64,000 nucleotides of DNA, from positions 248,001 to 312,000 of the forward strand of contig JAUIAH010000002.1 of NCBI GenBank assembly GCA_030425385.1, written 5' to 3'. The notes beneath the pieces were generated by a model. That model had not been told where the DNA came from. It searched no databases and saw only the letters and a program-made list of their open reading frames with translations. Origin of the DNA: Verrucomicrobiia bacterium. GTDB lineage: Bacteria > Verrucomicrobiota > Verrucomicrobiia > Verrucomicrobiales > DEV007. Position 1 is the stretch's first letter; each line of letters starts with the position of its first letter. A program made the translations under genes and the position numbers. Shown here in pieces: positions 1 to 64,000 of this stretch.

Positions 1-2
1 GA

Positions 3-2168
3 ACCGCAGCCATCGTTCCAGGTGATGCGGGGGCGAGCGCGATCGTCGCCCGGATGACGACCACGGATCCCGATGAACGCATGCCGCCGCCTGGTTCTGA
101 CAAAGCACTCCAGCCCGAAGAGATTGCCTTGCTCAAACAATGGATTGATGAGGGGGCGCCCTACGAGGGACATTGGTCCTACGAGCCCCCCAAACGCACG
201 ACATCGCTACGAGGCACCGCCGCCATCGATCATTTCATCCTTCAACGTTTCGCCGAGGCAGGAGCGGAGCCCCTTCCACTAGCAGAACCCCATGAATTGG
301 TGCGGCGCTTGCATTTCGACCTCACCGGCCTTCCCCCCACCTCGGAAGACGTGGCCACCTTTCAAATGGCCTTCGCCATAGAGCCGTCCGCAGCCGTCGC
401 CGAGCGTGCGGAGATGTTGATCGCCTCCTCACGCTATGGCGAAAGGATGGCGGCCTTCTGGCTGGATCTCGTGCGCTACGCGGACACCATCGGCTATCAT
501 AGTGACAATCCGATGCCGGTCGCTCTCTACCGCGAATGGGTGATCAATGCCTTCAACGCCAATCAGCCATTCGACCAGTTCACTCGCTGGCAACTAGCCG
601 GCGATCTCCTTCCCCAGCCCACGACCGAACAGAAGATCGCCTCGGGATACAATCGGCTCTTACAAACTACCGAAGAAGGCGGCGCCCAAGAGAAAGAGTA
701 TCGCGCCATCTACGCAGCCGATCGAGTTCGCAATGTCTCCAACGTTTGGTTAGGCGGCACCCTCGGCTGCGCGCAGTGCCACGATCATAAATACGATCCC
801 TACACCATGCGTGACTTCTACGCCATGGCAGCCTTCTTCGCCGATGTGCAAGAGCGTGGTGTGGGCAAGCGCGAAGGGGCGCTTGAGCTTCCCACGCCTG
901 CTCAGGAGCAGGAACGCGCCTCACTCCGCGCAAGCGTCCACGAGCGAGAATCGACAAAGAAAGCCGCTGATGAAAGCCTGAAAACCGCCGGAAGCGGCCA
1001 GAGAAAAGCGGCGAAAGCGGCAGTGGACGCCGCTCAGAAACGCTTAGACGATGCCAAACAAGCTCTCGCGAAACTGGAGGAATCCATTCCTCGCACCCTG
1101 ATTACCGTGGCCTTGAAGGAACCCCGACCAACGCGCATTCTACACCGCGGGAATTGGCAGGATGATAGTGGCGCGCTCGTAGGACCTGCCGTGCCCGCGT
1201 TTCTCGGCAAGGTCGAAGCCACCCACGCGCGCCCCAGTCGACTCGACTTGGCCAATTGGCTCATCGGCCCTGACAATCCCACCACGGCGCGCGCCTTCGT
1301 CAACCGCCTGTGGAAAGTCTTCTACGGCGCAGGCCTCTCCCGTAATGTCGACGACCTCGGTTCCCAGGGGCAATGGCCCACCCACCCCGAACTGCTTGAT
1401 TGGCTCGCGGTAGAGTTCGTGGAGAGCGGCTGGGACGTCAAGCACATGGTGCGACTGCTCGTGAATACGCAAGCCTACGCGCGCAGCTCCCGTCTGCCTG
1501 CAGAATGGCGCCAACGAGACCCTAACAACACTCTCCTAGTGGGCCAAACACGTTTCCGCTTGGATGCTGAGATGGTTCGCGACAATGCCCTCGCCATCAG
1601 TGGCCTCCTTGTCGAAACGTTAGGTGGGGAAAGCATCAAGCCCTACCAACCAGCAGGCTACTGGCAACATCTGAATTTCCCCCGCCGCCAGTGGGCGCAT
1701 GACCAGGATGCCAATCAATACCGACGCGCCCTCTACACGCATTGGCAGCGCAGTTTCCTCCATCCAGCCATGCTCGCATTCGATGCGCCCTCCCGAGAAG
1801 AATGCACCGCAGAGCGCCCCCGCTCGAACACCCCCCTGCAAGCGCTCGTCCTTCTCAATGACCCCACCTATGTAGAAGCCGCCCGCGCCTTCGCTGAACG
1901 CATCCTCGCAGAGGGTGGCGAGGACATCACGGCTCGCATTGCTTGGGCCACGCGCACCGCGCTCTCACGACCGGCTTCCAGCCAAGAAGCCTCCCTGTTA
2001 GAATCGCTCTATCACCAACAGTTCAAACGGTACGAGAGTGACAGCGAGGCCCGCCAAGCGTTCCTCGCCGTCGGTCTGAAAGAATGCACCGCTACCCCAG
2101 AGCTGGCCGCCACCACGGCCGTCGCCCGCGCCCTCCTGAACCTGCACGAAACCATCACCCGCCCCTGA
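3..2168 (+). CDS. DUF1549/DUF1553 cytochrome-type protein, 5' end outside window
   Basis: This is the 3' part of a large exported protein of the planctomycete/verrucomicrobial PSCyt1-DUF1549-DUF1553 kind. The frame is open from the first bases. The opening residues (VPGDAGAS, then DPDERMPPP) match the end of a PSCyt1 cytochrome domain, whose heme motif would lie upstream of the window; the internal ATG at 54 is therefore not the true start. DUF1549 begins near in-window residue 75 and holds the conserved CAQCHDHKYDP motif near residue 257. A lysine/alanine-rich coiled coil (about residues 310-361) leads into DUF1553 (about 410-665). The molecular activity of these families is not established; they are found in gene pairs with DUF1501, as here, where the partner starts three bases after this stop. 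Export and a role in polymer breakdown are inference. Confidence 0.88.
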   Translation, partial: TAAIVPGDAGASAIVARMTTTDPDERMPPPGSDKALQPEEIALLKQWIDEGAPYEGHWSYEPPKRTTSLRGTAAIDHFILQRFAEAGAEPLPLAEPHELVRRLHFDLTGLPPTSEDVATFQMAFAIEPSAAVAERAEMLIASSRYGERMAAFWLDLVRYADTIGYHSDNPMPVALYREWVINAFNANQPFDQFTRWQLAGDLLPQPTTEQKIASGYNRLLQTTEEGGAQEKEYRAIYAADRVRNVSNVWLGGTLGCAQCHDHKYDPYTMRDFYAMAAFFADVQERGVGKREGALELPTPAQEQERASLRASVHERESTKKAADESLKTAGSGQRKAAKAAVDAAQKRLDDAKQALAKLEESIPRTLITVALKEPRPTRILHRGNWQDDSGALVGPAVPAFLGKVEATHARPSRLDLANWLIGPDNPTTARAFVNRLWKVFYGAGLSRNVDDLGSQGQWPTHPELLDWLAVEFVESGWDVKHMVRLLVNTQAYARSSRLPAEWRQRDPNNTLLVGQTRFRLDAEMVRDNALAISGLLVETLGGESIKPYQPAGYWQHLNFPRRQWAHDQDANQYRRALYTHWQRSFLHPAMLAFDAPSREECTAERPRSNTPLQALVLLNDPTYVEAARAFAERILAEGGEDITARIAWATRTALSRPASSQEASLLESLYHQQFKRYESDSEARQAFLAVGLKECTATPELAATTAVARALLNLHETITRP

Positions 2169-2171
2169 CCC

Positions 2172-3581
2172 ATGGATCCCCTTCAGATTAGCCGCCGCAC
2201 CTTTCTCAATCGCGCCAGCACGGGCATCGGCTCCGTCGCCCTGACGTCCCTTCTGCAGCAGTCCCAAGCCACGGAAGCAGCGAAACGTTGGACGGGAGCA
2301 CTCTCACAGACCCACACACGAGCGAAAGCCAAGACCGTCATCCACCTTTGCATGGCTGGCGGCCCGTCCCACTTGGAATTGCTCGACTACAAGCCCAAAC
2401 TCGCCGAAATGCATGGGCAGCCTATGCCTGACAGTTTCACAAAGGGGCAACCTATTGCACAGTTGCAGGGACGAGCGTTGACCTGCTTCGGCCCGCAACA
2501 CGATTTCCAACGTTGCGGCGCATCAGGCCAACACATCAGCTCTATTCTCCCTCACATTGGCACCGTAGCAGACGACATCGCCATCGTACGCTCCATGGTC
2601 ACCGAGCAGATCAATCACGATCCCGCCCACACCTTCTTCAACACCGGCACGCAGATTTCGGGGCGACCGTGCATGGGGTCCTGGCTCCTCTATGGACTGG
2701 GCGCATCGACCGATGAGTTGCCTGGTTTCGTCGTCTTGACCTCGGTCGGTGGCGGGCAGAGCCAACCCATCGCGGCGCGCCAGTGGCATAGCGGCTTTCT
2801 CCCGAGCCGGTTCCAAGGCGTTCCCTTTCATTCCAAGGGTGATCCCGTGTTATACGTCAGCAATCCGAAAGGGGTGCAGCGTCAAGATCAACGCCAATTG
2901 GTCGACACTGTCAATGCCCTCAACCGCATGCACGACACACACGTGGGTGACCCAGAAGTCGCCGCACGCATCGCCCAATATGAAATGGCCTTCAAGATGC
3001 AAACATCCGTACCCGGACTCATGGACGTGCACGATGAACCGCAGCACATCCTCGATCTCTACGGAGCCAAGCCGGGCGACGGCTCGTTTGCATCGAATTG
3101 CCTTTTAGCGCGGCGCCTGGCTGAACGCGGCGTCCGCTTCATACAACTCTATCATCGTGGTTGGGACCACCACGGCGGAGTGAAGAACGGCACCCGCACC
3201 ACCGCCGGCCTCGTCGATCAAGCCAGCGCCGCCCTGATCAAGGATCTCAAGCAGCGTGGGATGCTAGACGAAACGTTAGTCATCTGGGGAGGCGAGTTCG
3301 GACGCACACCGATGGCACAAGGCACCGGACGGGATCACCACATCAAGGGCTTCTCCATGTGGATGGCCGGAGGTGGGATCCGCGGAGGCATCAGTCATGG
3401 AGAAACGGACGAACTCGGCTACAACGCGGTGAAAGACGTCGTCCACGTGCGGGACTTCCATGCCACCCTCCTCCACCTCTTCGGCATCGATCATCACCGC
3501 TTTAGTTACAAATTCCAAGGGCTCGATGCCCGTCTCACCGGCGTCGAACCCGCACACGTCATCAAGCCACTCCTCGCCTAA
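2172..3581 (+). CDS. DUF1501 family protein (twin-arginine exported, sulfatase-like fold)
   Basis: A 469-residue DUF1501 protein. The N-terminus carries a twin-arginine motif (SRRTFLNR, residues 7-14) followed by a short hydrophobic stretch, so export in folded form is likely. Family hallmarks are MAGGPSHLELLDYKP near residue 61, WGGEFGRTPMAQG near residue 372 and a following GRDHHIKGFSMWMAGGG block. DUF1501 is related to the alkaline phosphatase/sulfatase superfamily, but no substrate is known. The start ATG lies three bases after the stop of the DUF1549/DUF1553 gene, so the two are surely co-transcribed. A second, separate copy of this gene pair occurs at 45624-49749. The length is normal for the family. 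Confidence 0.9.
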   Translation: MDPLQISRRTFLNRASTGIGSVALTSLLQQSQATEAAKRWTGALSQTHTRAKAKTVIHLCMAGGPSHLELLDYKPKLAEMHGQPMPDSFTKGQPIAQLQGRALTCFGPQHDFQRCGASGQHISSILPHIGTVADDIAIVRSMVTEQINHDPAHTFFNTGTQISGRPCMGSWLLYGLGASTDELPGFVVLTSVGGGQSQPIAARQWHSGFLPSRFQGVPFHSKGDPVLYVSNPKGVQRQDQRQLVDTVNALNRMHDTHVGDPEVAARIAQYEMAFKMQTSVPGLMDVHDEPQHILDLYGAKPGDGSFASNCLLARRLAERGVRFIQLYHRGWDHHGGVKNGTRTTAGLVDQASAALIKDLKQRGMLDETLVIWGGEFGRTPMAQGTGRDHHIKGFSMWMAGGGIRGGISHGETDELGYNAVKDVVHVRDFHATLLHLFGIDHHRFSYKFQGLDARLTGVEPAHVIKPLLA

Positions 3582-3719
3582 TCGGCAATCGGCCACCGAT
3601 TGACCCCATCTGTCGAGCAGCGCGCCAACGTGCTGCAGCGCTCGCACAGACTAGACCGTCTCCTGCTCCTGACATTCTCTCGGTTCGTCAAGGCCGTTCC
3701 GGTTATGTTCCTGTCCCTT

Positions 3720-3742
3720 TAAAGCCCTGCTGTCCGGCTTTA
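3720..3742 (+). terminator. Stem-loop downstream of the DUF1549-DUF1501 pair
   Basis: TAAAGCC and GGCTTTA form a perfect 7-bp stem with a 9-base loop, about 140 bases after the DUF1501 stop, and the 3' arm ends in TTTA. A smaller perfect stem (AATCGG/CCGATT, 3587-3601) lies just after the stop. Either could end the operon. The long U-run of a classic intrinsic terminator is missing, so this is a candidate only. It coincides with the broken 5' edge of the dinG remnant. Confidence 0.35.
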
Positions 3743-4321
3743 CGTGGCCAAGACGATGCCTGAACCGAATGACATCGCGTTTGAAGAAGCGTTAGAGAAA
3801 CAGATCCAACACTTTGTCACCCAGAGTTCTGGGCGTGCGTTCGTCCTCTTTACCAGCTACCGTCTCATGCAACGCCTTGCCGGCCACATGACACCGTTCT
3901 TTTCGGGACAAGGTTGGCCCCTGCTGGTCCAGGGTTCAGGTAAACCGCGGGCCACGCAGATCGAAATGTTCAAGAAGGACATCGACAGCGTGCTCTTTGG
4001 CACGGACAGTTTCTGGACCGGGGTCGACGTCCCAGGTGAAGCTCTCTCTAACGTCATCGTCACGCGCTTGCCCTTTGCCGTCCCAGATCATCCGTTGGTC
4101 GAATCTCGGCTCGAACAAATACGCGAACGGAACGGTAATCATTCATGGATTACTCGGTCCCCGAAGGCGTGCTCAAGCTTCGACAAGGCATCGGTCGTCT
4201 TATCCGTTCTGGAAAAGACCGGGGCATCGCCGTCATTCTGAACAACCGCGTCCTGACAAGGCGCTACGGGAAGGTCTTTCTGCAAGCCTTGCCCCAAACA
4301 TGCCTCGTCGTGGCAGAGTAG
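3723..4321 (+). pseudogene. dinG: dinG-type helicase remnant: 5'-truncated and frameshifted
   Basis: Only the C-terminal ~200 residues of a DinG-type superfamily 2 DNA helicase remain. The frame is open from 3723 with LYVAKTMPEPN, then FVLFTSY, the FGTDSFWTGVDVPGEAL block and RLEQIRERNGN. At about 4140 the frame breaks: the family pattern NPF-M-YSVPE needs AAT CCA TTC ATG, but the sequence reads AATCATTCATG, one C short. Reading on in the shifted frame from 4145 restores MDYSVPEGVLKLRQGIGRLI and the family-typical C-terminus NRVLTRRYGKVFLQALP, ending at TAG 4319-4321. The N-terminal half, with Walker A, iron-sulfur cysteines and DEAH box, is absent. The gene is dead on two counts. A related helicase (58507-60912) is intact. 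A GTG at 3744 opens a 165-codon frame but would give a useless fragment. Confidence 0.88.
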
Positions 4322-4384
4322 GATCCTTGAGACATTGCGGGATTTTGTAGAATTCGCTGGCTTCTAGGGCTATTGTCCGGGGTG

Positions 4385-7300
4385 ATGATTTCCAAGCTAC
4401 GCATGGCCTTCGTCGGCTTTGCACTCCTAGCAAATGCCAATGCACAGCTGTGGGAAGAAACGCCCCTGCTACCTCCATCGCCCAAAGAGTCACTAAACGG
4501 ATTGCTAGTTCACGATCTTACGGGCGACGGACTTCCAGAACTCATTGGTTATGGAGCGCTCGATGAAGCGAATCCTCTCTATCTTTTTGACAATAATGGT
4601 GGTGGAAGGTTTAGCCTTCGTCCTCCGATCAGCGGAATCGAGTTTGCTAAGATTTGGCCGGTGGATGTCAATGACGTCGATGCCGATGGACTCGTAGATA
4701 TCATCGTCGCGACGACCACGACATCCCCTTTCCGGAGAGGCATTGCCGCAATGCTGCAAGATAGCGAGGGAGGGTTTGCCAATTCAGTTACTCTTATCGA
4801 ACCGAATTCCACGATCTTCAGATACGTTGGGCTACTCACGACAAAAGACGGGCAGCTTGATAGCATCGTGACTCAAGATCTTGCGAACGAACCTGCCTAT
4901 ACAAGGTATACCCAGATCGAACCGCTCACGTTCACATCAACGCAAATGCAGCTTCCGCAAGATTTACCGGGTGACCCTCCGTTTTCATCTGAATTGGTCG
5001 ACATGACGGGAAATGGTCTTCAAGACTTGGTTCTCTACCGCAACGGTTCGTCCGTTACTGTTATATACCAAGCTGAGCGTGGCGTTTTCAGTAACTTTAG
5101 AGTCTTTGAGGATACTCGACGGCTGTCGCCGATCAAAACCCGAGAAGGAACTGATGGACTCGTGCGCTATTCACCTTCGACGAGTAGCTTGCTGTTTAAA
5201 GCGAACGCAAGCGACGTTGACTCAGAATGGGAAACTGTCGGGATAAGAACCCGTTTATCGGCACTAATCGTGGGAGAATTCGATGGAAACGAAGAGAATG
5301 GCCAAGAAGTGGCATGCGTTGCGATGCAGGATCACTTGTCGCGTCTATCAATAGCCAAGAGAGCCGGGAACGCGTGGGGCGATAAAGAAATCACTCAAAT
5401 CAAGGGAGACATTCTCGCAGCGGATATCGATGACGACGAAAGAACCGAGATTCTTGTTACTAGCAGCGACCTAACATGTCTCTTCGACCTTGACCAAGAT
5501 GAAGAGTTTCGAGAGCGTGGACGATGCGTTGTTGTGAATAGCTTTCGGCCTCATTCACTTCTTCACATTCGAGCGAAGCACGATCAGGAGGCTGGCATTC
5601 TCTATGGTACATCCGTGGGAGTAATCTTTATCCCAGCAGGCGAAATTGGATTGGAACATCCCAAGGCATATTACATAAACAGCGATACTTCTTCAAGTCC
5701 GTTTCGTTTGGAGGACTTCGACAGCGATGGTCAAACTGAGATTCTCCAGGACAATCGTATTCTCGTTGGGCTGGGAACATCCACGGCTCACTTCGATGTG
5801 CTGGGCTCTGGATTGCCATTGAAAGATGCTGTCATTGTTGATGCCAATGAAGATGGTCTTGAAGACGTCCTCTATCCGCTTGGATCCGAGACCGCGCCAA
5901 GATGGTACTACTACAAGAATCACGGGGACGGATCTTACTCGTCCAGTGCTGTGCCACTCAAACTATCCGGCAGAAACTGGCAACTCTCCAATGATATAGA
6001 CGGCGATGGTGCGCTTGATTTCATCTCTCACCATGAATCGGAGGAGAGTATCATTGGCTACAACAGGGGCTCGTTTCCTCCAGAACCCAGCATTCGTTTC
6101 TCCGGCACATCTGGGAATCGAGTATCGTTTGTCGACTTAAGAGGCGACGGGCATCAAGACCTTATCGAATGGCGACGAGCTGGAAAGATTCGGACGCTTG
6201 TGGGTTGGCATCCACAAAGTGAAGATGGAACCTACCAGACTGCCTCGTTCATCGTAAAGGACCGGTTCGGAGCCCAAATCGATCATGCAGCTATAAGTAT
6301 GGTAGATGGACTAATGGACGTCAATGGCGACGGGCTTCTGGATCTGTTGAGATTAAATTGGTGGTACAAGAATCAAGGTGATGGAACCTTTCTGTTTCCT
6401 CGCGTTTTGGTAGGCGAGGCTCTTACGAGTCGGTTCACTCCCTCTCGCTCTGGAAATCTGAACCTCGACGAAGACAGCTACGCCGAGTTTGTATCTGATT
6501 ATGTTCTTTTGGATGGGTACTATCCTGATGTAGCCCCCAAGATCCTGATAGAGAAGCCCAGCGTCGAACTTGAAATAGGAGAATGGTTTTACGCGAGAGC
6601 GACCGTTCTCGACGCGACAGACGTGGAAATTCGAGACGCACCGGTCTTGAGTAACGACGCTCGTCTAGGCATGCCGCACGAAGACCTGACTCATCAGCAT
6701 GCGGTCACGCTCTTGCCCGAGCATCAACCTTGGAGAGTCTATCTCGATGCTGAAGCTCCGCCCGAGGAATGGAAGGACGACAACTTTGATGATCGTTCAT
6801 GGAGATCTGTCATGGGCCCATTCACAAATAGAGAACTAGCGGGCGCTACGAACATTCTCGAAGCGGGCGTCTCTCCCGAGACCACTGCCTATTTCAGGGC
6901 ACGATTTTATGTACCAATAAGCGAGTTTGACTCGAGTGGTTTTTCCAAAACTCGGTCTGTGTCTCTATCCATTGCCGCCGATGATGACTACGTGATCTAC
7001 ATAAACGGGGGGCATTACTTCTCATCCCCAGGCTTTCAGGGTTTGCGTCATACCTTGATAAAGCACGAGACTGCCGCGCTTCGCTCAATAGATGGGTCAC
7101 AGCCAGACCACTTGGAGGTCATTGGATTGAGTGGGGAGCAACTTCGAGAAGGCTGGAACTCGATTGCGGTTCAGGTCCACCAGGCGAGCGACGGAGAGGA
7201 CGATCTCTTCATGGAGGCATCGATGGTAGGGCTTAACCCGCCTCTCAATCAAACGGTTGCGGTCCCTGTCACCGCTACGAATGCATTCGCGACCACGTCG

Positions 7301-9175
7301 GACACCATTTCAGTTACCTATCGACGCGCACCCAGAATTAGCGGCAGGTTCTCCGATGACTATTGGCAGATCTTTCCAGGAGACCCTGTCGAGCTGAGCT
7401 GGAGATCAGAGTTGCCAGGATCTCTAGCCATCACAGATGCCGAAGGGAGCTTCACTTCACCAGTTCCTGCTGTGGGAAGTACAGTTATCCACCCTCGCTA
7501 TGAGTCCCGTATTACGCTAACAAGCACCAACGGAAAGCATGAGAACCAATGGTTTGGCTATCTAATTCCTCGGTACTATGGAGCTGAGAAACTCGTTCAA
7601 ATCCAGCGCAATGACAATAGAAGTGATAGGTTGGTCATCGGCGATCTTGATGCGGATGGTGACGACGATTTCCTTTTCCAAGGAAGAGCCTATGATTCCG
7701 TTTACGAGCCGCTGCCATTCATCTACACGACGGAGGACCAAGTTCTATTGGATCTAGATCGTGATGGCAAAGCCGATCTGCTTGAGATCCAGGCGAATTC
7801 ACTCGATGTTCTCATGCTGCGAAACGACGGGACGCAGTTCGGAGAGGAGATGATGGTGGGTAACTGGCAAGGGCCATCTCACCCACGGCTAGTCCATGCC
7901 ATCGACAGGCCGGTGGAGAACTTAGTCGGGTTGCTGGGCGTAGGTGGATACCTTGAATTATTGGCTCTCCAAGACGACGGATCACTCAAAACCACACTAC
8001 GATCAACTGAATACCGCTACCTTGGAGCGAGTTGTGTCGATGTGGACGGAGACGGTTTTTCAGAAATCATTGCTCATTCCGAGGAGTCCGTGATTCAGTT
8101 TCGTCAGTCTTCAGCTGGAATATGGTCGCCACCCGAGAAGATCTTTAGTTTTTTCGGCATCCAAGATGTGCAGCTAGCGCACGTCGACAACGATGACGTT
8201 ACCGACTATGTAGTATTGACTAGAGCTGGAGCGTTGTTTGCCTTTCATTCAAGCGGGTCAGGAATCGTGGACTTTGACGAACCCAGAGAGTTCAACCGGA
8301 GTCAGCCGCGCATTGATTTCTTGTTACCTTCAAAGGATATCGACGGTAATGGTAAAGTGGACCTTTTGGCAGCAAGCGGCGGCCTGATCGATTGGTGTTC
8401 AGGCGTGTCACCAGATAAACCTACGCTTGAATCGCTAGGAGGCAGCAATGATCAGACGACATTTGGTGACTTTGACGGAGATGGCGATGAAGATATTGTT
8501 AGCATCCTATCCCTTGATGATGGCAGACAATGGTTGGCTCATCAGGAGCATTTGGGACACAAAGCGCCAGAGTTTCGTCGAACGTCCGTCGATCCGGATG
8601 GCACGTTGAGTGGACGAGGATGGGGGGTGTCTTGGAACGCCACAAGGGCTGACAAGGTTACCCTTCAGCCTATGAACCACGAATACTCGCCGATGGCAAC
8701 AGTCAGTCTCGGAGACTACGAAGGGACTCTTCGAGTCATCGCTAGCAACGACTTCGGTACGGATGAGGTAGAGCTACAGATCGTGACCGATCGAGATTCT
8801 GACGGTCTACCCGACGCGTGGGAGCTTTGGTTTGGAAATGACCTGGCACTGTCTCCGGATGCGGATGATGATGGAGATGGAGACAGCAATTTTACGGAGT
8901 TTCTACTTGGAACGGCACCGACCATGGCTGGCGAAGCTCTTCTTACTCTGAGCGCAGACGGCCGACTGATAATTGATGGCCCAGTGGGCTCGGTGATGGA
9001 GCTGGAGCAATCCCACTCGATGAATCCGACCGACTGGCATGTGATCAATGGCTTCACGTTGCCCGACGAACCGCTGGAAGCTTGGCAGGTTCCAGCCTTG
9101 AACGTTGGCTCACCGATGGTAGGACCGCGAGCGTTGCCGCTTTCTGAATTCTATCGCCTCCGGCTCGTCGAGTGA
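4385..9175 (+). CDS. Large secreted FG-GAP/VCBS repeat protein
   Basis: A protein of about 1596 residues with a signal peptide ending ...LLANANA|Q. ATG 4385 is preferred over the in-frame TTG at 4373 because it gives a compact signal sequence. Most of the chain is FG-GAP/VCBS repeats with calcium-binding loops such as DVNDVDADGLVDI, DLDADGDDDF and DFDGDGDEDI, the usual sign of a seven-bladed beta-propeller; there appear to be at least two propeller sets. A galactose-binding-like domain lies in the middle (about residues 780-960, FDDRSW, DDDYVIYING, GWNSIAVQVH). The end has a TSP3/dockerin-like loop (DRDSDGLPDAWELWFG) and a beta domain ending FYRLRLVE. Base composition is clearly AT-richer than its neighbours (4561-4620 has 26 G/C of 60), suggesting recent acquisition. 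Scraps of dinG lie on both sides. The ligand is unknown; adhesion or matrix binding is inference. Confidence 0.88.
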   Translation: MISKLRMAFVGFALLANANAQLWEETPLLPPSPKESLNGLLVHDLTGDGLPELIGYGALDEANPLYLFDNNGGGRFSLRPPISGIEFAKIWPVDVNDVDADGLVDIIVATTTTSPFRRGIAAMLQDSEGGFANSVTLIEPNSTIFRYVGLLTTKDGQLDSIVTQDLANEPAYTRYTQIEPLTFTSTQMQLPQDLPGDPPFSSELVDMTGNGLQDLVLYRNGSSVTVIYQAERGVFSNFRVFEDTRRLSPIKTREGTDGLVRYSPSTSSLLFKANASDVDSEWETVGIRTRLSALIVGEFDGNEENGQEVACVAMQDHLSRLSIAKRAGNAWGDKEITQIKGDILAADIDDDERTEILVTSSDLTCLFDLDQDEEFRERGRCVVVNSFRPHSLLHIRAKHDQEAGILYGTSVGVIFIPAGEIGLEHPKAYYINSDTSSSPFRLEDFDSDGQTEILQDNRILVGLGTSTAHFDVLGSGLPLKDAVIVDANEDGLEDVLYPLGSETAPRWYYYKNHGDGSYSSSAVPLKLSGRNWQLSNDIDGDGALDFISHHESEESIIGYNRGSFPPEPSIRFSGTSGNRVSFVDLRGDGHQDLIEWRRAGKIRTLVGWHPQSEDGTYQTASFIVKDRFGAQIDHAAISMVDGLMDVNGDGLLDLLRLNWWYKNQGDGTFLFPRVLVGEALTSRFTPSRSGNLNLDEDSYAEFVSDYVLLDGYYPDVAPKILIEKPSVELEIGEWFYARATVLDATDVEIRDAPVLSNDARLGMPHEDLTHQHAVTLLPEHQPWRVYLDAEAPPEEWKDDNFDDRSWRSVMGPFTNRELAGATNILEAGVSPETTAYFRARFYVPISEFDSSGFSKTRSVSLSIAADDDYVIYINGGHYFSSPGFQGLRHTLIKHETAALRSIDGSQPDHLEVIGLSGEQLREGWNSIAVQVHQASDGEDDLFMEASMVGLNPPLNQTVAVPVTATNAFATTSDTISVTYRRAPRISGRFSDDYWQIFPGDPVELSWRSELPGSLAITDAEGSFTSPVPAVGSTVIHPRYESRITLTSTNGKHENQWFGYLIPRYYGAEKLVQIQRNDNRSDRLVIGDLDADGDDDFLFQGRAYDSVYEPLPFIYTTEDQVLLDLDRDGKADLLEIQANSLDVLMLRNDGTQFGEEMMVGNWQGPSHPRLVHAIDRPVENLVGLLGVGGYLELLALQDDGSLKTTLRSTEYRYLGASCVDVDGDGFSEIIAHSEESVIQFRQSSAGIWSPPEKIFSFFGIQDVQLAHVDNDDVTDYVVLTRAGALFAFHSSGSGIVDFDEPREFNRSQPRIDFLLPSKDIDGNGKVDLLAASGGLIDWCSGVSPDKPTLESLGGSNDQTTFGDFDGDGDEDIVSILSLDDGRQWLAHQEHLGHKAPEFRRTSVDPDGTLSGRGWGVSWNATRADKVTLQPMNHEYSPMATVSLGDYEGTLRVIASNDFGTDEVELQIVTDRDSDGLPDAWELWFGNDLALSPDADDDGDGDSNFTEFLLGTAPTMAGEALLTLSADGRLIIDGPVGSVMELEQSHSMNPTDWHVINGFTLPDEPLEAWQVPALNVGSPMVGPRALPLSEFYRLRLVE

Positions 9176-9180
9176 TCTCC

Positions 9181-9222
9181 CTTCAGGCGCTGCCGCAGAT
9201 GTGCCTTGTCGTCGTGGAGTAA
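9181..9222 (+). pseudogene. 42-bp scrap of a second dinG 3' end
   Basis: Six bases after the FG-GAP gene stop, the frame LQALPQMCLVVVE-stop (TAA 9220-9222) appears. The dinG remnant at 4280-4321 ends LQALPQTCLVVAE-stop. The two 42-base segments differ at about 13 positions, nearly all third codon positions, and only two of 13 residues differ. They are therefore diverged homologous gene ends, not a recent duplication. No further dinG sequence is visible upstream, where the FG-GAP gene lies. The pair brackets that gene. Confidence 0.7.
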
Positions 9223-9246
9223 CTCCATGCGAGAATAGCGAAGCGA

Positions 9247-9712
9247 ATGACAGATAACCTATCACTCCCCCTACACGGAAATCGAGTCCTCCTCAGACGC
9301 TTGTCGGCAGCGGACTGCGGACTTGATTGTCTTCCAAAACTATCGACACGATGAAGAGGTGGGTCGCTACCAAGGCTGGGAGCCCTGGCCTGACCCGAAA
9401 GCTCTTTCGTTCCTGAGCACGGTTGATCTTCTCCAGCCAGACACGTGGTGTCAGATTGGCATCGCTGACCGAGAATCGGGAGCATTGCATGGGGACATCG
9501 GGGTGTGCGTCCGACCGAAAGAAGACGAGGCCGAAATTGGGTTTCCACTCAATGCACAATACGAGGGTCGCGGGTTGGCAACCGAAGCCGTAGGACTTGC
9601 GGCTGACCTCTTGTTTGAACAAACCTCTATCGGGCACATTGTATGCATCACCGATGCACGCAATTGTACTGGTTCAGCGAGAATGTACGTTTTGGCGGAT
9701 GAATTTAAGTGA
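9247..9712 (+). pseudogene. GNAT acetyltransferase broken by a 7-bp tandem duplication
   Basis: A RimJ/RimL-type GNAT N-acetyltransferase gene with a frameshift. Translation from ATG 9247 gives MTDNLSLPLHGNRVLLRRLS and then AAD, the normal beta1 opening. The sequence there reads gcggactgcggacttg, that is gcggact twice in tandem, which shifts the frame. In the other frame the protein continues DLIVFQNYRHDEEVGRYQGW, then EIGFPLNAQYEGRGLATEAV (the acetyl-CoA binding region with the GRGLATEA loop) and ITDARNCTGSARM, stopping at 9712. Removing one copy of the 7-mer would restore one reading frame of about 153 codons, so the lesion is a single simple event. The C-terminus is a little short for the family. 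The acceptor substrate cannot be told. Confidence 0.82.
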
Positions 9713-10054
9713 CTCTGGTCGTCTCTTATACAGTCGCAATCGGCTGCGTTCAGGTGTGCGGTCTGCTGGTAGAGCGTTTGATGGATCATCATGAATCGGA
9801 AAATGCGCCATGGCGAAGTCCTTGAGTTGTTGATAGGTCGCTTGAGTTCGTCAGGGCCGCGAAGAAACGTAGGCGTTTCCGTGGCTTTGTCTTGTATGAT
9901 GGCTCGTATTCACGCTTCGTGGTTCGCCAAGGCCATTTCAAGGCTGTTGCGACTATCTATCTACCTGCATTCGAATTCTCACGGGCCGACAGGGACGTCG
10001 GCCCGCCCAGGGGTGGCAGTGGGGCGAGGGGAAGGCCGCCCTTCATCGACTCTA
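9713..10054. other. 342-bp intergenic stretch with a strong hairpin
   Basis: No convincing gene is visible. Its main feature is the hairpin at 9982-10005. A plus-strand frame without a start codon is open from 9826 to 10071 (reading FRGFVLYDGSYSRFVVRQGH in part) and overlaps the 3' end of the next minus-strand gene; it looks protein-like but has no ATG/GTG start or ribosome-binding site, so it is not called. The stretch may be further debris of the dinG/GNAT island. Confidence 0.5.
9982..10005 (-). terminator. GC-rich hairpin after the SGNH/propeller gene
   Basis: CGGGCCGAC, a 6-base loop AGGGAC, then GTCGGCCCG form a perfect 9-bp GC-rich stem, 50 bases downstream of the minus-strand stop at 10055. 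No U-tract follows on the minus strand, so it may be a rho-independent-like stop, an mRNA 3' stabiliser, or a member of a dispersed palindromic repeat family. Confidence 0.5.
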
Positions 10055-12907
10055 CTACTCGACTTTCATGATGCCGCGCATGAGGAGGTGGTGTCCGGGG
10101 AAGGTGCACACAAACTGGTAGTCGCCTGGCTCGCTGGGCACGGCGAATTCGATGGTTTGTTCGCCTTTGTGGTCGAGCAGTTTGGTGGCGGCGAGCACTT
10201 GGTCACTTTCTGGGACCCATTCTTTCTCAAATCCTTCGGCTCCTAACAGAACCGCGGCATTGCCCACGTCGTCAGCGGCTCCCGGTTTCACGATGACGAG
10301 GTTGTGCGGCATGAAATCTGGATTGGCGAAGGTGAGCTTGAGGGTCTTGCCTCGCGTGACTTTGAATTGGTTGATGTCGAATTGGAGCTTCTCGACCACG
10401 GTTCCCACGCGAACTTCGATGTGGGTGTCTGTTTCGTTGAGCACGCCCGATTTCTGGGTGACGACGATTTCTTCTTCCTCGACTGCCGTTGTGCCTTGAG
10501 CCGGATCGGCGGCATACCAGTGGTGTTGGACGGTGGCAGCGGCGATACGGGCATGCGGCTCAGGGGAGCCTAACATCTTGGTGAGGAGATCGGTGTTGCG
10601 CACATCATGCTGTTGATGCAGCCAGAGGGCTTCTAACAAATGATGGGCATGATCTTTGTTCTGATGATCCCATTGCGCCATCCACTTTTCACAAGCGGCG
10701 ATGACGGCTTTGGAATCTCGTCCGCTGAGTTCGACGCGTGCGCGATGACGGACGCCGTCGACAGGATGCTCTAACACCTTGAGAAGATTCTCAATGGACT
10801 CCCCGGCGATGGCCACGGGAGCTTGGAGGGGGCTACCCTTGGCGGTGACGCGGTAGATGCGCCCGTGTTGGTGGTCGCGATTGGGGTCACGCACATTGTG
10901 CTGCATGTGCCCGATGATGACATTGTGCCAATCGGCGACATACATGGCTCCATCAGATCCGAAGATGGCATCCGTGGGACGGAAATTCTTGTCGGAACTG
11001 ACGAGAATGTCTGCCTTGGGTGTGCCCCAAACATGGCCGTTCTCGGGGTTCCGCTCGAGGGTGTATTGTTTGATCCCAAGGTAGCCGATGGTGTTGCAGA
11101 TGAGGAAGTCACCTTGCATATCTTCTGGGAAATGAGTGCTGGAAATGACTTCATTGGCTGGGACCGGACGCACTTCTTTCTCTAACAGTTTGTGCATCTT
11201 GAAGCTGTTCCCTTCGGGGCGCACTTGGTAGGCGCGGCCACCGGTGCCGTCGTTGGCATAATGATAACCCCAGTAGTCAAAGGAGATACCGTGCGGGTTG
11301 GGGCTATTGCCAGCGTGATGGGCAATGGTGTAGCGCCGTGGGTCGAAGCGGTACATGGCGGAAGAGCCGGTGCTGAGGGAGGGGCCCCAGGGGTGCTCGA
11401 TGTTGTTGTGTAAGAAGATGCCGCTTTGCCAGTAGATGCCTCCGTCAGGACCGTAGATGAGGTTGTTGGCGGCGTGGTGGGTGTCGGCAGAGCCGATGCC
11501 CTGGAGGATGACTTCGCGGTGATCGGCCACGTCGTCGCCATCGGTATCTTTGAAGAAGATGAGGTTGGGTTGTGAGGCCACGATGACGCCGCCGTTCCAG
11601 AACTCGAATCCTAACGGATTGTGCACCTCACAGAAGGTGATGACTTTGTCCGCTTTGCCGTCGCGATCTTCATCGGGGAGGATGAGGAGGCGATCGTTCA
11701 TTTCCTTTAGAGGCTCCCACTTGGGATAGGTCGGCCAAGCGGCGACCCAGAGGCGGCCCTTGCCATCCACTTGCATTTGCACCGGATTGACGAGTTCGGG
11801 AAATTGCTTTTCATCGGCGAAGAGGCCCACTTCGAAGGGTTCGGTGACCGTGATCTTGTCGAGACCTTCTTCTCCGCTGAGGTAAGTGAGTGATCCTTCC
11901 TTGTTAGGGTTGGAACTCTTGCTTCCACCACCAACGTTGGTCTTCACCGGAATGGGTTCGGGCACATTGCTATCGTCCACTTCCACGTCGCCTCCTTGGG
12001 CACGGGCCCAAATGCGGCGATCACGGTTGTCCGTCATGACATCGATCATCGCGAGCTCGTGCATGAGGACTTCGCGGTTGGTTTGTCCATCGGTGAACTG
12101 GAGCGTGGAACGTCCACCCCACACGTCGTTCCCATCCGTTGCCCGATAGCGATTGAACCAATGCCAGTCTTTGTCCTTCACTGCCTCTCGCAAGGCTTCG
12201 GAAGGACTCCCCAGGGAAACATCTCCTAACAAAGAAGTAGTAATCACCTCGGCGAGATGGCGATCTCCGCGTTCATTAAGATGGATGCCATTGATCGTCA
12301 ACGGAGCTTCGTAGGCTTCGTAGAGTTTCTGGGTGGGATGAAAGATATCGATGAATTCGACCTCTTTCTCTTGGGCCACTTCTTCAATGGCTTTGGTGTA
12401 GGCTGCTAACCTCACATTGTTCCCTTTTCCATCGGGCAGACTCGGATGCCCGAAGTCTTCGTGGGCGATGGGTGAGAAGAGGACGAAACGGGGCTCTGTT
12501 TCTCCGTTAGGCTTGAGCCCACGGTAGCGCTCGATCATGTCGCTGTAGGCTTTCTTGAACGAAGCGATGCCTTCTTTCCCCTGAAAGGACTCGTTGTAGC
12601 CGAAGAAGACGAAGATGACATCCGCCTGAACGTGTTTGAGATATTCTTCTGGAGGACTGAAGCCTTTGTTTCGCGGTCGTTTGTCAATGGTGTCCCCAGG
12701 AAAGGCGAGGTTTCGAATGACGAGTTCATGCTGAGGGAGCTTGCTTTGAAGGAAGGACTCCAGCCAGCCATCGAACTGCAGGCGTCCTGCCGTGGCATTG
12801 CCGATGATCGCGATGCGATCACCTTTCTCAAAACTGAATGCCGCCTGAGAGACGAGCGGGAACAGAAGAAGCGTTCCCAGAAACGAAGTGAGCAAACGTT
12901 TGGTCAT
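10055..12907 (-). CDS. SGNH-like / PVC beta-propeller / cupredoxin fusion protein
   Basis: A 950-residue exported protein with three parts. After a signal peptide ([10 protein letters not shown]) comes an SGNH/GDSL-hydrolase-like domain (about 25-225) that keeps the block V HLNERGD motif. The middle (about 340-720) is the PVC-type soluble-dehydrogenase-like propeller ([36 protein letters not shown]), with calcium-type loops [10 protein letters not shown] and [10 protein letters not shown], then a short helical-repeat stretch. The C-terminus (about 830-950) is a cupredoxin with a full type-1 copper set: His868 (MPHNLV), Cys934, His939 and Met943 ([10 protein letters not shown]). In block I the expected GDS nucleophile is replaced by GNAT, so the hydrolase part may be inactive or use another residue. 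Such propellers are proposed to be dehydrogenases; the copper domain suggests electron transfer outside the cytoplasm (inference). A strong hairpin follows the stop. Confidence 0.88.
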
Positions 12908-13008
12908 AGGAATGTAATGGATTGGGACAAACCCCGACCAGGGACGCCCTGTTGCATGCCGAGGTCAAACCGTCCTGCCGTATCAGCAGCCCATTGACAA
13001 GCCTTCTC

Positions 13009-13620
13009 CTACCAAAGGCGCTGGAATCGCATTTCGAATCCAGGCAACTCGGGCTCGGCAGAGACGGTTTCCGGGGCTTCCAGGATGCCCACCTCTTGGC
13101 TTGGCCTGTAAACGTGTACCCGTTTCGTTTGCGGATCGACGAGAAATCCCAGCTTGGCTCCGTTCTCGATATACTCTGCCATCTTGTCTTGGAGGGTCTC
13201 CAGACGATCACTGGGGGAACGCAATTCCACCACGAAATGCGGGCACACTGGCGTGATGCGCAGCCGATCAGTCTCCGTGACGGCCTCCCATACGGCTTGC
13301 GGCAACCAACTGGCGTCCGGGCTCCGCTTAGCGCCATTGGGCAAGGTGAAGATGGTCGATGAACTGAATGCTGGGCCGGACTTGGTGCGCTGTGACCAGG
13401 CGTGCAGTTGGGCTCCCAACTCCAATTCATAGTGGCCACTCGTGGGATTGACAGGGGGCATGATGAGGATCTTTCCGTGGCGGTCCTGCTCGATCCGCAG
13501 CTCGGGGTTCTTCTCGCAGAGCGTCTCGAAATCATCCCCCATCATGGGATGATCCACGATGACCGGATCGGCGTCCTCAGGAAGAGGTAGCTGGATGGCA
13601 AAGCCGCTCTCAATGCTCAT
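13009..13620 (-). CDS. Uma2 family (DUF820) putative endonuclease
   Basis: A 203-residue Uma2/DUF820 protein, a PD-(D/E)XK nuclease-fold family spread widely in cyanobacteria and PVC bacteria. Core residues are visible: RSPDASWL (near residue 100), VVELRSPSD (near 130) and MAEYIENGAKLGFLVDPQTK (near 147-166), in the family order. The length is normal. It stands alone between two exported-protein genes with no toxin-antitoxin or restriction partner. Its cellular role is unknown in the family; some members are carried by mobile elements. The start ATG at 13620 gives a family-typical N-terminus. Longer frames in other phases over this locus are shadows. Confidence 0.88.
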   Translation of the reverse strand: MSIESGFAIQLPLPEDADPVIVDHPMMGDDFETLCEKNPELRIEQDRHGKILIMPPVNPTSGHYELELGAQLHAWSQRTKSGPAFSSSTIFTLPNGAKRSPDASWLPQAVWEAVTETDRLRITPVCPHFVVELRSPSDRLETLQDKMAEYIENGAKLGFLVDPQTKRVHVYRPSQEVGILEAPETVSAEPELPGFEMRFQRLW

Positions 13621-13640
13621 GGCTGAAGGGTAACATGGTC

Positions 13641-16600
13641 CTAGCGATTAAACAAGAACGCGGGCGAATTGATGAGGGCCCAGGCGATGTCCTGTGCCCC
13701 GGTGAGGCGTTTGTTCTTGCGCTGTTCCGTGCTGAGAACCACCGCCCGTTTCAAGGTTTCCAGCTTGGGATCTGTCGGAAGGGGCTTCTCCGCTTCTGCG
13801 AGAGCATGCTCCAGAGCAATCAACTTGGCGTCCTTGCCGCGCTTGGCTTTAGCTTTTGTGAGGGCCGCGTGCTGAGCGAGCCACTCGGCATCGCGTTCTC
13901 TGAAATAGTGAAACAGATGCTCACTAGCATCTGCACTCCGATCCTCAATGGGCGTCTGCACGATCGCGTGGATCTGATGAGGCAGACCAAACTGATGCGG
14001 GAGAGGATCATTGGTTACGGAAACTCGGAACCGTCCCAACCCAAACTTCTTGCCATTGTAGAGTTGCGCTAACCCTAATGAGAAACGTGTGCCATCCTGA
14101 TTCTCGATCGGTTTCTCAAAGGCAAAGACAGCGATGTGATCTTTGCCTGTTTGCGGATGGACCGCCCAACCATTGTTGGCACCGTCACGCTTACCATCGA
14201 TCGCCGTGGCCACACCGTAGCCTTCCTGACTGAAGTCGGCCCGAGCCTGCTGGAGAGATAGCGTTTCAAATGGAGGCAACATGCCCTGCATCAGGGTCAT
14301 CTCGCGGAGAAGCACCGTTCCTTTGACATTGCCAGGATCGAATCGCAAGCCAGTGAGGGCATCTTTGCTAGAGAAAGCCATCCGATGCACCGACCACTCA
14401 TGAACCGATCCCACCAAGGTCATCCGCTGCGAACGATCGGCATGAGGTTCCGGATGGTTCTCCGTCATCCAATAGAGTTCTGCGTCGAGATTGCCGTCAA
14501 ATCGGGCGGCGAACTCAAGGATGTAGTTCCCTGGCTTTGCCGAAACCTGACGATTCGCAATGTGAGGGTCCTTCCCCTCACTGGTGATGATCACGTGATC
14601 GTCACCTGCCTTCAACGCGGCTTCATTCGTGGCCTCCCAACCGGAGAGCCCTTCAGCAAAGGCCCACCGATGAAGGACGGGCCAATCGCTGCTGTCGATG
14701 GCATTGGCAGCAGCTACCGTGAATTCGGTGAGGACGAAATTGCCGTCATCAGCCCGACCAGGTCCCTGATTGGGAAAACGTTCGTCACGAAGGGCTTCGA
14801 TGCGGATTCCCGTGATCTCTGGCAACGCCGTCTCGGCTGTGATCGTGTAAGTGACCTTGTCGTTGCGACCACTCGCCACGATGGAGCCATCGGCTTGGTG
14901 ACGCAGAATCGCCCCGTTACTCGTCTGGAGCATTGAGGGATGGAGGGTCACCCATTCAGTCGTGTCTTTGTAAGTCTCCTCCCAGGCCTGCTGCTGTCCT
15001 TTGAGTGCCTCCTCAACCGCCGCCAGCGTCTCACTCAGGGTCGCCACCTGTTGCCGCTGCTCTTCATCACGCTGCTCCTCAATGCCGACCAGTTCCACAC
15101 GGTAAGCGTCTAGGATCTCCTTCGCCTCCGCGATGGCATCTTGGCGCGCCTTCTTGGCTGACGCCACCTCTTCCGCTGTCTCTGATTGATAATCCGTCAA
15201 GGCGTCTACCACTTGATCGTGCTCCCTATCAATCACGTCAAAGACCGCCTGACTCAAGGCCACCTCGTCCTCGGTAGCTGACCGATTCAGAATGCGCATG
15301 AAGAGCGCCTCCACCAACTCCTCTGGCTCATTCATCTCGCTCACCAGTTTCGCTATGGCATTGTTAGGATCACTGATGGCATCATTGACCGTAGGGCCAC
15401 TGATCAAGGCCATGATGGGTCCTAACTGAAGTTCATCATTGCGCTCACATTCACAGGCACTCTCACGCACCGGCCGACCAAGATTGGCAAGGAACCCATC
15501 CTTCAATTTCACGCCCACGTCGGGCAACTGCGCCGCACGGGTACCCTCCGGGACTCCAGGGATCTTGGACATCGCTCCCGTGACCGCGTGCACGGCGTCG
15601 TAGAGCACTTCCGCGGGCAATCGACGCGCCTTCGCATGGGAAAAATTGATGGCATCATCCTCGTTCCAGGTATCGGTCTCAATGGATAACTGATAGGTTC
15701 GCGACTGACAGATCAACTTCACGAGTGCTTGGGTGTCAAAGCCGCTGGCGATGAACTGATCCGTTAGCCAACGCAACAATTCCGGATTGCTTGGAGGATT
15801 CCCAGCTCGGATGTCGTCTAACGGTTCAATCAATCCCGTGCCGATCAAGTATCCCCACACGCGATTCACGTAACTGGAGGCAAAGTAGGGATTGTCCGGG
15901 GCCGTGATCCAGTGCGCCATCTGCTCTCGGCGAGACGCCTCCTCAGGGAGGCTCACACTTGCCTCATACGGAAATCGCGGCGCAGCTACTTCCTTGGTCC
16001 GGTCGTGAATGACTTCCCCCTCCCTTTTGTCAAAGACCACTTCGTACAAGGGTTTCCCTCCTTCTACGGCGGTGCCACCAATCTTCTTGTCCCCGCTGGC
16101 ATCATCTTTCTTGAGGCCGACCTGCCCAAAGTAGGCCGCCATTTCGTAGTAGTTGTCCTGGGTCCAGCGCTCGAAAGGATGATCATGGCACTTGTTGCAG
16201 TTAAAGCGCACGCCGAGGAAGAGATGGGTCGTGTTCTCCATGGTATCTTCTGGCGTCCGCAGAATCTTATAGTAGGAGGCTGCTGGATTGTCTTTGTTAG
16301 AACCGGACGCCGTCAGAATCTTCCTCACAAAAGCGTCATAGGGCGTGTTATGAGCCACTTCATTTCTGATCCAATCACGAAAACGCTTTGCGCCTTCTGC
16401 CGCGAGGAATTTGCGGTTCACTTGCAAGAGATCCGCCCATTTGTTGGACCACAGATCAATGTAGGGATCGCTACCAACGAGCTGATCAATCAACTTCGTG
16501 CGTTTCGAGTCGGAAGGATCTGCCAAGAAGGTCCGCACCGTCTCGGGCGATGGTGGCAGTCCGGTGAGATCCATGGAAAGTCTCCTGACAAAGTCCGCAT

Positions 16601-19043
16601 CGCCGCACACAGGCGCTGAGGAGGTCTTCGTCCGCTTGAGCTTGGCGGCGACGAAACGGTCGATCTCATTGACCGGTGTCACGTCTTCCCACACGAATCC
16701 CGATCGATCGCCCATCACGGTCACGATGGTGGAAGCGTAGTTGCCTTCGTAGCGCACAAGCAGGGCGGCTTCGCCCCGGCGGCGTGTGGTGATGAGTCCG
16801 AAATCATCCACTGCCGCCACCTCTGCATTCCCGCTTTCGGTAAAGGCTTCCCGAGTGACGTCGCGTTGAGATCCGTCCGGATAGTTCGCGAGCACACGGA
16901 TCTGCTGCTGGTCTCCAATGGTCTGAATGACAGGGTTGTGCGGATAGATCTCGATCCCGGTGGCTTTGGCAGCGTCAAGGTCGACAGTCGCTCCCTCTGC
17001 GATCCATGCGCGAATCACTTGATAGGCATCACTGTCAGGGCTGATGATTTGACCGCCCTCATGAGGCACGCCACCAGTAGCCTTCATGAGGAGGAGGCTG
17101 CTATCGGGAGCAGCCGCGTTGATACGCCGAGCCGCGATGTCGTCCGTGAAGGCTCTCAGGTCAAAGATGGGATCATACCCACGCAAGGAGAGCTTGAATC
17201 CATTCTTCCCATCTTTCGCCCCATGACAGGTCCCGGCATTGCACCCCGCTTTTGAGATCACTGGATTCACATCGCGGATGTAGTCAGGGCGGAAGGGATC
17301 GGTCAGCCCGCTAGAGGTCACGGGAAGATCCACGGTTCGCCCAGCATACGACAGCGCGAGGGTATACGAGCCATCTGCCAACGCCTTGATCACTCCCGTT
17401 TCGGAAACGTGCACGGCTTTGTTAGGGGCGACATGAAGATCACGCGTCACATCGACCACGTCACCGCTGGTCAGTTGCGCCATGACGATCATTTGCGCGT
17501 AGGCGTGCGGATTGGTGAGAGTGACAGCACTCGGCTCCACGAGCAACCCTGCGACCTCTTCTGCTCGATGCCGTTGGACCTTCACAGGGACAAATTCTTT
17601 GATGCTCGCCCCACCGTCAGCGACGAACAAACGCACTTTCCCATCACCTCCTGCGGCGGCGACGGTGTTTCCGTCAGGGGAGAACGCCACGGCGTAGATC
17701 CCCGTTTCTACCTGGAGCGCTGCCAAGGTCTCCGAACTGGATTCATGATAGGCTCGGAGCGCTTTCTGTTCATCCCCGCTTCGTTGATGGGTGGGTTTCT
17801 CCAGGATCTTGCGGATGTTCTCCTCTAAGGTGGCGTCGGGCTCGATGGCAAAGACCTGTATTTCGCCCCGTCCATCAAGACTGCTCCCCGCCGCGATCCG
17901 TCGCGCGTCCCGACTGAAGGCCACACTCCACACGCGTCCCTCTAGCGAGGGCAACTCTTGGAGGAGATTGGCATCATCACCGATGACTCGCTTCGTCGTC
18001 CGGAACATCTTGTAGATCTTGGGCACGCCGTCTGCGCCTCCGACGAGGATCTCATCACGCAAGGGATGACGATCCACCGACGTCATGCCGCCCTTGAGCG
18101 CACCGGGCGTGATGGAGGTAATGTTATCCATGAATCGTTGCGTCGCCACCTCCGTCAGCTTAGCGGTCATGTCGCGCCCCACGGAAACGAGATGGGTGCC
18201 TTCGAGGGAGAAGGCGGTGTCGAAGACCCAATCATTATGGGATCCCTGATAGAGCACCTGCTCGCCTGTCGTCGCATCGATGGCTCGGACCGAGCGATCG
18301 CTGCACCCAAAGGCAATGGTCGCCCCATCTGGAGACCAACTGGCACCGTAGACCGTATCATAGGTCACGGGCACGGAAAGCGTGAGGGTCCGTTTGGCCA
18401 CATCCCAAACTTGAACTTCACCCATGCGCGCTGGCAGCCCCCCAGTCACCGCCAACCGGGTGCCATCGGGTGAGAACGCCACGGACTCAATGCGCTCTGA
18501 CATTCCCACTAACCGCGCCTCTAGGCCCGAGCCATCGGCCCGATGCAAGAGGACTTCATGGAAACCAGCCACCGCCAGCCATCTCCCATCGGGAGAGAAG
18601 TCCAGAGACGTGATGACAGGTGGACGTGTATACATGGGAGGATGCTCAGCCGTGTAACGGATCTTGGCATTCTTGGGCGTGTCATCCTCGGCTCCTTCAG
18701 TGATCCAGCGAGCAATGAGCTCACGCTCCGCAGGGTCCAGCGCTGGTTTCCCCTTTGGCATCGCTGCCTTGCCCGACTCATCCGTAGTGATCTCTTGGAG
18801 AAGCGGGCTTTCCTTTGGTTTCCCTGGCACAATTGCCACATCCTCATCACCTCCTTCTAACAAACGCGCATGCGTTGTCATCACATACCCTCCCTTATCC
18901 TTTGCAGGCTGGTGACACCCATGACAGTGCGCCTGAAAGAGGGGACGGATCTGCTTGTAGTAGCTAACCGACTCCGCTGAGGCGGTTAGCGACAGCAATC
19001 CCATCAAGGAGAGGAGTCGATACAACAAAGGTGGCATGTTCAT
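13641..19043 (-). CDS. Giant cytochrome / WD40 / DUF1549 / DUF1553 protein
   Basis: An 1800-residue exported protein. In order: signal peptide (LLSLTASAES); PSCyt1 cytochrome domain with CHGCH (near residue 39) and its distal AAMPKGKPALDP loop; WD40 propeller (about 140-480, repeats such as VAFSPDGTRLAVTGG and GASWSPDGATIAFG); a bacterial Ig-like segment; a second heme-like site GCNAGTCHGAKDGKNGFKLS (near 600); another Ig-like segment; DUF1549 (from about 787, with NCNKCHDHPFERW near 949); DUF1553 (from about 1040, YVNRVWGYLIGTGL); a coiled coil (about 1270-1340); and a galactose-binding-like region. Unlike the other two DUF1549 genes in the window it has no DUF1501 partner. Electron transfer coupled to breakdown of a large substrate is a plausible but unproven role. 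The stop is 20 bases from the Uma2 gene start. Confidence 0.9.
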   Translation of the reverse strand: MNMPPLLYRLLSLMGLLSLTASAESVSYYKQIRPLFQAHCHGCHQPAKDKGGYVMTTHARLLEGGDEDVAIVPGKPKESPLLQEITTDESGKAAMPKGKPALDPAERELIARWITEGAEDDTPKNAKIRYTAEHPPMYTRPPVITSLDFSPDGRWLAVAGFHEVLLHRADGSGLEARLVGMSERIESVAFSPDGTRLAVTGGLPARMGEVQVWDVAKRTLTLSVPVTYDTVYGASWSPDGATIAFGCSDRSVRAIDATTGEQVLYQGSHNDWVFDTAFSLEGTHLVSVGRDMTAKLTEVATQRFMDNITSITPGALKGGMTSVDRHPLRDEILVGGADGVPKIYKMFRTTKRVIGDDANLLQELPSLEGRVWSVAFSRDARRIAAGSSLDGRGEIQVFAIEPDATLEENIRKILEKPTHQRSGDEQKALRAYHESSSETLAALQVETGIYAVAFSPDGNTVAAAGGDGKVRLFVADGGASIKEFVPVKVQRHRAEEVAGLLVEPSAVTLTNPHAYAQMIVMAQLTSGDVVDVTRDLHVAPNKAVHVSETGVIKALADGSYTLALSYAGRTVDLPVTSSGLTDPFRPDYIRDVNPVISKAGCNAGTCHGAKDGKNGFKLSLRGYDPIFDLRAFTDDIAARRINAAAPDSSLLLMKATGGVPHEGGQIISPDSDAYQVIRAWIAEGATVDLDAAKATGIEIYPHNPVIQTIGDQQQIRVLANYPDGSQRDVTREAFTESGNAEVAAVDDFGLITTRRRGEAALLVRYEGNYASTIVTVMGDRSGFVWEDVTPVNEIDRFVAAKLKRTKTSSAPVCGDADFVRRLSMDLTGLPPSPETVRTFLADPSDSKRTKLIDQLVGSDPYIDLWSNKWADLLQVNRKFLAAEGAKRFRDWIRNEVAHNTPYDAFVRKILTASGSNKDNPAASYYKILRTPEDTMENTTHLFLGVRFNCNKCHDHPFERWTQDNYYEMAAYFGQVGLKKDDASGDKKIGGTAVEGGKPLYEVVFDKREGEVIHDRTKEVAAPRFPYEASVSLPEEASRREQMAHWITAPDNPYFASSYVNRVWGYLIGTGLIEPLDDIRAGNPPSNPELLRWLTDQFIASGFDTQALVKLICQSRTYQLSIETDTWNEDDAINFSHAKARRLPAEVLYDAVHAVTGAMSKIPGVPEGTRAAQLPDVGVKLKDGFLANLGRPVRESACECERNDELQLGPIMALISGPTVNDAISDPNNAIAKLVSEMNEPEELVEALFMRILNRSATEDEVALSQAVFDVIDREHDQVVDALTDYQSETAEEVASAKKARQDAIAEAKEILDAYRVELVGIEEQRDEEQRQQVATLSETLAAVEEALKGQQQAWEETYKDTTEWVTLHPSMLQTSNGAILRHQADGSIVASGRNDKVTYTITAETALPEITGIRIEALRDERFPNQGPGRADDGNFVLTEFTVAAANAIDSSDWPVLHRWAFAEGLSGWEATNEAALKAGDDHVIITSEGKDPHIANRQVSAKPGNYILEFAARFDGNLDAELYWMTENHPEPHADRSQRMTLVGSVHEWSVHRMAFSSKDALTGLRFDPGNVKGTVLLREMTLMQGMLPPFETLSLQQARADFSQEGYGVATAIDGKRDGANNGWAVHPQTGKDHIAVFAFEKPIENQDGTRFSLGLAQLYNGKKFGLGRFRVSVTNDPLPHQFGLPHQIHAIVQTPIEDRSADASEHLFHYFRERDAEWLAQHAALTKAKAKRGKDAKLIALEHALAEAEKPLPTDPKLETLKRAVVLSTEQRKNKRLTGAQDIAWALINSPAFLFNR

Positions 19044-19103
19044 AGAACCAAGGTTGTCCCATCAATGCCATGCCGCCCGGGGTTGACTCAAGGCAATAAG
19101 GCC

Positions 19104-19898
19104 TCAACGCTGTTCGCAGACGGTTTCGGGGGCGATGACGATCCCGCCATCCACGCCCCATTCGCTACCCGTCACATAGCGGGCGCGCGTCGCCAGATAC
19201 AAGACGGCCTCGGCAATCTCTTCTGGATCTGCGAGCCGTCCCAGCGGTAAGTGCGCAGCTGCTGCCTGTAGGGCGTCCTCTTCCATGAAACGGCGTTCCC
19301 CTGGCGTGTCCGTCCAGCCTGGATTGACGGTATTGACGCGAATATGATAGGGAGCCAATTCCTTGGCGAGCACGCGTGCGAAGTGATTTGCCGCCGCCTT
19401 GCTCATGGCATAAGCGGCATTGTTGGCGAAGACAAATTTCGCATGCACAGAACCAATCACCGTGATGCTCCCAGGCGGGCGTCCCGCTTTCTGTCCGTTG
19501 ATGAGCGTTAGGGCAGCGGCTTGGCACACATGAAAGAGTCCAAACTGATTCACCTCGATCGTCCGCCGAAAGCCTTCCCAGCTCGCGTCAGCCACCCGCT
19601 CCCGCTGCATCCACGCGGCATTGGACACCACGTGATCCACATGGCCCCAGTGAGCCACTGCTTGCGCGAACATTTCCTGCATGGCCGTGCGATCGGTGAC
19701 ATCCGCTTGTACAAACAGCGCCCGTCGTCCCACGGCTTCAATCTCAGCAGCGACTTGAGCACCGGCTACTTCCCTATCATTCACCACCACGTCGGTGCCA
19801 TCACGTGCGAATGCTAGAGCAATGGCTCGCCCAATGCCCTGCCCGGCACCGGTGACGAGCGCAACAGAAGGGGAAGAGGGATCTGCCGATGGTGTCAT
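19104..19898 (-). CDS. Short-chain dehydrogenase/reductase (SDR)
   Basis: A classical NAD(P)-dependent SDR of 264 residues. The cofactor-binding TGAGQGIG motif is near residue 17, the NAA-type motif reads SNAAWM, and the catalytic site has Ser in GSVHAKF plus Tyr and Lys in YAMSK. The end carries the usual PEEIAEAVLYLATRARYVTG and VDGG blocks. This pattern fits the glucose 1-dehydrogenase/3-oxoacyl-ACP reductase-like branch; the substrate cannot be predicted. Its ATG overlaps the stop of the upstream CotH gene by four bases (ATGA), so translation of the two is coupled. The pairing of a cytoplasmic oxidoreductase with a secreted CotH protein is odd and unexplained. Confidence 0.9.
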   Translation of the reverse strand: MTPSADPSSPSVALVTGAGQGIGRAIALAFARDGTDVVVNDREVAGAQVAAEIEAVGRRALFVQADVTDRTAMQEMFAQAVAHWGHVDHVVSNAAWMQRERVADASWEGFRRTIEVNQFGLFHVCQAAALTLINGQKAGRPPGSITVIGSVHAKFVFANNAAYAMSKAAANHFARVLAKELAPYHIRVNTVNPGWTDTPGERRFMEEDALQAAAAHLPLGRLADPEEIAEAVLYLATRARYVTGSEWGVDGGIVIAPETVCEQR

Positions 19899-22192
19899 TC
19901 ACCCAATTCGCGGTGAAGAAAGGCCGAACGCAAGCGCAAATGCTCCCGCAAGCGCGAGACCGTTGCGCGCAAGGCGTCCATCGCTTGATCAGGATCCCGA
20001 TCAAAGGTCGTGGCCCGCAGACGCACTTCCGGTCCTAGCGTTTCGATCAAGGCATCGATCTTGGGGCCGAAAGTATGCTCATTGAAAGCTGTTTCCAACA
20101 GAGTCTGCAAGCGCTCGCGATAGCGCTGAAAGAATGCTGGGTGCGCCAGCAATGGGCGCGAGATATCCCCGCCATCACGCCACCACCCGGGGCCACGGCG
20201 CCGTCCCCCAAAGCCTCGGAAACGACGACCATCACGACCACCACGGTCCACCTCGACGGCGTCGGCCTCTGGGGGCCGGGCGCCTTCCGCTCCGAAGTTG
20301 AGGGGCATGATGCTCAAATCCTCCGGCATGCCCATGCGCATGCTCCAGGTAGAATCTTGATCCCAGGGAAAGAGACTCCATTTCCCAGTGCCTTCGACAT
20401 CATGATAGAGGAAGTAGTTGTTGAAGAACCCGTCCCAATGAGAAAGAAGGGCGTTCACGGCGAAGTAAGTGACCACCTGATCCACATCGAAGTGCTGTTC
20501 TATCAAGGCCGCCAAAGGCTCGTCGGATCCACTCGCATCCTCAAGCGCTTCAATGAGACTGACAAGATCTCCATAGCCCTCATGAGGGTGAGTCTTCTTC
20601 TCGTGCCGTCCCACGATGTCCATGCGACGCGGTTGCTGGTCTGCGGGAATGTATTTGCTAGGGCGATGATTACCCATCCAAATCAGTTTGTAGAGATTGC
20701 CTTCATCATCGATCTCATGCCGGCGAAAGAAGGCTCCGTTGAGCTGTTCAAACCACAGGTGATAGCCTGCCACTTTCCCATCGATGAGCACCCGGAAGAA
20801 CCCGGAAGCGGGAGTCGCATTTCCCGCGAGGCGATACAGGTCATAAGCCAGCGTCTCATTGATAGTCGTGCCCTCATCCCGCTCGAAGAGCACGTTCAAG
20901 GTCGTCATGCCATGCAGAGGCTGATCCTTATGGAGGCGCACCTTGTAGCCGCTCTTGCGCTCCACGATATTGACGAAATCGAAGAGTCGCGGACGTTTCG
21001 ATTCGAGATCAGTATAGATAAAGGCTGAGCGTCCTTGAGGGCGAATGGGTTTGGGTGGTGCCTCTTCGCGCCCCCAGCGAGGCCTTCTGAAATCGCCTCG
21101 TGGCCGTTCGCGTCCCCGATCAACTCCTTGCCCGAACGGCTGACGTCCTCCACGATCAGGACCGAAGCGAGGTCTCCCGAAGCCCCGGCCACCGCGTTCC
21201 GAATGGCGGGTGCGATAGGCCTCGCCCTCGGCATGTTCTTGCGCTCCCACATTGAAGAACTGCACCACGGGAATCTTGGCAGGCTCAAATCCACCATCGA
21301 CATACACAGAGAGAGCAGGACGGATCTCATGAGGATGTGGAAAGATGCGAGAAGCCCCACTCTTGCTGGTCGCCTTCACACGCAAGCGGATGATACGGTT
21401 GGCCGCTTGCCCTGGCACTTTCGCCTCATAACGTCCATCAATCTGGCGCGCCATGGACACTGCCGTTTCGGAACTTTCCTCACCTGGAGAGGCGATTCGA
21501 TAGAGCAAGGTCATGTCAGGAGTTCCCTCGCTCACCTCTGCGGTCACGGTAAGGGTGTGGTTAGGCGCAATGACCGATGCACCGACGGTCATTGCGGTGA
21601 TCACCGGTCCAGGCGCTTCTGTGTAGACACTATTCACCGCACCTGGAGTCCCTGCGGGCTGGCGTTTCCTATCGGAGAGGCTCGACGGTGCCCAGTTCGC
21701 GGCTGCGTCTCCGGGCCCCTCGGGCGAGAGGCGCTCTAGAGATGCGGAATAGCCATCTGGACTCACCGGCCAAGGAGAACGATCGTGATATTCCACGGAA
21801 TCAACGGTCTTGCCGTCCGCATTCTTGAGGTTGATCTTGTCCGAGCGATTGCTCAACGCTTTGGCGAATTCGCCAGAGACTGCGATGCCCTCGTAGATCT
21901 GAGCGAACAGATCGGCATCCTTGCAGATCACCACAAACCCTCCTTCGGGTATGATACTCGGGTCAGGAAACGTGTATTGGACCCCTTTAGTCAGTTTCCA
22001 TCCAGAGAGATCGACTGCCTCCGTGCCGTGATTGAACAATTCAACGTATTCCAAACGCTCCAAGTCATCGGGCGCATGATAGAAGATTTCATTGATGACG
22101 ACCTGTGCCACCAGCGTGGACGAGGCGGAGGCAAGCAGGGCGACAACCGGAAGAAGAAGAGAAATGCGGGAAGGGCAGAGCATGGAGGGCAT
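19895..22192 (-). CDS. CotH kinase-like protein with lamin-tail domain
   Basis: A 765-residue exported protein. A signal sequence (LLASASSTLVAQ) is followed by a lamin-tail domain (about 30-145, VINEIFYHAPDDLERLEYVE) and then a CotH domain (about 400-765). CotH proteins are atypical protein kinases first known from Bacillus spore coats. Here the conserved LSHWDGFFNNYFLYHD and FPWDQDSTW segments, containing the expected aspartates, are present. Two Arg/Gly-rich inserts interrupt the chain, at about residues 320-378 and 646-676 (for example GGRGFGRPRFGPDRGG). The same kind of insert occurs in the next two genes upstream. The kinase may act on exported proteins (inference). The stop overlaps the SDR start by four bases. 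Confidence 0.88.
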   Translation of the reverse strand: MPSMLCPSRISLLLPVVALLASASSTLVAQVVINEIFYHAPDDLERLEYVELFNHGTEAVDLSGWKLTKGVQYTFPDPSIIPEGGFVVICKDADLFAQIYEGIAVSGEFAKALSNRSDKINLKNADGKTVDSVEYHDRSPWPVSPDGYSASLERLSPEGPGDAAANWAPSSLSDRKRQPAGTPGAVNSVYTEAPGPVITAMTVGASVIAPNHTLTVTAEVSEGTPDMTLLYRIASPGEESSETAVSMARQIDGRYEAKVPGQAANRIIRLRVKATSKSGASRIFPHPHEIRPALSVYVDGGFEPAKIPVVQFFNVGAQEHAEGEAYRTRHSERGGRGFGRPRFGPDRGGRQPFGQGVDRGRERPRGDFRRPRWGREEAPPKPIRPQGRSAFIYTDLESKRPRLFDFVNIVERKSGYKVRLHKDQPLHGMTTLNVLFERDEGTTINETLAYDLYRLAGNATPASGFFRVLIDGKVAGYHLWFEQLNGAFFRRHEIDDEGNLYKLIWMGNHRPSKYIPADQQPRRMDIVGRHEKKTHPHEGYGDLVSLIEALEDASGSDEPLAALIEQHFDVDQVVTYFAVNALLSHWDGFFNNYFLYHDVEGTGKWSLFPWDQDSTWSMRMGMPEDLSIMPLNFGAEGARPPEADAVEVDRGGRDGRRFRGFGGRRRGPGWWRDGGDISRPLLAHPAFFQRYRERLQTLLETAFNEHTFGPKIDALIETLGPEVRLRATTFDRDPDQAMDALRATVSRLREHLRLRSAFLHRELGE

Positions 22193-22244
22193 GTGTCGTT
22201 TGTGTCACATGCGCGAATTCCTGCCAAGCCCCGCCACGAAAAGA

Positions 22245-22287
22245 GGCCGGATACACTGGAAACCCCACAGAAACCAGTGCTCCGGCC
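22245..22287 (-). terminator. Intrinsic terminator of the PQQ-propeller gene
   Basis: GGCCGGATACACTGG and CCAGTGCTCCGGCC form a 13-bp stem with a small bulge and a 14-base loop, about 50 bases after the minus-strand stop at 22339. On the minus strand the stem is followed by CTCTTTTCG. This is a good intrinsic terminator or attenuator separating the PQQ-propeller gene from the CotH gene downstream. Confidence 0.65.
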
Positions 22288-22338
22288 AGAGTTATCGGCA
22301 CAAACGGTCGATATACCCCTACATGAAGGAGGTTCGCA

Positions 22339-23922
22339 TCATTTGGCGGCGAGGCAGTAGAGTGCCTCTTTCCCGCGAAGATAGAGTTCGTCGCCCACCA
22401 CCACAGGACAGGCATCAAAGGCGTCGTCGAGCGTGTTTGTCGCAACCACCTCCAATTGATCGGATGCTTTGAGCACAGCGACGTTCCCCTGACGACCCAC
22501 GATATAGATGTGGCCATTCACACCGATAGGCGATGCATACACGCCACGAATGCCCTCGACGCGCTCACGAGAGAAATGCACTTTCCCCGTCTTCGCATCG
22601 AGACACGACAGGCGGTTATCATTCCCCTGGAAGAAATAGAGGCGGCCTTGATAGAGAAGCGGCGAAGGCACATAGGGAGTCCCCTCATCATGCGACCACA
22701 GCAGCCCATTCGATTCTGACACTTTCCCCTTGGTGTCGAGTTTGATTGCTTGCAGCGCAGCACCTCGGAACCCACTCATGACATAGGCCACACCATCTTC
22801 GACCACGGGCGTGGGGATGGTGTTGCGGGTCATTCCTGAAGATTCCCAAATGATCTCACCATTAGCGAGATTGTAAGAGGCGATCTTATCCGTGGCATTC
22901 GCAATCACTTGCTTCACTCCGTCATGTTCGACCACGACAGGGGTCGCCCAGGAAGTGCGTTCGTCACGCTCCTTGCGCCACTTCTCTTTCCCATTGGTCT
23001 TATCGAGTGCCACGATAAAGGAATCTCCCTCGTGATCCCATTTCACCACGAGGGTGTCCCCATCGATTGCGGGGCTAGCACCTTCACCAAAGCCATTGGA
23101 AATGCGCATCTCGCCAAAGTCTTTCGTCCACTTCACATTCCCATCCAGATCGAGGCAATGAAGCCCCCGCGAACCGAAGAAAGCGTAGAGATGTTCCCCG
23201 TCACTCACCGGAGACGCGGAAGCATAGCCGTGATCCCGATGGTGTCCTTCGTGAGGCACCTCTTCATGAACGACTTTATTCCAAAGCTGTTTGCCCGTCT
23301 TGCGATCAAGGCAGACGACAGAGAAAGCATGCACTTCATCGGGCTTCTGCCCCCTCCCAAAACCGCCTCGGCCGCCTCGACCACGATCGCCTCCCCGTCC
23401 CCTCCGTGAACGGAAAGCTTCTCGCATGGCGGTGCTTTCCTCTTCACTCAGCTTCCCATCCTCGTCCTTATCGTAGGTCTTGGCCCACTCGGGCAGAGGG
23501 CCATCACCAAGGCCACGGAAACCGCCGCCGCCCCTGCGACCATCGTTCTCCCGACCCTCGCCACCTTGCGCTTGCGGCCGAGCAGGCCGATCGCCTCTGG
23601 GCTCAGGACGCTCGCGTTCCCCTGATGGACGCTCACTCTCTTCTGCCGATTCGGCACTGCCCTCGACTTTCTTACCCGTACCGGCCGCAGCCAAGAGGAA
23701 GATCTTATCACCGACAATGATCGGGGTAGACGTGCCCTGCCCGGGCACCTCGACCTTCCATTTCACGTTCTTCTCCTCGGACCATTCCGTCACAGGATTC
23801 CCCTGAGGCACGACGCCGTTGTGAAGAGGACCACGCCACTGCGGCCAGGAGGCATCGTTCGCTTGAAGAGTTGCGGTGGCCACGAGAGTCGCAGTCGAGA
23901 GCACAAAGAAGGGGCTTTTCAT
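22339..23922 (-). CDS. Exported PQQ-type beta-propeller with EF-hand and Arg/Gly-rich inserts
   Basis: A 527-residue protein with a signal peptide (MKSPFFVLSTATLVATATLQA). The opening WPQWRGPLHNGVVP is typical of PVC outer-surface PQQ/BamB-like propellers, and blades with G-K/Y-x-W-type motifs follow (LDRKTGKQLWNK, LDKTNGKEKWRK). Between blades sits a segment of about 110 residues holding one canonical EF-hand loop, DKDEDGKLSEEE (151-162), flanked by Arg/Gly-rich stretches (about 100-137 and 171-191, RGRGGDRGRGGRGGFGRG). No dehydrogenase catalytic set can be recognised, so a binding or scaffold role is more likely than PQQ enzymology. A terminator follows, and another hairpin lies 35 bases upstream of the start. 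Confidence 0.88.
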   Translation of the reverse strand: MKSPFFVLSTATLVATATLQANDASWPQWRGPLHNGVVPQGNPVTEWSEEKNVKWKVEVPGQGTSTPIIVGDKIFLLAAAGTGKKVEGSAESAEESERPSGERERPEPRGDRPARPQAQGGEGRENDGRRGGGGFRGLGDGPLPEWAKTYDKDEDGKLSEEESTAMREAFRSRRGRGGDRGRGGRGGFGRGQKPDEVHAFSVVCLDRKTGKQLWNKVVHEEVPHEGHHRDHGYASASPVSDGEHLYAFFGSRGLHCLDLDGNVKWTKDFGEMRISNGFGEGASPAIDGDTLVVKWDHEGDSFIVALDKTNGKEKWRKERDERTSWATPVVVEHDGVKQVIANATDKIASYNLANGEIIWESSGMTRNTIPTPVVEDGVAYVMSGFRGAALQAIKLDTKGKVSESNGLLWSHDEGTPYVPSPLLYQGRLYFFQGNDNRLSCLDAKTGKVHFSRERVEGIRGVYASPIGVNGHIYIVGRQGNVAVLKASDQLEVVATNTLDDAFDACPVVVGDELYLRGKEALYCLAAK

Positions 23923-23957
23923 AGAGAGCTGGGTGAGGTTTTTCGTTAGGAAAGGCG

Positions 23958-23983
23958 CCGCAGGAGGTTGGAGCCTCCTGCGG
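23958..23983 (-). terminator. Hairpin between helical-repeat gene and PQQ-propeller gene
   Basis: CCGCAGGAGG, loop TTGGAG, CCTCCTGCGG: a perfect 10-bp stem about 150 bases after the minus-strand stop at 24132. On the minus strand CGCCTTTCC follows, a weak U-tract. It probably ends transcription of the helical-repeat gene. The 3' arm lies just upstream of the next gene, so an attenuator role is also possible. Confidence 0.55.
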
Positions 23984-24131
23984 TCTACCCTTGCGGATCA
24001 CAAATCACTTCCATCTGGTCTGATCGGAGCCCACCTATTCTCTCCAAAACAGCTTACAATGGAAACGATCTATGAAAGGTTGTGTTGCTGAGGTAGAATG
24101 TTAGTTAAAGATAAGGGCGTAGCTTGAGCTA

Positions 24132-25565
24132 CTAGCGGCCACGACGACCACCGCCTCTTCCGCCCCAATCTCCTCCAAAGCCACGGCCGCCGCCTTCTAG
24201 GATTTGCTGTTGAGTCTCCTGAGGCAACCCACTGGAGGGAAGCCAGGCTTCCACGGCAGCGCGGTCCTGACGCACCCAATTGCGGGCCACGTCCTGTAAG
24301 GTGCTGGTTCGCAGCTCTTCGTTGCCGATCGTCGCTGCCCAGGCGGCCGCCGAGGCGGCGTCTTCACGGGCCAATTCTCGGGAAAACCCTTCCACGGCTG
24401 AATCCTTCACCGGAGAATCTTGCATGTTCGCCAAATACTCACTTGCCGCCAGAGGATCACGCTCTGTCCACTCGTCCAAAGCTTCTTCGAAGACCCCTTG
24501 CTGCGTTTCTTGAGGTAGATTGCTCGCCCAATCCATCACGGCTTGAGGATCGTCCTCAGCCCAGCGTTCGGCCACTTCAGTGACGGCGCGACTAGCGTAC
24601 TCCTCACTTGCGTGATCGCTTATCCAATCGATGGCGGCATCGAGATCTTCACGAGCATACGACTCGGCGATCCGATTCATCGCCCCGGATTTCAAATCAT
24701 CATCCCCTAACGAATCAACCCATTTGGCCGCATCTGCCGCGCCGTTCTCCAACACTTCCTGAGCCACCGACTCCATGTATCGGCCGCGTGAACCGTCTTC
24801 CGCGGGCAGATTTGAAATGAAGCTTACCGCATCTTCCACGCTGTTGGCCAGGAGGCCATTGACGATGCCACCTGTATACATGCCCTTGCGCCGATCCCCC
24901 CCTTCGCCATCGCTTTCTAACGAATTCACGTAAGCAAGCGCACTCTCAGCGTCATTCGTCGCCCACCCTTGCAACGCACTGTAGATATCAAAGGTACCGC
25001 CGCGATCAAAGCCGCCCCGGCCTCTTCCACGACCGTCCTCACCATTCGCCTCACGCTCTGCCCTCTCCGCGTCCGCGATCTCCGTCAGCTTTGCGATGGC
25101 ATTCTCACCATCGATCCGTCCCCACGCATTGAGGAGGAGACGCATTTCATCGCCGCCGCCCCCGCGCCCAAAGCCACCCCGACGATTTCCCCGTGATTCA
25201 CGGAGGGCAGCAAAGGCAGCTTCCGCATTCTCAGGAGTCAATTGCTCCAGCAAGGCACTGAACATGGCATTGCGCTTGAGCGGATCATTCTCCTTCATCA
25301 TATCCTTGATGGCCGACTGCATCTCCTCGTTGCCAATCTTTCCGTTCTTGAAATAGTCCGCGAGGACAGGATTCGCCTTGGCCGCTGCCAAAGTGGCATC
25401 GGAACGCTGGCGCTCTCCCGGAGTAAGGGTATTCACCGTCTGAACGGCGGATCCGGATGCGGTCTCCGACGAGGCGGGATCAGCAGGTTTGAGGACCCAG
25501 CCGAGGCCAAAGGCCCCAGCAGAGGAGAGGAGGATGGCAATGATAAAGGGAAGCCGAACTTTCAT
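24132..25565 (-). CDS. Membrane-anchored helical-repeat protein with Arg/Gly-rich inserts
   Basis: A 477-residue protein. ATG 25565 (MKVRLPFIIAILLSSAGAFG) is preferred to the in-frame ATG at 25595 because it begins directly with the signal-anchor. After a linker, the chain is built from imperfect helical repeats of about 35-40 residues with the pattern AxxW/Yxx-L ... (ESALAYVNSLES, EDAVSFISNLPA, ADAAKWVDSLGD, LDAAIDWISDHA, PQAVMDWASNLPQ, LAASEYLANMQD, ASAAAWAATIGN), a TPR/Sel1-like solenoid. Arg/Gly-rich inserts lie at about 127-138, 177-190 and the last 16 residues (FGGDWGGRGGGRRGR). No enzymatic motif is visible. Such solenoids usually bind other proteins. It is the first gene of the minus-strand run that includes the propeller and CotH genes. 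Confidence 0.82.
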   Translation of the reverse strand: MKVRLPFIIAILLSSAGAFGLGWVLKPADPASSETASGSAVQTVNTLTPGERQRSDATLAAAKANPVLADYFKNGKIGNEEMQSAIKDMMKENDPLKRNAMFSALLEQLTPENAEAAFAALRESRGNRRGGFGRGGGGDEMRLLLNAWGRIDGENAIAKLTEIADAERAEREANGEDGRGRGRGGFDRGGTFDIYSALQGWATNDAESALAYVNSLESDGEGGDRRKGMYTGGIVNGLLANSVEDAVSFISNLPAEDGSRGRYMESVAQEVLENGAADAAKWVDSLGDDDLKSGAMNRIAESYAREDLDAAIDWISDHASEEYASRAVTEVAERWAEDDPQAVMDWASNLPQETQQGVFEEALDEWTERDPLAASEYLANMQDSPVKDSAVEGFSRELAREDAASAAAWAATIGNEELRTSTLQDVARNWVRQDRAAVEAWLPSSGLPQETQQQILEGGGRGFGGDWGGRGGGRRGR

Positions 25566-25787
25566 GGGTGAGGGATCAAATGGGTGATGGAACAAGGTTC
25601 CACCTGATCAAGGCGAAAGGACCCGCAAGTCTCCGCAAAGATTCTTCAAAAGAAATCGCCCTCCCTCTCGGCAGGCCATCTGCCTCAGAGAGGCTCTCAT
25701 CTGCGAGCATGCTCAGCACGCACCAACATCTGCGGAGTGCAACGACTGTAAGCTAGTAAATTTCCAGGTTCACCAACTCTCCTTCCC

Positions 25788-28700
25788 ATGAAAACTGGAT
25801 TTATCACATTAGGGTGCGCCTGCCTCATCGTCTCCGTATCCTCTGGAAAGACACTCGTTTCTGGCAGCATCACCGAAGACACGACTTGGAGCGCCGCAGG
25901 ATCCCCCTATGAAGTCAATAATGCCTCCGTGGCCGCCGACGTGACGCTCACCATCCAGCCAGGCGCTGTGGTCCAATTCCTTGATTGGACCTCCCTCACC
26001 ATCCACGGACGCATCCTCGCGAATGGCACCGCCGCTCAAGGGATCCGCTTCACCTCTCTCAGTGGCGCCACCGAAGGCAATCCTTGGGGAGCGATCCGCC
26101 TAACCAATGGCGACGGCGGTGGCGGCCAACTAGCCAGTGCCTTCTCACATTGCACCTTCGAAGGCGGCGGCTATTGGTTTCAAACACTGTTAGAAGTCTG
26201 GGGTGGGGCCCAAGTCAGCGTGAGCGATTGCGCCTTTCGCCACAGCAATGCCGATGCCATTCGATTCTTCGAAGACGCTGGCGGTCCCATTGAGGCGACC
26301 GTCTTTGAGGATAATGATGGCTACGGGTTGTGGCTCCGCGGAAGTTCACCCTTGGTTCACGGGTGCCGCTTCACGCGTAATGGTAACATTAGTCGATTGG
26401 AATCAGGAGGCGGCAAAGGCTCGTTTCCTAACTTCACTCAACCGACGTTCACCGATAGCGGCTATGTCCACATCGCGACAAACATCGACTCCAGTGGCAC
26501 GCTCACGGCGGCCCCTTATTTCGTCGATGGCCATCGCTATGCGTTAGAGGGGCAGACGATTACCATCGATGGTGGCGCGTCTTTCGCCATGGCCGACTGG
26601 GCGTCCTGGACCATCCATGGTAACCTCATCGCCAACGGGACGGAAGCCGCACCAATTCGCTTCCACCGCGCTGGAGACAACGAATGGGGAGCCATCATCC
26701 TCTCTAACAATGATGGCAATGGTGATGGTCTTGCCAGTCATCTGACACACTGTCACTTCGAGGGTGGCGGCTACTGGTTTCAAACGCTGCTCCAGGTACA
26801 CGGAGGATCTCCAGCAACGTTAGATCACTGTCAGTTTCACCACAGCACACTAGATGGCCTCCGTTTCTTCGAGAACTCCGGGACGACAATCACGAATAGT
26901 CTCTTTGAAGACAATGGACGCTACGGGCTCTGGCTACGTGGTTCTTCTCCGGACGTGCAGGGATCGACGTTCACCGGAAACGCCTATGCGAGTCGACTGG
27001 AGTCCGGCGCGGGATCTGGATCCTTCCCACAGTTCGCAGACACCCACTTCGACGACGGCCAACGCGTGCACATCGCCTCCAACTTCGACTCTGGAGGCAC
27101 CCTCACGGCGGCTCCTTATTTCCTCGATAGTCATCGCTATGCGTTAGAAGACCAAACGATCACTATCGATGCTGGCGCGTCCTTCGCCATGGCCGACTGG
27201 GCGTCCTGGACCATCCATGGCAATCTCATCGCTAACGGGACGGAAGCCGCACCGATCCGCTTCTACCGTGCCGGGGATAATGAATGGGGAGCCGTGATCC
27301 TTTCGAACAGTGATGGCAATGGCGAAAGGCGCGCCAGTCATCTGACACACTGTCACTTTGATGGGGGCGGCTATTGGTTTCAAACCTTGCTCCAAGTCCA
27401 TGGAGAGGCCCCCGCGACCATCGAAGACTGTCAGTTTCGCAACAGCACCCTGGATGGCCTCCGCTTCTTCGAGAACTCTGGGGGCCCAATCAAACGGAGC
27501 ACATTCTCAGACAATGCTAGTCATGGCCTTTGGCTACGTGGTTCATCCCCTCTTGTAGAAGCCTGTCAGTTCACTGGCAATGGCTATGCGGGCAGGCTAG
27601 AGTCAGGCGCTGGAAAGAGTTCGCTCCCCATCTTCGTCAGCTCGACGTTTGCCCCAGGGCAACGCGTCCATATTGCGACCAATATGCCGACCAGTGGAAC
27701 CTTCACCGCAGCGCCCTATTTCCTCGATGGACATCGCGTTTGCGAATCGACAGAAAGCGTGACCATCGACGCGGGCGCGACCTTTGCCATGGCTGCCTGG
27801 TCGACCTGGACCATTCACGGCAACCTCATTGCCGAAGGAACGGAAGAAGCACCCATCACCTTCTCACGTGCTGGAGAGAATGAATGGGGCGCTGTCCGCC
27901 TCACAAACCACGAAGGCAATGGCCCCGGCCTTGCGAATCGGCTTACCTACTGTCAGTTCTCCGGCGGCGGCTATTGGTATCAAACATTGTTAGAGGCTTA
28001 TGGTGGGGCACCCATCACCCTGGATCATTGCCACTTCAACACGAGCACCCTGGACTTGGCCCGTCTCTCCAATGCCCCCGAAAGCCGTCTCGACCACTGT
28101 CACTTCGAGAACGCGGCTCACTACGGATTGCGCCTGCAAAGCGCATCTCCAGCCATTGCCAATAGCACCTTTCAAAGCTGCGGTCACAATGGGATTCTCT
28201 TGCTGAGCTCCGCTGATCACGGGGCCAGCTTGCCCACGTTCTCTAACAATGTCTTTGGAGAGGACGACTATATCGAGATCGGCAACAACATTGACTCAAG
28301 TGGAACCCTGGCGGATCCCGGCCAAGCGTATCTCGTGAACGGCACGCGCACCATCGTCGCCGGAGCCGATCTTTCCATCGCCCCTGGCACAACGATCAAA
28401 TTCACTGATTGGCATTCGCTCGTGGTCGATGGCAGCCTGCAGGCCCTCGGCACCACTCAGCGCCCGATCACCTTCACCTCCGACGATGAAGAGAAGGAGG
28501 GGCATCAATGGGGTGCCGTTGTCCTCACTGGCAATCGCACTCGACCAAGTGCCTTCAAGCATTGCCTCTTGGAAGCAGGCGGCTATTGGTACAACGCATT
28601 GCTAGACCTCTCGGGCAGCTCCCCCGTCACCGTCGATCAATGTCAGTTAGCAATCTCAAGTGGTGCTGGCATTCGAACGTCTGGCGGCAATGTGGACATC

Positions 28701-31700
28701 ATGCTCTCCTCTATCTCTGCCTGCGGGAGCCACGGCATCCAGGTGGATGGATCCGCTCCGCGCATTGATGCCTGCGACCTCTTTGAGAACGCGCAGGATG
28801 GCATCCACACGAATAATGGAAATGCCACCGTCACCGATTGTTTCCTCCGCGACAATGCTCGCGCCGGCGTCTGGGCAGCGAGCGGGACACCTCCGAGGGT
28901 GACGAATGCCTTCATCAGCGGCAATGGCGAATGGGGCATCAACAACCGTGGCAACAGCGAACTCATGGCGATCAACAACTGGTGGGGAGACGCTACCGGA
29001 CCTCAACACGCCACGCTCAATCCCGAAGGTAAGGGAGATCTTGTTTCTGATCACGTCGTCTTCCAACCCTATCGTGTCTTTGCCAGTGGCCTTCCTCAGG
29101 AACTCGAAGCGGTCTTACACAATGGCGAAGCCGTCGCTGGAAGCTTTCCACGAGGCGTGAATGGCTTCTACTACGCCGTGGATGTTCCCGCGGGACAGAA
29201 TCTCACCCTTTCACTCGACGACGCCAACGATGAAGGCGTGACGCAGGTCTACATGAGCCGTGGCCGCTATCCCACCCCGGGACACTATCAAATCCGCCAT
29301 GAGGCCAATGCCGCTGACCAACGTCTCTTTGCTCCCACGGCCGGGCCAGGGAGGTGGTATGTGCTCGTCTACCAATTCACTGGGGAAACCAGTAGCGCAT
29401 ACACCATCCGGGCTGATCTAGCAGACATCGCCATTCAAAGCATCTCCCCCGAACGCCATTCGAATCGGGTGGGCTTCACCATGCAGATCGATGGCGCAGG
29501 ATTCACCGCTGGGACGCACGTAGCACTCGTCGATGGCGTTCGCCACGTGAACGCCCTTTCCGTTGACGTAGACGCCTTCACGCGCGTGACCGCTACGTTC
29601 CCTTCAGCTATTCTGTCAGGACGCTACACCGTGGAAATCTCGGTGCCTGGCAAGACGCCTGCCCTGCTGCCAGATGCTTTTGAGGCGATCGATGGTGGCC
29701 ATCCTAAACTGGTCACCGATCTGATCGTTCCTGCGGCAGTTGGCTATCATCAACTCGCCACCTTGTATGTGGAATATGCCAACGAGGGGGACGTGGCCAT
29801 GCCCGCACCTCTCCTGATCGTCACTGGATTTCAGAATGACCAGCGGCGCGCGCTTCTCACATTGGAGAAAACCCGGCTGGTGACGGGATTCTGGACCTCA
29901 GCGATTCCAGAAGGTTTTGCCAATACTGTGCAGATCTTGGGCAGTGGCGAAACGCCGGGCATCTTACAACCAGGAGAGTCTGGACGAATCCCCGTCTATT
30001 ACGCCGGGTGGCAGAAACCGTGGGACTTTAGTTACCCACCCATCGAGTTTGGTCTCTCAACCTTGGAAGCCACGGACACCCGCGCAATCGATTGGCCGAC
30101 CCTGAAAGCTAGTCTGAACATGGGAGTGATGGAGCCGGCGGCTTTCGAGATCATCTGGCAAAACTACCAAGCGGGCATCGGCTCAACCGTGGGTGAATTT
30201 GTCACCATGCTAGGCCAGAATGCCGCCTATCTCTCACGACTTGGCCATCAGATTCAAGATGTCAGTGCTCTCAACCAATTCGAGTTCTTGCAGGCCGAGG
30301 GCATGGCACCACTCCCCTTCCTCGACCGTGAGGTGGACTACCGTTTGCAAGGAGCTGGAATGCCCCTCGTATTCGAACGCCTCTTCCCGGCCAATCTCTC
30401 ACGGCGTTTCCGTCAGGGGGACTTCGGACGCGGTTGGTGGCACTCCTGGGACATGCGTTCGCGCACGCTGGAGGATGGCACCGTGGTCATCGCGTTCCAA
30501 GGACAACACCGCGTCTTCCAACCGGATGCCCGCGGAGGCTTCTTCGCCGCCCCCCACGACTCCGGTCGCCTCCTTTCTGGTGGCGCTGACATCGATCACA
30601 GGCTCGTCGAGGCCGACGGCAAGACCTATCACTTTAGCAATGGCCAATTCAGTTATGTCGAGGATCGCCACGGCAATCGTATCACCGCGACCCACACTGG
30701 CAATCGCTTGAGCAAGCTCCAACACTCATCCGGAGCCTCCCTCACCCTGAGCTACGATGGCAGCGGTCGTCTCACCGCGATCACGGATCATCATCAGCGG
30801 CGGACCAGCTATGCCTACACGGGAGAGATGTTGAGCCAAGTAACTCACGCCAATGGCAAACAGAGCAACTATCATTACGCGAATAGCCAAGCAGGTGCCA
30901 AGGCCTATGCGCTCACTGCCATCCAGCGTTCGGACAAGTCCGGTCGAAATTATAACTATGACAGCAACGGTCGCGTTGCGAGTACTAGTCGCGAAGGCGG
31001 ACACGAAGCGGTCGCCATCACCTACGATGGTCACGGATCCGCCCATCTCACCGATGCCCTTGGCAGCACAACCGAAGTCCACTTCGACCACCATGGCCTC
31101 GCAACCAAGACCACCGATGGGCATGGAGCTTCGCGGATCCAACGGATGAGCGACGACCTTCAATTTGAGGCTGAAGAAGATGGGCTGGGGGCCATGCGCA
31201 GCTATGCTTATGATAGTTCAGGGCGTCTCACTTCCGTGACCGGGAAACTCGGCGGCGAGCGGACGTTCACCTATGATCGCGAGAATCGTCTCACCGCCTT
31301 TACGGATGAGGAAGGCCGGCAGACATCGGCCGCTTACGATGCCCAGGGAAATCTCATTGGCGTGACGTATGCCGACGGCACCAGCCACGCCTATGAATAC
31401 GATGCTCAAGGCAACCTCTCTGCATTTGTGAATGGACGCGGCGAGCGCGTGACCTTGACCCACGACCAAGCAGGCCGACTCACCTCGAAGACTTATCCCG
31501 ATGGGACCAGTGCTTCCTACGAATACGACGCTCGCGGACGCCTCAGCGCCACCGATGGAACCGCCGGTCGAACCGAATATGCTTACAATGCGCAGGATCT
31601 GCCCACACGAGTCACCTACCCACAAGGCACCTCCCTCACCTATCAATATGACGCCTCGGGTCGGCGCACCTCCATGACCAATCAGCGAGGTGAAGTGACG

Positions 31701-34322
31701 CGCTACGCGTATGACGAGGCAGGGAGAATCGCACGTTTGTCAGACGAGAACGGTGGAACACTCGTTGCCTACGACTACAATGCTGCTGGCAAGATCGCGC
31801 AGCAAACCTTGCCGGATGGGTCTGCGGTCGCCTACGACTACCATGCCTCTGGCCAGGTAAGTGAAGAGCGCCGCTACAATGCCAGTGGGACTCTGGTAGA
31901 ACAAGGCACGATCACTTATGATGCCAACTCTCACCCAGCAGTGATCGAGACCAGCCAGGGTCGGCGCCGCTTCGAGTGGAATGCTCATGGTCAAGTCCTC
32001 TCACAAAGTTTCACGCCCACGGGAGGAGCTACCCAAACCATGACCTACGACTACGATGCGAGCGGTAGGCTTTCTCAAACGAGCGTCGACGGCACCGCGC
32101 AGCCTGTGTCTACCGATGCGCGCGGCAACTATCTCTCCGCTGGAAACATGACCTACGAACACGACGCCGATGGCAACGTGACCAAGGTCACGACGCCGTC
32201 CGGTTCTATCGACTACACTTATGACAGTGAGAATCGCCTCACGAATGCCTCGGGACCTGACTTCATCTGGACACGGACAATCGATCCCACCGGCCTGACG
32301 ACTGCCATTGAAGAGGACGCCCAGACTTACGGGGTGATGAATGATCCTAGCAGTCCGGTCACATTCACCGGCCTACTCACGGAAGCCGGGGAGACGACCA
32401 CAAACGCCCTCTTCGGGAACGGCTTCCTCTCCTTCCAAGATCCCTTCTCTAACAGCCCGCTCACTCAGCCCAATCTCATCTCCAATTGGGAACACGATTC
32501 CTTTCCGCTCACGCCTCTGGGGCTACCCCTCGTGCTCCATGTCGATGATGTGAGTGCGTTAGCCGACCAAGCGTTGCGGCATCCGCTCACGCATCAGGCG
32601 TTTCACAATCCCGTGACCGATGTCCTCACCCATTCTTATACAGGACTCGGTGTCGGTGGCACGGGACTGGGCATGGGCTTCTACGAGATCGCCAAAGGAA
32701 CGGACTACGTGAGTGACCTGAAATGGTTTGGGCGCGCGAACACCGCACTCACAGGACTCTCCTACCTCGCAGGGACGATCGAAACCGTGCAAGGCTATCA
32801 GGAGAATGATGGCTACAAGATGTCTCACGGAATCGGCTCCATTGGGGCCACTGCCCTCGGCGGCTGGATGACCAGCGCGGGAGGAGTGGCCATCCTGGGA
32901 ACGGCCGCATTGCCCGTGAGCGTCGGTCTCGGAGCCGCCGTTCTCATCCTCGACTATGGCGCGCGCGATGGCGGCTGGATGGAGGATTTCTGGATCTGGT
33001 GGGACGACCTCGACGTCAAAGGCGACCGCATTAAGACGAAGCCTAGCCAATCAAAGGATCCTAATGAGAAATACGGTCCCGCGGGCCAAGGTGATGCGCA
33101 TTATGTCAGTCCTAGCAAAACCCTATCCTATCGCGTGGATTTCGAGAATGATCATGATGCGAGAGCGCCCGCTCAGGTCGTGATGATCTCGGATCCGCTC
33201 TCGGACAAGCTCGACTGGAACTCCTTTGAACTAACGGAAGCCGGCTTTGGGGATCATGTCATTCCTGTTCCTGGATCCTCACAGTCGCTCCAATGGGTCG
33301 AGCCCATGACCTACGACGGCAAGGACTTGGAGGTCGCGATCGATATCAACTTGGATCCACTCACGGGTATCATCACGGCAATCTTCAGCAGCACGGATGC
33401 GGAGACAGGCTTGCCTCCAGAGGTGCAGTATGGCTTTCTCCCACCCGAGGATGAGACCGGCCGAGGCCAAGGCTATTTCAGCTACCTCATCCACGCCAAA
33501 GCCGATCTGCCCACGGGCACCGAGATTCGTAATGTGGCCACCATCACCTTTGACTTTGGCGAAGTCATCGATACAAATCAGGTGGACCCCCATGACCCTA
33601 GCCAAGGCACCGATCCCGAGAAGGAAGCTTTGGTAACCATCGACGGCGATGCTCCCAGCAGTACCGTCGCCTCACTGCCCTCCACTAGCAGCGAGACATT
33701 CCTGGTGTCTTGGTCAGGGACCGATGTTGGCGCAGGAGTCGGAAGCTATTCGATCTATGTGAGACAGGGAACAGGCGCTTTCGAACCTTGGTTAGTGAAC
33801 ACGCAAGAAAGCTCTGCGCCATTCACGGGCATCAACGGCCGCACCTACAGCTTCTACGCGATCGCTCGAGATTTGGTCGGCAACGAAGAGGCCCTGAAAG
33901 CGAGCAGTGAGGCAACGACAACCATCGATGGCGGCGGAGGCGATGCCTATCCTGACTGGCTCAGCGCCCATTTCACACCTGCCGAGATCAATGCTGGCGT
34001 GATCACCACTCGCCTCGCCGATCCAGATAGCGACGGGCGCACAAATCTCGAAGAATTCGCCTTTGCCACCGATCCACGGGCCAACGATGTGGCCGAATTC
34101 CCCATCAGTCGACTCGGAGCCCACACCGTCTTCGAATACTGGCGCCAACGCGCCGGGGTCACCTATCATGTGGAAACGTCCGCCAATCTCCAAGACTGGG
34201 CCCTCACGACGCCCGATGCGGAGGAGGTGCTTGAGACCGAAGGCACGCGCGAGCGCGTCCGCGTCATCATGCCCTTCCAACCAGATCGGAGCCGCTACCT
34301 CCGCGTGCTGGCGGACGGTTGA
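25788..34322 (+). CDS. 2844-residue secreted beta-helix / IPT / DUF6531-RHS protein
   Basis: A very large exported protein with a signal sequence (MKTGFITLGCACLIVSVSSG). Domains in order: right-handed beta-helix made of about five ~200-residue modules (about 25-1090); an IPT/TIG fold (about 1215-1305); a CARDB-like segment (1305-1470); a DUF6531-like entry domain (about 1508-1600, GDFGRGWWHSWDM); 20 or so RHS/YD repeats (about 1645-2155, YDGSGRLTAITDH, YDAQGNLIGVTYADGT); a hydrophobic Gly/Ala-rich region (about 2285-2390); a conserved PVC domain opening DPNEKYGPAGQGDAHYVSP (about 2424-2600); an FN3-like domain; and a TSP3-like loop (DPDSDGRTNLEEFAF) with a terminal beta domain ending SRYLRVLADG. 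The usual RHS core end (RYYDPxxGRFxSxDP) and a C-terminal toxin are not found, and no PAAR or immunity gene is nearby. It may be a structural or adhesive relative of polymorphic toxins rather than a toxin. Confidence 0.88.
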   Translation: MKTGFITLGCACLIVSVSSGKTLVSGSITEDTTWSAAGSPYEVNNASVAADVTLTIQPGAVVQFLDWTSLTIHGRILANGTAAQGIRFTSLSGATEGNPWGAIRLTNGDGGGGQLASAFSHCTFEGGGYWFQTLLEVWGGAQVSVSDCAFRHSNADAIRFFEDAGGPIEATVFEDNDGYGLWLRGSSPLVHGCRFTRNGNISRLESGGGKGSFPNFTQPTFTDSGYVHIATNIDSSGTLTAAPYFVDGHRYALEGQTITIDGGASFAMADWASWTIHGNLIANGTEAAPIRFHRAGDNEWGAIILSNNDGNGDGLASHLTHCHFEGGGYWFQTLLQVHGGSPATLDHCQFHHSTLDGLRFFENSGTTITNSLFEDNGRYGLWLRGSSPDVQGSTFTGNAYASRLESGAGSGSFPQFADTHFDDGQRVHIASNFDSGGTLTAAPYFLDSHRYALEDQTITIDAGASFAMADWASWTIHGNLIANGTEAAPIRFYRAGDNEWGAVILSNSDGNGERRASHLTHCHFDGGGYWFQTLLQVHGEAPATIEDCQFRNSTLDGLRFFENSGGPIKRSTFSDNASHGLWLRGSSPLVEACQFTGNGYAGRLESGAGKSSLPIFVSSTFAPGQRVHIATNMPTSGTFTAAPYFLDGHRVCESTESVTIDAGATFAMAAWSTWTIHGNLIAEGTEEAPITFSRAGENEWGAVRLTNHEGNGPGLANRLTYCQFSGGGYWYQTLLEAYGGAPITLDHCHFNTSTLDLARLSNAPESRLDHCHFENAAHYGLRLQSASPAIANSTFQSCGHNGILLLSSADHGASLPTFSNNVFGEDDYIEIGNNIDSSGTLADPGQAYLVNGTRTIVAGADLSIAPGTTIKFTDWHSLVVDGSLQALGTTQRPITFTSDDEEKEGHQWGAVVLTGNRTRPSAFKHCLLEAGGYWYNALLDLSGSSPVTVDQCQLAISSGAGIRTSGGNVDIMLSSISACGSHGIQVDGSAPRIDACDLFENAQDGIHTNNGNATVTDCFLRDNARAGVWAASGTPPRVTNAFISGNGEWGINNRGNSELMAINNWWGDATGPQHATLNPEGKGDLVSDHVVFQPYRVFASGLPQELEAVLHNGEAVAGSFPRGVNGFYYAVDVPAGQNLTLSLDDANDEGVTQVYMSRGRYPTPGHYQIRHEANAADQRLFAPTAGPGRWYVLVYQFTGETSSAYTIRADLADIAIQSISPERHSNRVGFTMQIDGAGFTAGTHVALVDGVRHVNALSVDVDAFTRVTATFPSAILSGRYTVEISVPGKTPALLPDAFEAIDGGHPKLVTDLIVPAAVGYHQLATLYVEYANEGDVAMPAPLLIVTGFQNDQRRALLTLEKTRLVTGFWTSAIPEGFANTVQILGSGETPGILQPGESGRIPVYYAGWQKPWDFSYPPIEFGLSTLEATDTRAIDWPTLKASLNMGVMEPAAFEIIWQNYQAGIGSTVGEFVTMLGQNAAYLSRLGHQIQDVSALNQFEFLQAEGMAPLPFLDREVDYRLQGAGMPLVFERLFPANLSRRFRQGDFGRGWWHSWDMRSRTLEDGTVVIAFQGQHRVFQPDARGGFFAAPHDSGRLLSGGADIDHRLVEADGKTYHFSNGQFSYVEDRHGNRITATHTGNRLSKLQHSSGASLTLSYDGSGRLTAITDHHQRRTSYAYTGEMLSQVTHANGKQSNYHYANSQAGAKAYALTAIQRSDKSGRNYNYDSNGRVASTSREGGHEAVAITYDGHGSAHLTDALGSTTEVHFDHHGLATKTTDGHGASRIQRMSDDLQFEAEEDGLGAMRSYAYDSSGRLTSVTGKLGGERTFTYDRENRLTAFTDEEGRQTSAAYDAQGNLIGVTYADGTSHAYEYDAQGNLSAFVNGRGERVTLTHDQAGRLTSKTYPDGTSASYEYDARGRLSATDGTAGRTEYAYNAQDLPTRVTYPQGTSLTYQYDASGRRTSMTNQRGEVTRYAYDEAGRIARLSDENGGTLVAYDYNAAGKIAQQTLPDGSAVAYDYHASGQVSEERRYNASGTLVEQGTITYDANSHPAVIETSQGRRRFEWNAHGQVLSQSFTPTGGATQTMTYDYDASGRLSQTSVDGTAQPVSTDARGNYLSAGNMTYEHDADGNVTKVTTPSGSIDYTYDSENRLTNASGPDFIWTRTIDPTGLTTAIEEDAQTYGVMNDPSSPVTFTGLLTEAGETTTNALFGNGFLSFQDPFSNSPLTQPNLISNWEHDSFPLTPLGLPLVLHVDDVSALADQALRHPLTHQAFHNPVTDVLTHSYTGLGVGGTGLGMGFYEIAKGTDYVSDLKWFGRANTALTGLSYLAGTIETVQGYQENDGYKMSHGIGSIGATALGGWMTSAGGVAILGTAALPVSVGLGAAVLILDYGARDGGWMEDFWIWWDDLDVKGDRIKTKPSQSKDPNEKYGPAGQGDAHYVSPSKTLSYRVDFENDHDARAPAQVVMISDPLSDKLDWNSFELTEAGFGDHVIPVPGSSQSLQWVEPMTYDGKDLEVAIDINLDPLTGIITAIFSSTDAETGLPPEVQYGFLPPEDETGRGQGYFSYLIHAKADLPTGTEIRNVATITFDFGEVIDTNQVDPHDPSQGTDPEKEALVTIDGDAPSSTVASLPSTSSETFLVSWSGTDVGAGVGSYSIYVRQGTGAFEPWLVNTQESSAPFTGINGRTYSFYAIARDLVGNEEALKASSEATTTIDGGGGDAYPDWLSAHFTPAEINAGVITTRLADPDSDGRTNLEEFAFATDPRANDVAEFPISRLGAHTVFEYWRQRAGVTYHVETSANLQDWALTTPDAEEVLETEGTRERVRVIMPFQPDRSRYLRVLADG
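25860..28900 (+). repeat. Tandem ~600-bp repeat coding for the beta-helix modules
   Basis: The segment ttcgccatggccgactgg recurs at 26583 and 27183, and as a close variant at 27783, giving an exact 600-base period. A first, more diverged copy is offset by 612 bases (anchor near 26008), and a fifth, degenerate copy follows after 28300. Each unit encodes about 200 residues with fixed landmarks: SWTIHGNLIANGTEAAPI, NEWGA, GGGYWFQTLL, DNGRYGLWLRGSSP-type turns and LESG. Copies two and three are nearly identical, pointing to recent duplication or gene conversion. Confidence 0.85.
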
Positions 34323-34354
34323 TCCAAGAGCCCATCACGTCCCTTGCCTCCAGG

Positions 34355-34388
34355 GCGAGCCATGGGTAAACTCCTACCCATGGCTCGC
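34355..34388 (+). promoter_or_regulatory. Perfect 14-bp inverted repeat spanning two candidate start codons
   Basis: GCGAGCCATGGGTA, loop AACTCC, TACCCATGGCTCGC. Both in-frame ATG codons of the metalloprotease gene (34362 and 34380) lie inside the two arms. In RNA this would be a very stable hairpin. It could end transcription from the preceding gene (stop 34322), or hide the start codon and so control translation of the protease. No U-tract follows. Confidence 0.75.
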
Positions 34389-37300
34389 GGAGAATACGTG
34401 CTCGGATTGCTACTGCTCTTAGGGCTTCTTCTTCTGCGATGGGAAGAACCTCAGCGCCTCTCAGGCACCCTAACATCTTCCCGCTTAAGCACGCAAGCAG
34501 ACACTTCCTTCTTCCCTGAGCAGCCACCCTCATTGCCGAGTAATCGCCTCCCGCTGCAGCGCGCCCTGGAGCAGGGCACTCCCGTGGAAATCGCTGTCGG
34601 CCACTGGAAACAAACCTTTCAGTTTCGACCACAGCGGCTATTGGCAGAAACCTTTCGTCTCACTGTGGCGAATGTCGCCTTACCTCACCACCAGCCCAAG
34701 GCCTATCATGGCCTCCACGAGAGGAGCTCTGCTAGTCTTGTCACGATGGGCTCTTCGCTAGGCGCCGTGATCCGCGACCGATTTGGACGGACGGTGACCG
34801 TGCGTTCGCATCCCGAGACCGGCGCTCTCGAAGCCATCATCACGGATTTGACTAACACTGACCACCAGTGCCTGAGCGATCCCATTGCTAACATTGCCTC
34901 CGTTTCCGGAACGCCTCTCGATTGGGGCTCTGCCGTCGCCGCTGTGGTGACCCCCGTTTCGGGAAGTGATCCTGCCACCGGACACTATGACCGCACCATC
35001 TCTCCCATCCCACGCGCTGAACAGTATGAGTTATCATTGAAAGAACTCCTCATGCTCATGGTGCTCGATAAGACCGCTGCGGGCGACGACTCGCACGCTA
35101 ACATTCAATCCAAGACTTCTCTCTACCTTGCCACCGCAGCTCACGTGGCGGCCATCTATGAGCATCAGTTGGGCATCCGCCTGCTCATGCAGGAACTTCT
35201 CCTCTTCCCTGAGAATCATCCTTCCGAGAATATCCCCACAAGCACGGACAGCGAGCGAGCTCTGAACCGTTTCCAAGATTGGCTGCGCGCGCATCGCCAC
35301 ATCAGCAGGCACGACTGGGATGTGGCCGTGAAGTACGGCGAAGGATTGAGCGGGGGCACCCTCGGCGTGGCACGCATCAGCAATCTCGGGACTGAATCTG
35401 CCATCAGCGTGCAGAGGAAAGATACTCTTTGGAATGTGCTCGCCCATGAGGTGGGACACAACCTGGGGAGCTTCCATTCCGATGGCGGCATCATGAACAG
35501 TGCTCTCCTCGATTCGCGTGACTTCTTCCGGCTCATTGATGATCCCAACGCGCCCATAGACGGCGTCCCCCGCACGGCGGCAGAGATGATCTATCAATAC
35601 AGTCGCACCCGCCTCCGAGGCGATCACCGCCTCCGGGCCCCCACGGAGATTCCCTTTGCACAGCCTGATCACTATCATACCCCCAAGGATCGCCTCTTGC
35701 TGATCGACCCGCTGGAGAATGATGACACAAGCGCGCCTTACGGACGGGAAAACACCCTCACATTAGCCGAGATTTCCAAAGTGATCCCCAGAGGCGCCGG
35801 CGAGGCCGAGATCCTCGATGGCGAGATACTCTTCTTTCCCTCCAATGGATTCGAAGGCACCGCCTGGTTCAGCTACTCCGTGAGGGGCTCCGAGGGTGCC
35901 ACCGGGCTCTCCTGGCTGCACAAGGGCGACGTGGCTATCACCGTGGGCGAGCCTGACCTCGACCCATTCCACATTCGGGTCGCTCGCGGCGAAACCAAAG
36001 CCATTCCCATTGCCACTCCCGATCTGCCGCTCACTGATCTCACCCATGCACAGATCGATGTCTCACGTGATGGCCAATTCCTGATCCTCCGCGCCCACTC
36101 TGACGCCTTCGGAGAGGAATCGTTCTCCTATGGCGACATTCCCTACCTGGTCCACTACACGTGGAAGCCGCTCCAGACACAGCCTGATCTCTATCTCCTC
36201 CCGCCTGGAGTGCGCCATCTCAGGCTCTATCCACTCGCCAACGATCACGGTGTGGGCGAGAGCTGGGCGTTTCCTATCAATCCCACCCTCTTTGGATCTC
36301 AGCGCATCCATCGGGGCGTGTCCTCGCTTCGCTTGGTGAATGTGCGCAACCTGAATCCTGACAAGGGTACGATCGTCCCCATGCGCAGCCCCTTCACCAT
36401 CGTGGGGGCGAGCCGTCAACAAGCGACCGGAGCGATCGAGTTCATCGCCAATGTCTCCGCCGTGGGCCGCGCGCAGTTCTCCTATGAAGTGGAAGACGCC
36501 ACTGGGACCACAGCGACGGAGATCGTGACCATTGTCCTAGGAAATGAAGATCTGACCTCTCTCCATGTCACCATGGAGGACGCCATCTATCAGATTCCCA
36601 AAGATTCCCAAGATGAGAATGATTGGATGCACACGCTCCACGAAGATGATGCTTGGGATAGAGCCTCCGGAGCCATCGGCTATGAGCGCCGCAGCGGCTA
36701 CGAAGGGATCATTCAAGATTCCGTCCTCTCCATGTTTAACATTAGCCCATCGGTCTACGTGCGCTTGCCATTCAAGATCGAACGCCCGGAAGCCCTTTCC
36801 AATCTCCTTCTTTCCCTACGCTACGATGACGCCTTTGTTGCCTATCTAAACGGACACGAAGTGGCGAGAGATCATGTGGAAGGCACCAGCCCCTTGCCTT
36901 GGGACGCGACTGCCATTCAAAGCCGCCCTGACAATCAGGCCATTCAACTCACAACCATCGACCTTCAAGGTGCGCTCCCGCTTCTCCGCTCGGGAGCCAA
37001 TGTCCTCGCCATCCATGGCATCAATCGCACTCCCTACGATTCCGACTTTCTGTTAGAAGCCGCTTTGTCAGGCGTTTTGGAAGAACCTGGCCTCGAAGTC
37101 ACGGCTCCAAACACGCGCTCCGTGAGTTTGCCCGAAGACACCTGGCTACGCGTCGCCGCGCATACTCGCGGGAACGCCACCCACACCGAACCTATTTGGT
37201 GGCCCAAACAAGTTCCTGACGGAGAAACCATGACGTTTGATCAGGGTCAAGACGGCACGCAGTGGGTACGCTTCTCCGGTCCAGGTCAGTATGGGCTGTT

Positions 37301-38882
37301 CGTCGCCTCAAACGCTCAGGGCCAGCGCTATTCCGAAGGCATCGTGGTGCAAGTGGGTACACCGGCGCAAGATCCTTCTCGCGGTGTGCGTGTCGATGCA
37401 GGCGCCGATGCGCATTGGGAAACGCTCGTGGGGACTTTGCGAGGACGAATCCTGGAAGGTGATGCCCGCACTCTGCGTTGGCATCAAGTCGATGGGCCAT
37501 GGAAAACCGAGATGACCCATCCCCGGGCACTGGAGACGGCCGTGGTCTGTTTCGCGCCAGGCAGCTATCGCTTTGCCTTAATCGCGACCAATCCCTTTGG
37601 GCTTGAAACCCTGGATGTGGTCTCCATTCAGGCCGGAAACGACAGTGGCATGAATGACGAAACAGTGAGTCTCCACGCATTGCCGCCCCCTTCCCTGGCG
37701 GCCACCTCGGCAGAAGTCGCCTTGGCCTTGGTCGGTCCTGCCGATACCACTTATGGTCTCGATCTCTTCTACGGTCCGAATGATGGCGATCGGGATCCCA
37801 GTGAGTGGGCGTTCCAGCTTTCGTTGGGCACGCATTCCCCCGGTGTCATCACGCAGCCCCTCACAGACTTGATCCCCGATCGATCCTATCACTATCGTTT
37901 CCTCATGGATGGCCAGCATTGGCTCCCGACAACCCAATCCTTTCGCACCCCGTTGACGGACAACGAGACCGCAATCTTCATTGACGACAAAGACAGCACT
38001 GCCAAGATTTGGATTCCGTTAGACGCAGCTCTCGATGGCCGTTGGCAAGCCTTAGATTTCGATGATACCGAGTGGGATAGGGTGCCCAACGGGATGGGAT
38101 TTGATTTGGAAGGTGGGTTTGATGCGCACATTCAGCACCCCTTGCGCACTCATCTGTTCGACCGGAGCAGTTCGCTCTTCGCACGCTATCACTTTCACGT
38201 CACCGACACGCAATCGCATGAAAGCCTTCATCTTCAGGTCCAGATTGACGATGGTTTCATTGCCTATCTCAATGGCATTGAAGTCGCGCGGAGTGGTTCT
38301 GCGCAGCGTTCGCGCGGAGACTACCGCAGCACCGCAGCGCTTCGACCCGATCAAGCAGCCGTGCTGTGGGAAAGCTTCGATCTCTCGTCGTCACTAGGCG
38401 CGCTGAGAAACGGAAACAATGTCCTCGCCATTCACGCCATGAATCATGAGGCCGCCAATCCTGATTTCCTCCTCAACACACGTCTCCACGCCACTGGCCG
38501 TCCCTCACACTACGACGCCTGGATCCGGAAACAGGGGCTTCCTGAAGGCGCTGATCACACGTCTGCCGATCCTGATCATGACGGCATCACGAATGTGTTC
38601 GAGTATGTGTCAGGCTTGCCGCCACATGAACCGCAACGTCTGGAGTCCTGGTTGCGAGTGGCAGATCACAAGCTCACCTTTCGACGACGGTCCGACCACA
38701 GCGAGCGCAACATCGCGATTCAGTTAGAACATTCCTCAGACCTTGAAACCTGGGCCGCCTGGGAACCGGGCCCAACAAACATTTCCGTAAAGGCAGTGAC
38801 TCCCGATTCCGATGCGATCACGGTGTCGCTGCCCGAGACATCCAGAATGGCCTACTGGCGGCTACGAGCCCATTGGAAATGA
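34362..38882 (+). CDS. Secreted reprolysin-like (M12B-type) metalloprotease, multidomain
   Basis: A protein of about 1506 residues. The start may be ATG 34362 or ATG 34380 (MARGEYVLGLLLLLGLLLLRW); both give an N-terminal hydrophobic segment and both lie within a hairpin. A propeptide-like region precedes a zinc protease domain with HEVGHNLGSFH (about 362-372), the HExxHxxGxxH signature of metzincins, and a Met-turn GGIMNS just after. This fits the bacterial reprolysin-like M12B families. Downstream are cadherin/Ig-like segments (VLIDPLENDD-type linker), two galactose-binding-like domains (DDAFVAYLNGHEVAR and DDGFIAYLNGIEVARSG), a purple-acid-phosphatase-like FN3 segment, a TSP3-like loop (DPDHDGITNVFEYVSG) and a terminal beta domain ending AYWRLRAHWK. 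It follows the RHS gene by 39 bases and may be co-transcribed with it. Substrate unknown. Confidence 0.88.
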   Translation: MGKLLPMARGEYVLGLLLLLGLLLLRWEEPQRLSGTLTSSRLSTQADTSFFPEQPPSLPSNRLPLQRALEQGTPVEIAVGHWKQTFQFRPQRLLAETFRLTVANVALPHHQPKAYHGLHERSSASLVTMGSSLGAVIRDRFGRTVTVRSHPETGALEAIITDLTNTDHQCLSDPIANIASVSGTPLDWGSAVAAVVTPVSGSDPATGHYDRTISPIPRAEQYELSLKELLMLMVLDKTAAGDDSHANIQSKTSLYLATAAHVAAIYEHQLGIRLLMQELLLFPENHPSENIPTSTDSERALNRFQDWLRAHRHISRHDWDVAVKYGEGLSGGTLGVARISNLGTESAISVQRKDTLWNVLAHEVGHNLGSFHSDGGIMNSALLDSRDFFRLIDDPNAPIDGVPRTAAEMIYQYSRTRLRGDHRLRAPTEIPFAQPDHYHTPKDRLLLIDPLENDDTSAPYGRENTLTLAEISKVIPRGAGEAEILDGEILFFPSNGFEGTAWFSYSVRGSEGATGLSWLHKGDVAITVGEPDLDPFHIRVARGETKAIPIATPDLPLTDLTHAQIDVSRDGQFLILRAHSDAFGEESFSYGDIPYLVHYTWKPLQTQPDLYLLPPGVRHLRLYPLANDHGVGESWAFPINPTLFGSQRIHRGVSSLRLVNVRNLNPDKGTIVPMRSPFTIVGASRQQATGAIEFIANVSAVGRAQFSYEVEDATGTTATEIVTIVLGNEDLTSLHVTMEDAIYQIPKDSQDENDWMHTLHEDDAWDRASGAIGYERRSGYEGIIQDSVLSMFNISPSVYVRLPFKIERPEALSNLLLSLRYDDAFVAYLNGHEVARDHVEGTSPLPWDATAIQSRPDNQAIQLTTIDLQGALPLLRSGANVLAIHGINRTPYDSDFLLEAALSGVLEEPGLEVTAPNTRSVSLPEDTWLRVAAHTRGNATHTEPIWWPKQVPDGETMTFDQGQDGTQWVRFSGPGQYGLFVASNAQGQRYSEGIVVQVGTPAQDPSRGVRVDAGADAHWETLVGTLRGRILEGDARTLRWHQVDGPWKTEMTHPRALETAVVCFAPGSYRFALIATNPFGLETLDVVSIQAGNDSGMNDETVSLHALPPPSLAATSAEVALALVGPADTTYGLDLFYGPNDGDRDPSEWAFQLSLGTHSPGVITQPLTDLIPDRSYHYRFLMDGQHWLPTTQSFRTPLTDNETAIFIDDKDSTAKIWIPLDAALDGRWQALDFDDTEWDRVPNGMGFDLEGGFDAHIQHPLRTHLFDRSSSLFARYHFHVTDTQSHESLHLQVQIDDGFIAYLNGIEVARSGSAQRSRGDYRSTAALRPDQAAVLWESFDLSSSLGALRNGNNVLAIHAMNHEAANPDFLLNTRLHATGRPSHYDAWIRKQGLPEGADHTSADPDHDGITNVFEYVSGLPPHEPQRLESWLRVADHKLTFRRRSDHSERNIAIQLEHSSDLETWAAWEPGPTNISVKAVTPDSDAITVSLPETSRMAYWRLRAHWK

Positions 38883-38898
38883 GCACTTGGCTAGGGCG

Positions 38899-41800
38899 TC
38901 ACCGAACCGAACGCACGCGGTAGAAACGCCGAGGGAGATGGATCGGTACGATCTGCCCATCATCGTCCACTGACTCCAGAATGGGATCACGCCAGTGCCA
39001 CTCTCCTTGGACGGGTTGCTCGGGTGGGCCCTGCACGCGCCACGGTCCCGCCAGCGTATCGCTCACCAGCACATCGTAGAGCCCATCAGAGACCCCTCTC
39101 CAATGCAAGCGATAGGCCATTTCCTCACGAACCAATGTAAGCCCCAACAACGGCGCCGTGAACGGCGCAGGGGAAAAGGCTGTCGTCCCGGGAAGATGAT
39201 AGAGCGCGTGAATGGTCTCCGCCGAGAGCGCATCGGCATAGATCTGAAGATCGTCCAGATGCCCGAGGAATCCCGAACCGAACGCCATTCCCCCTATCAG
39301 AAATGCGCTGTTCCCAAGGTCCACCCATTGCGCAAGGCCGTCCGCGCGGGAAGCGACTTCATGACCATCGACGTAGATGGACACGCGACGCTCGACTCCG
39401 GGAGCCTCCTGACCGTCACGATAGACGATGACCAGATGATGGGGCTGTCCTACCTGCAGCACAGGCCCTGAAGTCAGCTCAATGGAGGCTTCATTGGTCC
39501 GCCATTCCACCGCGTTCTTGGTAATTGCGACAATGAATGGGGGAGACTCGATCACCGTTCCTTCACGCGTGAAGAGGATGGCCGGATCAGCAATCTGCTC
39601 ATGCTGACGGAGCCACACACTGATGGTGAACGTTCGCAAAGGCGGTAGCATCAGCGCCCCATAAGAACGCTGCCGCCAGCGCTCATGGTTCAACGCCACC
39701 GAATACCCGGAAGCCAGAGGAGGCTCTTGCAACAAGAGCGCTTGATCTTTGGCCACATAGAATCGCCCCGGAGCCATTGGATTGATCGCATTCTGAAAGA
39801 AGAGCGGATCGGCTTCATCAAAGGGAACATGCGCGATGAGCGTTGATCCCGTCAGCGGATTGGTTCCGATCCGTATCTCTTCGCCATCGGTCACGCCATC
39901 CCTATCATAGTCCCCGTCCAACGTCAGCAAGGTGAGGTCATCATTGGTATAGAAATATTCAAAGCGATCCTCGAGCCCATCGCCATCAACATCTTCCACA
40001 ATGGCTAACACCTCATGAAGGTCATCTTCGGATTCGGCTAACATACGCACTTCCTTGGCAGTCAACGTGCGTCCCCACACCGCCAGATCATCTACCATAC
40101 CCATCCAATTGCGAAAGACGGTCCCCTGGAGCGCCGCCCCCAAAGCCATGTCCGGCCCCGGCGAATCATCGTCAGCGATAAAGAAGTTTCCCTGAGTGGC
40201 CACGCGCTCCCCATCCAAGTAGAGAGTGGCGATCTGAGAATGCCCATCGACCACCAAGCAGAGATGCTGCGGCCCCTTTCCGGGAAAGAAACGCACCTCC
40301 GCAGGATGCTCAGCCGGTCGCGATGAGGCTATTTCCAAAGCCAACCCATCGCCCGCAGGACGTTGCGTCAACGACCATTGCTTGCCACTCAGCAAGGTCC
40401 GTGGATGGGTCGATCCTTCGGCCTGGAACCACAGGGCAATGGCAAAGCTTTGGTCACTAAAGGAGAACTCCGGCAAGGCCATGACCACGAACTGATCATC
40501 CCCGTTCAAGCGAACCCCCTTCCCTTCGCGCCAAGGAAGATATTGGATCGGCTCGCGTCCACTGACACTGACACGCGTCTTGCCTATCATCGACACATGA
40601 TCACCATCAAAGGTCCAGTAGGCCTTCATCTCTTCATCCAAGTCCAACCCGATGTCACGCCATGTGGGCTCAGGGTCCAGCGGGTCGAGCACGCCATCGG
40701 CGTCTGTATCCGCCCAAAGCGGGTTGGATCGCCCCATCTCCCCACCATCCGTCCATCCGTCCCGATCCGTGTCGGGATGCCTTGGGTCCGTCCCCATCTC
40801 CAGTTCTTCACCATCCGCCAGCTGATCCCCATCCGTGTCAGCATGGGTCGGGTCCGTCCCCCACCGACTCTCTACTTCATTGGTGAGCCCATCCCCATCG
40901 AGATCCTCAAAAGGGTCAAGACGATCCTTGCTGTTCAAGCCTAACACCTCCCCTAGAGAACTCCCCACGCCGCGATCCCAAAGACGATCCATCTCATTCT
41001 CTGTCAGTTCTCTTCTCCAAAGAGCCACGTCATCCACGACACCCTTCCAGTTGCTGCTCACACTTGCCGCATCCGCTGGTGCATGACCAAAGACGAGGAG
41101 ATCATGTGCCTCTCCAGAGAGACGACCCGCATCCCGGTCGATGCTCATCGCTTGCCCATCCACCACGAGCTTCCGGACCGAACCTGAAGCGTCTGCCATG
41201 GCCACGACATGATGCCAGTACCCGTCCCGTACCCGCCCCTGGGAATACGTTTCTTCCCAGAGATCGAATGCTGGTGCCGCTTGATAGGGAGAAACCCAGA
41301 AACGCATCTCTCCGTATTCACCCACACCGATCAACCACGGCCTCTCCCCTCCATGGCTGAGAAGGACCGGGCGCAAAGCACTATCGCGCTCTAACATAAA
41401 CCATGCTGAAATCGTGAACGAGTGATCCTTGATCTGTGAGGCGAGCCCGCTTCCTTCTTCTCCAATCGCAAACGAGGTCCCCTTGCCCGTCAAGTGAAGC
41501 CCTTTTCCAAATCGCCCATGACGAAACTTTGCTAGAACTGTCCCACGCATCGCTCCGTGGAATCCGCGCACACGTTCTTCGGTCGATCCATCGAACGGCC
41601 AGTAGGCGAGCAACTCGTCACCCCACGCATTTCGCGGCTCGGACACAATCGACTCGTCAATGTTAGGGTCTCGATCCACTGCAACCTCCTGACCATCCGC
41701 AACGCCATCGCCATCAGAATCACCAATCAGTGGGTCCGTCCCCGTGTGCTCGCTGTCTAACCAGATCCCGCGTCGATCCTCTGCCTTGTCAGTCAAGCCA

Positions 41801-42654
41801 TCCCCATCCGTGTCCGCGAGATTGGGATCCGTCGCCAAACGAAATTCCTCCGCATTGCTGAGGCCATCGCCATCAGGGTCACTCCGGGGTTCCGCACGCC
41901 TCGGATCAAATCCATGGCGCAGCTCCCAGAAATCAGGCAATCCGTCATCGTCAAGGTCGCGGAGATGACGCATCAGAGGCCTTTCAGGGTCCTGGGCGAG
42001 AGGAAACAATGCATCTTCTGTGAGAGCGCGATCCCACAGAGTCAGATCACGCACCATCAACCGATCAGCCTCATTGCGCATGAACGTCACTGCCAGAGTC
42101 TCAGCAGGAAGCAGCGGTACTCGCGCCACTGAATAGGCATGATCCTGATCCACGTAGACAGCCATCCCTACCCCGTCACCTATCAAGACCACATGGTGCG
42201 ACTCACTCGCCGCCGTCATCGGGATCGCAATCAACTTCAAACCACCAGCTTGAAATCCTAACACACCCTTTGACACGGAAGTGCGATGATAGAAGAGTTC
42301 CCAACTCGAATCGCCAGCAAGTAAAGTCTGCGCACCGAGCGCCCGTATGGAGGGCTCCATCCAGAAGCTGAGCGTGAAAGGCTTCGTGAAATCCACGGGA
42401 ACCTTTGTTTCTAACAAGCATCCAGGCGATGCTGTCGAGGCTCGCCACGAGAGCGAATCCATTCGAAGCGCTCGCTGACCTTGCACGAATGCGATGTCTC
42501 CAGTCATGAGGTCAGCCACGTGAGACCGCAACGGCCAGTGATGCGTCAAGCCCGACTCTAACGGAAGCCCCTCACCACGAAGGACCGTTGACATCAATGC
42601 CAGGAAGAGGAAGAAGCTGGCAACACGCACAATACGAAAGGATAACACGCCCAT
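38899..42654 (-). CDS. Secreted LamG / TSP3-repeat protein
   Basis: A protein of about 1251 residues. ATG 42654 (MGVLSFRIVRVASFFLFLAL) is preferred over GTG 42669 as it starts the signal peptide directly. Four LamG/concanavalin-like domains (about 40-230, 345-560, 685-880 and 955-1150; hallmark ELLAYWPFDGS, AYWTFDGDHVS, TISVWLRQHE) alternate with calcium-binding TSP3-like segments (DPDGDGLSNAEEF, DTDGDGLTDKAEDRRG, DSDGDGVADGQEV, DTDADGVLDPLDPEP). LamG domains often bind carbohydrate or protein ligands. The C-terminus is a short beta domain ending RRFYRVRSVR. No catalytic motif is seen. The gene converges on the metalloprotease gene with only 16 bases between the stops. Confidence 0.88.
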   Translation of the reverse strand: MGVLSFRIVRVASFFLFLALMSTVLRGEGLPLESGLTHHWPLRSHVADLMTGDIAFVQGQRALRMDSLSWRASTASPGCLLETKVPVDFTKPFTLSFWMEPSIRALGAQTLLAGDSSWELFYHRTSVSKGVLGFQAGGLKLIAIPMTAASESHHVVLIGDGVGMAVYVDQDHAYSVARVPLLPAETLAVTFMRNEADRLMVRDLTLWDRALTEDALFPLAQDPERPLMRHLRDLDDDGLPDFWELRHGFDPRRAEPRSDPDGDGLSNAEEFRLATDPNLADTDGDGLTDKAEDRRGIWLDSEHTGTDPLIGDSDGDGVADGQEVAVDRDPNIDESIVSEPRNAWGDELLAYWPFDGSTEERVRGFHGAMRGTVLAKFRHGRFGKGLHLTGKGTSFAIGEEGSGLASQIKDHSFTISAWFMLERDSALRPVLLSHGGERPWLIGVGEYGEMRFWVSPYQAAPAFDLWEETYSQGRVRDGYWHHVVAMADASGSVRKLVVDGQAMSIDRDAGRLSGEAHDLLVFGHAPADAASVSSNWKGVVDDVALWRRELTENEMDRLWDRGVGSSLGEVLGLNSKDRLDPFEDLDGDGLTNEVESRWGTDPTHADTDGDQLADGEELEMGTDPRHPDTDRDGWTDGGEMGRSNPLWADTDADGVLDPLDPEPTWRDIGLDLDEEMKAYWTFDGDHVSMIGKTRVSVSGREPIQYLPWREGKGVRLNGDDQFVVMALPEFSFSDQSFAIALWFQAEGSTHPRTLLSGKQWSLTQRPAGDGLALEIASSRPAEHPAEVRFFPGKGPQHLCLVVDGHSQIATLYLDGERVATQGNFFIADDDSPGPDMALGAALQGTVFRNWMGMVDDLAVWGRTLTAKEVRMLAESEDDLHEVLAIVEDVDGDGLEDRFEYFYTNDDLTLLTLDGDYDRDGVTDGEEIRIGTNPLTGSTLIAHVPFDEADPLFFQNAINPMAPGRFYVAKDQALLLQEPPLASGYSVALNHERWRQRSYGALMLPPLRTFTISVWLRQHEQIADPAILFTREGTVIESPPFIVAITKNAVEWRTNEASIELTSGPVLQVGQPHHLVIVYRDGQEAPGVERRVSIYVDGHEVASRADGLAQWVDLGNSAFLIGGMAFGSGFLGHLDDLQIYADALSAETIHALYHLPGTTAFSPAPFTAPLLGLTLVREEMAYRLHWRGVSDGLYDVLVSDTLAGPWRVQGPPEQPVQGEWHWRDPILESVDDDGQIVPIHLPRRFYRVRSVR

Positions 42655-42823
42655 TCCCGGCTCTGCCACTCATTCTTGCCAAGAGAATCGCTCCAAGAGG
42701 CACGCGCCGCTGCGATTGCTTTCAAAAGACCATCCTCGCGGAAGGGGTTAGCGGTCAGCGGTTTACGAGTTCACGAGGTAATGGCTTGGCAAACCTGACA
42801 AATATATCCCTTGCTAACAATAA

Positions 42824-42851
42824 TTGCCATATCTATCATGATTTCTAGAAT
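42824..42851 (+). promoter_or_regulatory. Possible sigma70-type promoter for the TSP3 gene
   Basis: TTGCCA (42824-42829), a 16-base spacer, then TAGAAT (42846-42851), inside the only AT-rich patch of the 244-base divergent intergenic region. It would give a leader of about 55 bases before ATG 42914. Based on sequence match only; PVC promoters are poorly defined. Confidence 0.3.
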
Positions 42852-42913
42852 TGCGCTGCCCTCTGGCTGCCTTGCAAGAATCCACGCTCGAAACTATTGA
42901 CCTTCAATGAGTT

Positions 42914-45619
42914 ATGCGAAATCCATCTGCAAGAAACCTTATCAATGCTTCCATCGCCCTGTGCTTGGGGTTCACCGTTGGAGCTCCACGTTTAATCGCA
43001 TCATCGGCTTCCGACATCGCTTCTGGCGATGCCTTCGGGGGCATGGCTTCCGGATCCAATGACGCCATAGGCGACTTTGACGAAGCTCCGATTGGCCGAT
43101 CCTCCGGCCAAGCCCCTCCCGCCTATTCAGAGAGTGTGGACGCCACAGAGATGGCGATTCTTCAAGACACCTCATTCACGCCCCTGGGATCCCTCCTCGC
43201 CACCACTCTCGATATCCTTGGTATCGATGGGACGGTGACGACGCTTGCCGCATCAAACGTGGGGGACCCGGGAGCTCCAGCCACACACACCACTACCTCG
43301 CAATCCAAGATCGAGACTTTGGAATTGCGCGTTGGAGACCTCCCACTCGTCCCACCCCTGCTTGAGATTGAGGCGGACGAGATCCTCACCACGTCCAGTG
43401 TTTCCGAAACGGGTGGTACGTTCACACCGGGTGGAGGCTTCGCCGTCACCAATCTCGCCATCCGCGTCAATGGCATCCCAGCAGATCTCACCACTCTCGG
43501 CATCGCCCTCCCACCGCTCCCTAACACGACAGTTGATCTCGGTGTTCTCGGCCTCGCAGGCGTCACTCTCAGTCTCAATGAGCAGTCCGTCACAGGGGAC
43601 GCCAGCTCGGGCATGACGGTCGAACGGACCGCCCTCCGGCTCAATACAGACGCCAGCGGACTCACATTACCACTCCTAGAAACTGGTCTAACGTCTAACA
43701 TCGTCCTTGGCCACTCGTCGGCTACCCAAGGGTCTGATACGGACGGCGATCTCATCCCCGATTTCGCCGACGGTGACTCCGACGGTGACGGGATCCGTGA
43801 CGCTATCGAGATAGCCAACGCGCTGCTCAGTTCCACACCTGGAGACACCGACGGCGATGGCATCCTTGATCGCTTCGACCTCGATTCAGACAATGATGGC
43901 ATCAACGACGTGATCGAAGCGGGAGGCATCGATGCCAATGGAGATGGCAGACAAGATCCAAGCGGTGATGCCAATCCCGATGAAGATGGTGACGGCATCG
44001 TAGACACCGCCGACCCTGACGATGCCATCCCTACAGGCAATGGCACCGCGCTTCCCATTTCAGATTCAGATGGTGATCTACGCCCAGACTACATCGATTT
44101 GGACTCTGACAATGACAGCATCTCAGACCTCGTCGAAGCAGGGCACAGCGCAGCGGATACCAATGGCGATGGCCTCGCGGACGGCGCGGATCTGGACGAG
44201 GATGGCATTCCCGCCAACGTCGACCTGCGGGCGGGATTCGGCGATGCCCCAGACGCCACCCCACAGCCCGACAGTGATTCTGATGGCCTATCAGATGCCA
44301 TCGAAATCGACTCTGACAATGATGGCACGCGAGACATCGTGGGCACTGGGAATGAGTCGCTCGACACGGACAATGACGGTAGGGTTGACGTTGCCATCGA
44401 CTCGGATCTCGACCGCGACGGTGTCCCTTCACCCCTCGACACCAAGGCTCTTGCCTTTGGTGGCATTGTGAGTCCTTTCGCCGATCCCGATGGCGATAGC
44501 ATCCCCAATGCCCTGGAAGGCAATGGGCGTATTGATACGGACTCCGATGGCATCCCTGACATGCACGACGCAGATTCGGACGCAGATGGCATCCCAGATC
44601 TCGCCGAAACCTCGGCAGACGCGGACAATGATACGGTTCCGAACCACCGCGACCTCGACAGTGATGGCGATGGCATCGCGGATGTGATCGAAGGAGGCGG
44701 CACGGATGTGGACGGGAATGGCATCCAAGATGGGTTCCTGGATGCAGATGATGACGGGCTTGTGGCCATGGTCGATCCCGATGAAAGCGGGACGCCTCTT
44801 CCATTGCCAAATTCCGATGGCGATTCTGTCCGCGACTTCCTTGATCTCGATAGTGACAACGATTCCCTCCCTGATGTCTTGGAGAGTGGTTCTGGTGGAC
44901 TGGATCTGGATGGTGATGGACGTGTTGACGGCAACGATACCGACCTCGATGGCATCGCCGACGCTGCGGACGGGCTGCCACTTCTGTTTGGAGACCTCGC
45001 CAATCCGGCTCCCAAGAACGACGACGATGATCATCTCCCTAATCACATCGATCCTAACAGTGATAATAGAGGGCTCCCAGACATTGCGGGCACGCCTTTC
45101 CGAGCTCTCGACACCGATGGCGACGGTCGCATCGACTTCGTTGGCAGTGACTATGATGGTGACGGCATCCCTGATGCGATCGATACCAATGTGAATATGT
45201 ATGGAGGCGCCCCAAAGTTTCACTCCTATGGAGAATGGATTGGTCTGCGCTTCCCCGCTCCCGACCTGCCCGATCTTGAGATCGTAGGAGGTGACGCGGA
45301 TCCTGACGGAGACGGCTGGAACAATGCCACCGAGTTCTACTGCGGCACCGCGCCTCTTGATTCATCGGACTTTCCGACTCTCATCCCGACGTTCACCGAC
45401 GACTCCTGCAGTGCCTTTGACGGACTCATGGTCGCGCGCGATCCGCTCGCTTATGCGTTCGGATTCTACGAACTATCGACGGAGTTAGAGAACTGGTCGT
45501 CCCACGAGACTGATATCGAGATCACCTCGTCGGAACCCGAGTTCCTCGTCGCCCAACTGGCCACTCCAACCGAAACCATGGATCGCCTATTCCTCCGCCT
45601 TCGGGTCGACCTTCCCTAG
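42914..45619 (+). CDS. Secreted calcium-binding TSP3-repeat protein
   Basis: A 901-residue protein with a signal peptide (NASIALCLGFTVGAPRLIAS). Residues about 90-270 form a Thr/Ser/Leu-rich beta domain (SLLATTLDILGIDGTVTTLA, TSQSKIETLELRVGD) that resembles choice-of-anchor-type domains, though I cannot assign it firmly. Residues about 270-780 are thrombospondin type 3-like repeats: more than 30 Asp/Asn-rich loops (DTDGDGILDRFDLDSDNDGINDVIEAGG and variants), which should bind many calcium ions and form a stiff rod. The end has SYGEWIGLRF, another calcium loop (ADPDGDGWNNATEFYCG) and a small beta domain ending RLFLRLRVDLP. Long antisense frames here are produced by the repeated GAY codons. A structural surface or stalk role is inferred. 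Confidence 0.87.
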   Translation: MRNPSARNLINASIALCLGFTVGAPRLIASSASDIASGDAFGGMASGSNDAIGDFDEAPIGRSSGQAPPAYSESVDATEMAILQDTSFTPLGSLLATTLDILGIDGTVTTLAASNVGDPGAPATHTTTSQSKIETLELRVGDLPLVPPLLEIEADEILTTSSVSETGGTFTPGGGFAVTNLAIRVNGIPADLTTLGIALPPLPNTTVDLGVLGLAGVTLSLNEQSVTGDASSGMTVERTALRLNTDASGLTLPLLETGLTSNIVLGHSSATQGSDTDGDLIPDFADGDSDGDGIRDAIEIANALLSSTPGDTDGDGILDRFDLDSDNDGINDVIEAGGIDANGDGRQDPSGDANPDEDGDGIVDTADPDDAIPTGNGTALPISDSDGDLRPDYIDLDSDNDSISDLVEAGHSAADTNGDGLADGADLDEDGIPANVDLRAGFGDAPDATPQPDSDSDGLSDAIEIDSDNDGTRDIVGTGNESLDTDNDGRVDVAIDSDLDRDGVPSPLDTKALAFGGIVSPFADPDGDSIPNALEGNGRIDTDSDGIPDMHDADSDADGIPDLAETSADADNDTVPNHRDLDSDGDGIADVIEGGGTDVDGNGIQDGFLDADDDGLVAMVDPDESGTPLPLPNSDGDSVRDFLDLDSDNDSLPDVLESGSGGLDLDGDGRVDGNDTDLDGIADAADGLPLLFGDLANPAPKNDDDDHLPNHIDPNSDNRGLPDIAGTPFRALDTDGDGRIDFVGSDYDGDGIPDAIDTNVNMYGGAPKFHSYGEWIGLRFPAPDLPDLEIVGGDADPDGDGWNNATEFYCGTAPLDSSDFPTLIPTFTDDSCSAFDGLMVARDPLAYAFGFYELSTELENWSSHETDIEITSSEPEFLVAQLATPTETMDRLFLRLRVDLP

Positions 45620-45623
45620 ACCC

Positions 45624-47000
45624 CTATGCCACCAGCTCTCGGATCACTTCGCCACCGAACTGGGAGAGCTGCTTGTAGCGCCCTCCGTGATAGTAAGTCA
45701 GTTTGTTATCGTCCAACCCTAGCAGGTGCAGAAGCGTGACATGCACATCACGAATAGGGTGAACAACATCAACGGCTTGGTGACCGATGTCATCGGTGGC
45801 TCCCACGACGGCACCGGGTTTGACGCCGCCTCCAGCGAACCACATGCACATGGCTTGATTGTTATGCCCCCGACCGAGAGCCATCTCTCCACCGCGGTGA
45901 TTGTTGTCTGGAGTGCGGCCAAACTCGCCCGTCCACATGACGAGAGTGTCTTCTAGCAAGCCTCGCGTCTTGAGATCTTTGATCAATCCAGCGATTGGTT
46001 TATCCACGCTCTTGATCCTAGCAGAGTGACCACGCTGGAGGTAGTCGTGGCTGTCCCAGCCACCGGAGAAGATTTGGACAAATCGGGTCCCCTGCTCGAC
46101 AAGGCGACGCGCCATCAAGCATTGCTTTCCGAAAGGCGCCGTGTCCGACTCATCCAGGCCATACATGCTCTTGATCGTCTCAGGTTCAGAATCGATATCG
46201 ACAATGCCAGGGACTTCCATTTGCATCCGATAAGCCAGTTCGTAGCTTTCCATGCGGGCTGCGAGATCCGCGTGTTCAGGATGGGCAGCAGCGTGCGCTT
46301 GATTGAGGGCAGCCAATTCATCCAGGGCACGACGCTGGTGCGCCCGCGTTTTGAAGGCAGGGCGGTTGAGATCCAGGATAGGCGATCCCACCGAACGCAA
46401 TCGCGTGCCTTGATAATGGGCTGGGAGGAATCCATTCGTCCAATTCCCCGGACCACCCTGCGGCAGGGCCAACTCAGTCATGACGACATAGCCAGGCAGA
46501 TTCTGATTCAAGGTACCGAGGCCGTAATTGACCCAAGCTCCCACCCCGGGGTCGCCGCCAAGACGACTGCCCGTGTTCATGTGAAAGAGGGCTTCAGGAT
46601 GATTGAGAGATTCCGCTTGGCACCCGCGATAGACGCAGAGTTCGTCGGCAACCTCGGGATCCGCCATGTGGACAAATTGATCACACATGTCGATTCCGGA
46701 CTGGCCAACCTTGCGCGATCCGAAAGGCGAACCAACGAAGAAGCGGTCACCGCTTTCGATCGCCTGCGTGAGGGATGACTGCCGGAGGTGCCGTTTGTTG
46801 AGTTCTGGTTTGGGATCAAAAGTGTCCATGTGGCTAGGACCACCCTCCATGAACAGCATGATGCAGCGCTTGGCCTTGGTCTTCACCTGGGGCGCACGAG
46901 GGGCCAGCGGACTCGCTTTGTCTTGCGCTAACAGATCAGTAAAAGCGACTGAGCCTAACGAGGCTCCGAGACCGTAGAGAAATTCGCGTCGAGAGTTCAT
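45624..47000 (-). CDS. DUF1501 family protein (twin-arginine exported)
   Basis: A 458-residue DUF1501 protein; start ATG 47000 gives MNSRREFLYGLGASLG, a clean twin-arginine signal, whereas the longer frame adds 19 unlikely residues. Family motifs are MEGGPSHMDTFDPKP, WTGEFGRTPDNN and GRGHNNQAMCMWFAGGG. It belongs to the alkaline phosphatase/sulfatase-like superfamily without a known substrate. It is the last gene of a tight four-gene operon (ECF sigma, FecR/LamG, DUF1549/DUF1553, DUF1501), starting seven bases after the previous stop. It differs clearly in sequence from the DUF1501 protein at 2172-3581. Confidence 0.9.
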   Translation of the reverse strand: MNSRREFLYGLGASLGSVAFTDLLAQDKASPLAPRAPQVKTKAKRCIMLFMEGGPSHMDTFDPKPELNKRHLRQSSLTQAIESGDRFFVGSPFGSRKVGQSGIDMCDQFVHMADPEVADELCVYRGCQAESLNHPEALFHMNTGSRLGGDPGVGAWVNYGLGTLNQNLPGYVVMTELALPQGGPGNWTNGFLPAHYQGTRLRSVGSPILDLNRPAFKTRAHQRRALDELAALNQAHAAAHPEHADLAARMESYELAYRMQMEVPGIVDIDSEPETIKSMYGLDESDTAPFGKQCLMARRLVEQGTRFVQIFSGGWDSHDYLQRGHSARIKSVDKPIAGLIKDLKTRGLLEDTLVMWTGEFGRTPDNNHRGGEMALGRGHNNQAMCMWFAGGGVKPGAVVGATDDIGHQAVDVVHPIRDVHVTLLHLLGLDDNKLTYYHGGRYKQLSQFGGEVIRELVA

Positions 47001-47007
47001 GGTTCCG

Positions 47008-49749
47008 TTAGTAGATGTAGATGAATTCGTTTGTATTGAGCAGCACCAGGCAAGCATCCGCCAAAGCGCGGGTTTCGGGACTCACATCCCAGGGTTTCGC
47101 ATCCGCCTGATAGGCTTCAAAGGCAGGCAGCCACTCCTGATAGTCGAATGGCTTTCCAGAGAACTCCTCCACGAGCGATCGAGTGACTTCCGTGGGATAG
47201 GGCACAGGCTCCGGAGTCACCTCACGGTGATACCCCTGCATGTCTGTCACGTAGCGCACCAGACGATCACGCTCGTCAACCGATGCGGGACGCCCCAATG
47301 CCAGGGCGAAGGCGCGCTCGATCTGGGCGGGAAGATCCTCGGGGAGCTCGCGCTGCAATCGAAGCGCGAACGCTATCGTTCGATCCGTAATGACATCACT
47401 GTTAAGCAATGTGAATGCCTGAGGAGAAACGGCAGCCGCCTCACGGCGCTCACAGGATTTGTTAGGATTCGGTTGATTAAACGTTTCGAGAAAGGGGTCC
47501 GCCTGGCCGCGCACACGGTAAGCATAGACACTGCGGCGATTACGCTGATCGGGTTTGGCCGAGGGTTGATAAGCCGGGGCAATCGAGAACTGAATCATCC
47601 GCGGCTGCAACGCGACTTCCATGTTGATCTCGGGACGCACGGGCAAGCCGCCAAGCGCAGGGTTGAGTTCCCCCGACACAGCCAAGAGACTATCACGCAA
47701 GGACTCCGCATCCATCCGCTGTGGCATGGCGAAAGCGAGAAGCGCATTGAGAGGATCGGCCTCAGCAAGCTTCTCCCTGTCTGGATGTTGAGTCGCTTGC
47801 TGATACGTCTGGGACGTCATGATAAGACGGTGCAAGCGCTTGAGTCGCCAACCGTGCGAGACGAAATCCTGGGTGAGCCAGTCTAACAGCTGCGGATGCG
47901 TGGGCTTTGCCCCCTTCACCCCAAAGTTGTTGGGGGTCGCCGAGAGCCCTCTACCAAAGTGATAGTGCCATACTCGATTGACGATCGAGCGCGTGGTGAG
48001 TGGATTGTCAGGGTGTGCCAACCAATTGGCCACGGCCAGCCGGCGTCCCGTAAGCGCCTCCGGCACATCTGTCAGCGGAGGAACCGCGCTGAGCACTCCA
48101 GGAGAAACTTCCTCTCCCTTGGCGTCGACCGCTCCACCCGTGAGGATGTAATGCTTCCCGTCCCACTGTGGATGCGGCTTCTCCGTCTTGCGAAGCTTCT
48201 TGGCGTTGTATCGGTAATCTGGCCCATTGTAGACAGCCTGCGCAAGCGGCTGGAAACGTTCCTGACGTCGTTGCCAAATCCAGGTGTCCTGCTCTCGCAC
48301 CTTGAGTCGGCCTTCATCGACGTGGTTCAATCCCACATGTCGAGGAGGCTTCTGACCATCGGGAAGCGCATTCCGCTCCTTCAAAGGAAGGTAGTCTTTG
48401 CCACGCTCAGCATACCACGCACGGGCGGCATCTTCCCGCTTCTTCACCAGCGCCTGGCGCGCATTGTCCGCATACTGATGCAGCTGATCGACATGCTCAC
48501 GCTCCTCCTCAAAGTCACTGACATTCTCCTCAGGCAAGAAATCAGCCTTCAATTCGGCTGGCTGCGTGGCGGCAAAGGCCGCATAGAGTTGGTAATAGTC
48601 ACGGGTCGGAATGGGATCAAATTTGTGATCATGACACTTGCAGCAACTCATGGGAATGGAGAGGAAAGCCTGCCCAACATTGTCCACGATATCATCGAGA
48701 AATAGCTGGCGAGCGACCTCCTGCTGCACCATCGCCGTTCCCCAAGGGCCCATCCGCAGGAAGCCCGTCGCGATCTTCATCTCCGCAGAATCTGGGTCCA
48801 ATTCATCACCCGCGATCTGCTCTCTCACAAATTGGTCCCAAGGTTTATCCGCATTAAATGACCGGATGACGTAGTCGCGGTAGCGCCACGCATTCGACCG
48901 CTCGAAGTCATTGGAGAATCCGGCTGTGTCCGCATAGCGCGCCACGTCCAGCCAATGCTGCCCCCATCGCTCGCCATAGTGTTCGCTGGCTAACAATCGA
49001 TCAATCAATCCTTCCCACGCCTCGGCTTCATCAGCTTCCCAGGCCACGAGAAACGCTTTCACCTCTTCAGGCTTCGGAGGAAGGCCTAACAGATCAAAGG
49101 TAGCTCGCCGAATGAGTTGCCTGGGGGAGGCCTGGGGAGCCGGAGCAAAGCCCGCCTCTGACAGTTTCTCCCTTACAAAAGCATCAATGGGATGTCCCTT
49201 CGCACCGGAAGGCTCCGAAGCCTCCACCGGCGCGAAGGCCCACAGGTCCTCAGGCTGGTAACGCCGATAAGTCCAGGCATCAGCAAGGCCGCCGCTCGTC
49301 TCCACAATCATGCCGTCCTCCGTCACCTTCCGTGTGCGCTCTTCTGCCACGTGCCTCGCCTGCGTCTCCGCGTCTGGCCAAGGAGCACCTAACCGCACCC
49401 ACTCCTCCACCGCCGCAATCTGCGCCTCCGTGAGTCGATCATTGGCCTTGGGCGGCATCTCATAGTCCGCATCTGCCCACTTGATCGCCGTGATGAGGAG
49501 ACTTTCCTCGGGCGCTCCCGGCACGAGCACCCTGTTAGAAGTCTCTCCCCCCTTGAGAAATCCCTCACGACTCAGGAGGTCCAGCCCTCCTTTGATCTTC
49601 TCGCGGTCATCCCCGTGGCAACTCGTACACTTGGCCGCCAGGATAGGCTGCACTTCCAACGAGAAGAGTCGCGCGCCGTCGTCCTCGGCACCCACGGGAA
49701 TCAGCAAGCCCAACGGCAAGAACAGATGAAGGAGAGATCGGTCAAACAT
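47008..49749 (-). CDS. PSCyt1-DUF1549-DUF1553 exported protein
   Basis: A 913-residue protein with an N-terminal signal (LLHLFLPLGLLIPVGA). The PSCyt1 cytochrome domain has the heme motif CTSCH (41-45) and the distal DYEMPPKANDRLTEAQ loop that supplies the usual methionine ligand. DUF1549 spans about residues 180-390, with CCKCHDHKFDP near 370, followed by a charged helical region and DUF1553 (about 570-830, NRVWHYHFGRGLSATPNNFG). This is a complete example of the architecture cut off at the left end of the window. It lies in the sigma/FecR operon: five bases after the FecR stop and seven before the DUF1501 start. Covalent heme binding outside the cytoplasm is expected; the reaction is unknown. 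Confidence 0.9.
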   Translation of the reverse strand: MFDRSLLHLFLPLGLLIPVGAEDDGARLFSLEVQPILAAKCTSCHGDDREKIKGGLDLLSREGFLKGGETSNRVLVPGAPEESLLITAIKWADADYEMPPKANDRLTEAQIAAVEEWVRLGAPWPDAETQARHVAEERTRKVTEDGMIVETSGGLADAWTYRRYQPEDLWAFAPVEASEPSGAKGHPIDAFVREKLSEAGFAPAPQASPRQLIRRATFDLLGLPPKPEEVKAFLVAWEADEAEAWEGLIDRLLASEHYGERWGQHWLDVARYADTAGFSNDFERSNAWRYRDYVIRSFNADKPWDQFVREQIAGDELDPDSAEMKIATGFLRMGPWGTAMVQQEVARQLFLDDIVDNVGQAFLSIPMSCCKCHDHKFDPIPTRDYYQLYAAFAATQPAELKADFLPEENVSDFEEEREHVDQLHQYADNARQALVKKREDAARAWYAERGKDYLPLKERNALPDGQKPPRHVGLNHVDEGRLKVREQDTWIWQRRQERFQPLAQAVYNGPDYRYNAKKLRKTEKPHPQWDGKHYILTGGAVDAKGEEVSPGVLSAVPPLTDVPEALTGRRLAVANWLAHPDNPLTTRSIVNRVWHYHFGRGLSATPNNFGVKGAKPTHPQLLDWLTQDFVSHGWRLKRLHRLIMTSQTYQQATQHPDREKLAEADPLNALLAFAMPQRMDAESLRDSLLAVSGELNPALGGLPVRPEINMEVALQPRMIQFSIAPAYQPSAKPDQRNRRSVYAYRVRGQADPFLETFNQPNPNKSCERREAAAVSPQAFTLLNSDVITDRTIAFALRLQRELPEDLPAQIERAFALALGRPASVDERDRLVRYVTDMQGYHREVTPEPVPYPTEVTRSLVEEFSGKPFDYQEWLPAFEAYQADAKPWDVSPETRALADACLVLLNTNEFIYIY

Positions 49750-49754
49750 AGGTG

Positions 49755-51311
49755 TTAGGGTCTTCCAGAGAGATAAAGTTGGCGAATAGCTTCAGGCGAC
49801 AAGGCCTCCGAGCAGAGGAGAAAGTCATCAATGGCCCCATTCAAATTCCTCACGGCGAAGTCGGGGTCCTGACGCTTGGGCTCACTCCAATTCCCAATCG
49901 ATGCTGCCCCGATCACGATGGTGGGCACCAGCATTTCCTCGCGCACGCGCTCGCGACTGAGGATTTCGCCATTCAGATAGTGCACGACTTCCTGAGTGCG
50001 CGAATCAAACGTCGTGGCCAGCTGCAACCACTGACCACTCAAACTGGGAGACCAGAATGGCGGGGAGAAGCAGATCTGTTTGTCAGGATTCCCGGGGCCT
50101 GTCCGATTGTGAGCCTTCACCGAGAAGAAGAGACGGCCATCGTTCATGATCTGCCAGTGCGGTTCGTGCCGTTCATGACCATCCGTGAGGAAGAGCGAAT
50201 TATACCACCGATCAAGGCTATCAATCTTGACCCAACAATGCAATGTCAGGGCCTGGAAAGAACCGGGAATGACGAGTCGCACGCGACTACCCATGGGAGA
50301 GAAATCAAGTGCCCCATCCGCATGTCCCCAGCGATCATGGGTCAGCTGCGCCCTGACAATGGTGCCAGGATAGGATGGCAGGCTTCGATCCCCCCACTCA
50401 CGCTCGGAGGCACTCCCAGGGTCTGTCAGATGCAGCACGGTGCGCCCATCGGATTGCCAATCCTTCGTCACCGCCTCCCAGGCCTCAAAGCGTTCCTGCC
50501 GATGCACGCTCAATGCGTCGATGAGTTCGGAGACGCGCGGAGACGCTTCCGCCTGCACATTGGCTACCACTCCCTCCCCTTGCCAACTCAGGCTCTCGCC
50601 ACTCTGTAAGGTCTGCATGTCCGCCTCACGCGGGTGCCATTCCACTTCCCCATCGAACACTTGGAGATCCGCTCGATGAGGAGTCACCTCAAGGGAAAAC
50701 TCCGTTCCGAGATCGACCAAATCGCCCTGCGCGGTCTGGATACGAAAGCCCTGTGCCGGCGGCGGCACCACGGCGCGCACCTTGCCCGCCTCCACCCGCA
50801 TGGCCATGGTTGAGGCCACTTCAAAGCGCGCCGGGCCCTCGACTAACACCGTCACACCACTGAAGAATTCCAACTGCGCTGTTCCCTCTGCCAAACTGAT
50901 CAAACCACTCGGCACCAGGTCGCCACGAGACAACTGCCAGGAGACCCCTGCCTGGTCCGCCACGACCGCAAAGCCCCGAGCCACAGGTTCTTCCGCAGCC
51001 ATTGAGGGATTCTGAGAGGGAGAGGAGGAGGCGACCATCCACCACCCGAGCGTGCCTACAAACAGCGCGGCAGCCGCCCAAGCAAGGACGCTTGCCCCAC
51101 GGAAGCGATCAGAGGGAACCACCACAACTTGCCCTAACATGCTTTCCTCCGCCTCTGCCTCCAAGGCCGTGTGCAGTTGCAAGCGCTCGTAATACGCCTG
51201 ACGGGCTTCTGGGTCATCCTGCAACTCACGCTCCAAGGCCTGAAACTCCGCAGTCGTGATCGCTTCGTCTAACAATGCATCGATGAGTCGTTCTCTCTCA
51301 GATGAATTCAT
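49755..51311 (-). CDS. FecR-type anti-sigma/transducer protein with LamG sensor domain
   Basis: A 518-residue single-pass membrane protein. ATG 51311 overlaps the sigma factor stop by four bases (ATGA), fixing the start. The cytoplasmic N-terminus (about 1-75, LIDALLDEAITTAEFQALER) looks like an anti-sigma helix bundle with no zinc-binding HxxxCxxC motif. A membrane helix follows (about 83-103, VLAWAAAALFVGTLGWWMVA), then a FecR domain (about 125-240, GTAQLEFFSGVTVLVEGPA, LVDLGTEFSLEV) and a C-terminal LamG domain (about 295-515, LTLHCWVKIDSLDRWYNSLF). FecR proteins pass outside signals to ECF sigma factors; here the LamG domain may be the ligand sensor. The next gene starts five bases downstream. 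Confidence 0.88.
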   Translation of the reverse strand: MNSSERERLIDALLDEAITTAEFQALERELQDDPEARQAYYERLQLHTALEAEAEESMLGQVVVVPSDRFRGASVLAWAAAALFVGTLGWWMVASSSPSQNPSMAAEEPVARGFAVVADQAGVSWQLSRGDLVPSGLISLAEGTAQLEFFSGVTVLVEGPARFEVASTMAMRVEAGKVRAVVPPPAQGFRIQTAQGDLVDLGTEFSLEVTPHRADLQVFDGEVEWHPREADMQTLQSGESLSWQGEGVVANVQAEASPRVSELIDALSVHRQERFEAWEAVTKDWQSDGRTVLHLTDPGSASEREWGDRSLPSYPGTIVRAQLTHDRWGHADGALDFSPMGSRVRLVIPGSFQALTLHCWVKIDSLDRWYNSLFLTDGHERHEPHWQIMNDGRLFFSVKAHNRTGPGNPDKQICFSPPFWSPSLSGQWLQLATTFDSRTQEVVHYLNGEILSRERVREEMLVPTIVIGAASIGNWSEPKRQDPDFAVRNLNGAIDDFLLCSEALSPEAIRQLYLSGRP

Positions 51312-51841
51312 GACGACGCAGCAAGTTGTTGGCGAATGCACGCCGCGAGCGCGTTGCGGACGCGATGCAGCGTGACTTTCAGGCCACCCACACTGCGATT
51401 GGTTTCTAACGCATAGTCCTTCAAGGGCGTGCGGTGCACATAACGTTGCTGGATCAGTTCGCGATCCCGATCACGCAACTTGGCAAGGCATCGGCGGAGC
51501 GCCTGCTGGCGCGTCTCCAATGCTTCGGAAACGTGCGGCAATTCCTCAGCAATGAGATCTTCCAACGTCTCACTGAAGACGAGCCGTTGCTTCTCGCGGG
51601 TGCTCTGTTTCCGATAATTGCGCACCTCATTACGAGCGATGGCGAAGATCCACGCTTTGAAATGGGTGCCTGGCGTGAAGTCCGCACGTTTCCGCCAAAT
51701 GGTACTGTTGGCCTGCTGAGCCACATCCGCCGCCGCCGAATCCCCCGGCATGAGGGCATTCACATAGAGACGCAGAGCCGACTGATGCGCCGTGAGCAGA
51801 GCCACGAGCTCGGCTTCTTGAGAGGCATCAGGCGTTTCCAT
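51308..51841 (-). CDS. ECF-type RNA polymerase sigma factor
   Basis: A 177-residue ECF sigma factor of the type common in Planctomycetes and Verrucomicrobia. Region 2 is visible as ADVAQQANSTIWRKRADFTP and FKAWIFAIARNEVRNYRK (about 38-80), and region 4 as LRDRDRELIQQRYVHRTPLK and NRSVGGLKVTLHRVRNALA (about 121-168). It heads a four-gene operon and overlaps the FecR/LamG gene by four bases, so it is very likely held at the membrane by that protein and, when released, transcribes its own operon. No consensus target promoter could be fixed from one operon. Confidence 0.92.
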   Translation of the reverse strand: METPDASQEAELVALLTAHQSALRLYVNALMPGDSAAADVAQQANSTIWRKRADFTPGTHFKAWIFAIARNEVRNYRKQSTREKQRLVFSETLEDLIAEELPHVSEALETRQQALRRCLAKLRDRDRELIQQRYVHRTPLKDYALETNRSVGGLKVTLHRVRNALAACIRQQLAASS

Positions 51842-51912
51842 ACCATGGCAAATGTCCGCAGGGGCCGAAAGGTTAACAAGAATTTCTGATTCTTTCGCAA
51901 ATGAGGAGCTCT

Positions 51913-51926
51913 CGCAGAGAACTGCG
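51913..51926 (-). terminator. Small hairpin between flavoprotein gene and sigma operon
   Basis: CGCAG, loop AGAA, CTGCG: a 5-bp stem 14 bases after the minus-strand stop at 51940 and 72 bases before the sigma factor start. It is weak and has no U-tract, but it marks a possible boundary between the flavoprotein gene and the sigma operon. Confidence 0.25.
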
Positions 51927-51939
51927 GTGCCTCTCCACC

Positions 51940-53079
51940 CTACCGAAACCGGTCCATGCTCAAGAAATCGATTGGGTGATCCGTGCGCCCGAGCAGAGCC
52001 AGATCCGCTAGGATCTCTCCGACCACGGGCGCGAATTTGAAACCGTGCCCACTGAAGCCGCAGGCGATCGTGACGTTCGCACTCGTCGGATGCCGATCAA
52101 TGATGAAATGGCCGTCTGGGGAGTTCGTGTAGAGGCAGGTACGCAGCGCTAACAAATGGCCATTCCCCTCGGGCAGATGACCTTCCAGGCATCTTCGCAG
52201 AGGAGCTTCATCGCCTGCCAGGTCGATCCGTCGATCCACCGATTCGGCCGTCGTCTCCGTGCCTGGTTGATGCAGCGCTAACTTTAATCCAGGCTGCTCT
52301 GGCATCATGGGAAAGCCGTAATAGCCAGAGCCTGGCTCAGATTCGATGAACCAGGTAGGTAGGGTTCCAAGAGCAAAGGGAGCGAGCACTTTGGGCCAGA
52401 ACCAGCCCCAGGTCTGTCGCGTCACCTTGAGGGCAAAGGGCAGGCCCGCCGACCATAACGGTGCCCAAGCGCCAGCCGTCAGCACGACATGCTTTGCACG
52501 GAAAGCCCCACGATTCGTCTCAATCCGCACGCCTTCGGAAGTCACTTGCCAAGACGTCACCTTCACATGGCCTAACAAGGTGGCGCCACCTCTCAAGGCG
52601 CCTTCCACGTGGGCATTCATGGCAATCTCCGGCACGACAAAGCCTGCCTCAGCTTCGAGAAAACCCGTATAATGCGAGGGTAATTCGAACTGCGGAAAGC
52701 GCTCTCTTAGCTGTGCCGAACTGAGACGCTCATACGGCAACTGATGCGCTGTGGCCGCCCTCGTCGCCCCCGTGATAAACGCTGCATCTTCAGGACCCAT
52801 ATAAAGTCCACCGGTGCGATACAACACTCGCTGCCCGGATGTCCTCTCAAGCGCATCCCACAACGCAAACGAACGCTTGAGCAGGGGCACATAATTGGGG
52901 TGCTCATAGTAGGCTGAGCGAATGGCTCGTGAGAACCCATGGTGCGCGCCCAGCGTATGGGGAATGGCATGCTGCTCAAGGCCTAACACAGAGGCGCCAC
53001 GACGCGCTAAGTGATAGGGTGCCGCGGCCCCCATCGTCCCCACGCCAACCACAATGACATCAACCTTTGCGAAGCTCAT
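51940..53079 (-). CDS. Monomeric sarcosine oxidase / N-methyltryptophan oxidase-like flavoprotein
   Basis: A 379-residue FAD-dependent amine oxidase. ATG 53079 (MSFAKVDVIVVGVGTMG) places the GxGxxG dinucleotide-binding motif at residues 12-17, as in the family; the longer open frame would run into the divergent padR gene. In monomeric sarcosine oxidase FAD is bound covalently to Cys315 in a CMYT motif; here CLYT also places Cys at residue 315, followed by the conserved HFIIDRHP and GFSGHGFKFAPVVGE segments. The enzyme should oxidise a secondary amine such as sarcosine or an N-methyl amino acid, giving formaldehyde and hydrogen peroxide. It is a single gene, divergent from padR. Confidence 0.9.
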   Translation of the reverse strand: MSFAKVDVIVVGVGTMGAAAPYHLARRGASVLGLEQHAIPHTLGAHHGFSRAIRSAYYEHPNYVPLLKRSFALWDALERTSGQRVLYRTGGLYMGPEDAAFITGATRAATAHQLPYERLSSAQLRERFPQFELPSHYTGFLEAEAGFVVPEIAMNAHVEGALRGGATLLGHVKVTSWQVTSEGVRIETNRGAFRAKHVVLTAGAWAPLWSAGLPFALKVTRQTWGWFWPKVLAPFALGTLPTWFIESEPGSGYYGFPMMPEQPGLKLALHQPGTETTAESVDRRIDLAGDEAPLRRCLEGHLPEGNGHLLALRTCLYTNSPDGHFIIDRHPTSANVTIACGFSGHGFKFAPVVGEILADLALLGRTDHPIDFLSMDRFR

Positions 53080-53198
53080 GATCCCCGAAGTGTAACGGGA
53101 GGCCAGCCAGTTGCCAACCCCACCTCTCAAGGGGCGTTCACCAATCCATCCAATCAGAAAGTCCTTGAATACCTTGCTGAACAATGCATTCTTAAGAA

Positions 53199-53546
53199 AT
53201 GGATAAACCACCAAGGGAACTCGTCGCGGCATCATCCCGTCCGCTTGTGCTCGCGATTCTGACTCAGGGCGAGAGCTACGGATATGCCATCATTCAGGAG
53301 GTGAAGAAGCGTTCTGGAGGCCATCTTGAGTGGACTGACGGGATGCTCTACCCCGTGCTTCATCGACTGGAACAAGAAGGGATGATTCGCTCAGTCTGGA
53401 AGAAATCGGACACGGGACGCGACCGGAAATACTACCGCATCGAGCGGGCAGGACGCAAAGTGGTTGAGAAACAGAAGGCCGAATGGCGGGCCGTGAATGG
53501 AGCGTTAGAGGGGCTTTGGGAAGGAGGCGCGGCATGTTCGATCTAG
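53199..53546 (+). CDS. PadR-family transcriptional regulator
   Basis: A 115-residue PadR-type winged-helix regulator. The wing-helix core is plain: LVLAILTQGESYGYAIIQEV (about 16-35), DGMLYPVLHRLEQEGMI (about 47-63) and KYYRIERAGRKVVEKQ (about 76-91). Its 3' end overlaps the next gene by 13 bases. PadR genes overlapping a HAAS-domain membrane protein gene form a common bacterial module in which PadR represses its own operon. The inducer is unknown. Confidence 0.92.
   Translation: MDKPPRELVAASSRPLVLAILTQGESYGYAIIQEVKKRSGGHLEWTDGMLYPVLHRLEQEGMIRSVWKKSDTGRDRKYYRIERAGRKVVEKQKAEWRAVNGALEGLWEGGAACSI
53522..53527 (+). promoter_or_regulatory. Shine-Dalgarno AGGAGG inside the end of padR
   Basis: AAGGAGGCGCGGC followed by ATG 53534: a full AGGAGG-type site six bases before the ATG. 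It decides the start of the membrane protein gene at 53534 rather than the longer frame from 53483. Confidence 0.75.
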
Positions 53547-54859
53547 AGGCATCCCTGGCGAAATGGCGCGAGGAACTAGCAAAGGGCGGAACCCTGGATC
53601 GCGACAGCCTAGCAGAATTAGAGGACCATCTGCGCGATGCCATTGAACGCCGCGTGGCTGCCGGCGATGAGGCATCGCAAGCCTTCGAGGCGGCCTGTGC
53701 CAGTATCGGTGATGCCCAGGCGCTCCATTTGGAATATGCCAAGGTGCATCCGAAAGTTCCCTGGCGGAGGCGTCTCTTGAACGCCCTCGTGGGTTATGTG
53801 CTCGTCAGCACACTAATTGGACTCGTCTTTCAGGTGAGCGCTTTGCTAGAGGTCATCTTGCTCGCCCTCGGATTGGGGGCGATCATGATAGAAACGCCAT
53901 GGTCCATACCGGTCGACCCCAACTCTTCCTTCTTCGCAGGTTTGGCCTCTGCCATGCATGAGTGGCATCAGCTCAGTCTAGCAACGCTCTTCACTATGGG
54001 CGCCCAAGCGGTGCTCTTTGCCCTCCTGGTCTGGACCGTGACCCGGGGCATGCGAGGCTCGCTAATCTGGGTGACCAAGGCCGTGGATTGGTGTCAGACT
54101 TCATTGCCAACCCAGCTCGCCGCTAGCGTCGGCCTAGGCGTCGCCTTCTGGCTCGTCAACTACGGGATGCTAGTTCCTTACGTTCTCAACTTCCTCAGAT
54201 ACACATCTGGCGATCCTGATCCCGTAGCGCCGTATCTTGAATACCAGCTCATTTATCCCCTAATCGCCTGGATCGTCCCTCTAGCATTGACCTGGATCGG
54301 GTGGAGCGCTTTCCGCATCTTTCAGTCGGATCAACGGAATGGCCTCTATCATACCCATGCGATCGCCGTTTGCGGCTTCATCTTTGGCGCCATGGCGCTC
54401 CAAGCAATCAACATGATCAATGGGATCGGCTACTTTGCTCTCGAGGCGTTCTGGAATATCGAGAGCATCTTGTCACCGCCCGCTGTGCTAATGGCCCAAG
54501 TGACGCCCTTCCTATTCGCTTTGGTATTCATCATCACGCTATCTGGCGTTGGCTTCCCTACCTTGCGGCGGTTTCTAAGTGGCGCCATCAAGCGGCCTTG
54601 GCTGATCCCTGCATGCTGGTTGTTCATGCAGTGGGCTTCCGTCCCATTCACGCTAGCATTCTACCCAAACGGACTCTACCTGAATGATTGGGAGTGGGTG
54701 AACCGGTGCTTTCTAGCGCCTCTCCTTCATAGTCGGTGGGCACCACTCTTCTTGACCCTGAAGGGGTCCGCCGCCTTTGCCATCGTCCTCACATCGCTTC
54801 TCATCGCCTTAAATCTCAGCGCGCGACGCCCGGCGTCCCGCCCAAGAAGCGTGGCTTGA
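53534..54859 (+). CDS. HAAS-domain polytopic membrane protein
   Basis: A 441-residue protein. The N-terminal domain (about 1-75, SLAKWREELAKGGTLDRDSL, LEDHLRDAIERRVAAGDEAS) is the HAAS/permease-prefix domain found next to PadR regulators. About eight to ten membrane segments follow (for example LVGYVLVSTLIGLVFQVSAL, LPTQLAASVGLGVAFWLVNY, FLFALVFIITLSGVGF). No transporter family can be recognised beyond this. The start is set by an AGGAGG site and overlaps padR by 13 bases, so the two are translationally coupled. A cell-envelope function is likely but unknown. Confidence 0.82.
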   Translation: MFDLEASLAKWREELAKGGTLDRDSLAELEDHLRDAIERRVAAGDEASQAFEAACASIGDAQALHLEYAKVHPKVPWRRRLLNALVGYVLVSTLIGLVFQVSALLEVILLALGLGAIMIETPWSIPVDPNSSFFAGLASAMHEWHQLSLATLFTMGAQAVLFALLVWTVTRGMRGSLIWVTKAVDWCQTSLPTQLAASVGLGVAFWLVNYGMLVPYVLNFLRYTSGDPDPVAPYLEYQLIYPLIAWIVPLALTWIGWSAFRIFQSDQRNGLYHTHAIAVCGFIFGAMALQAINMINGIGYFALEAFWNIESILSPPAVLMAQVTPFLFALVFIITLSGVGFPTLRRFLSGAIKRPWLIPACWLFMQWASVPFTLAFYPNGLYLNDWEWVNRCFLAPLLHSRWAPLFLTLKGSAAFAIVLTSLLIALNLSARRPASRPRSVA

Positions 54860-54892
54860 GCAAGCTCATATGCACGCTCTCGCGCAGCGCAG

Positions 54893-56281
54893 CTATCCCA
54901 GAAACTTGCCGGGATTGAGTATCCCCTTCGGGTCTAGCGCTTTCTTCATCGTGTGATGCACGTCGATGGCGGTTTCGCTGAGGGCTTGATTGAACCACGG
55001 CTTCTTGGCGAGACCGATGCCGTGCTCGCCTGAGACGACGCCGCCCCAAGCGAGGACTTGTTGGAAGAGTCTGTCCAGGGCACGATCCACTTGTTGGCGA
55101 TGCTTCGCATCGTCCATGGGCGGGACCATGAGATTGACATGGATATTGCCATCTCCAGCATGACCAAAGGAGGCGATCTGAAAACCCGTTTCTTCCTGGA
55201 GCGCGGCGGTGAAATTGGCGAGGTCCACGAGACGGCCTCGCGGAACCACAATGTCTTCGTTTAATTTGGTGAGGCCAGTGGCTCGCAGGCTATACGAGAA
55301 GGCTCTTCGAATCTCCCAGATGCGCTCGCAATCGTCATCAGTGAGCGCTGTCTCCAGAGTCAGGCTATTCAATTCTCCTAACAACACCTCTAATTGACGA
55401 CATTCCGAATGCACGCTGTCCGGTTGCCCATCAATCTCCACTAACAAGTGAGCGTTTCCATCAGGAATCATCTCTTTACCCACATGATCACGTGCTGCTT
55501 GCAGTGTGAACTGATCACTGATTTCCAATGCTGAAGGTAGGAATCCAGAGCCCAAGATACGCTGCACAGCGTGAGCCGCCTCTGGAAACGTGGCGAAGGA
55601 ACTGGATAGCATGGCCCGCGCTGGGGGCAACGGCAAGAGACGGAGCGTGATCTCCGTCACCACGCCTAACATCCCTTCGGAGCCGACAAAGAGGCCGACG
55701 AGGTCGAAGCCCGTCTTGTTCTTATGACATCGACTGCCCGCTCGCACGATGCGTCCATCCGCCAGAACGACCTCTAACCCTAACACGTAGTGACGGGTGA
55801 CACCGTATTTGAGGCAACGTGGCCCGCCAGCGTTCGTAGCGACATTTCCGCCCAAGGTGCACTCTTTCAAACTTGCCGGATCAGGCGGGTAGAAGAGTCC
55901 TTTGGACGCCGCGATTGCTTGCAGGTCCGCCGTGATCACACCGGGTTCTACCACCGCGATCCCGTCTTCGGCATGGACCTCCTTGATGGCTTGCATTTCG
56001 AAGAGTGATAGGGCTATGCCTCCTGCCACGGGCACGCAACCACCTACGTAGCCCACCCCGCCACCGCGAGCGGTCACCGGGATGTTGTGGCGATCAGCGA
56101 AGCGCATCACAGCCGCCACCTCCTCGGTCGTCTGGGGAAGCACGACTGCATCTGGCTGATGTTCGTGGTGCCAACGGTCTCGCCCGTGGACCTCCCGAGA
56201 TGTTAGGTCTGTCAGGACTTTCCCATGCTGCAAGCAGGACCGTAGTTCTCCAACCCAATCGGGCTTCAATGCAATTTCCAT
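54893..56281 (-). CDS. glcD: FAD-binding oxidase, GlcD/D-lactate dehydrogenase type
   Basis: A 462-residue enzyme of the FAD-linked oxidase family (FAD_binding_4 plus FAD-oxidase C-terminal domain). The FAD-binding part shows VTARGGGVGYVGGCVP, PASLKECTLGGNVATNAGGP and YGVTRHYVLGLEVVLADG. The C-terminal part has SFGHAGDGNIHVN and the conserved GGVVSGEHGIGLAKK. This is the pattern of glycolate oxidase subunit GlcD and of D-lactate or 2-hydroxyglutarate dehydrogenases; the exact 2-hydroxy acid cannot be told. No glcE or glcF gene lies nearby. The gene is monocistronic, convergent with the HAAS gene and divergent from the histidine kinase gene. Confidence 0.9.
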   Translation of the reverse strand: MEIALKPDWVGELRSCLQHGKVLTDLTSREVHGRDRWHHEHQPDAVVLPQTTEEVAAVMRFADRHNIPVTARGGGVGYVGGCVPVAGGIALSLFEMQAIKEVHAEDGIAVVEPGVITADLQAIAASKGLFYPPDPASLKECTLGGNVATNAGGPRCLKYGVTRHYVLGLEVVLADGRIVRAGSRCHKNKTGFDLVGLFVGSEGMLGVVTEITLRLLPLPPARAMLSSSFATFPEAAHAVQRILGSGFLPSALEISDQFTLQAARDHVGKEMIPDGNAHLLVEIDGQPDSVHSECRQLEVLLGELNSLTLETALTDDDCERIWEIRRAFSYSLRATGLTKLNEDIVVPRGRLVDLANFTAALQEETGFQIASFGHAGDGNIHVNLMVPPMDDAKHRQQVDRALDRLFQQVLAWGGVVSGEHGIGLAKKPWFNQALSETAIDVHHTMKKALDPKGILNPGKFLG

Positions 56282-56387
56282 TTCTACTATATGTTTAAGA
56301 CATTCAAGAACTTCGTAGATCTTTCCAATTAGAATATGTTAAATTGTTACTGGACAATGGTAGTGGTGTTTCCTAGTTACGGCTACC

Positions 56388-57143
56388 GTGCTCACTGCCG
56401 AATCTCCAGAAATCATTGCTGACGCGGGGTTTACATTTCCCGAGCCTCTCGTGCCGCAGAATAGCCCCACGGCGCGTCACTATGATGCTTTGTTGCGCGG
56501 TTTGACGCATAAGATGAACAACCTCTTGGCCGTCATTCAAGGTTTCTCGAGTTTGGTCTTGATGCAAGACGGGTTGGACGAGATGTCCACAGAGAATCTC
56601 CAGCATATGAAGGATGCAGCCACTAGTGCATCGGACCTCGGAGAGCGCATCATGCCGGCTGGCGGCTGTTCCCGAGTGGATCTCGCCGATGTGGCGTTGG
56701 TGGACGCGCTGCCCATGCTGGTGACGCGCCTGCGCACTCAGGTTGAGAAGGCGGAAATCCCTTTTCAGACGAACTTGAGTCAAAACCTGCCAGTGGTGCG
56801 CGCGGATCAAGATCGGCTGCGCACCATCCTCGATGAACTGGTGAAGAATGCAGTGGAGGCTGCCGGACCACGAGGTGAAGTGGGACTCGACGTCCTTGCC
56901 CCAGGGACGGTGCCGGGGAGTTCTCAACACGCTGTCGACTTCTTTGTCCGCAACACCGGGGAAGACATTCCTGACGAAATGTTGCTGGAGGTCTTCAAGC
57001 CTTTCCACACGACGAAAGACAACAGCCACCTGGGCATCGGATTGACCACCGCCTACGTCCTCGCGGGGCGCATGGACATGTCGATCGGCGTGAAGAGCGG
57101 AGGCGGCATGACGACCTTCTGGCTCGCCGTCCCGGTGGCCTAG
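56388..57143 (+). CDS. Orphan soluble histidine kinase
   Basis: A 251-residue protein starting at GTG 56388. It has a dimerisation/phosphoacceptor helix with LTHKMNNLLAVIQGF (His41) and a HATPase_c domain: N-box ELVKNAVEAAG, G1-like region around VDFFVRNTGEDIP and F/G2 boxes VFKPFHTTKDNSHLGIGLTT. There is no membrane segment and no PAS, GAF or receiver domain, so it must sense or be recruited through other proteins. No response regulator gene lies in the window. The upstream 106 bases are AT-rich and shared with the divergent glcD gene. Confidence 0.87.
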   Translation: MLTAESPEIIADAGFTFPEPLVPQNSPTARHYDALLRGLTHKMNNLLAVIQGFSSLVLMQDGLDEMSTENLQHMKDAATSASDLGERIMPAGGCSRVDLADVALVDALPMLVTRLRTQVEKAEIPFQTNLSQNLPVVRADQDRLRTILDELVKNAVEAAGPRGEVGLDVLAPGTVPGSSQHAVDFFVRNTGEDIPDEMLLEVFKPFHTTKDNSHLGIGLTTAYVLAGRMDMSIGVKSGGGMTTFWLAVPVA

Positions 57144-57164
57144 AGGTCTACTCGCGACGCCGCC

Positions 57165-58457
57165 CTAGCCTTGGCGCATGAGGGATTCGATCTCGTCCGC
57201 TTCGATGGGAATCGATTCCATGAGATCGATGTTTCCAGTATCCGTGATGAGAATGTCATTCTCTAACCGAATGCCAAATCCCTCGTCCGGAACGTAGATC
57301 CCAGGTTCGCAGGTGAAGACCATGCCCGGTTCCATGGGCCGCCAGGTGTCGCCCACATCATGGACATCCAATCCCAGATGGTGCGCAGTCCCGTGCATGA
57401 AATATTTCTTGTAGAGTGGTTTGTCAGGATCCTGGTCCTTCACCTCATCCGCATCGAGGAGCCCGAGCTCGATCAACTCGGCCTCTACAAGCTTGCCGAC
57501 TTCTTCCTGGTACGGTTTGATCACCGTGCCGGGTTGCATCCACGAGACGGCTTGCCGGAAGACGCGCAACACCGCATCGTAGACCTGACGTTGCCGATCG
57601 GTGAATTTGCCGTTCACCGGTATCGTACGCGTGAGGTCACTGTTATAGTTCGCATACTCAGCCGCCACGTCTAACAGGAGCACCTCACCATCTTGGCAGA
57701 CCTGGTCGTTGCTGAGATAATGGAGAGCACACGACCCCACCCCTGAGGCAATGATGGGCTCATAGGCAAAGTGATTGGACCGATGACGAAGAAATTCGTG
57801 CGCAAGCTCAGCCTCAATTTCCCATTCACCCACGCCGGGCTTTACAAAGGAGAGCAGGCGCAGGAAGCCTTTCTTGGTAATCTCACACGCTTCCTTGATG
57901 AGATCGATCTCTTGTGGTTGCTTGATCTGGCGCAAGCCTGAAATCAATGGTGCCAGGCGTTCATAGCGATGCAGCGGGTAGGCACGCTGACATTCGTGCA
58001 CAAAACGCATTTCGCGAGATTCCGCATGGATCTCCGCTCGCGGATGCTCGTTGGTATTTAGATAGACGGTGTCTGCCTGAATCATGAGCATTCGGAAGTG
58101 CTTGGAGAATTCCTCTAACCAATGCACCTCGTTGATGCCTGACACCTCGGTGGCCTGGTCCTTGGTGAGCTTGGCCCCTTCCCACACCTTGATGTGGTCA
58201 TTGGTTTCGCGGACGAACAACATTTCCCGATGCTTCTCATCAGGCGCATCGGGAAAGAGGATGAGCACCGTTTCCTCCTGATCCACTCCAGAGAGGAAGA
58301 AGAGGTCACTGTTCTGTCGGAACCGCGCCGTGCCGTCTGCATTCGTGGACGGGACGTCATTCGCATGGAGAATCACCAGGCTCTTAGGAGGGAGCAACGC
58401 ACGGAGGCGTTCGCGGTGGTGAACGAAGAGCTGCGAGTCAATGGGCCGATATTTCAT
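57165..58457 (-). CDS. pepP: Xaa-Pro aminopeptidase (aminopeptidase P)
   Basis: A 430-residue M24B metallopeptidase that removes N-terminal residues preceding proline. The AMP_N domain (RLRALLPPKSLVILHAND, QNSDLFFLSGV) is followed by the pita-bread catalytic domain. Metal ligands are visible: the two aspartates in DVAAEYANYNSDLTRT, His in HGTAHHLGLDVHD, and glutamates in CEPGIYV and RLENDILIT. Length and order match PepP. The start ATG 58457 lies 49 bases from the likely start of the divergent helicase gene. Confidence 0.95.
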   Translation of the reverse strand: MKYRPIDSQLFVHHRERLRALLPPKSLVILHANDVPSTNADGTARFRQNSDLFFLSGVDQEETVLILFPDAPDEKHREMLFVRETNDHIKVWEGAKLTKDQATEVSGINEVHWLEEFSKHFRMLMIQADTVYLNTNEHPRAEIHAESREMRFVHECQRAYPLHRYERLAPLISGLRQIKQPQEIDLIKEACEITKKGFLRLLSFVKPGVGEWEIEAELAHEFLRHRSNHFAYEPIIASGVGSCALHYLSNDQVCQDGEVLLLDVAAEYANYNSDLTRTIPVNGKFTDRQRQVYDAVLRVFRQAVSWMQPGTVIKPYQEEVGKLVEAELIELGLLDADEVKDQDPDKPLYKKYFMHGTAHHLGLDVHDVGDTWRPMEPGMVFTCEPGIYVPDEGFGIRLENDILITDTGNIDLMESIPIEADEIESLMRQG

Positions 58458-58506
58458 GAGTCTGGCCTTTCATAGGACGTGTCGCAGGGTTAAGCAAGGC
58501 TCCCCT

Positions 58507-60912
58507 GTGAGCAACGCCCTGCTTTCTTCCTCGCCCAAGACCCACGTCGTCTCCGTCCGCGACTTGGTCGATTTCGTGCTGCGCCGTGGCGGGCTCACGC
58601 GGGGCAGCTTCCGCAGCGCACGCCGCGCCCATGCTGGCACCCAGGGGCATCAAGACGTGCAACGGCAGCGCCCGGCCCATTACCAGCCGGAAGTGCCGGT
58701 ACGCGATGAGATTCGTGGAGTCACCGGTCCCACCCTCGTGGTCCAAGGCCGGATCGATGGCGTGATCGAGACAGCCTCTGGGTGGTTGTTAGAAGAAATC
58801 AAGACAGTGGTGGGAGAATGGAACGGCGAAGCCCGTGACACGCATTGGTCTCAAGCCAAAGTCTACGCGGCCATCTTCGCGCAACAGCGCGCCCTGACAG
58901 AGATCGATATCCAGCTCACCTATCTCCATTTGGAAACGAATGATCTCACCGTCTTTCGCAAGCAGTTTTCCGAAGAGGATTTGCGACTCTTCTACGAGAA
59001 TCTAACAGACGTCTACCGCGCCTGGATTGCCTATCATCACACCCATTGCGAAGAGCGTGACCTATCCATCCGCCAATCGACCTTCCCTTTCCCCGAGCCC
59101 CGTGCCGGTCAGGAGCGCTTGCTAGCGAAGGTAGGCGAAACCCTGCAACAGCAACACACCCTGCACGCTGAGGCGCCCACCGGAATCGGGAAGACCATTT
59201 CCACGCTCTATGCCGGCGTTCAGGCCGTTGTGAGAAACCAAGGAAATCTTCGGCTGGCCTATCTCACGGCCAAGACCACGGGCCACGCCTCCGCCCGCAA
59301 GGCAGTTGCGGACCTGGCCTCTACGGGTGTGAAGCTGAATGCGCTCGCCTTTGCTGCCCGCGACCGCTTGTGCTTTGGCCAGCGTTCCGGTGAGCCCTGC
59401 GATGTCACCACCTGTCCCTTTGCTAGGGCTCACTACGATCATCGGCAGGCCGCCATGCGCGAGGCTCTCGATCGTGGATGGATAGGTATCGAGACGCTGC
59501 GTGACCTCGCTGAACGCCACCAAGTCTGCCCCTCTGCCTTGGCCATCGATCTCGTCCCTTGGGTGGACCTCGTGGTCTGCGATTACAACTACGTCTTTGA
59601 TCCTTCTGTCAGACTGCAGAGCCTCACCAACGAAGGCACACAGCAGGTGGCCCTCCTCATTGATGAAGCCCACAACCTACCAGACCGCGCGCGCCGCATG
59701 TTCACGGGCGAGATCTGCGGCAATCGGCTCTCCAAATTAAAGCAAGCCCTGGGCAAAGCGCTGCCGCCGTGCCAACAAGCCGTGGACAAGCTCCTCACTC
59801 TTCTCCGAGACGTCCGGCAGCGCCAAGGCGTGAACCAAGCCGTCATTCACCTCGAATCTCTTCCGCGGGGGCTGCGCGCCGCTATGGGCCAGTTCCTCAC
59901 GGCCGCCGATACCTTCCTCAGCCGTGGCGACACGCCTCCCTTTCACGAAGCTCTGTTAGAATGCTATTTCGAAGTCTCGCATTTCCTCAAGCTCTATGAC
60001 ATGGGAAACCCGGAAACCCATGCATTGCTCCTGGAAACGCGCGATCGCCGTGGTGCCCTGCGGCTGCGTTGGCTCTGCCTCGATCCTGGCCCTCTCCTAG
60101 AGAAGGTTTATCAGGAAACCGGACCGACGGTTCTCTTCTCGGCTACGCTTTCGCCTGACACTTACTTTGAACGGCTTCTGGGGCACTCCCGGCATCCGGC
60201 ACGCCTGGAACTGCCCTCACCCTTTCCCCAAGAGAATCTTGGCCTCATGGTTCACACAGGCATTGCCACCACCTATCGCCGTCGAGGCGAGTCTTACGGC
60301 GCTGTGGCTGAGATCTTGGCCACGTTTGCCTCCGGTAAACCCGGGCATTACCTCGCGTTCTTCTCCTCCTACGAATATCTCCGTCAGGTGGAGGAAGCCC
60401 TGCGCGGCACCCGTCGCCCAGGCCTGCGGGTCCTGAGTCAACTCCCAGAAATGGACCTGGAAGAGCGCGCCGCCTTTCTCCGGCATTTCGAGAAGGCACC
60501 CTCGCCACGAAGCCGTACCTCCTTGTTAGGCCTAGCAGTGTTAGGGGGCGTCTTCGGTGAAGGGGTGGATCTGACAGGTGAGAGCCTGATCGGCGTTGCC
60601 GTCATAGGCGTCGGGCTGCCTCAGGTGAATGCGGAGAATGATCTGATCAAAGAGCGCTTCGCCTCACGCGATCACGATGAAGCCCGCGGCTTTGATTTCG
60701 CCTACACCTATCCTGGTTTCAATCGCGTCCTGCAAGCCGTCGGACGCCTCATCCGCACGGAAACCGATCGTGGCATGGCGCTGCTGATCGATGAACGCTA
60801 TCGTCAGCACCGGTACCGCGAACTCTTTCCGGCATGGTGGCAGCCGCACATGGTGCGTTCGTTAGAAGAGATGATCGACCATCAAGAGGCCTTCTGGTCA
60901 TCTGAAGGCTGA
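58507..60912 (+). CDS. Nuclease-helicase: PD-(D/E)XK domain fused to DinG/XPD-type helicase
   Basis: A protein of about 801 residues. GTG 58507, with AAGG eight bases upstream, is preferred; ATG 58456 is possible but would add a poorly conserved arginine-rich leader. The N-terminal part (about 30-190) has a PD-(D/E)XK nuclease pattern, QGRIDGVIE then EEIKTV. The rest is an XPD/DinG-like superfamily 2 DNA helicase: Walker A APTGIGKT (about 222), iron-sulfur cysteines in LCFGQRSGEPCDVTTCPF plus a later HQVCPS, the DEAH box LLIDEAHNL (about 385) and motif VI QAVGRLIRTETDRG (about 743). It should unwind DNA and cut it, probably in repair of damaged or flapped DNA. It may explain why the dinG gene at 3723 could be lost. 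Confidence 0.9.
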   Translation: MSNALLSSSPKTHVVSVRDLVDFVLRRGGLTRGSFRSARRAHAGTQGHQDVQRQRPAHYQPEVPVRDEIRGVTGPTLVVQGRIDGVIETASGWLLEEIKTVVGEWNGEARDTHWSQAKVYAAIFAQQRALTEIDIQLTYLHLETNDLTVFRKQFSEEDLRLFYENLTDVYRAWIAYHHTHCEERDLSIRQSTFPFPEPRAGQERLLAKVGETLQQQHTLHAEAPTGIGKTISTLYAGVQAVVRNQGNLRLAYLTAKTTGHASARKAVADLASTGVKLNALAFAARDRLCFGQRSGEPCDVTTCPFARAHYDHRQAAMREALDRGWIGIETLRDLAERHQVCPSALAIDLVPWVDLVVCDYNYVFDPSVRLQSLTNEGTQQVALLIDEAHNLPDRARRMFTGEICGNRLSKLKQALGKALPPCQQAVDKLLTLLRDVRQRQGVNQAVIHLESLPRGLRAAMGQFLTAADTFLSRGDTPPFHEALLECYFEVSHFLKLYDMGNPETHALLLETRDRRGALRLRWLCLDPGPLLEKVYQETGPTVLFSATLSPDTYFERLLGHSRHPARLELPSPFPQENLGLMVHTGIATTYRRRGESYGAVAEILATFASGKPGHYLAFFSSYEYLRQVEEALRGTRRPGLRVLSQLPEMDLEERAAFLRHFEKAPSPRSRTSLLGLAVLGGVFGEGVDLTGESLIGVAVIGVGLPQVNAENDLIKERFASRDHDEARGFDFAYTYPGFNRVLQAVGRLIRTETDRGMALLIDERYRQHRYRELFPAWWQPHMVRSLEEMIDHQEAFWSSEG

Positions 60913-60915
60913 TCG

Positions 60916-61710
60916 CTATCTCTGCTTCACAAAGGCCTTGCTAGCCTCCGTGAGAAATCGGCGCTGCGCCGCGATCCGATCCACGAGACAGAACTCCGAT
61001 GGCGTCTCAAAAGTCAGCGTCCGATCCGCGTACCCTTTCAGAAAGAGAAAGACCGCTTCCGGCATACCCGGAACCCGGCGCAAATCCAAACGCCGCCGAA
61101 AGATCACTCCGTCCTTGGCCATGCGTCCATCGATTCGTGATCGGCCATCGATCGGCACCCTTCGAGAAGTCGCTTTCTCCAACAATTGCCTAGCAGAATC
61201 CGCATCGTCATTCCGATTGAGATCGTAGAGGTATGCTCCCTGGCCATCGAAATCCTCATGCAAGCAAATCGCCAGGCCAAACGAGGCATCCTCGACGGCT
61301 TGCCACACTTCCCGGATCGGACTGAGATATTTCCGGTGGAACAGGCGATTGAGATCGTTCCCCTTCGCATCCGTCCGCTGATTCTCCACCACGCCATGCG
61401 GATTGAGACACGGAAAGAACAGCATTGGCCGTTCCCCCAGCACCTTGTAGCCACCAGCCTCGAACCACTCTAGCAATGCCCAAGGCGGCGCTGGCTCATC
61501 CCCGTGAATGCCGGTAGACACATAGAAGCCATTCCCCTCTTGCAAAGGAATGCGATTGCGAATCTGCATGAGAGGATATCCATCCTTCTCCCCCACGACC
61601 TGGGCGCGAAATTCCGTTCCCCGCACTGCCCGTCGCCAACACCCTAACAGAGCCTTGACATCGTGTGCGCAATGCTTCCGCAAATAGTCAAGGTCTCGAG
61701 ATTGCGCCAC
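60916..61710 (-). CDS. M14-family zinc carboxypeptidase / aspartoacylase-like protein
   Basis: A 264-residue member of the M14 zinc carboxypeptidase/succinylglutamate desuccinylase superfamily. The first zinc-binding pair is in STGIHGDEPAPP, the substrate-binding PCLNPHGVVENQRTDAKGNDLNR block is intact, and CLHEDFDG supplies the third histidine ligand. The start follows the mpl stop by 16 bases, so it is probably co-transcribed with the murein-recycling ligase. A role in trimming or recycling wall peptides, such as cleaving tripeptides, is therefore attractive, but it is only inferred from context. It converges on the helicase gene with three bases between stops. Confidence 0.87.
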   Translation of the reverse strand: MAQSRDLDYLRKHCAHDVKALLGCWRRAVRGTEFRAQVVGEKDGYPLMQIRNRIPLQEGNGFYVSTGIHGDEPAPPWALLEWFEAGGYKVLGERPMLFFPCLNPHGVVENQRTDAKGNDLNRLFHRKYLSPIREVWQAVEDASFGLAICLHEDFDGQGAYLYDLNRNDDADSARQLLEKATSRRVPIDGRSRIDGRMAKDGVIFRRRLDLRRVPGMPEAVFLFLKGYADRTLTFETPSEFCLVDRIAAQRRFLTEASKAFVKQR

Positions 61711-61726
61711 CGTCGCCCGCCCTCGT

Positions 61727-63112
61727 TTAAAGTTCGTTCAACAAGCGCTCGTGAATCCCACCAAAGCCACCATTGCTCAGAACGACGATGGTATCGCCCT
61801 CGTGCACGAGCGGCTTCAACCTTGCAATGATCGCATCCACATCTGGCTCGTAGTAGCCTTCTTTACCCGCTGCCCGTACCGCTGCGATGACAGCTTCAGG
61901 GTCCAAGCGATCCTCAGGCCGGAATTTCTCAGGAGCGGAGATGGGAGGGATAATGGCCCCATCGGCCTCTGCCAAAGCTTCTCCTAACTCTTTCTGAAAG
62001 ATGTTCTGCTGAGAGGTATTCGAGCGCGGCTCGAAGACCGCCCAGATCTTCCCTTGAGGATACTGGCGTCGCATCGCCTGCACCGCCTGCCCGATCGCGG
62101 TGGGATGATGGCCAAAGTCATCGATCACGCGTACGCCGCGCACGATCCCACGCACTTCTTGCCGCCGGGCAATGCCCTCGAATGTGGTGAGCGCCGCTTG
62201 CACCTCCTCAGGCGACAGGCCCGCGTGCCGCGCGGCAGAAACGGCCATGGCTGCATTCCTCACATTGAACTCGCCCGCCATGGGCACCTCATACGTTTCC
62301 CCCGCCAGGGTGAATCTACTTCCGGACTCCTCATAGTGCACGTCCGTGATTCGTCGATCACAACCCTCGCCCAAACCAACGGTGCTGATTGGCGCCGGTG
62401 CCCCATCGGCAACTGCCAAGCAATTGGGATCGTCTCCATTGACGAAGGCCATTCCATTTCTCGGAACAATGTTAAGCAAACGACGGAAGGTAAGCTTGAT
62501 CGCGTCGAGACTATCATAGATGTCCGCGTGATCGAACTCAATGTTATTGATGATGGCCACTTCGGGAAGGTAGTGGAGAAACTTCGAGCGCTTGTCAAAG
62601 AAGGCCGTGTCATACTCGTCCCCCTCCAAGACAGTGTAGGCACTCTCCGTGAATCGCGCCCCCACGCCAAGATTCTTGGGCAAGCCGCCAATCATGAAGC
62701 TCGGCTCGCGTCCGGCATGCTCGAAGATCCAGGCTAACAAAGAAGTTGTTGTCGTTTTCCCATGGGTTCCCGCCACCACGTAGTTGCTTTTCCCACGCAA
62801 GAACTCTGTCTTAAGGATCTCAGGCAGGGACACATAGAGCAGTTTGCGCTCTAACACCGCTTCTGCCTCGTCATTCCCACGACTGATGGCATTTCCAATG
62901 ATCACTTGATCTGCCGTTGCCGGGATGTTCTTGGCCGCATACCCCGACACGATCTCGACGCCTTGCTCTAGCAGAAAGGTAGACATGGGAGGATACACAT
63001 TCGCGTCCGAGCCGGTGACGGTGTGCCCGCGCCGTTTCATCGCCGCAGCCACCGAGCCCATGGCTGTCCCACAGATGCCCACAAAGTGAAAGTGTTTCGT
63101 CGATTCTGCCAT
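61727..63112 (-). CDS. mpl: UDP-N-acetylmuramate:tripeptide ligase Mpl (murein recycling)
   Basis: A 461-residue Mur ligase of the Mpl type, which joins recovered L-Ala-gamma-D-Glu-meso-DAP tripeptide to UDP-MurNAc in the cytoplasm. ATG 63112 gives MAESTKHFHFVGICGTAMGS, with the Mur N-terminal Rossmann loop; a longer frame from 63151 exists but is unlikely. The ATP site is GTHGKTTTTSLLAW (about 109-122); NNIEFDHADIYDSLDAIK and RVIDDFGHHPTAIG are Mpl signatures that separate it from MurC. Its presence implies a DAP-containing peptidoglycan that is recycled. It is followed by the M14 peptidase gene in the same direction. Confidence 0.94.
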   Translation of the reverse strand: MAESTKHFHFVGICGTAMGSVAAAMKRRGHTVTGSDANVYPPMSTFLLEQGVEIVSGYAAKNIPATADQVIIGNAISRGNDEAEAVLERKLLYVSLPEILKTEFLRGKSNYVVAGTHGKTTTTSLLAWIFEHAGREPSFMIGGLPKNLGVGARFTESAYTVLEGDEYDTAFFDKRSKFLHYLPEVAIINNIEFDHADIYDSLDAIKLTFRRLLNIVPRNGMAFVNGDDPNCLAVADGAPAPISTVGLGEGCDRRITDVHYEESGSRFTLAGETYEVPMAGEFNVRNAAMAVSAARHAGLSPEEVQAALTTFEGIARRQEVRGIVRGVRVIDDFGHHPTAIGQAVQAMRRQYPQGKIWAVFEPRSNTSQQNIFQKELGEALAEADGAIIPPISAPEKFRPEDRLDPEAVIAAVRAAGKEGYYEPDVDAIIARLKPLVHEGDTIVVLSNGGFGGIHERLLNEL

Positions 63113-63140
63113 AAGTCCGCGCCAGACTAGGGCAGAAGGC

Positions 63141-63180
63141 CGATTTGGCAAATCGAAGCCGTGTCAGACCGCAAGTCTGA
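63141..63180 (-). terminator. Two small hairpins between SulP and mpl genes
   Basis: TCAGAC-CGCAA-GTCTGA (63164-63180) and CGATTT-GGC-AAATCG (63141-63155) are both perfect 6-bp stems. They lie after the SulP stop and before the mpl start on the minus strand. They may end SulP transcription; neither has a U-tract. Confidence 0.35.
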
Positions 63181-63208
63181 TCACAAGGAGGCGCATTCCC
63201 GGCACTCC

Positions 63209-64000
63209 CTAGTGACCGCCAGCAGCGACTTTCGCATAATACTGCGTTTCCACCAAGTCCCCTGCCTTGTTGAGCACCTTGCTACAGCCAGGATCGAGAT
63301 GGGTCAGGTGGAGACGCTTGCCGAGGCTCCGATACCGCTCACTGACATTGTGAATGGCCTCAATAGCAGAGTGATCGCATACCTTGGATCGCCGGAAACT
63401 GACATAGATATCGTCAGGATCGTCTTTGGGATTGAAGAGATCCTTGAATGGCTGAATGGAGCCAAAGAAGAGCGTCCCACGCAATTTATAGTAGCGCTTC
63501 CCTTCCTCTTCTTGGTGCAATTCAAGGCGGATCTCCTTCGACCGCTCCCAAGCATAACACACCGTCGAAATGACGATGCCAATCCCCACGGCGAGGGCCA
63601 GATTATGAAAGACCACCGTGACCAGCGACACCGTGAAGATGACCCATAGATCCGTCGCTGGCACTTTGCCAATGAGACGGAAACTGGACCATTCAAAGGT
63701 CGCAATCACCACCATGAACATGACACCGATGAGGCAGCCCATGGGGATCATCTCAATCAATCGCGGGGCGAAGAGAATGAAGACGAGGAGAAAGGCCGCT
63801 GCGGACATGCCCGAGAGACGCCCACGCCCTCCGGAATTGATGTTGATCATGCTCTGGCCGATCATGGCACAGCCGCCCATGCCACCAAAGAAACCGGTCA
63901 CTATATTCGCAACGCCCTGACCCACACACTCTCGCCGAGTGGAACCGCGTGTTTCTGTCAGTTCATCGATCAATGATAAGGTCATCAGCGATTCCACCAA
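63209..64000 (-). CDS. SulP/SLC26-family anion transporter with STAS domain, 5' end outside window
   Basis: The last 263 residues of a SulP permease. The transmembrane part shows RRECVGQGVANIVTGFFGGMGGC and GRGRLSGMSAAAFLLVFILF, typical of the SulP core, and several further hydrophobic segments. The cytoplasmic STAS domain occupies about the last 95 residues (RGTLFFGSIQPFKDLF, HSAIEAIHNVSERYRSLGKR). SulP proteins carry sulfate, bicarbonate or other anions, usually with sodium or protons; the substrate cannot be set from this part. The start codon lies beyond the window edge. Confidence 0.92.
   Translation of the reverse strand: MVESLMTLSLIDELTETRGSTRRECVGQGVANIVTGFFGGMGGCAMIGQSMININSGGRGRLSGMSAAAFLLVFILFAPRLIEMIPMGCLIGVMFMVVIATFEWSSFRLIGKVPATDLWVIFTVSLVTVVFHNLALAVGIGIVISTVCYAWERSKEIRLELHQEEEGKRYYKLRGTLFFGSIQPFKDLFNPKDDPDDIYVSFRRSKVCDHSAIEAIHNVSERYRSLGKRLHLTHLDPGCSKVLNKAGDLVETQYYAKVAAGGH

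Follow-up and report, generated by a model that had tools for sequence, protein, structure and literature searches.

Genomic islands that integrate at the 3' ends of genes, tRNA genes and similar, duplicate the 3' end of a conserved gene around the insert. The usual footprint of such integration is a direct repeat of the 3' end, including the stop codon, with the gene itself left whole. Restriction-modification genes have been described as inserting with a long target duplication, which leaves a directly repeated copy of the target on either side of the inserted gene (Nobusato et al. 2000, as cited in PMC1643837). Homology-facilitated illegitimate recombination, or sequential displacement, is described in the account that PMC5361080 gives of Vibrio cholerae T6SS immunity arrays and orphan Rhs 3' regions. 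In that account a new gene comes to lie beside a conserved gene through one homologous anchor and one illegitimate join, and the old 3' end is left downstream.

We analyzed a window, a contiguous stretch of 64,000 nucleotides from an uncultured verrucomicrobial genome, in which a long FG-GAP gene lies between two dinG 3' ends (tails 1 and 2). The locus resembles genomic islands at gene 3' ends in that the 3' end of a conserved gene is duplicated around an insert, but no integrase is seen, the repeat starts vary and the cargo is small. As in the restriction-modification insertions outlined in PMC1643837, a gene sits between direct repeats of its target; unlike those insertions, the window tails are 33% different, the differences are coding-like, and the last codons of dinG recur as the target. 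The arrangement would match the arrays discussed in PMC5361080 in its new gene, its single homologous anchor with an illegitimate join, and its leftover 3' end. It differs from them in that the anchor is a housekeeping helicase gene rather than a polymorphic toxin gene, and in its passengers, an FG-GAP protein here and toxin-antitoxin-type modules or small proteins elsewhere.

The left part of the locus is a dinG 3' remnant (3735 to 4321, forward strand, as are all features below), the C-terminal part of a DinG/XPD-type helicase. It is truncated at the 5' end, carries a frameshift near 4140 and ends in TAG. The preliminary description had placed its beginning at 3723; homology begins at 3735 and covers the C-terminal part, not the N-terminal half of a complete helicase. 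The remnant's two frames match Helicase_C_2 (PF13307) at 2.3e-23 and 8.7e-13 (83.5 and 49.1 bits, cut-off 25.3).

The same genome holds an intact dinG on contig C33 (670 amino acids, Helicase_C_2 and DEAD domains), beside a SLOG-type neighbor that is common to G001. G001 and G002 are draft genomes of the same genus. The remnant is 84% and 83% identical in nucleotides to the dinG genes of G001 and G002, respectively, and 75% identical to the intact dinG of its own genome. It groups with the G001 and G002 genes (aLRT 99.7, UFBoot 99), and its placement as sister of its own genome's dinG is rejected (AU p=0.008). Among 57 genomes searched, this one included, it is the only one with two dinG matches. 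Between the remnant and G001, dN is 0.024 and dS 0.90, compared with 0.024 and 0.96 for the intact G001-G002 pair. Because this dN/dS is as low as that between intact genes, the remnant appears to have been broken recently. These comparisons make the block a fragment transplanted from the G001/G002 lineage and broken not long ago.

Tail 1 (4274 to 4340) consists of the last 15 dinG codons and stop, VFLQALPQTCLVVAE-TAG at 4274 to 4321, followed by some 15 bp similar to the dinG-GNAT spacer of G002. Tail 2 (9175 to 9222), ISLQALPQMCLVVVE-TAA, holds the last 15 codons and stop of another dinG, diverged from the first; its start falls on the FG-GAP stop codon (9173 to 9175). Its LQALP motif begins at 9181, five bases after that stop, where six had been reported. 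Among 127,912 fifteen-residue positions in the six frames of the window, the top non-self match of tail 1 is tail 2 (BLOSUM62 score 55; runner-up 30). As bare DNA, with 30 of 45 bases identical, the pair is inconspicuous in a nucleotide scan of the window, where the best score, 26, lies elsewhere. Ten of the 15 differing sites are third positions (p=0.0085 against 1/3), and the changed codons comprise eight synonymous and four nonsynonymous, which bears out the earlier statement that the tails differ mostly at synonymous sites. Since the differences are mainly third-position and exceed the drift of a recently broken gene, two dinG genes that evolved separately are the probable source of the tails. 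With only 45 coding bases, the informative sites among the tails, G001 and G002 number three that join tail 1 to G001, two that join it to G002 and two that join the two tails. The sites joining the tails, in a Cys codon and the TA- stop that occur in neither G001 nor G002, favor duplication inside one lineage.

The strong evidence for the second tail is co-linearity with G002 rather than the tail match alone. Window positions 9176 to 9663 align to the G002 dinG end and GNAT gene (71%, E=3e-63), with a dinG-GNAT spacing of 24 bp in the window and 21 bp in G002. The GNAT acetyltransferase pseudogene (9247 to 9664; PF13302, 3.1e-15) has a frameshift near 9320 and lacks its 3' end; its counterpart adjoins dinG in G002. 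Because tail 2 runs co-linearly into the GNAT gene as in G002, tail 2 and GNAT are, on this alignment, an old dinG-GNAT junction, with the FG-GAP gene separating tail 2 from tail 1. Together with the protein-level match, this co-linearity confirms the description of two diverged dinG ends bracketing the FG-GAP gene. GNAT homology stops at a 62-bp end of a repeated, probably mobile element (9665 to 9726), which falls exactly at the GNAT break and has nine further copies in this genome (94-97%; junctions compared in six of the nine). The whole block sits between a DUF1501 gene and a 950-amino-acid gene. An empty site between these two genes is not definable in G001, G002 and G003 because the neighbors are not conserved there.

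The FG-GAP frame (4373 to 9175) is open over 1,600 codons, with candidate starts at TTG 4373 or ATG 4385, and matches PF13517 in four stretches (3.3e-38). The predicted protein is surface-protein-like, with a putative secretion signal judged by eye. The lower G+C content of the gene, as first noted, is evident at third positions (GC3 0.516 versus 0.608-0.696 in 22 other window genes). Scarcity of the word TGTTAG had also been taken as a mark of foreignness, a use the counts do not sustain: both strands of the gene hold three and the window 65, and in four stretches of this genome 110 were seen against 90.7 expected, barely above expectation. In the same-genus drafts G001 and G002 the dinG frame is open and no FG-GAP relative of full length is present, in line with one of the two arrangements that the preliminary description had proposed as a check. 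A search of 386 other genomes sampled from the phylum gave no relative at E<=1e-20, one of 56 relatives gave local matches only and none of full length, and one scan of genome contigs with six peptide patterns gave none; these same searches yielded no donor with an FG-GAP gene preceding a dinG 3' end, the other arrangement that had been proposed as a check.

We also looked for second dinG tails elsewhere in the phylum. A second tail lies within 5 kb downstream at 8 of 163 dinG loci, versus 2 of 1,286 other ORF tails (Fisher p=8e-7). The 163 are pooled unique loci, each with a stop and at least 300 bp of downstream sequence (L115, L133 and L195 are among those thereby dropped). The score cut-off of 40 was set once the G009 hit and the maxima from shuffling, up to 29, were known. 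By set, hits numbered 1 of 40 family and order loci (G009), 5 of 75 (the scanned portion of 80 loci) and 2 of 60, the last drawn as relatives of the positive genome G057 and thus not unbiased. A first background scan, with dinG genes included, a 3-kb range and a cut-off of 36, gave three hits in 668 ORFs (L077, the G009 dinG, and L056 at 38), and as a control a stretch near the ORF start had an upstream copy in 3 of 701. The nucleotide tail scan misses the window's own pair and so undercounts old cases. In these other genomes the gaps between tails hold toxin-antitoxin-type modules, of three kinds, or small proteins. The gene that directly follows dinG at G060 and G061 occupies the same position in relatives (G091 and G083; G105) in which no second tail was detected, so a gene between tails need not be a newcomer. 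Across four tail pairs, 27 of 35 differences are third-position (p=4e-4 against a rough 48% share, our own estimate for drift confined to tail 2). Pairs that contained indels or aligned over a very short length did not enter this test, and G090, with visible drift in tail 2, is part of the pool.

For the window, we infer an order and direction of events that we regard as somewhat probable: a transplanted fragment of a dinG locus, shaped by one-sided homologous recombination anchored in dinG, with the old tail left as a scar. In a lineage close to G001 and G002, dinG would have been followed directly by GNAT. Foreign DNA in which the FG-GAP gene followed a dinG 3' end would have entered this locus, joined through homologous recombination within dinG on one side and illegitimately within the resident dinG tail on the other; the text of PMC5361080 explains the V. 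cholerae T6SS immunity arrays by such an event. The recipient dinG would have remained intact, having gained tail 1 as its 3' end and the FG-GAP gene as its neighbor, while its old last 15 codons, tail 2, remained ahead of GNAT. Later, a piece reaching from the C-terminal part of dinG into GNAT would have come to this genome and landed between the DUF1501 and 950-amino-acid genes, its right side cut short by the repeated element. The dinG and GNAT pieces would now be breaking down, with the FG-GAP frame still open. The preliminary description likewise had a foreign block arriving at the end of dinG, a part that the G002-like junction at tail 2 supports; its further step, decay of the resident dinG in place, is ruled out by the intact C33 copy, the tree and the AU test.

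Three other histories could produce two tails. In the donor lineage, the FG-GAP gene may have landed at the end of dinG and caused some 60 bp of that end to be duplicated, after which tail 2 drifted, a pattern that PMC1643837 relates for Helicobacter pylori restriction-modification genes. The shared Cys codon and TA- stop fit this, and so do G057 and G090, where both tails look native by eye and target duplication may operate. However, 15 of 45 sites differ, 10 at third positions, beside a remnant with the dN/dS of a working gene, and the third-position bias speaks against it because changes at first and second positions should be more frequent in a freely drifting copy. We consider this explanation rather unlikely for the window. 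An integrative element that used the dinG 3' end as its attachment site, carried a replacement tail and then lost its integrase would usually leave a direct repeat of the 3' end with its stop, and the gene whole; recurrence at dinG and the common end point of the G059 and G090 inserts (by eye) also agree with it. Yet we recognized no recombinase between 4340 and 9175, where the sole long ORF matches FG-GAP only, or in the eight inserts (0.13-1.2 kb; ORFs by eye, 12 proteins from seven of the eight loci scanned). The start of the second tail also differs between cargo types, and site-specific integration strikes us as improbable. That the contig is chimeric, or the tail similarity coincidental, is very hard to credit: the draft assembly comprises 74 contigs and the tail match alone is short, but the locus lies inside a 526-kb contig, tail 2 continues co-linearly into GNAT, and the repeat whose end lies at 9665 is genuine.

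One-sided recombination at dinG, if it took place as proposed, may offer single genes without mobility machinery of their own a route into genomes behind a housekeeping gene, with a readable scar left. Detectable second tails start from 31 to 101 nt before the stop, a variation that fits illegitimate joins. A wider proposal, which we put forward tentatively and with considerable doubt, is that the dinG 3' end is a recurrent docking slot in Verrucomicrobiota for single genes and toxin-antitoxin-type modules that enter without their own recombinase. Each event would leave a tail copy, stacked tails such as those of G061, with two inserts and three tails, would record several arrivals in whatever order, and the window would be part of such a slot, transferred from one species to another with a cargo larger than any other found here. 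Were the dinG end indeed to act as a slot, tail scars would be a simple marker of arrivals in uncultured bacteria, toxin-antitoxin modules included, and the question would arise why the end of this helicase gene is favored. In the part of the matching literature that we surveyed by title and abstract start, none recognizably described dinG as an integration site; the term also matches an author name. ARAGORN found no tRNA inside the tail-bounded inserts of the eight loci, and we reject tRNA genes as the origin of the repeats. At G059, a tRNA-Gly lies 27 bp after the second tail.

We confirmed that two copies of the end of dinG surround the FG-GAP gene, as the preliminary description had proposed. 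The match between these tails was the best among 127,912 positions scored (55; next 30). The window spans positions 248001-312000 of C6, a contig of 526 kb, in the draft genome G000 (8.0 Mb, 74 contigs, 95.5% complete, 0.3% contaminated). Among the relatives of G000 with named records, the nearest are MAGs labelled Verrucomicrobiaceae or Verrucomicrobiales. To the right of a DUF1501 gene (2172-3581) are a 5'-truncated, frameshifted dinG fragment (3735-4321) ending in the first tail, an open FG-GAP frame of 1,600 codons (4373-9175), the second dinG tail (9175-9222), a GNAT acetyltransferase pseudogene (9247-9664), and the 62-bp end of an element (9665-9726). The right neighbor of this block, on the minus strand (10055-12907), encodes a 950-aa protein with DUF7133, GDSL, and copper-binding domains. 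The lower G+C claimed for the FG-GAP gene also held, with a GC3 of 0.516, an outlier against 0.608 to 0.696 in 22 other genes measured. The DUF1501 protein matches other genera (G013 and G016) at 82 to 84%, versus 70 to 74% for the best matches in its own genus.

Window positions 9176-9663 are co-linear with the dinG end and GNAT gene of the same-genus relative G002 (71%, E = 3e-63). There, the GNAT frame, itself interrupted by stops, begins 21 bp past the dinG stop, versus 24 bp in the window; about 15 bp past the stop of the first tail resemble the G002 spacer. Thus, the FG-GAP gene occupies the position of the G002 dinG-GNAT spacer, with the last 15 dinG codons on either side. In another relative, G001, 844 bp (L039 10402-11245) separate the two genes, versus the short spacer of G002, and the 4.3 kb examined behind dinG in a third, G003, contained no GNAT match. 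The stretch behind dinG is variable within this genus too.

GNAT homology ends at 9664, exactly where the 62-bp sequence starts. Nine further copies of this sequence occur in G000 at 94 to 97%. Of six copies compared, five lie no more than ~65 bp from a contig end and the sixth 328 bp away, and the sequence on their left differs among them; thus, the 62-bp sequence probably marks a mobile element that interrupted the assembly and is itself unassembled. The left edge at 3735, checked for copies in the genome, showed no such repeat.

The locus had been read as a foreign block recombined into the end of dinG, followed by decay of the resident gene. Recombination there probably did occur; the resident dinG did not decay, as an intact 670-aa copy is present on contig C33 and the remnant groups with relatives. 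These two are the only dinG matches in G000, and no other genome has two among the 57 searched, 51 of which (G000 included) had a match. The C33 gene keeps a SLOG-type neighbor that also precedes dinG in G001 and lies ~4 kb upstream of it in G002. The remnant is 84% identical to dinG of G001, 83% to that of G002, and 75% to the C33 gene, which is itself 76% identical to both. In a tree of 13 dinG sequences (393 codon-aligned columns), the remnant groups with G001 (88.5/93) and G002 (99.7/99), and a constraint making it sister to the C33 gene was rejected (AU p = 0.0085). The dN/dS values for remnant and G001 (0.024/0.90) are like those for the open genes of G001 and G002 (0.024/0.96), indicating that the remnant was part of a working dinG until recently.

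We searched the 5 kb downstream of each dinG for a repeat of its own last 60 bases (score of at least 40); 8 of 163 unique loci had one. Control stretches gave 1/163 (60-120 bases before the stop; G090, whose copy is longer) and 0/159 (120-180 bases before it), and none of 53 loci had a tail copy in the 5 kb upstream of dinG. Among tails of other ORFs at these loci, only 2 of 1,286 qualified (Fisher p = 8e-7); one of the two resembles the end of MutS by eye. The point from which the second tail can be recognized lies 31 to 101 bases before the stop; judged by eye, the short tail of G059 may be a deleted form of that in G090. Tail DNA of G057 matches the dinG locus alone in G057 to G060, twice per genome, and matches G061 three times, all at the dinG locus. 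The recurrence at dinG lifts the finding; by itself, the window locus is of modest evolutionary interest.

Based on ORFs and Pfam, the inserts between the tails encode DUF4160 and DUF2442 proteins, presumably a toxin-antitoxin-type module (G057, L141), a ParE-type toxin with a small partner lacking a Pfam match (G058, L125), PIN and RHH proteins (G059, L139; G090, L279), weak zinc-ribbon matches (G060, L187), and a small membrane-like ORF without a Pfam match (G009, L118). The insert of G200 (L268) is 131 bp with no clear gene. G061 (L143 10570-11720) has two inserts and three dinG tails in a row: a 188-aa membrane-like protein without a Pfam match, then the DUF4160-DUF2442 pair, its DUF4160 assigned by sequence match. 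Over 871 bp that include the dinG end, G059 and G090 are co-linear at 77%, and the DUF4160-DUF2442 parts of G057 and G061 match at 90% across 551 bp. The cases are thus not all independent, and we count six distinct inserts outside the window. By eye, the bases preceding the second tail of G009 (L118, reverse strand, just before 6907) resemble a tRNA 3' end; ARAGORN found no tRNA in that stretch.

The simplest common account of these scars is probably one-sided homologous recombination. Incoming DNA would pair within dinG, supplying a dinG 3' end together with the gene that follows, and its other end would be joined illegitimately to the resident tail. The host dinG would survive with the newcomer as its new neighbor and the old tail left as a scar. 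The window would need a second step, in which the block moved into G000, perhaps helped by the element at 9665. PMC5361080 proposes the same one-sided mechanism for T6SS immunity arrays. G000 encodes a ComEC-type competence protein, but this family is uninformative, as 10 of 14 control genomes match it as well.

The main rival is insertion with a long target duplication, as described in PMC1643837. In its favor, visual inspection of G057 and G090 suggests that the two tails of each are native to the host lineage, a pattern that fits recombination with close kin equally. The window tails show 15 differences across 45 bases, 10 of them at third positions. Such divergence exceeds what a fragment broken only recently should have accumulated, making two separately evolving dinG genes the likelier source. 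However, a Cys codon and a TA- stop common to both tails favor the opposite reading. Informative sites divide 3:2:2 among the possible tail groupings.

One-sided recombination need not have placed the newest gene nearest dinG. Most of the G060 insert also lies behind dinG in G091 (73% over 979 bp), where the stretch matches that of G083 (70% over 1,074 bp), and the 188-aa gene of G061 lies behind dinG in G105 (79% over 727 bp). G091, G083, and G105 show no second tail (scores 23, 27, and 20). Thus, that order is not established, and the gene adjoining dinG in G060 and G061 may be a long-standing neighbor or one acquired again.

Tail copies also occur behind other genes. In L152 (2506-4579), a gene that ends like MutS by eye has its tail copied ~2 kb downstream, with a 662-codon ORF between. 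The tail of a 931-codon non-dinG ORF (L077 11075-13867, minus strand) recurs 250 bp downstream.
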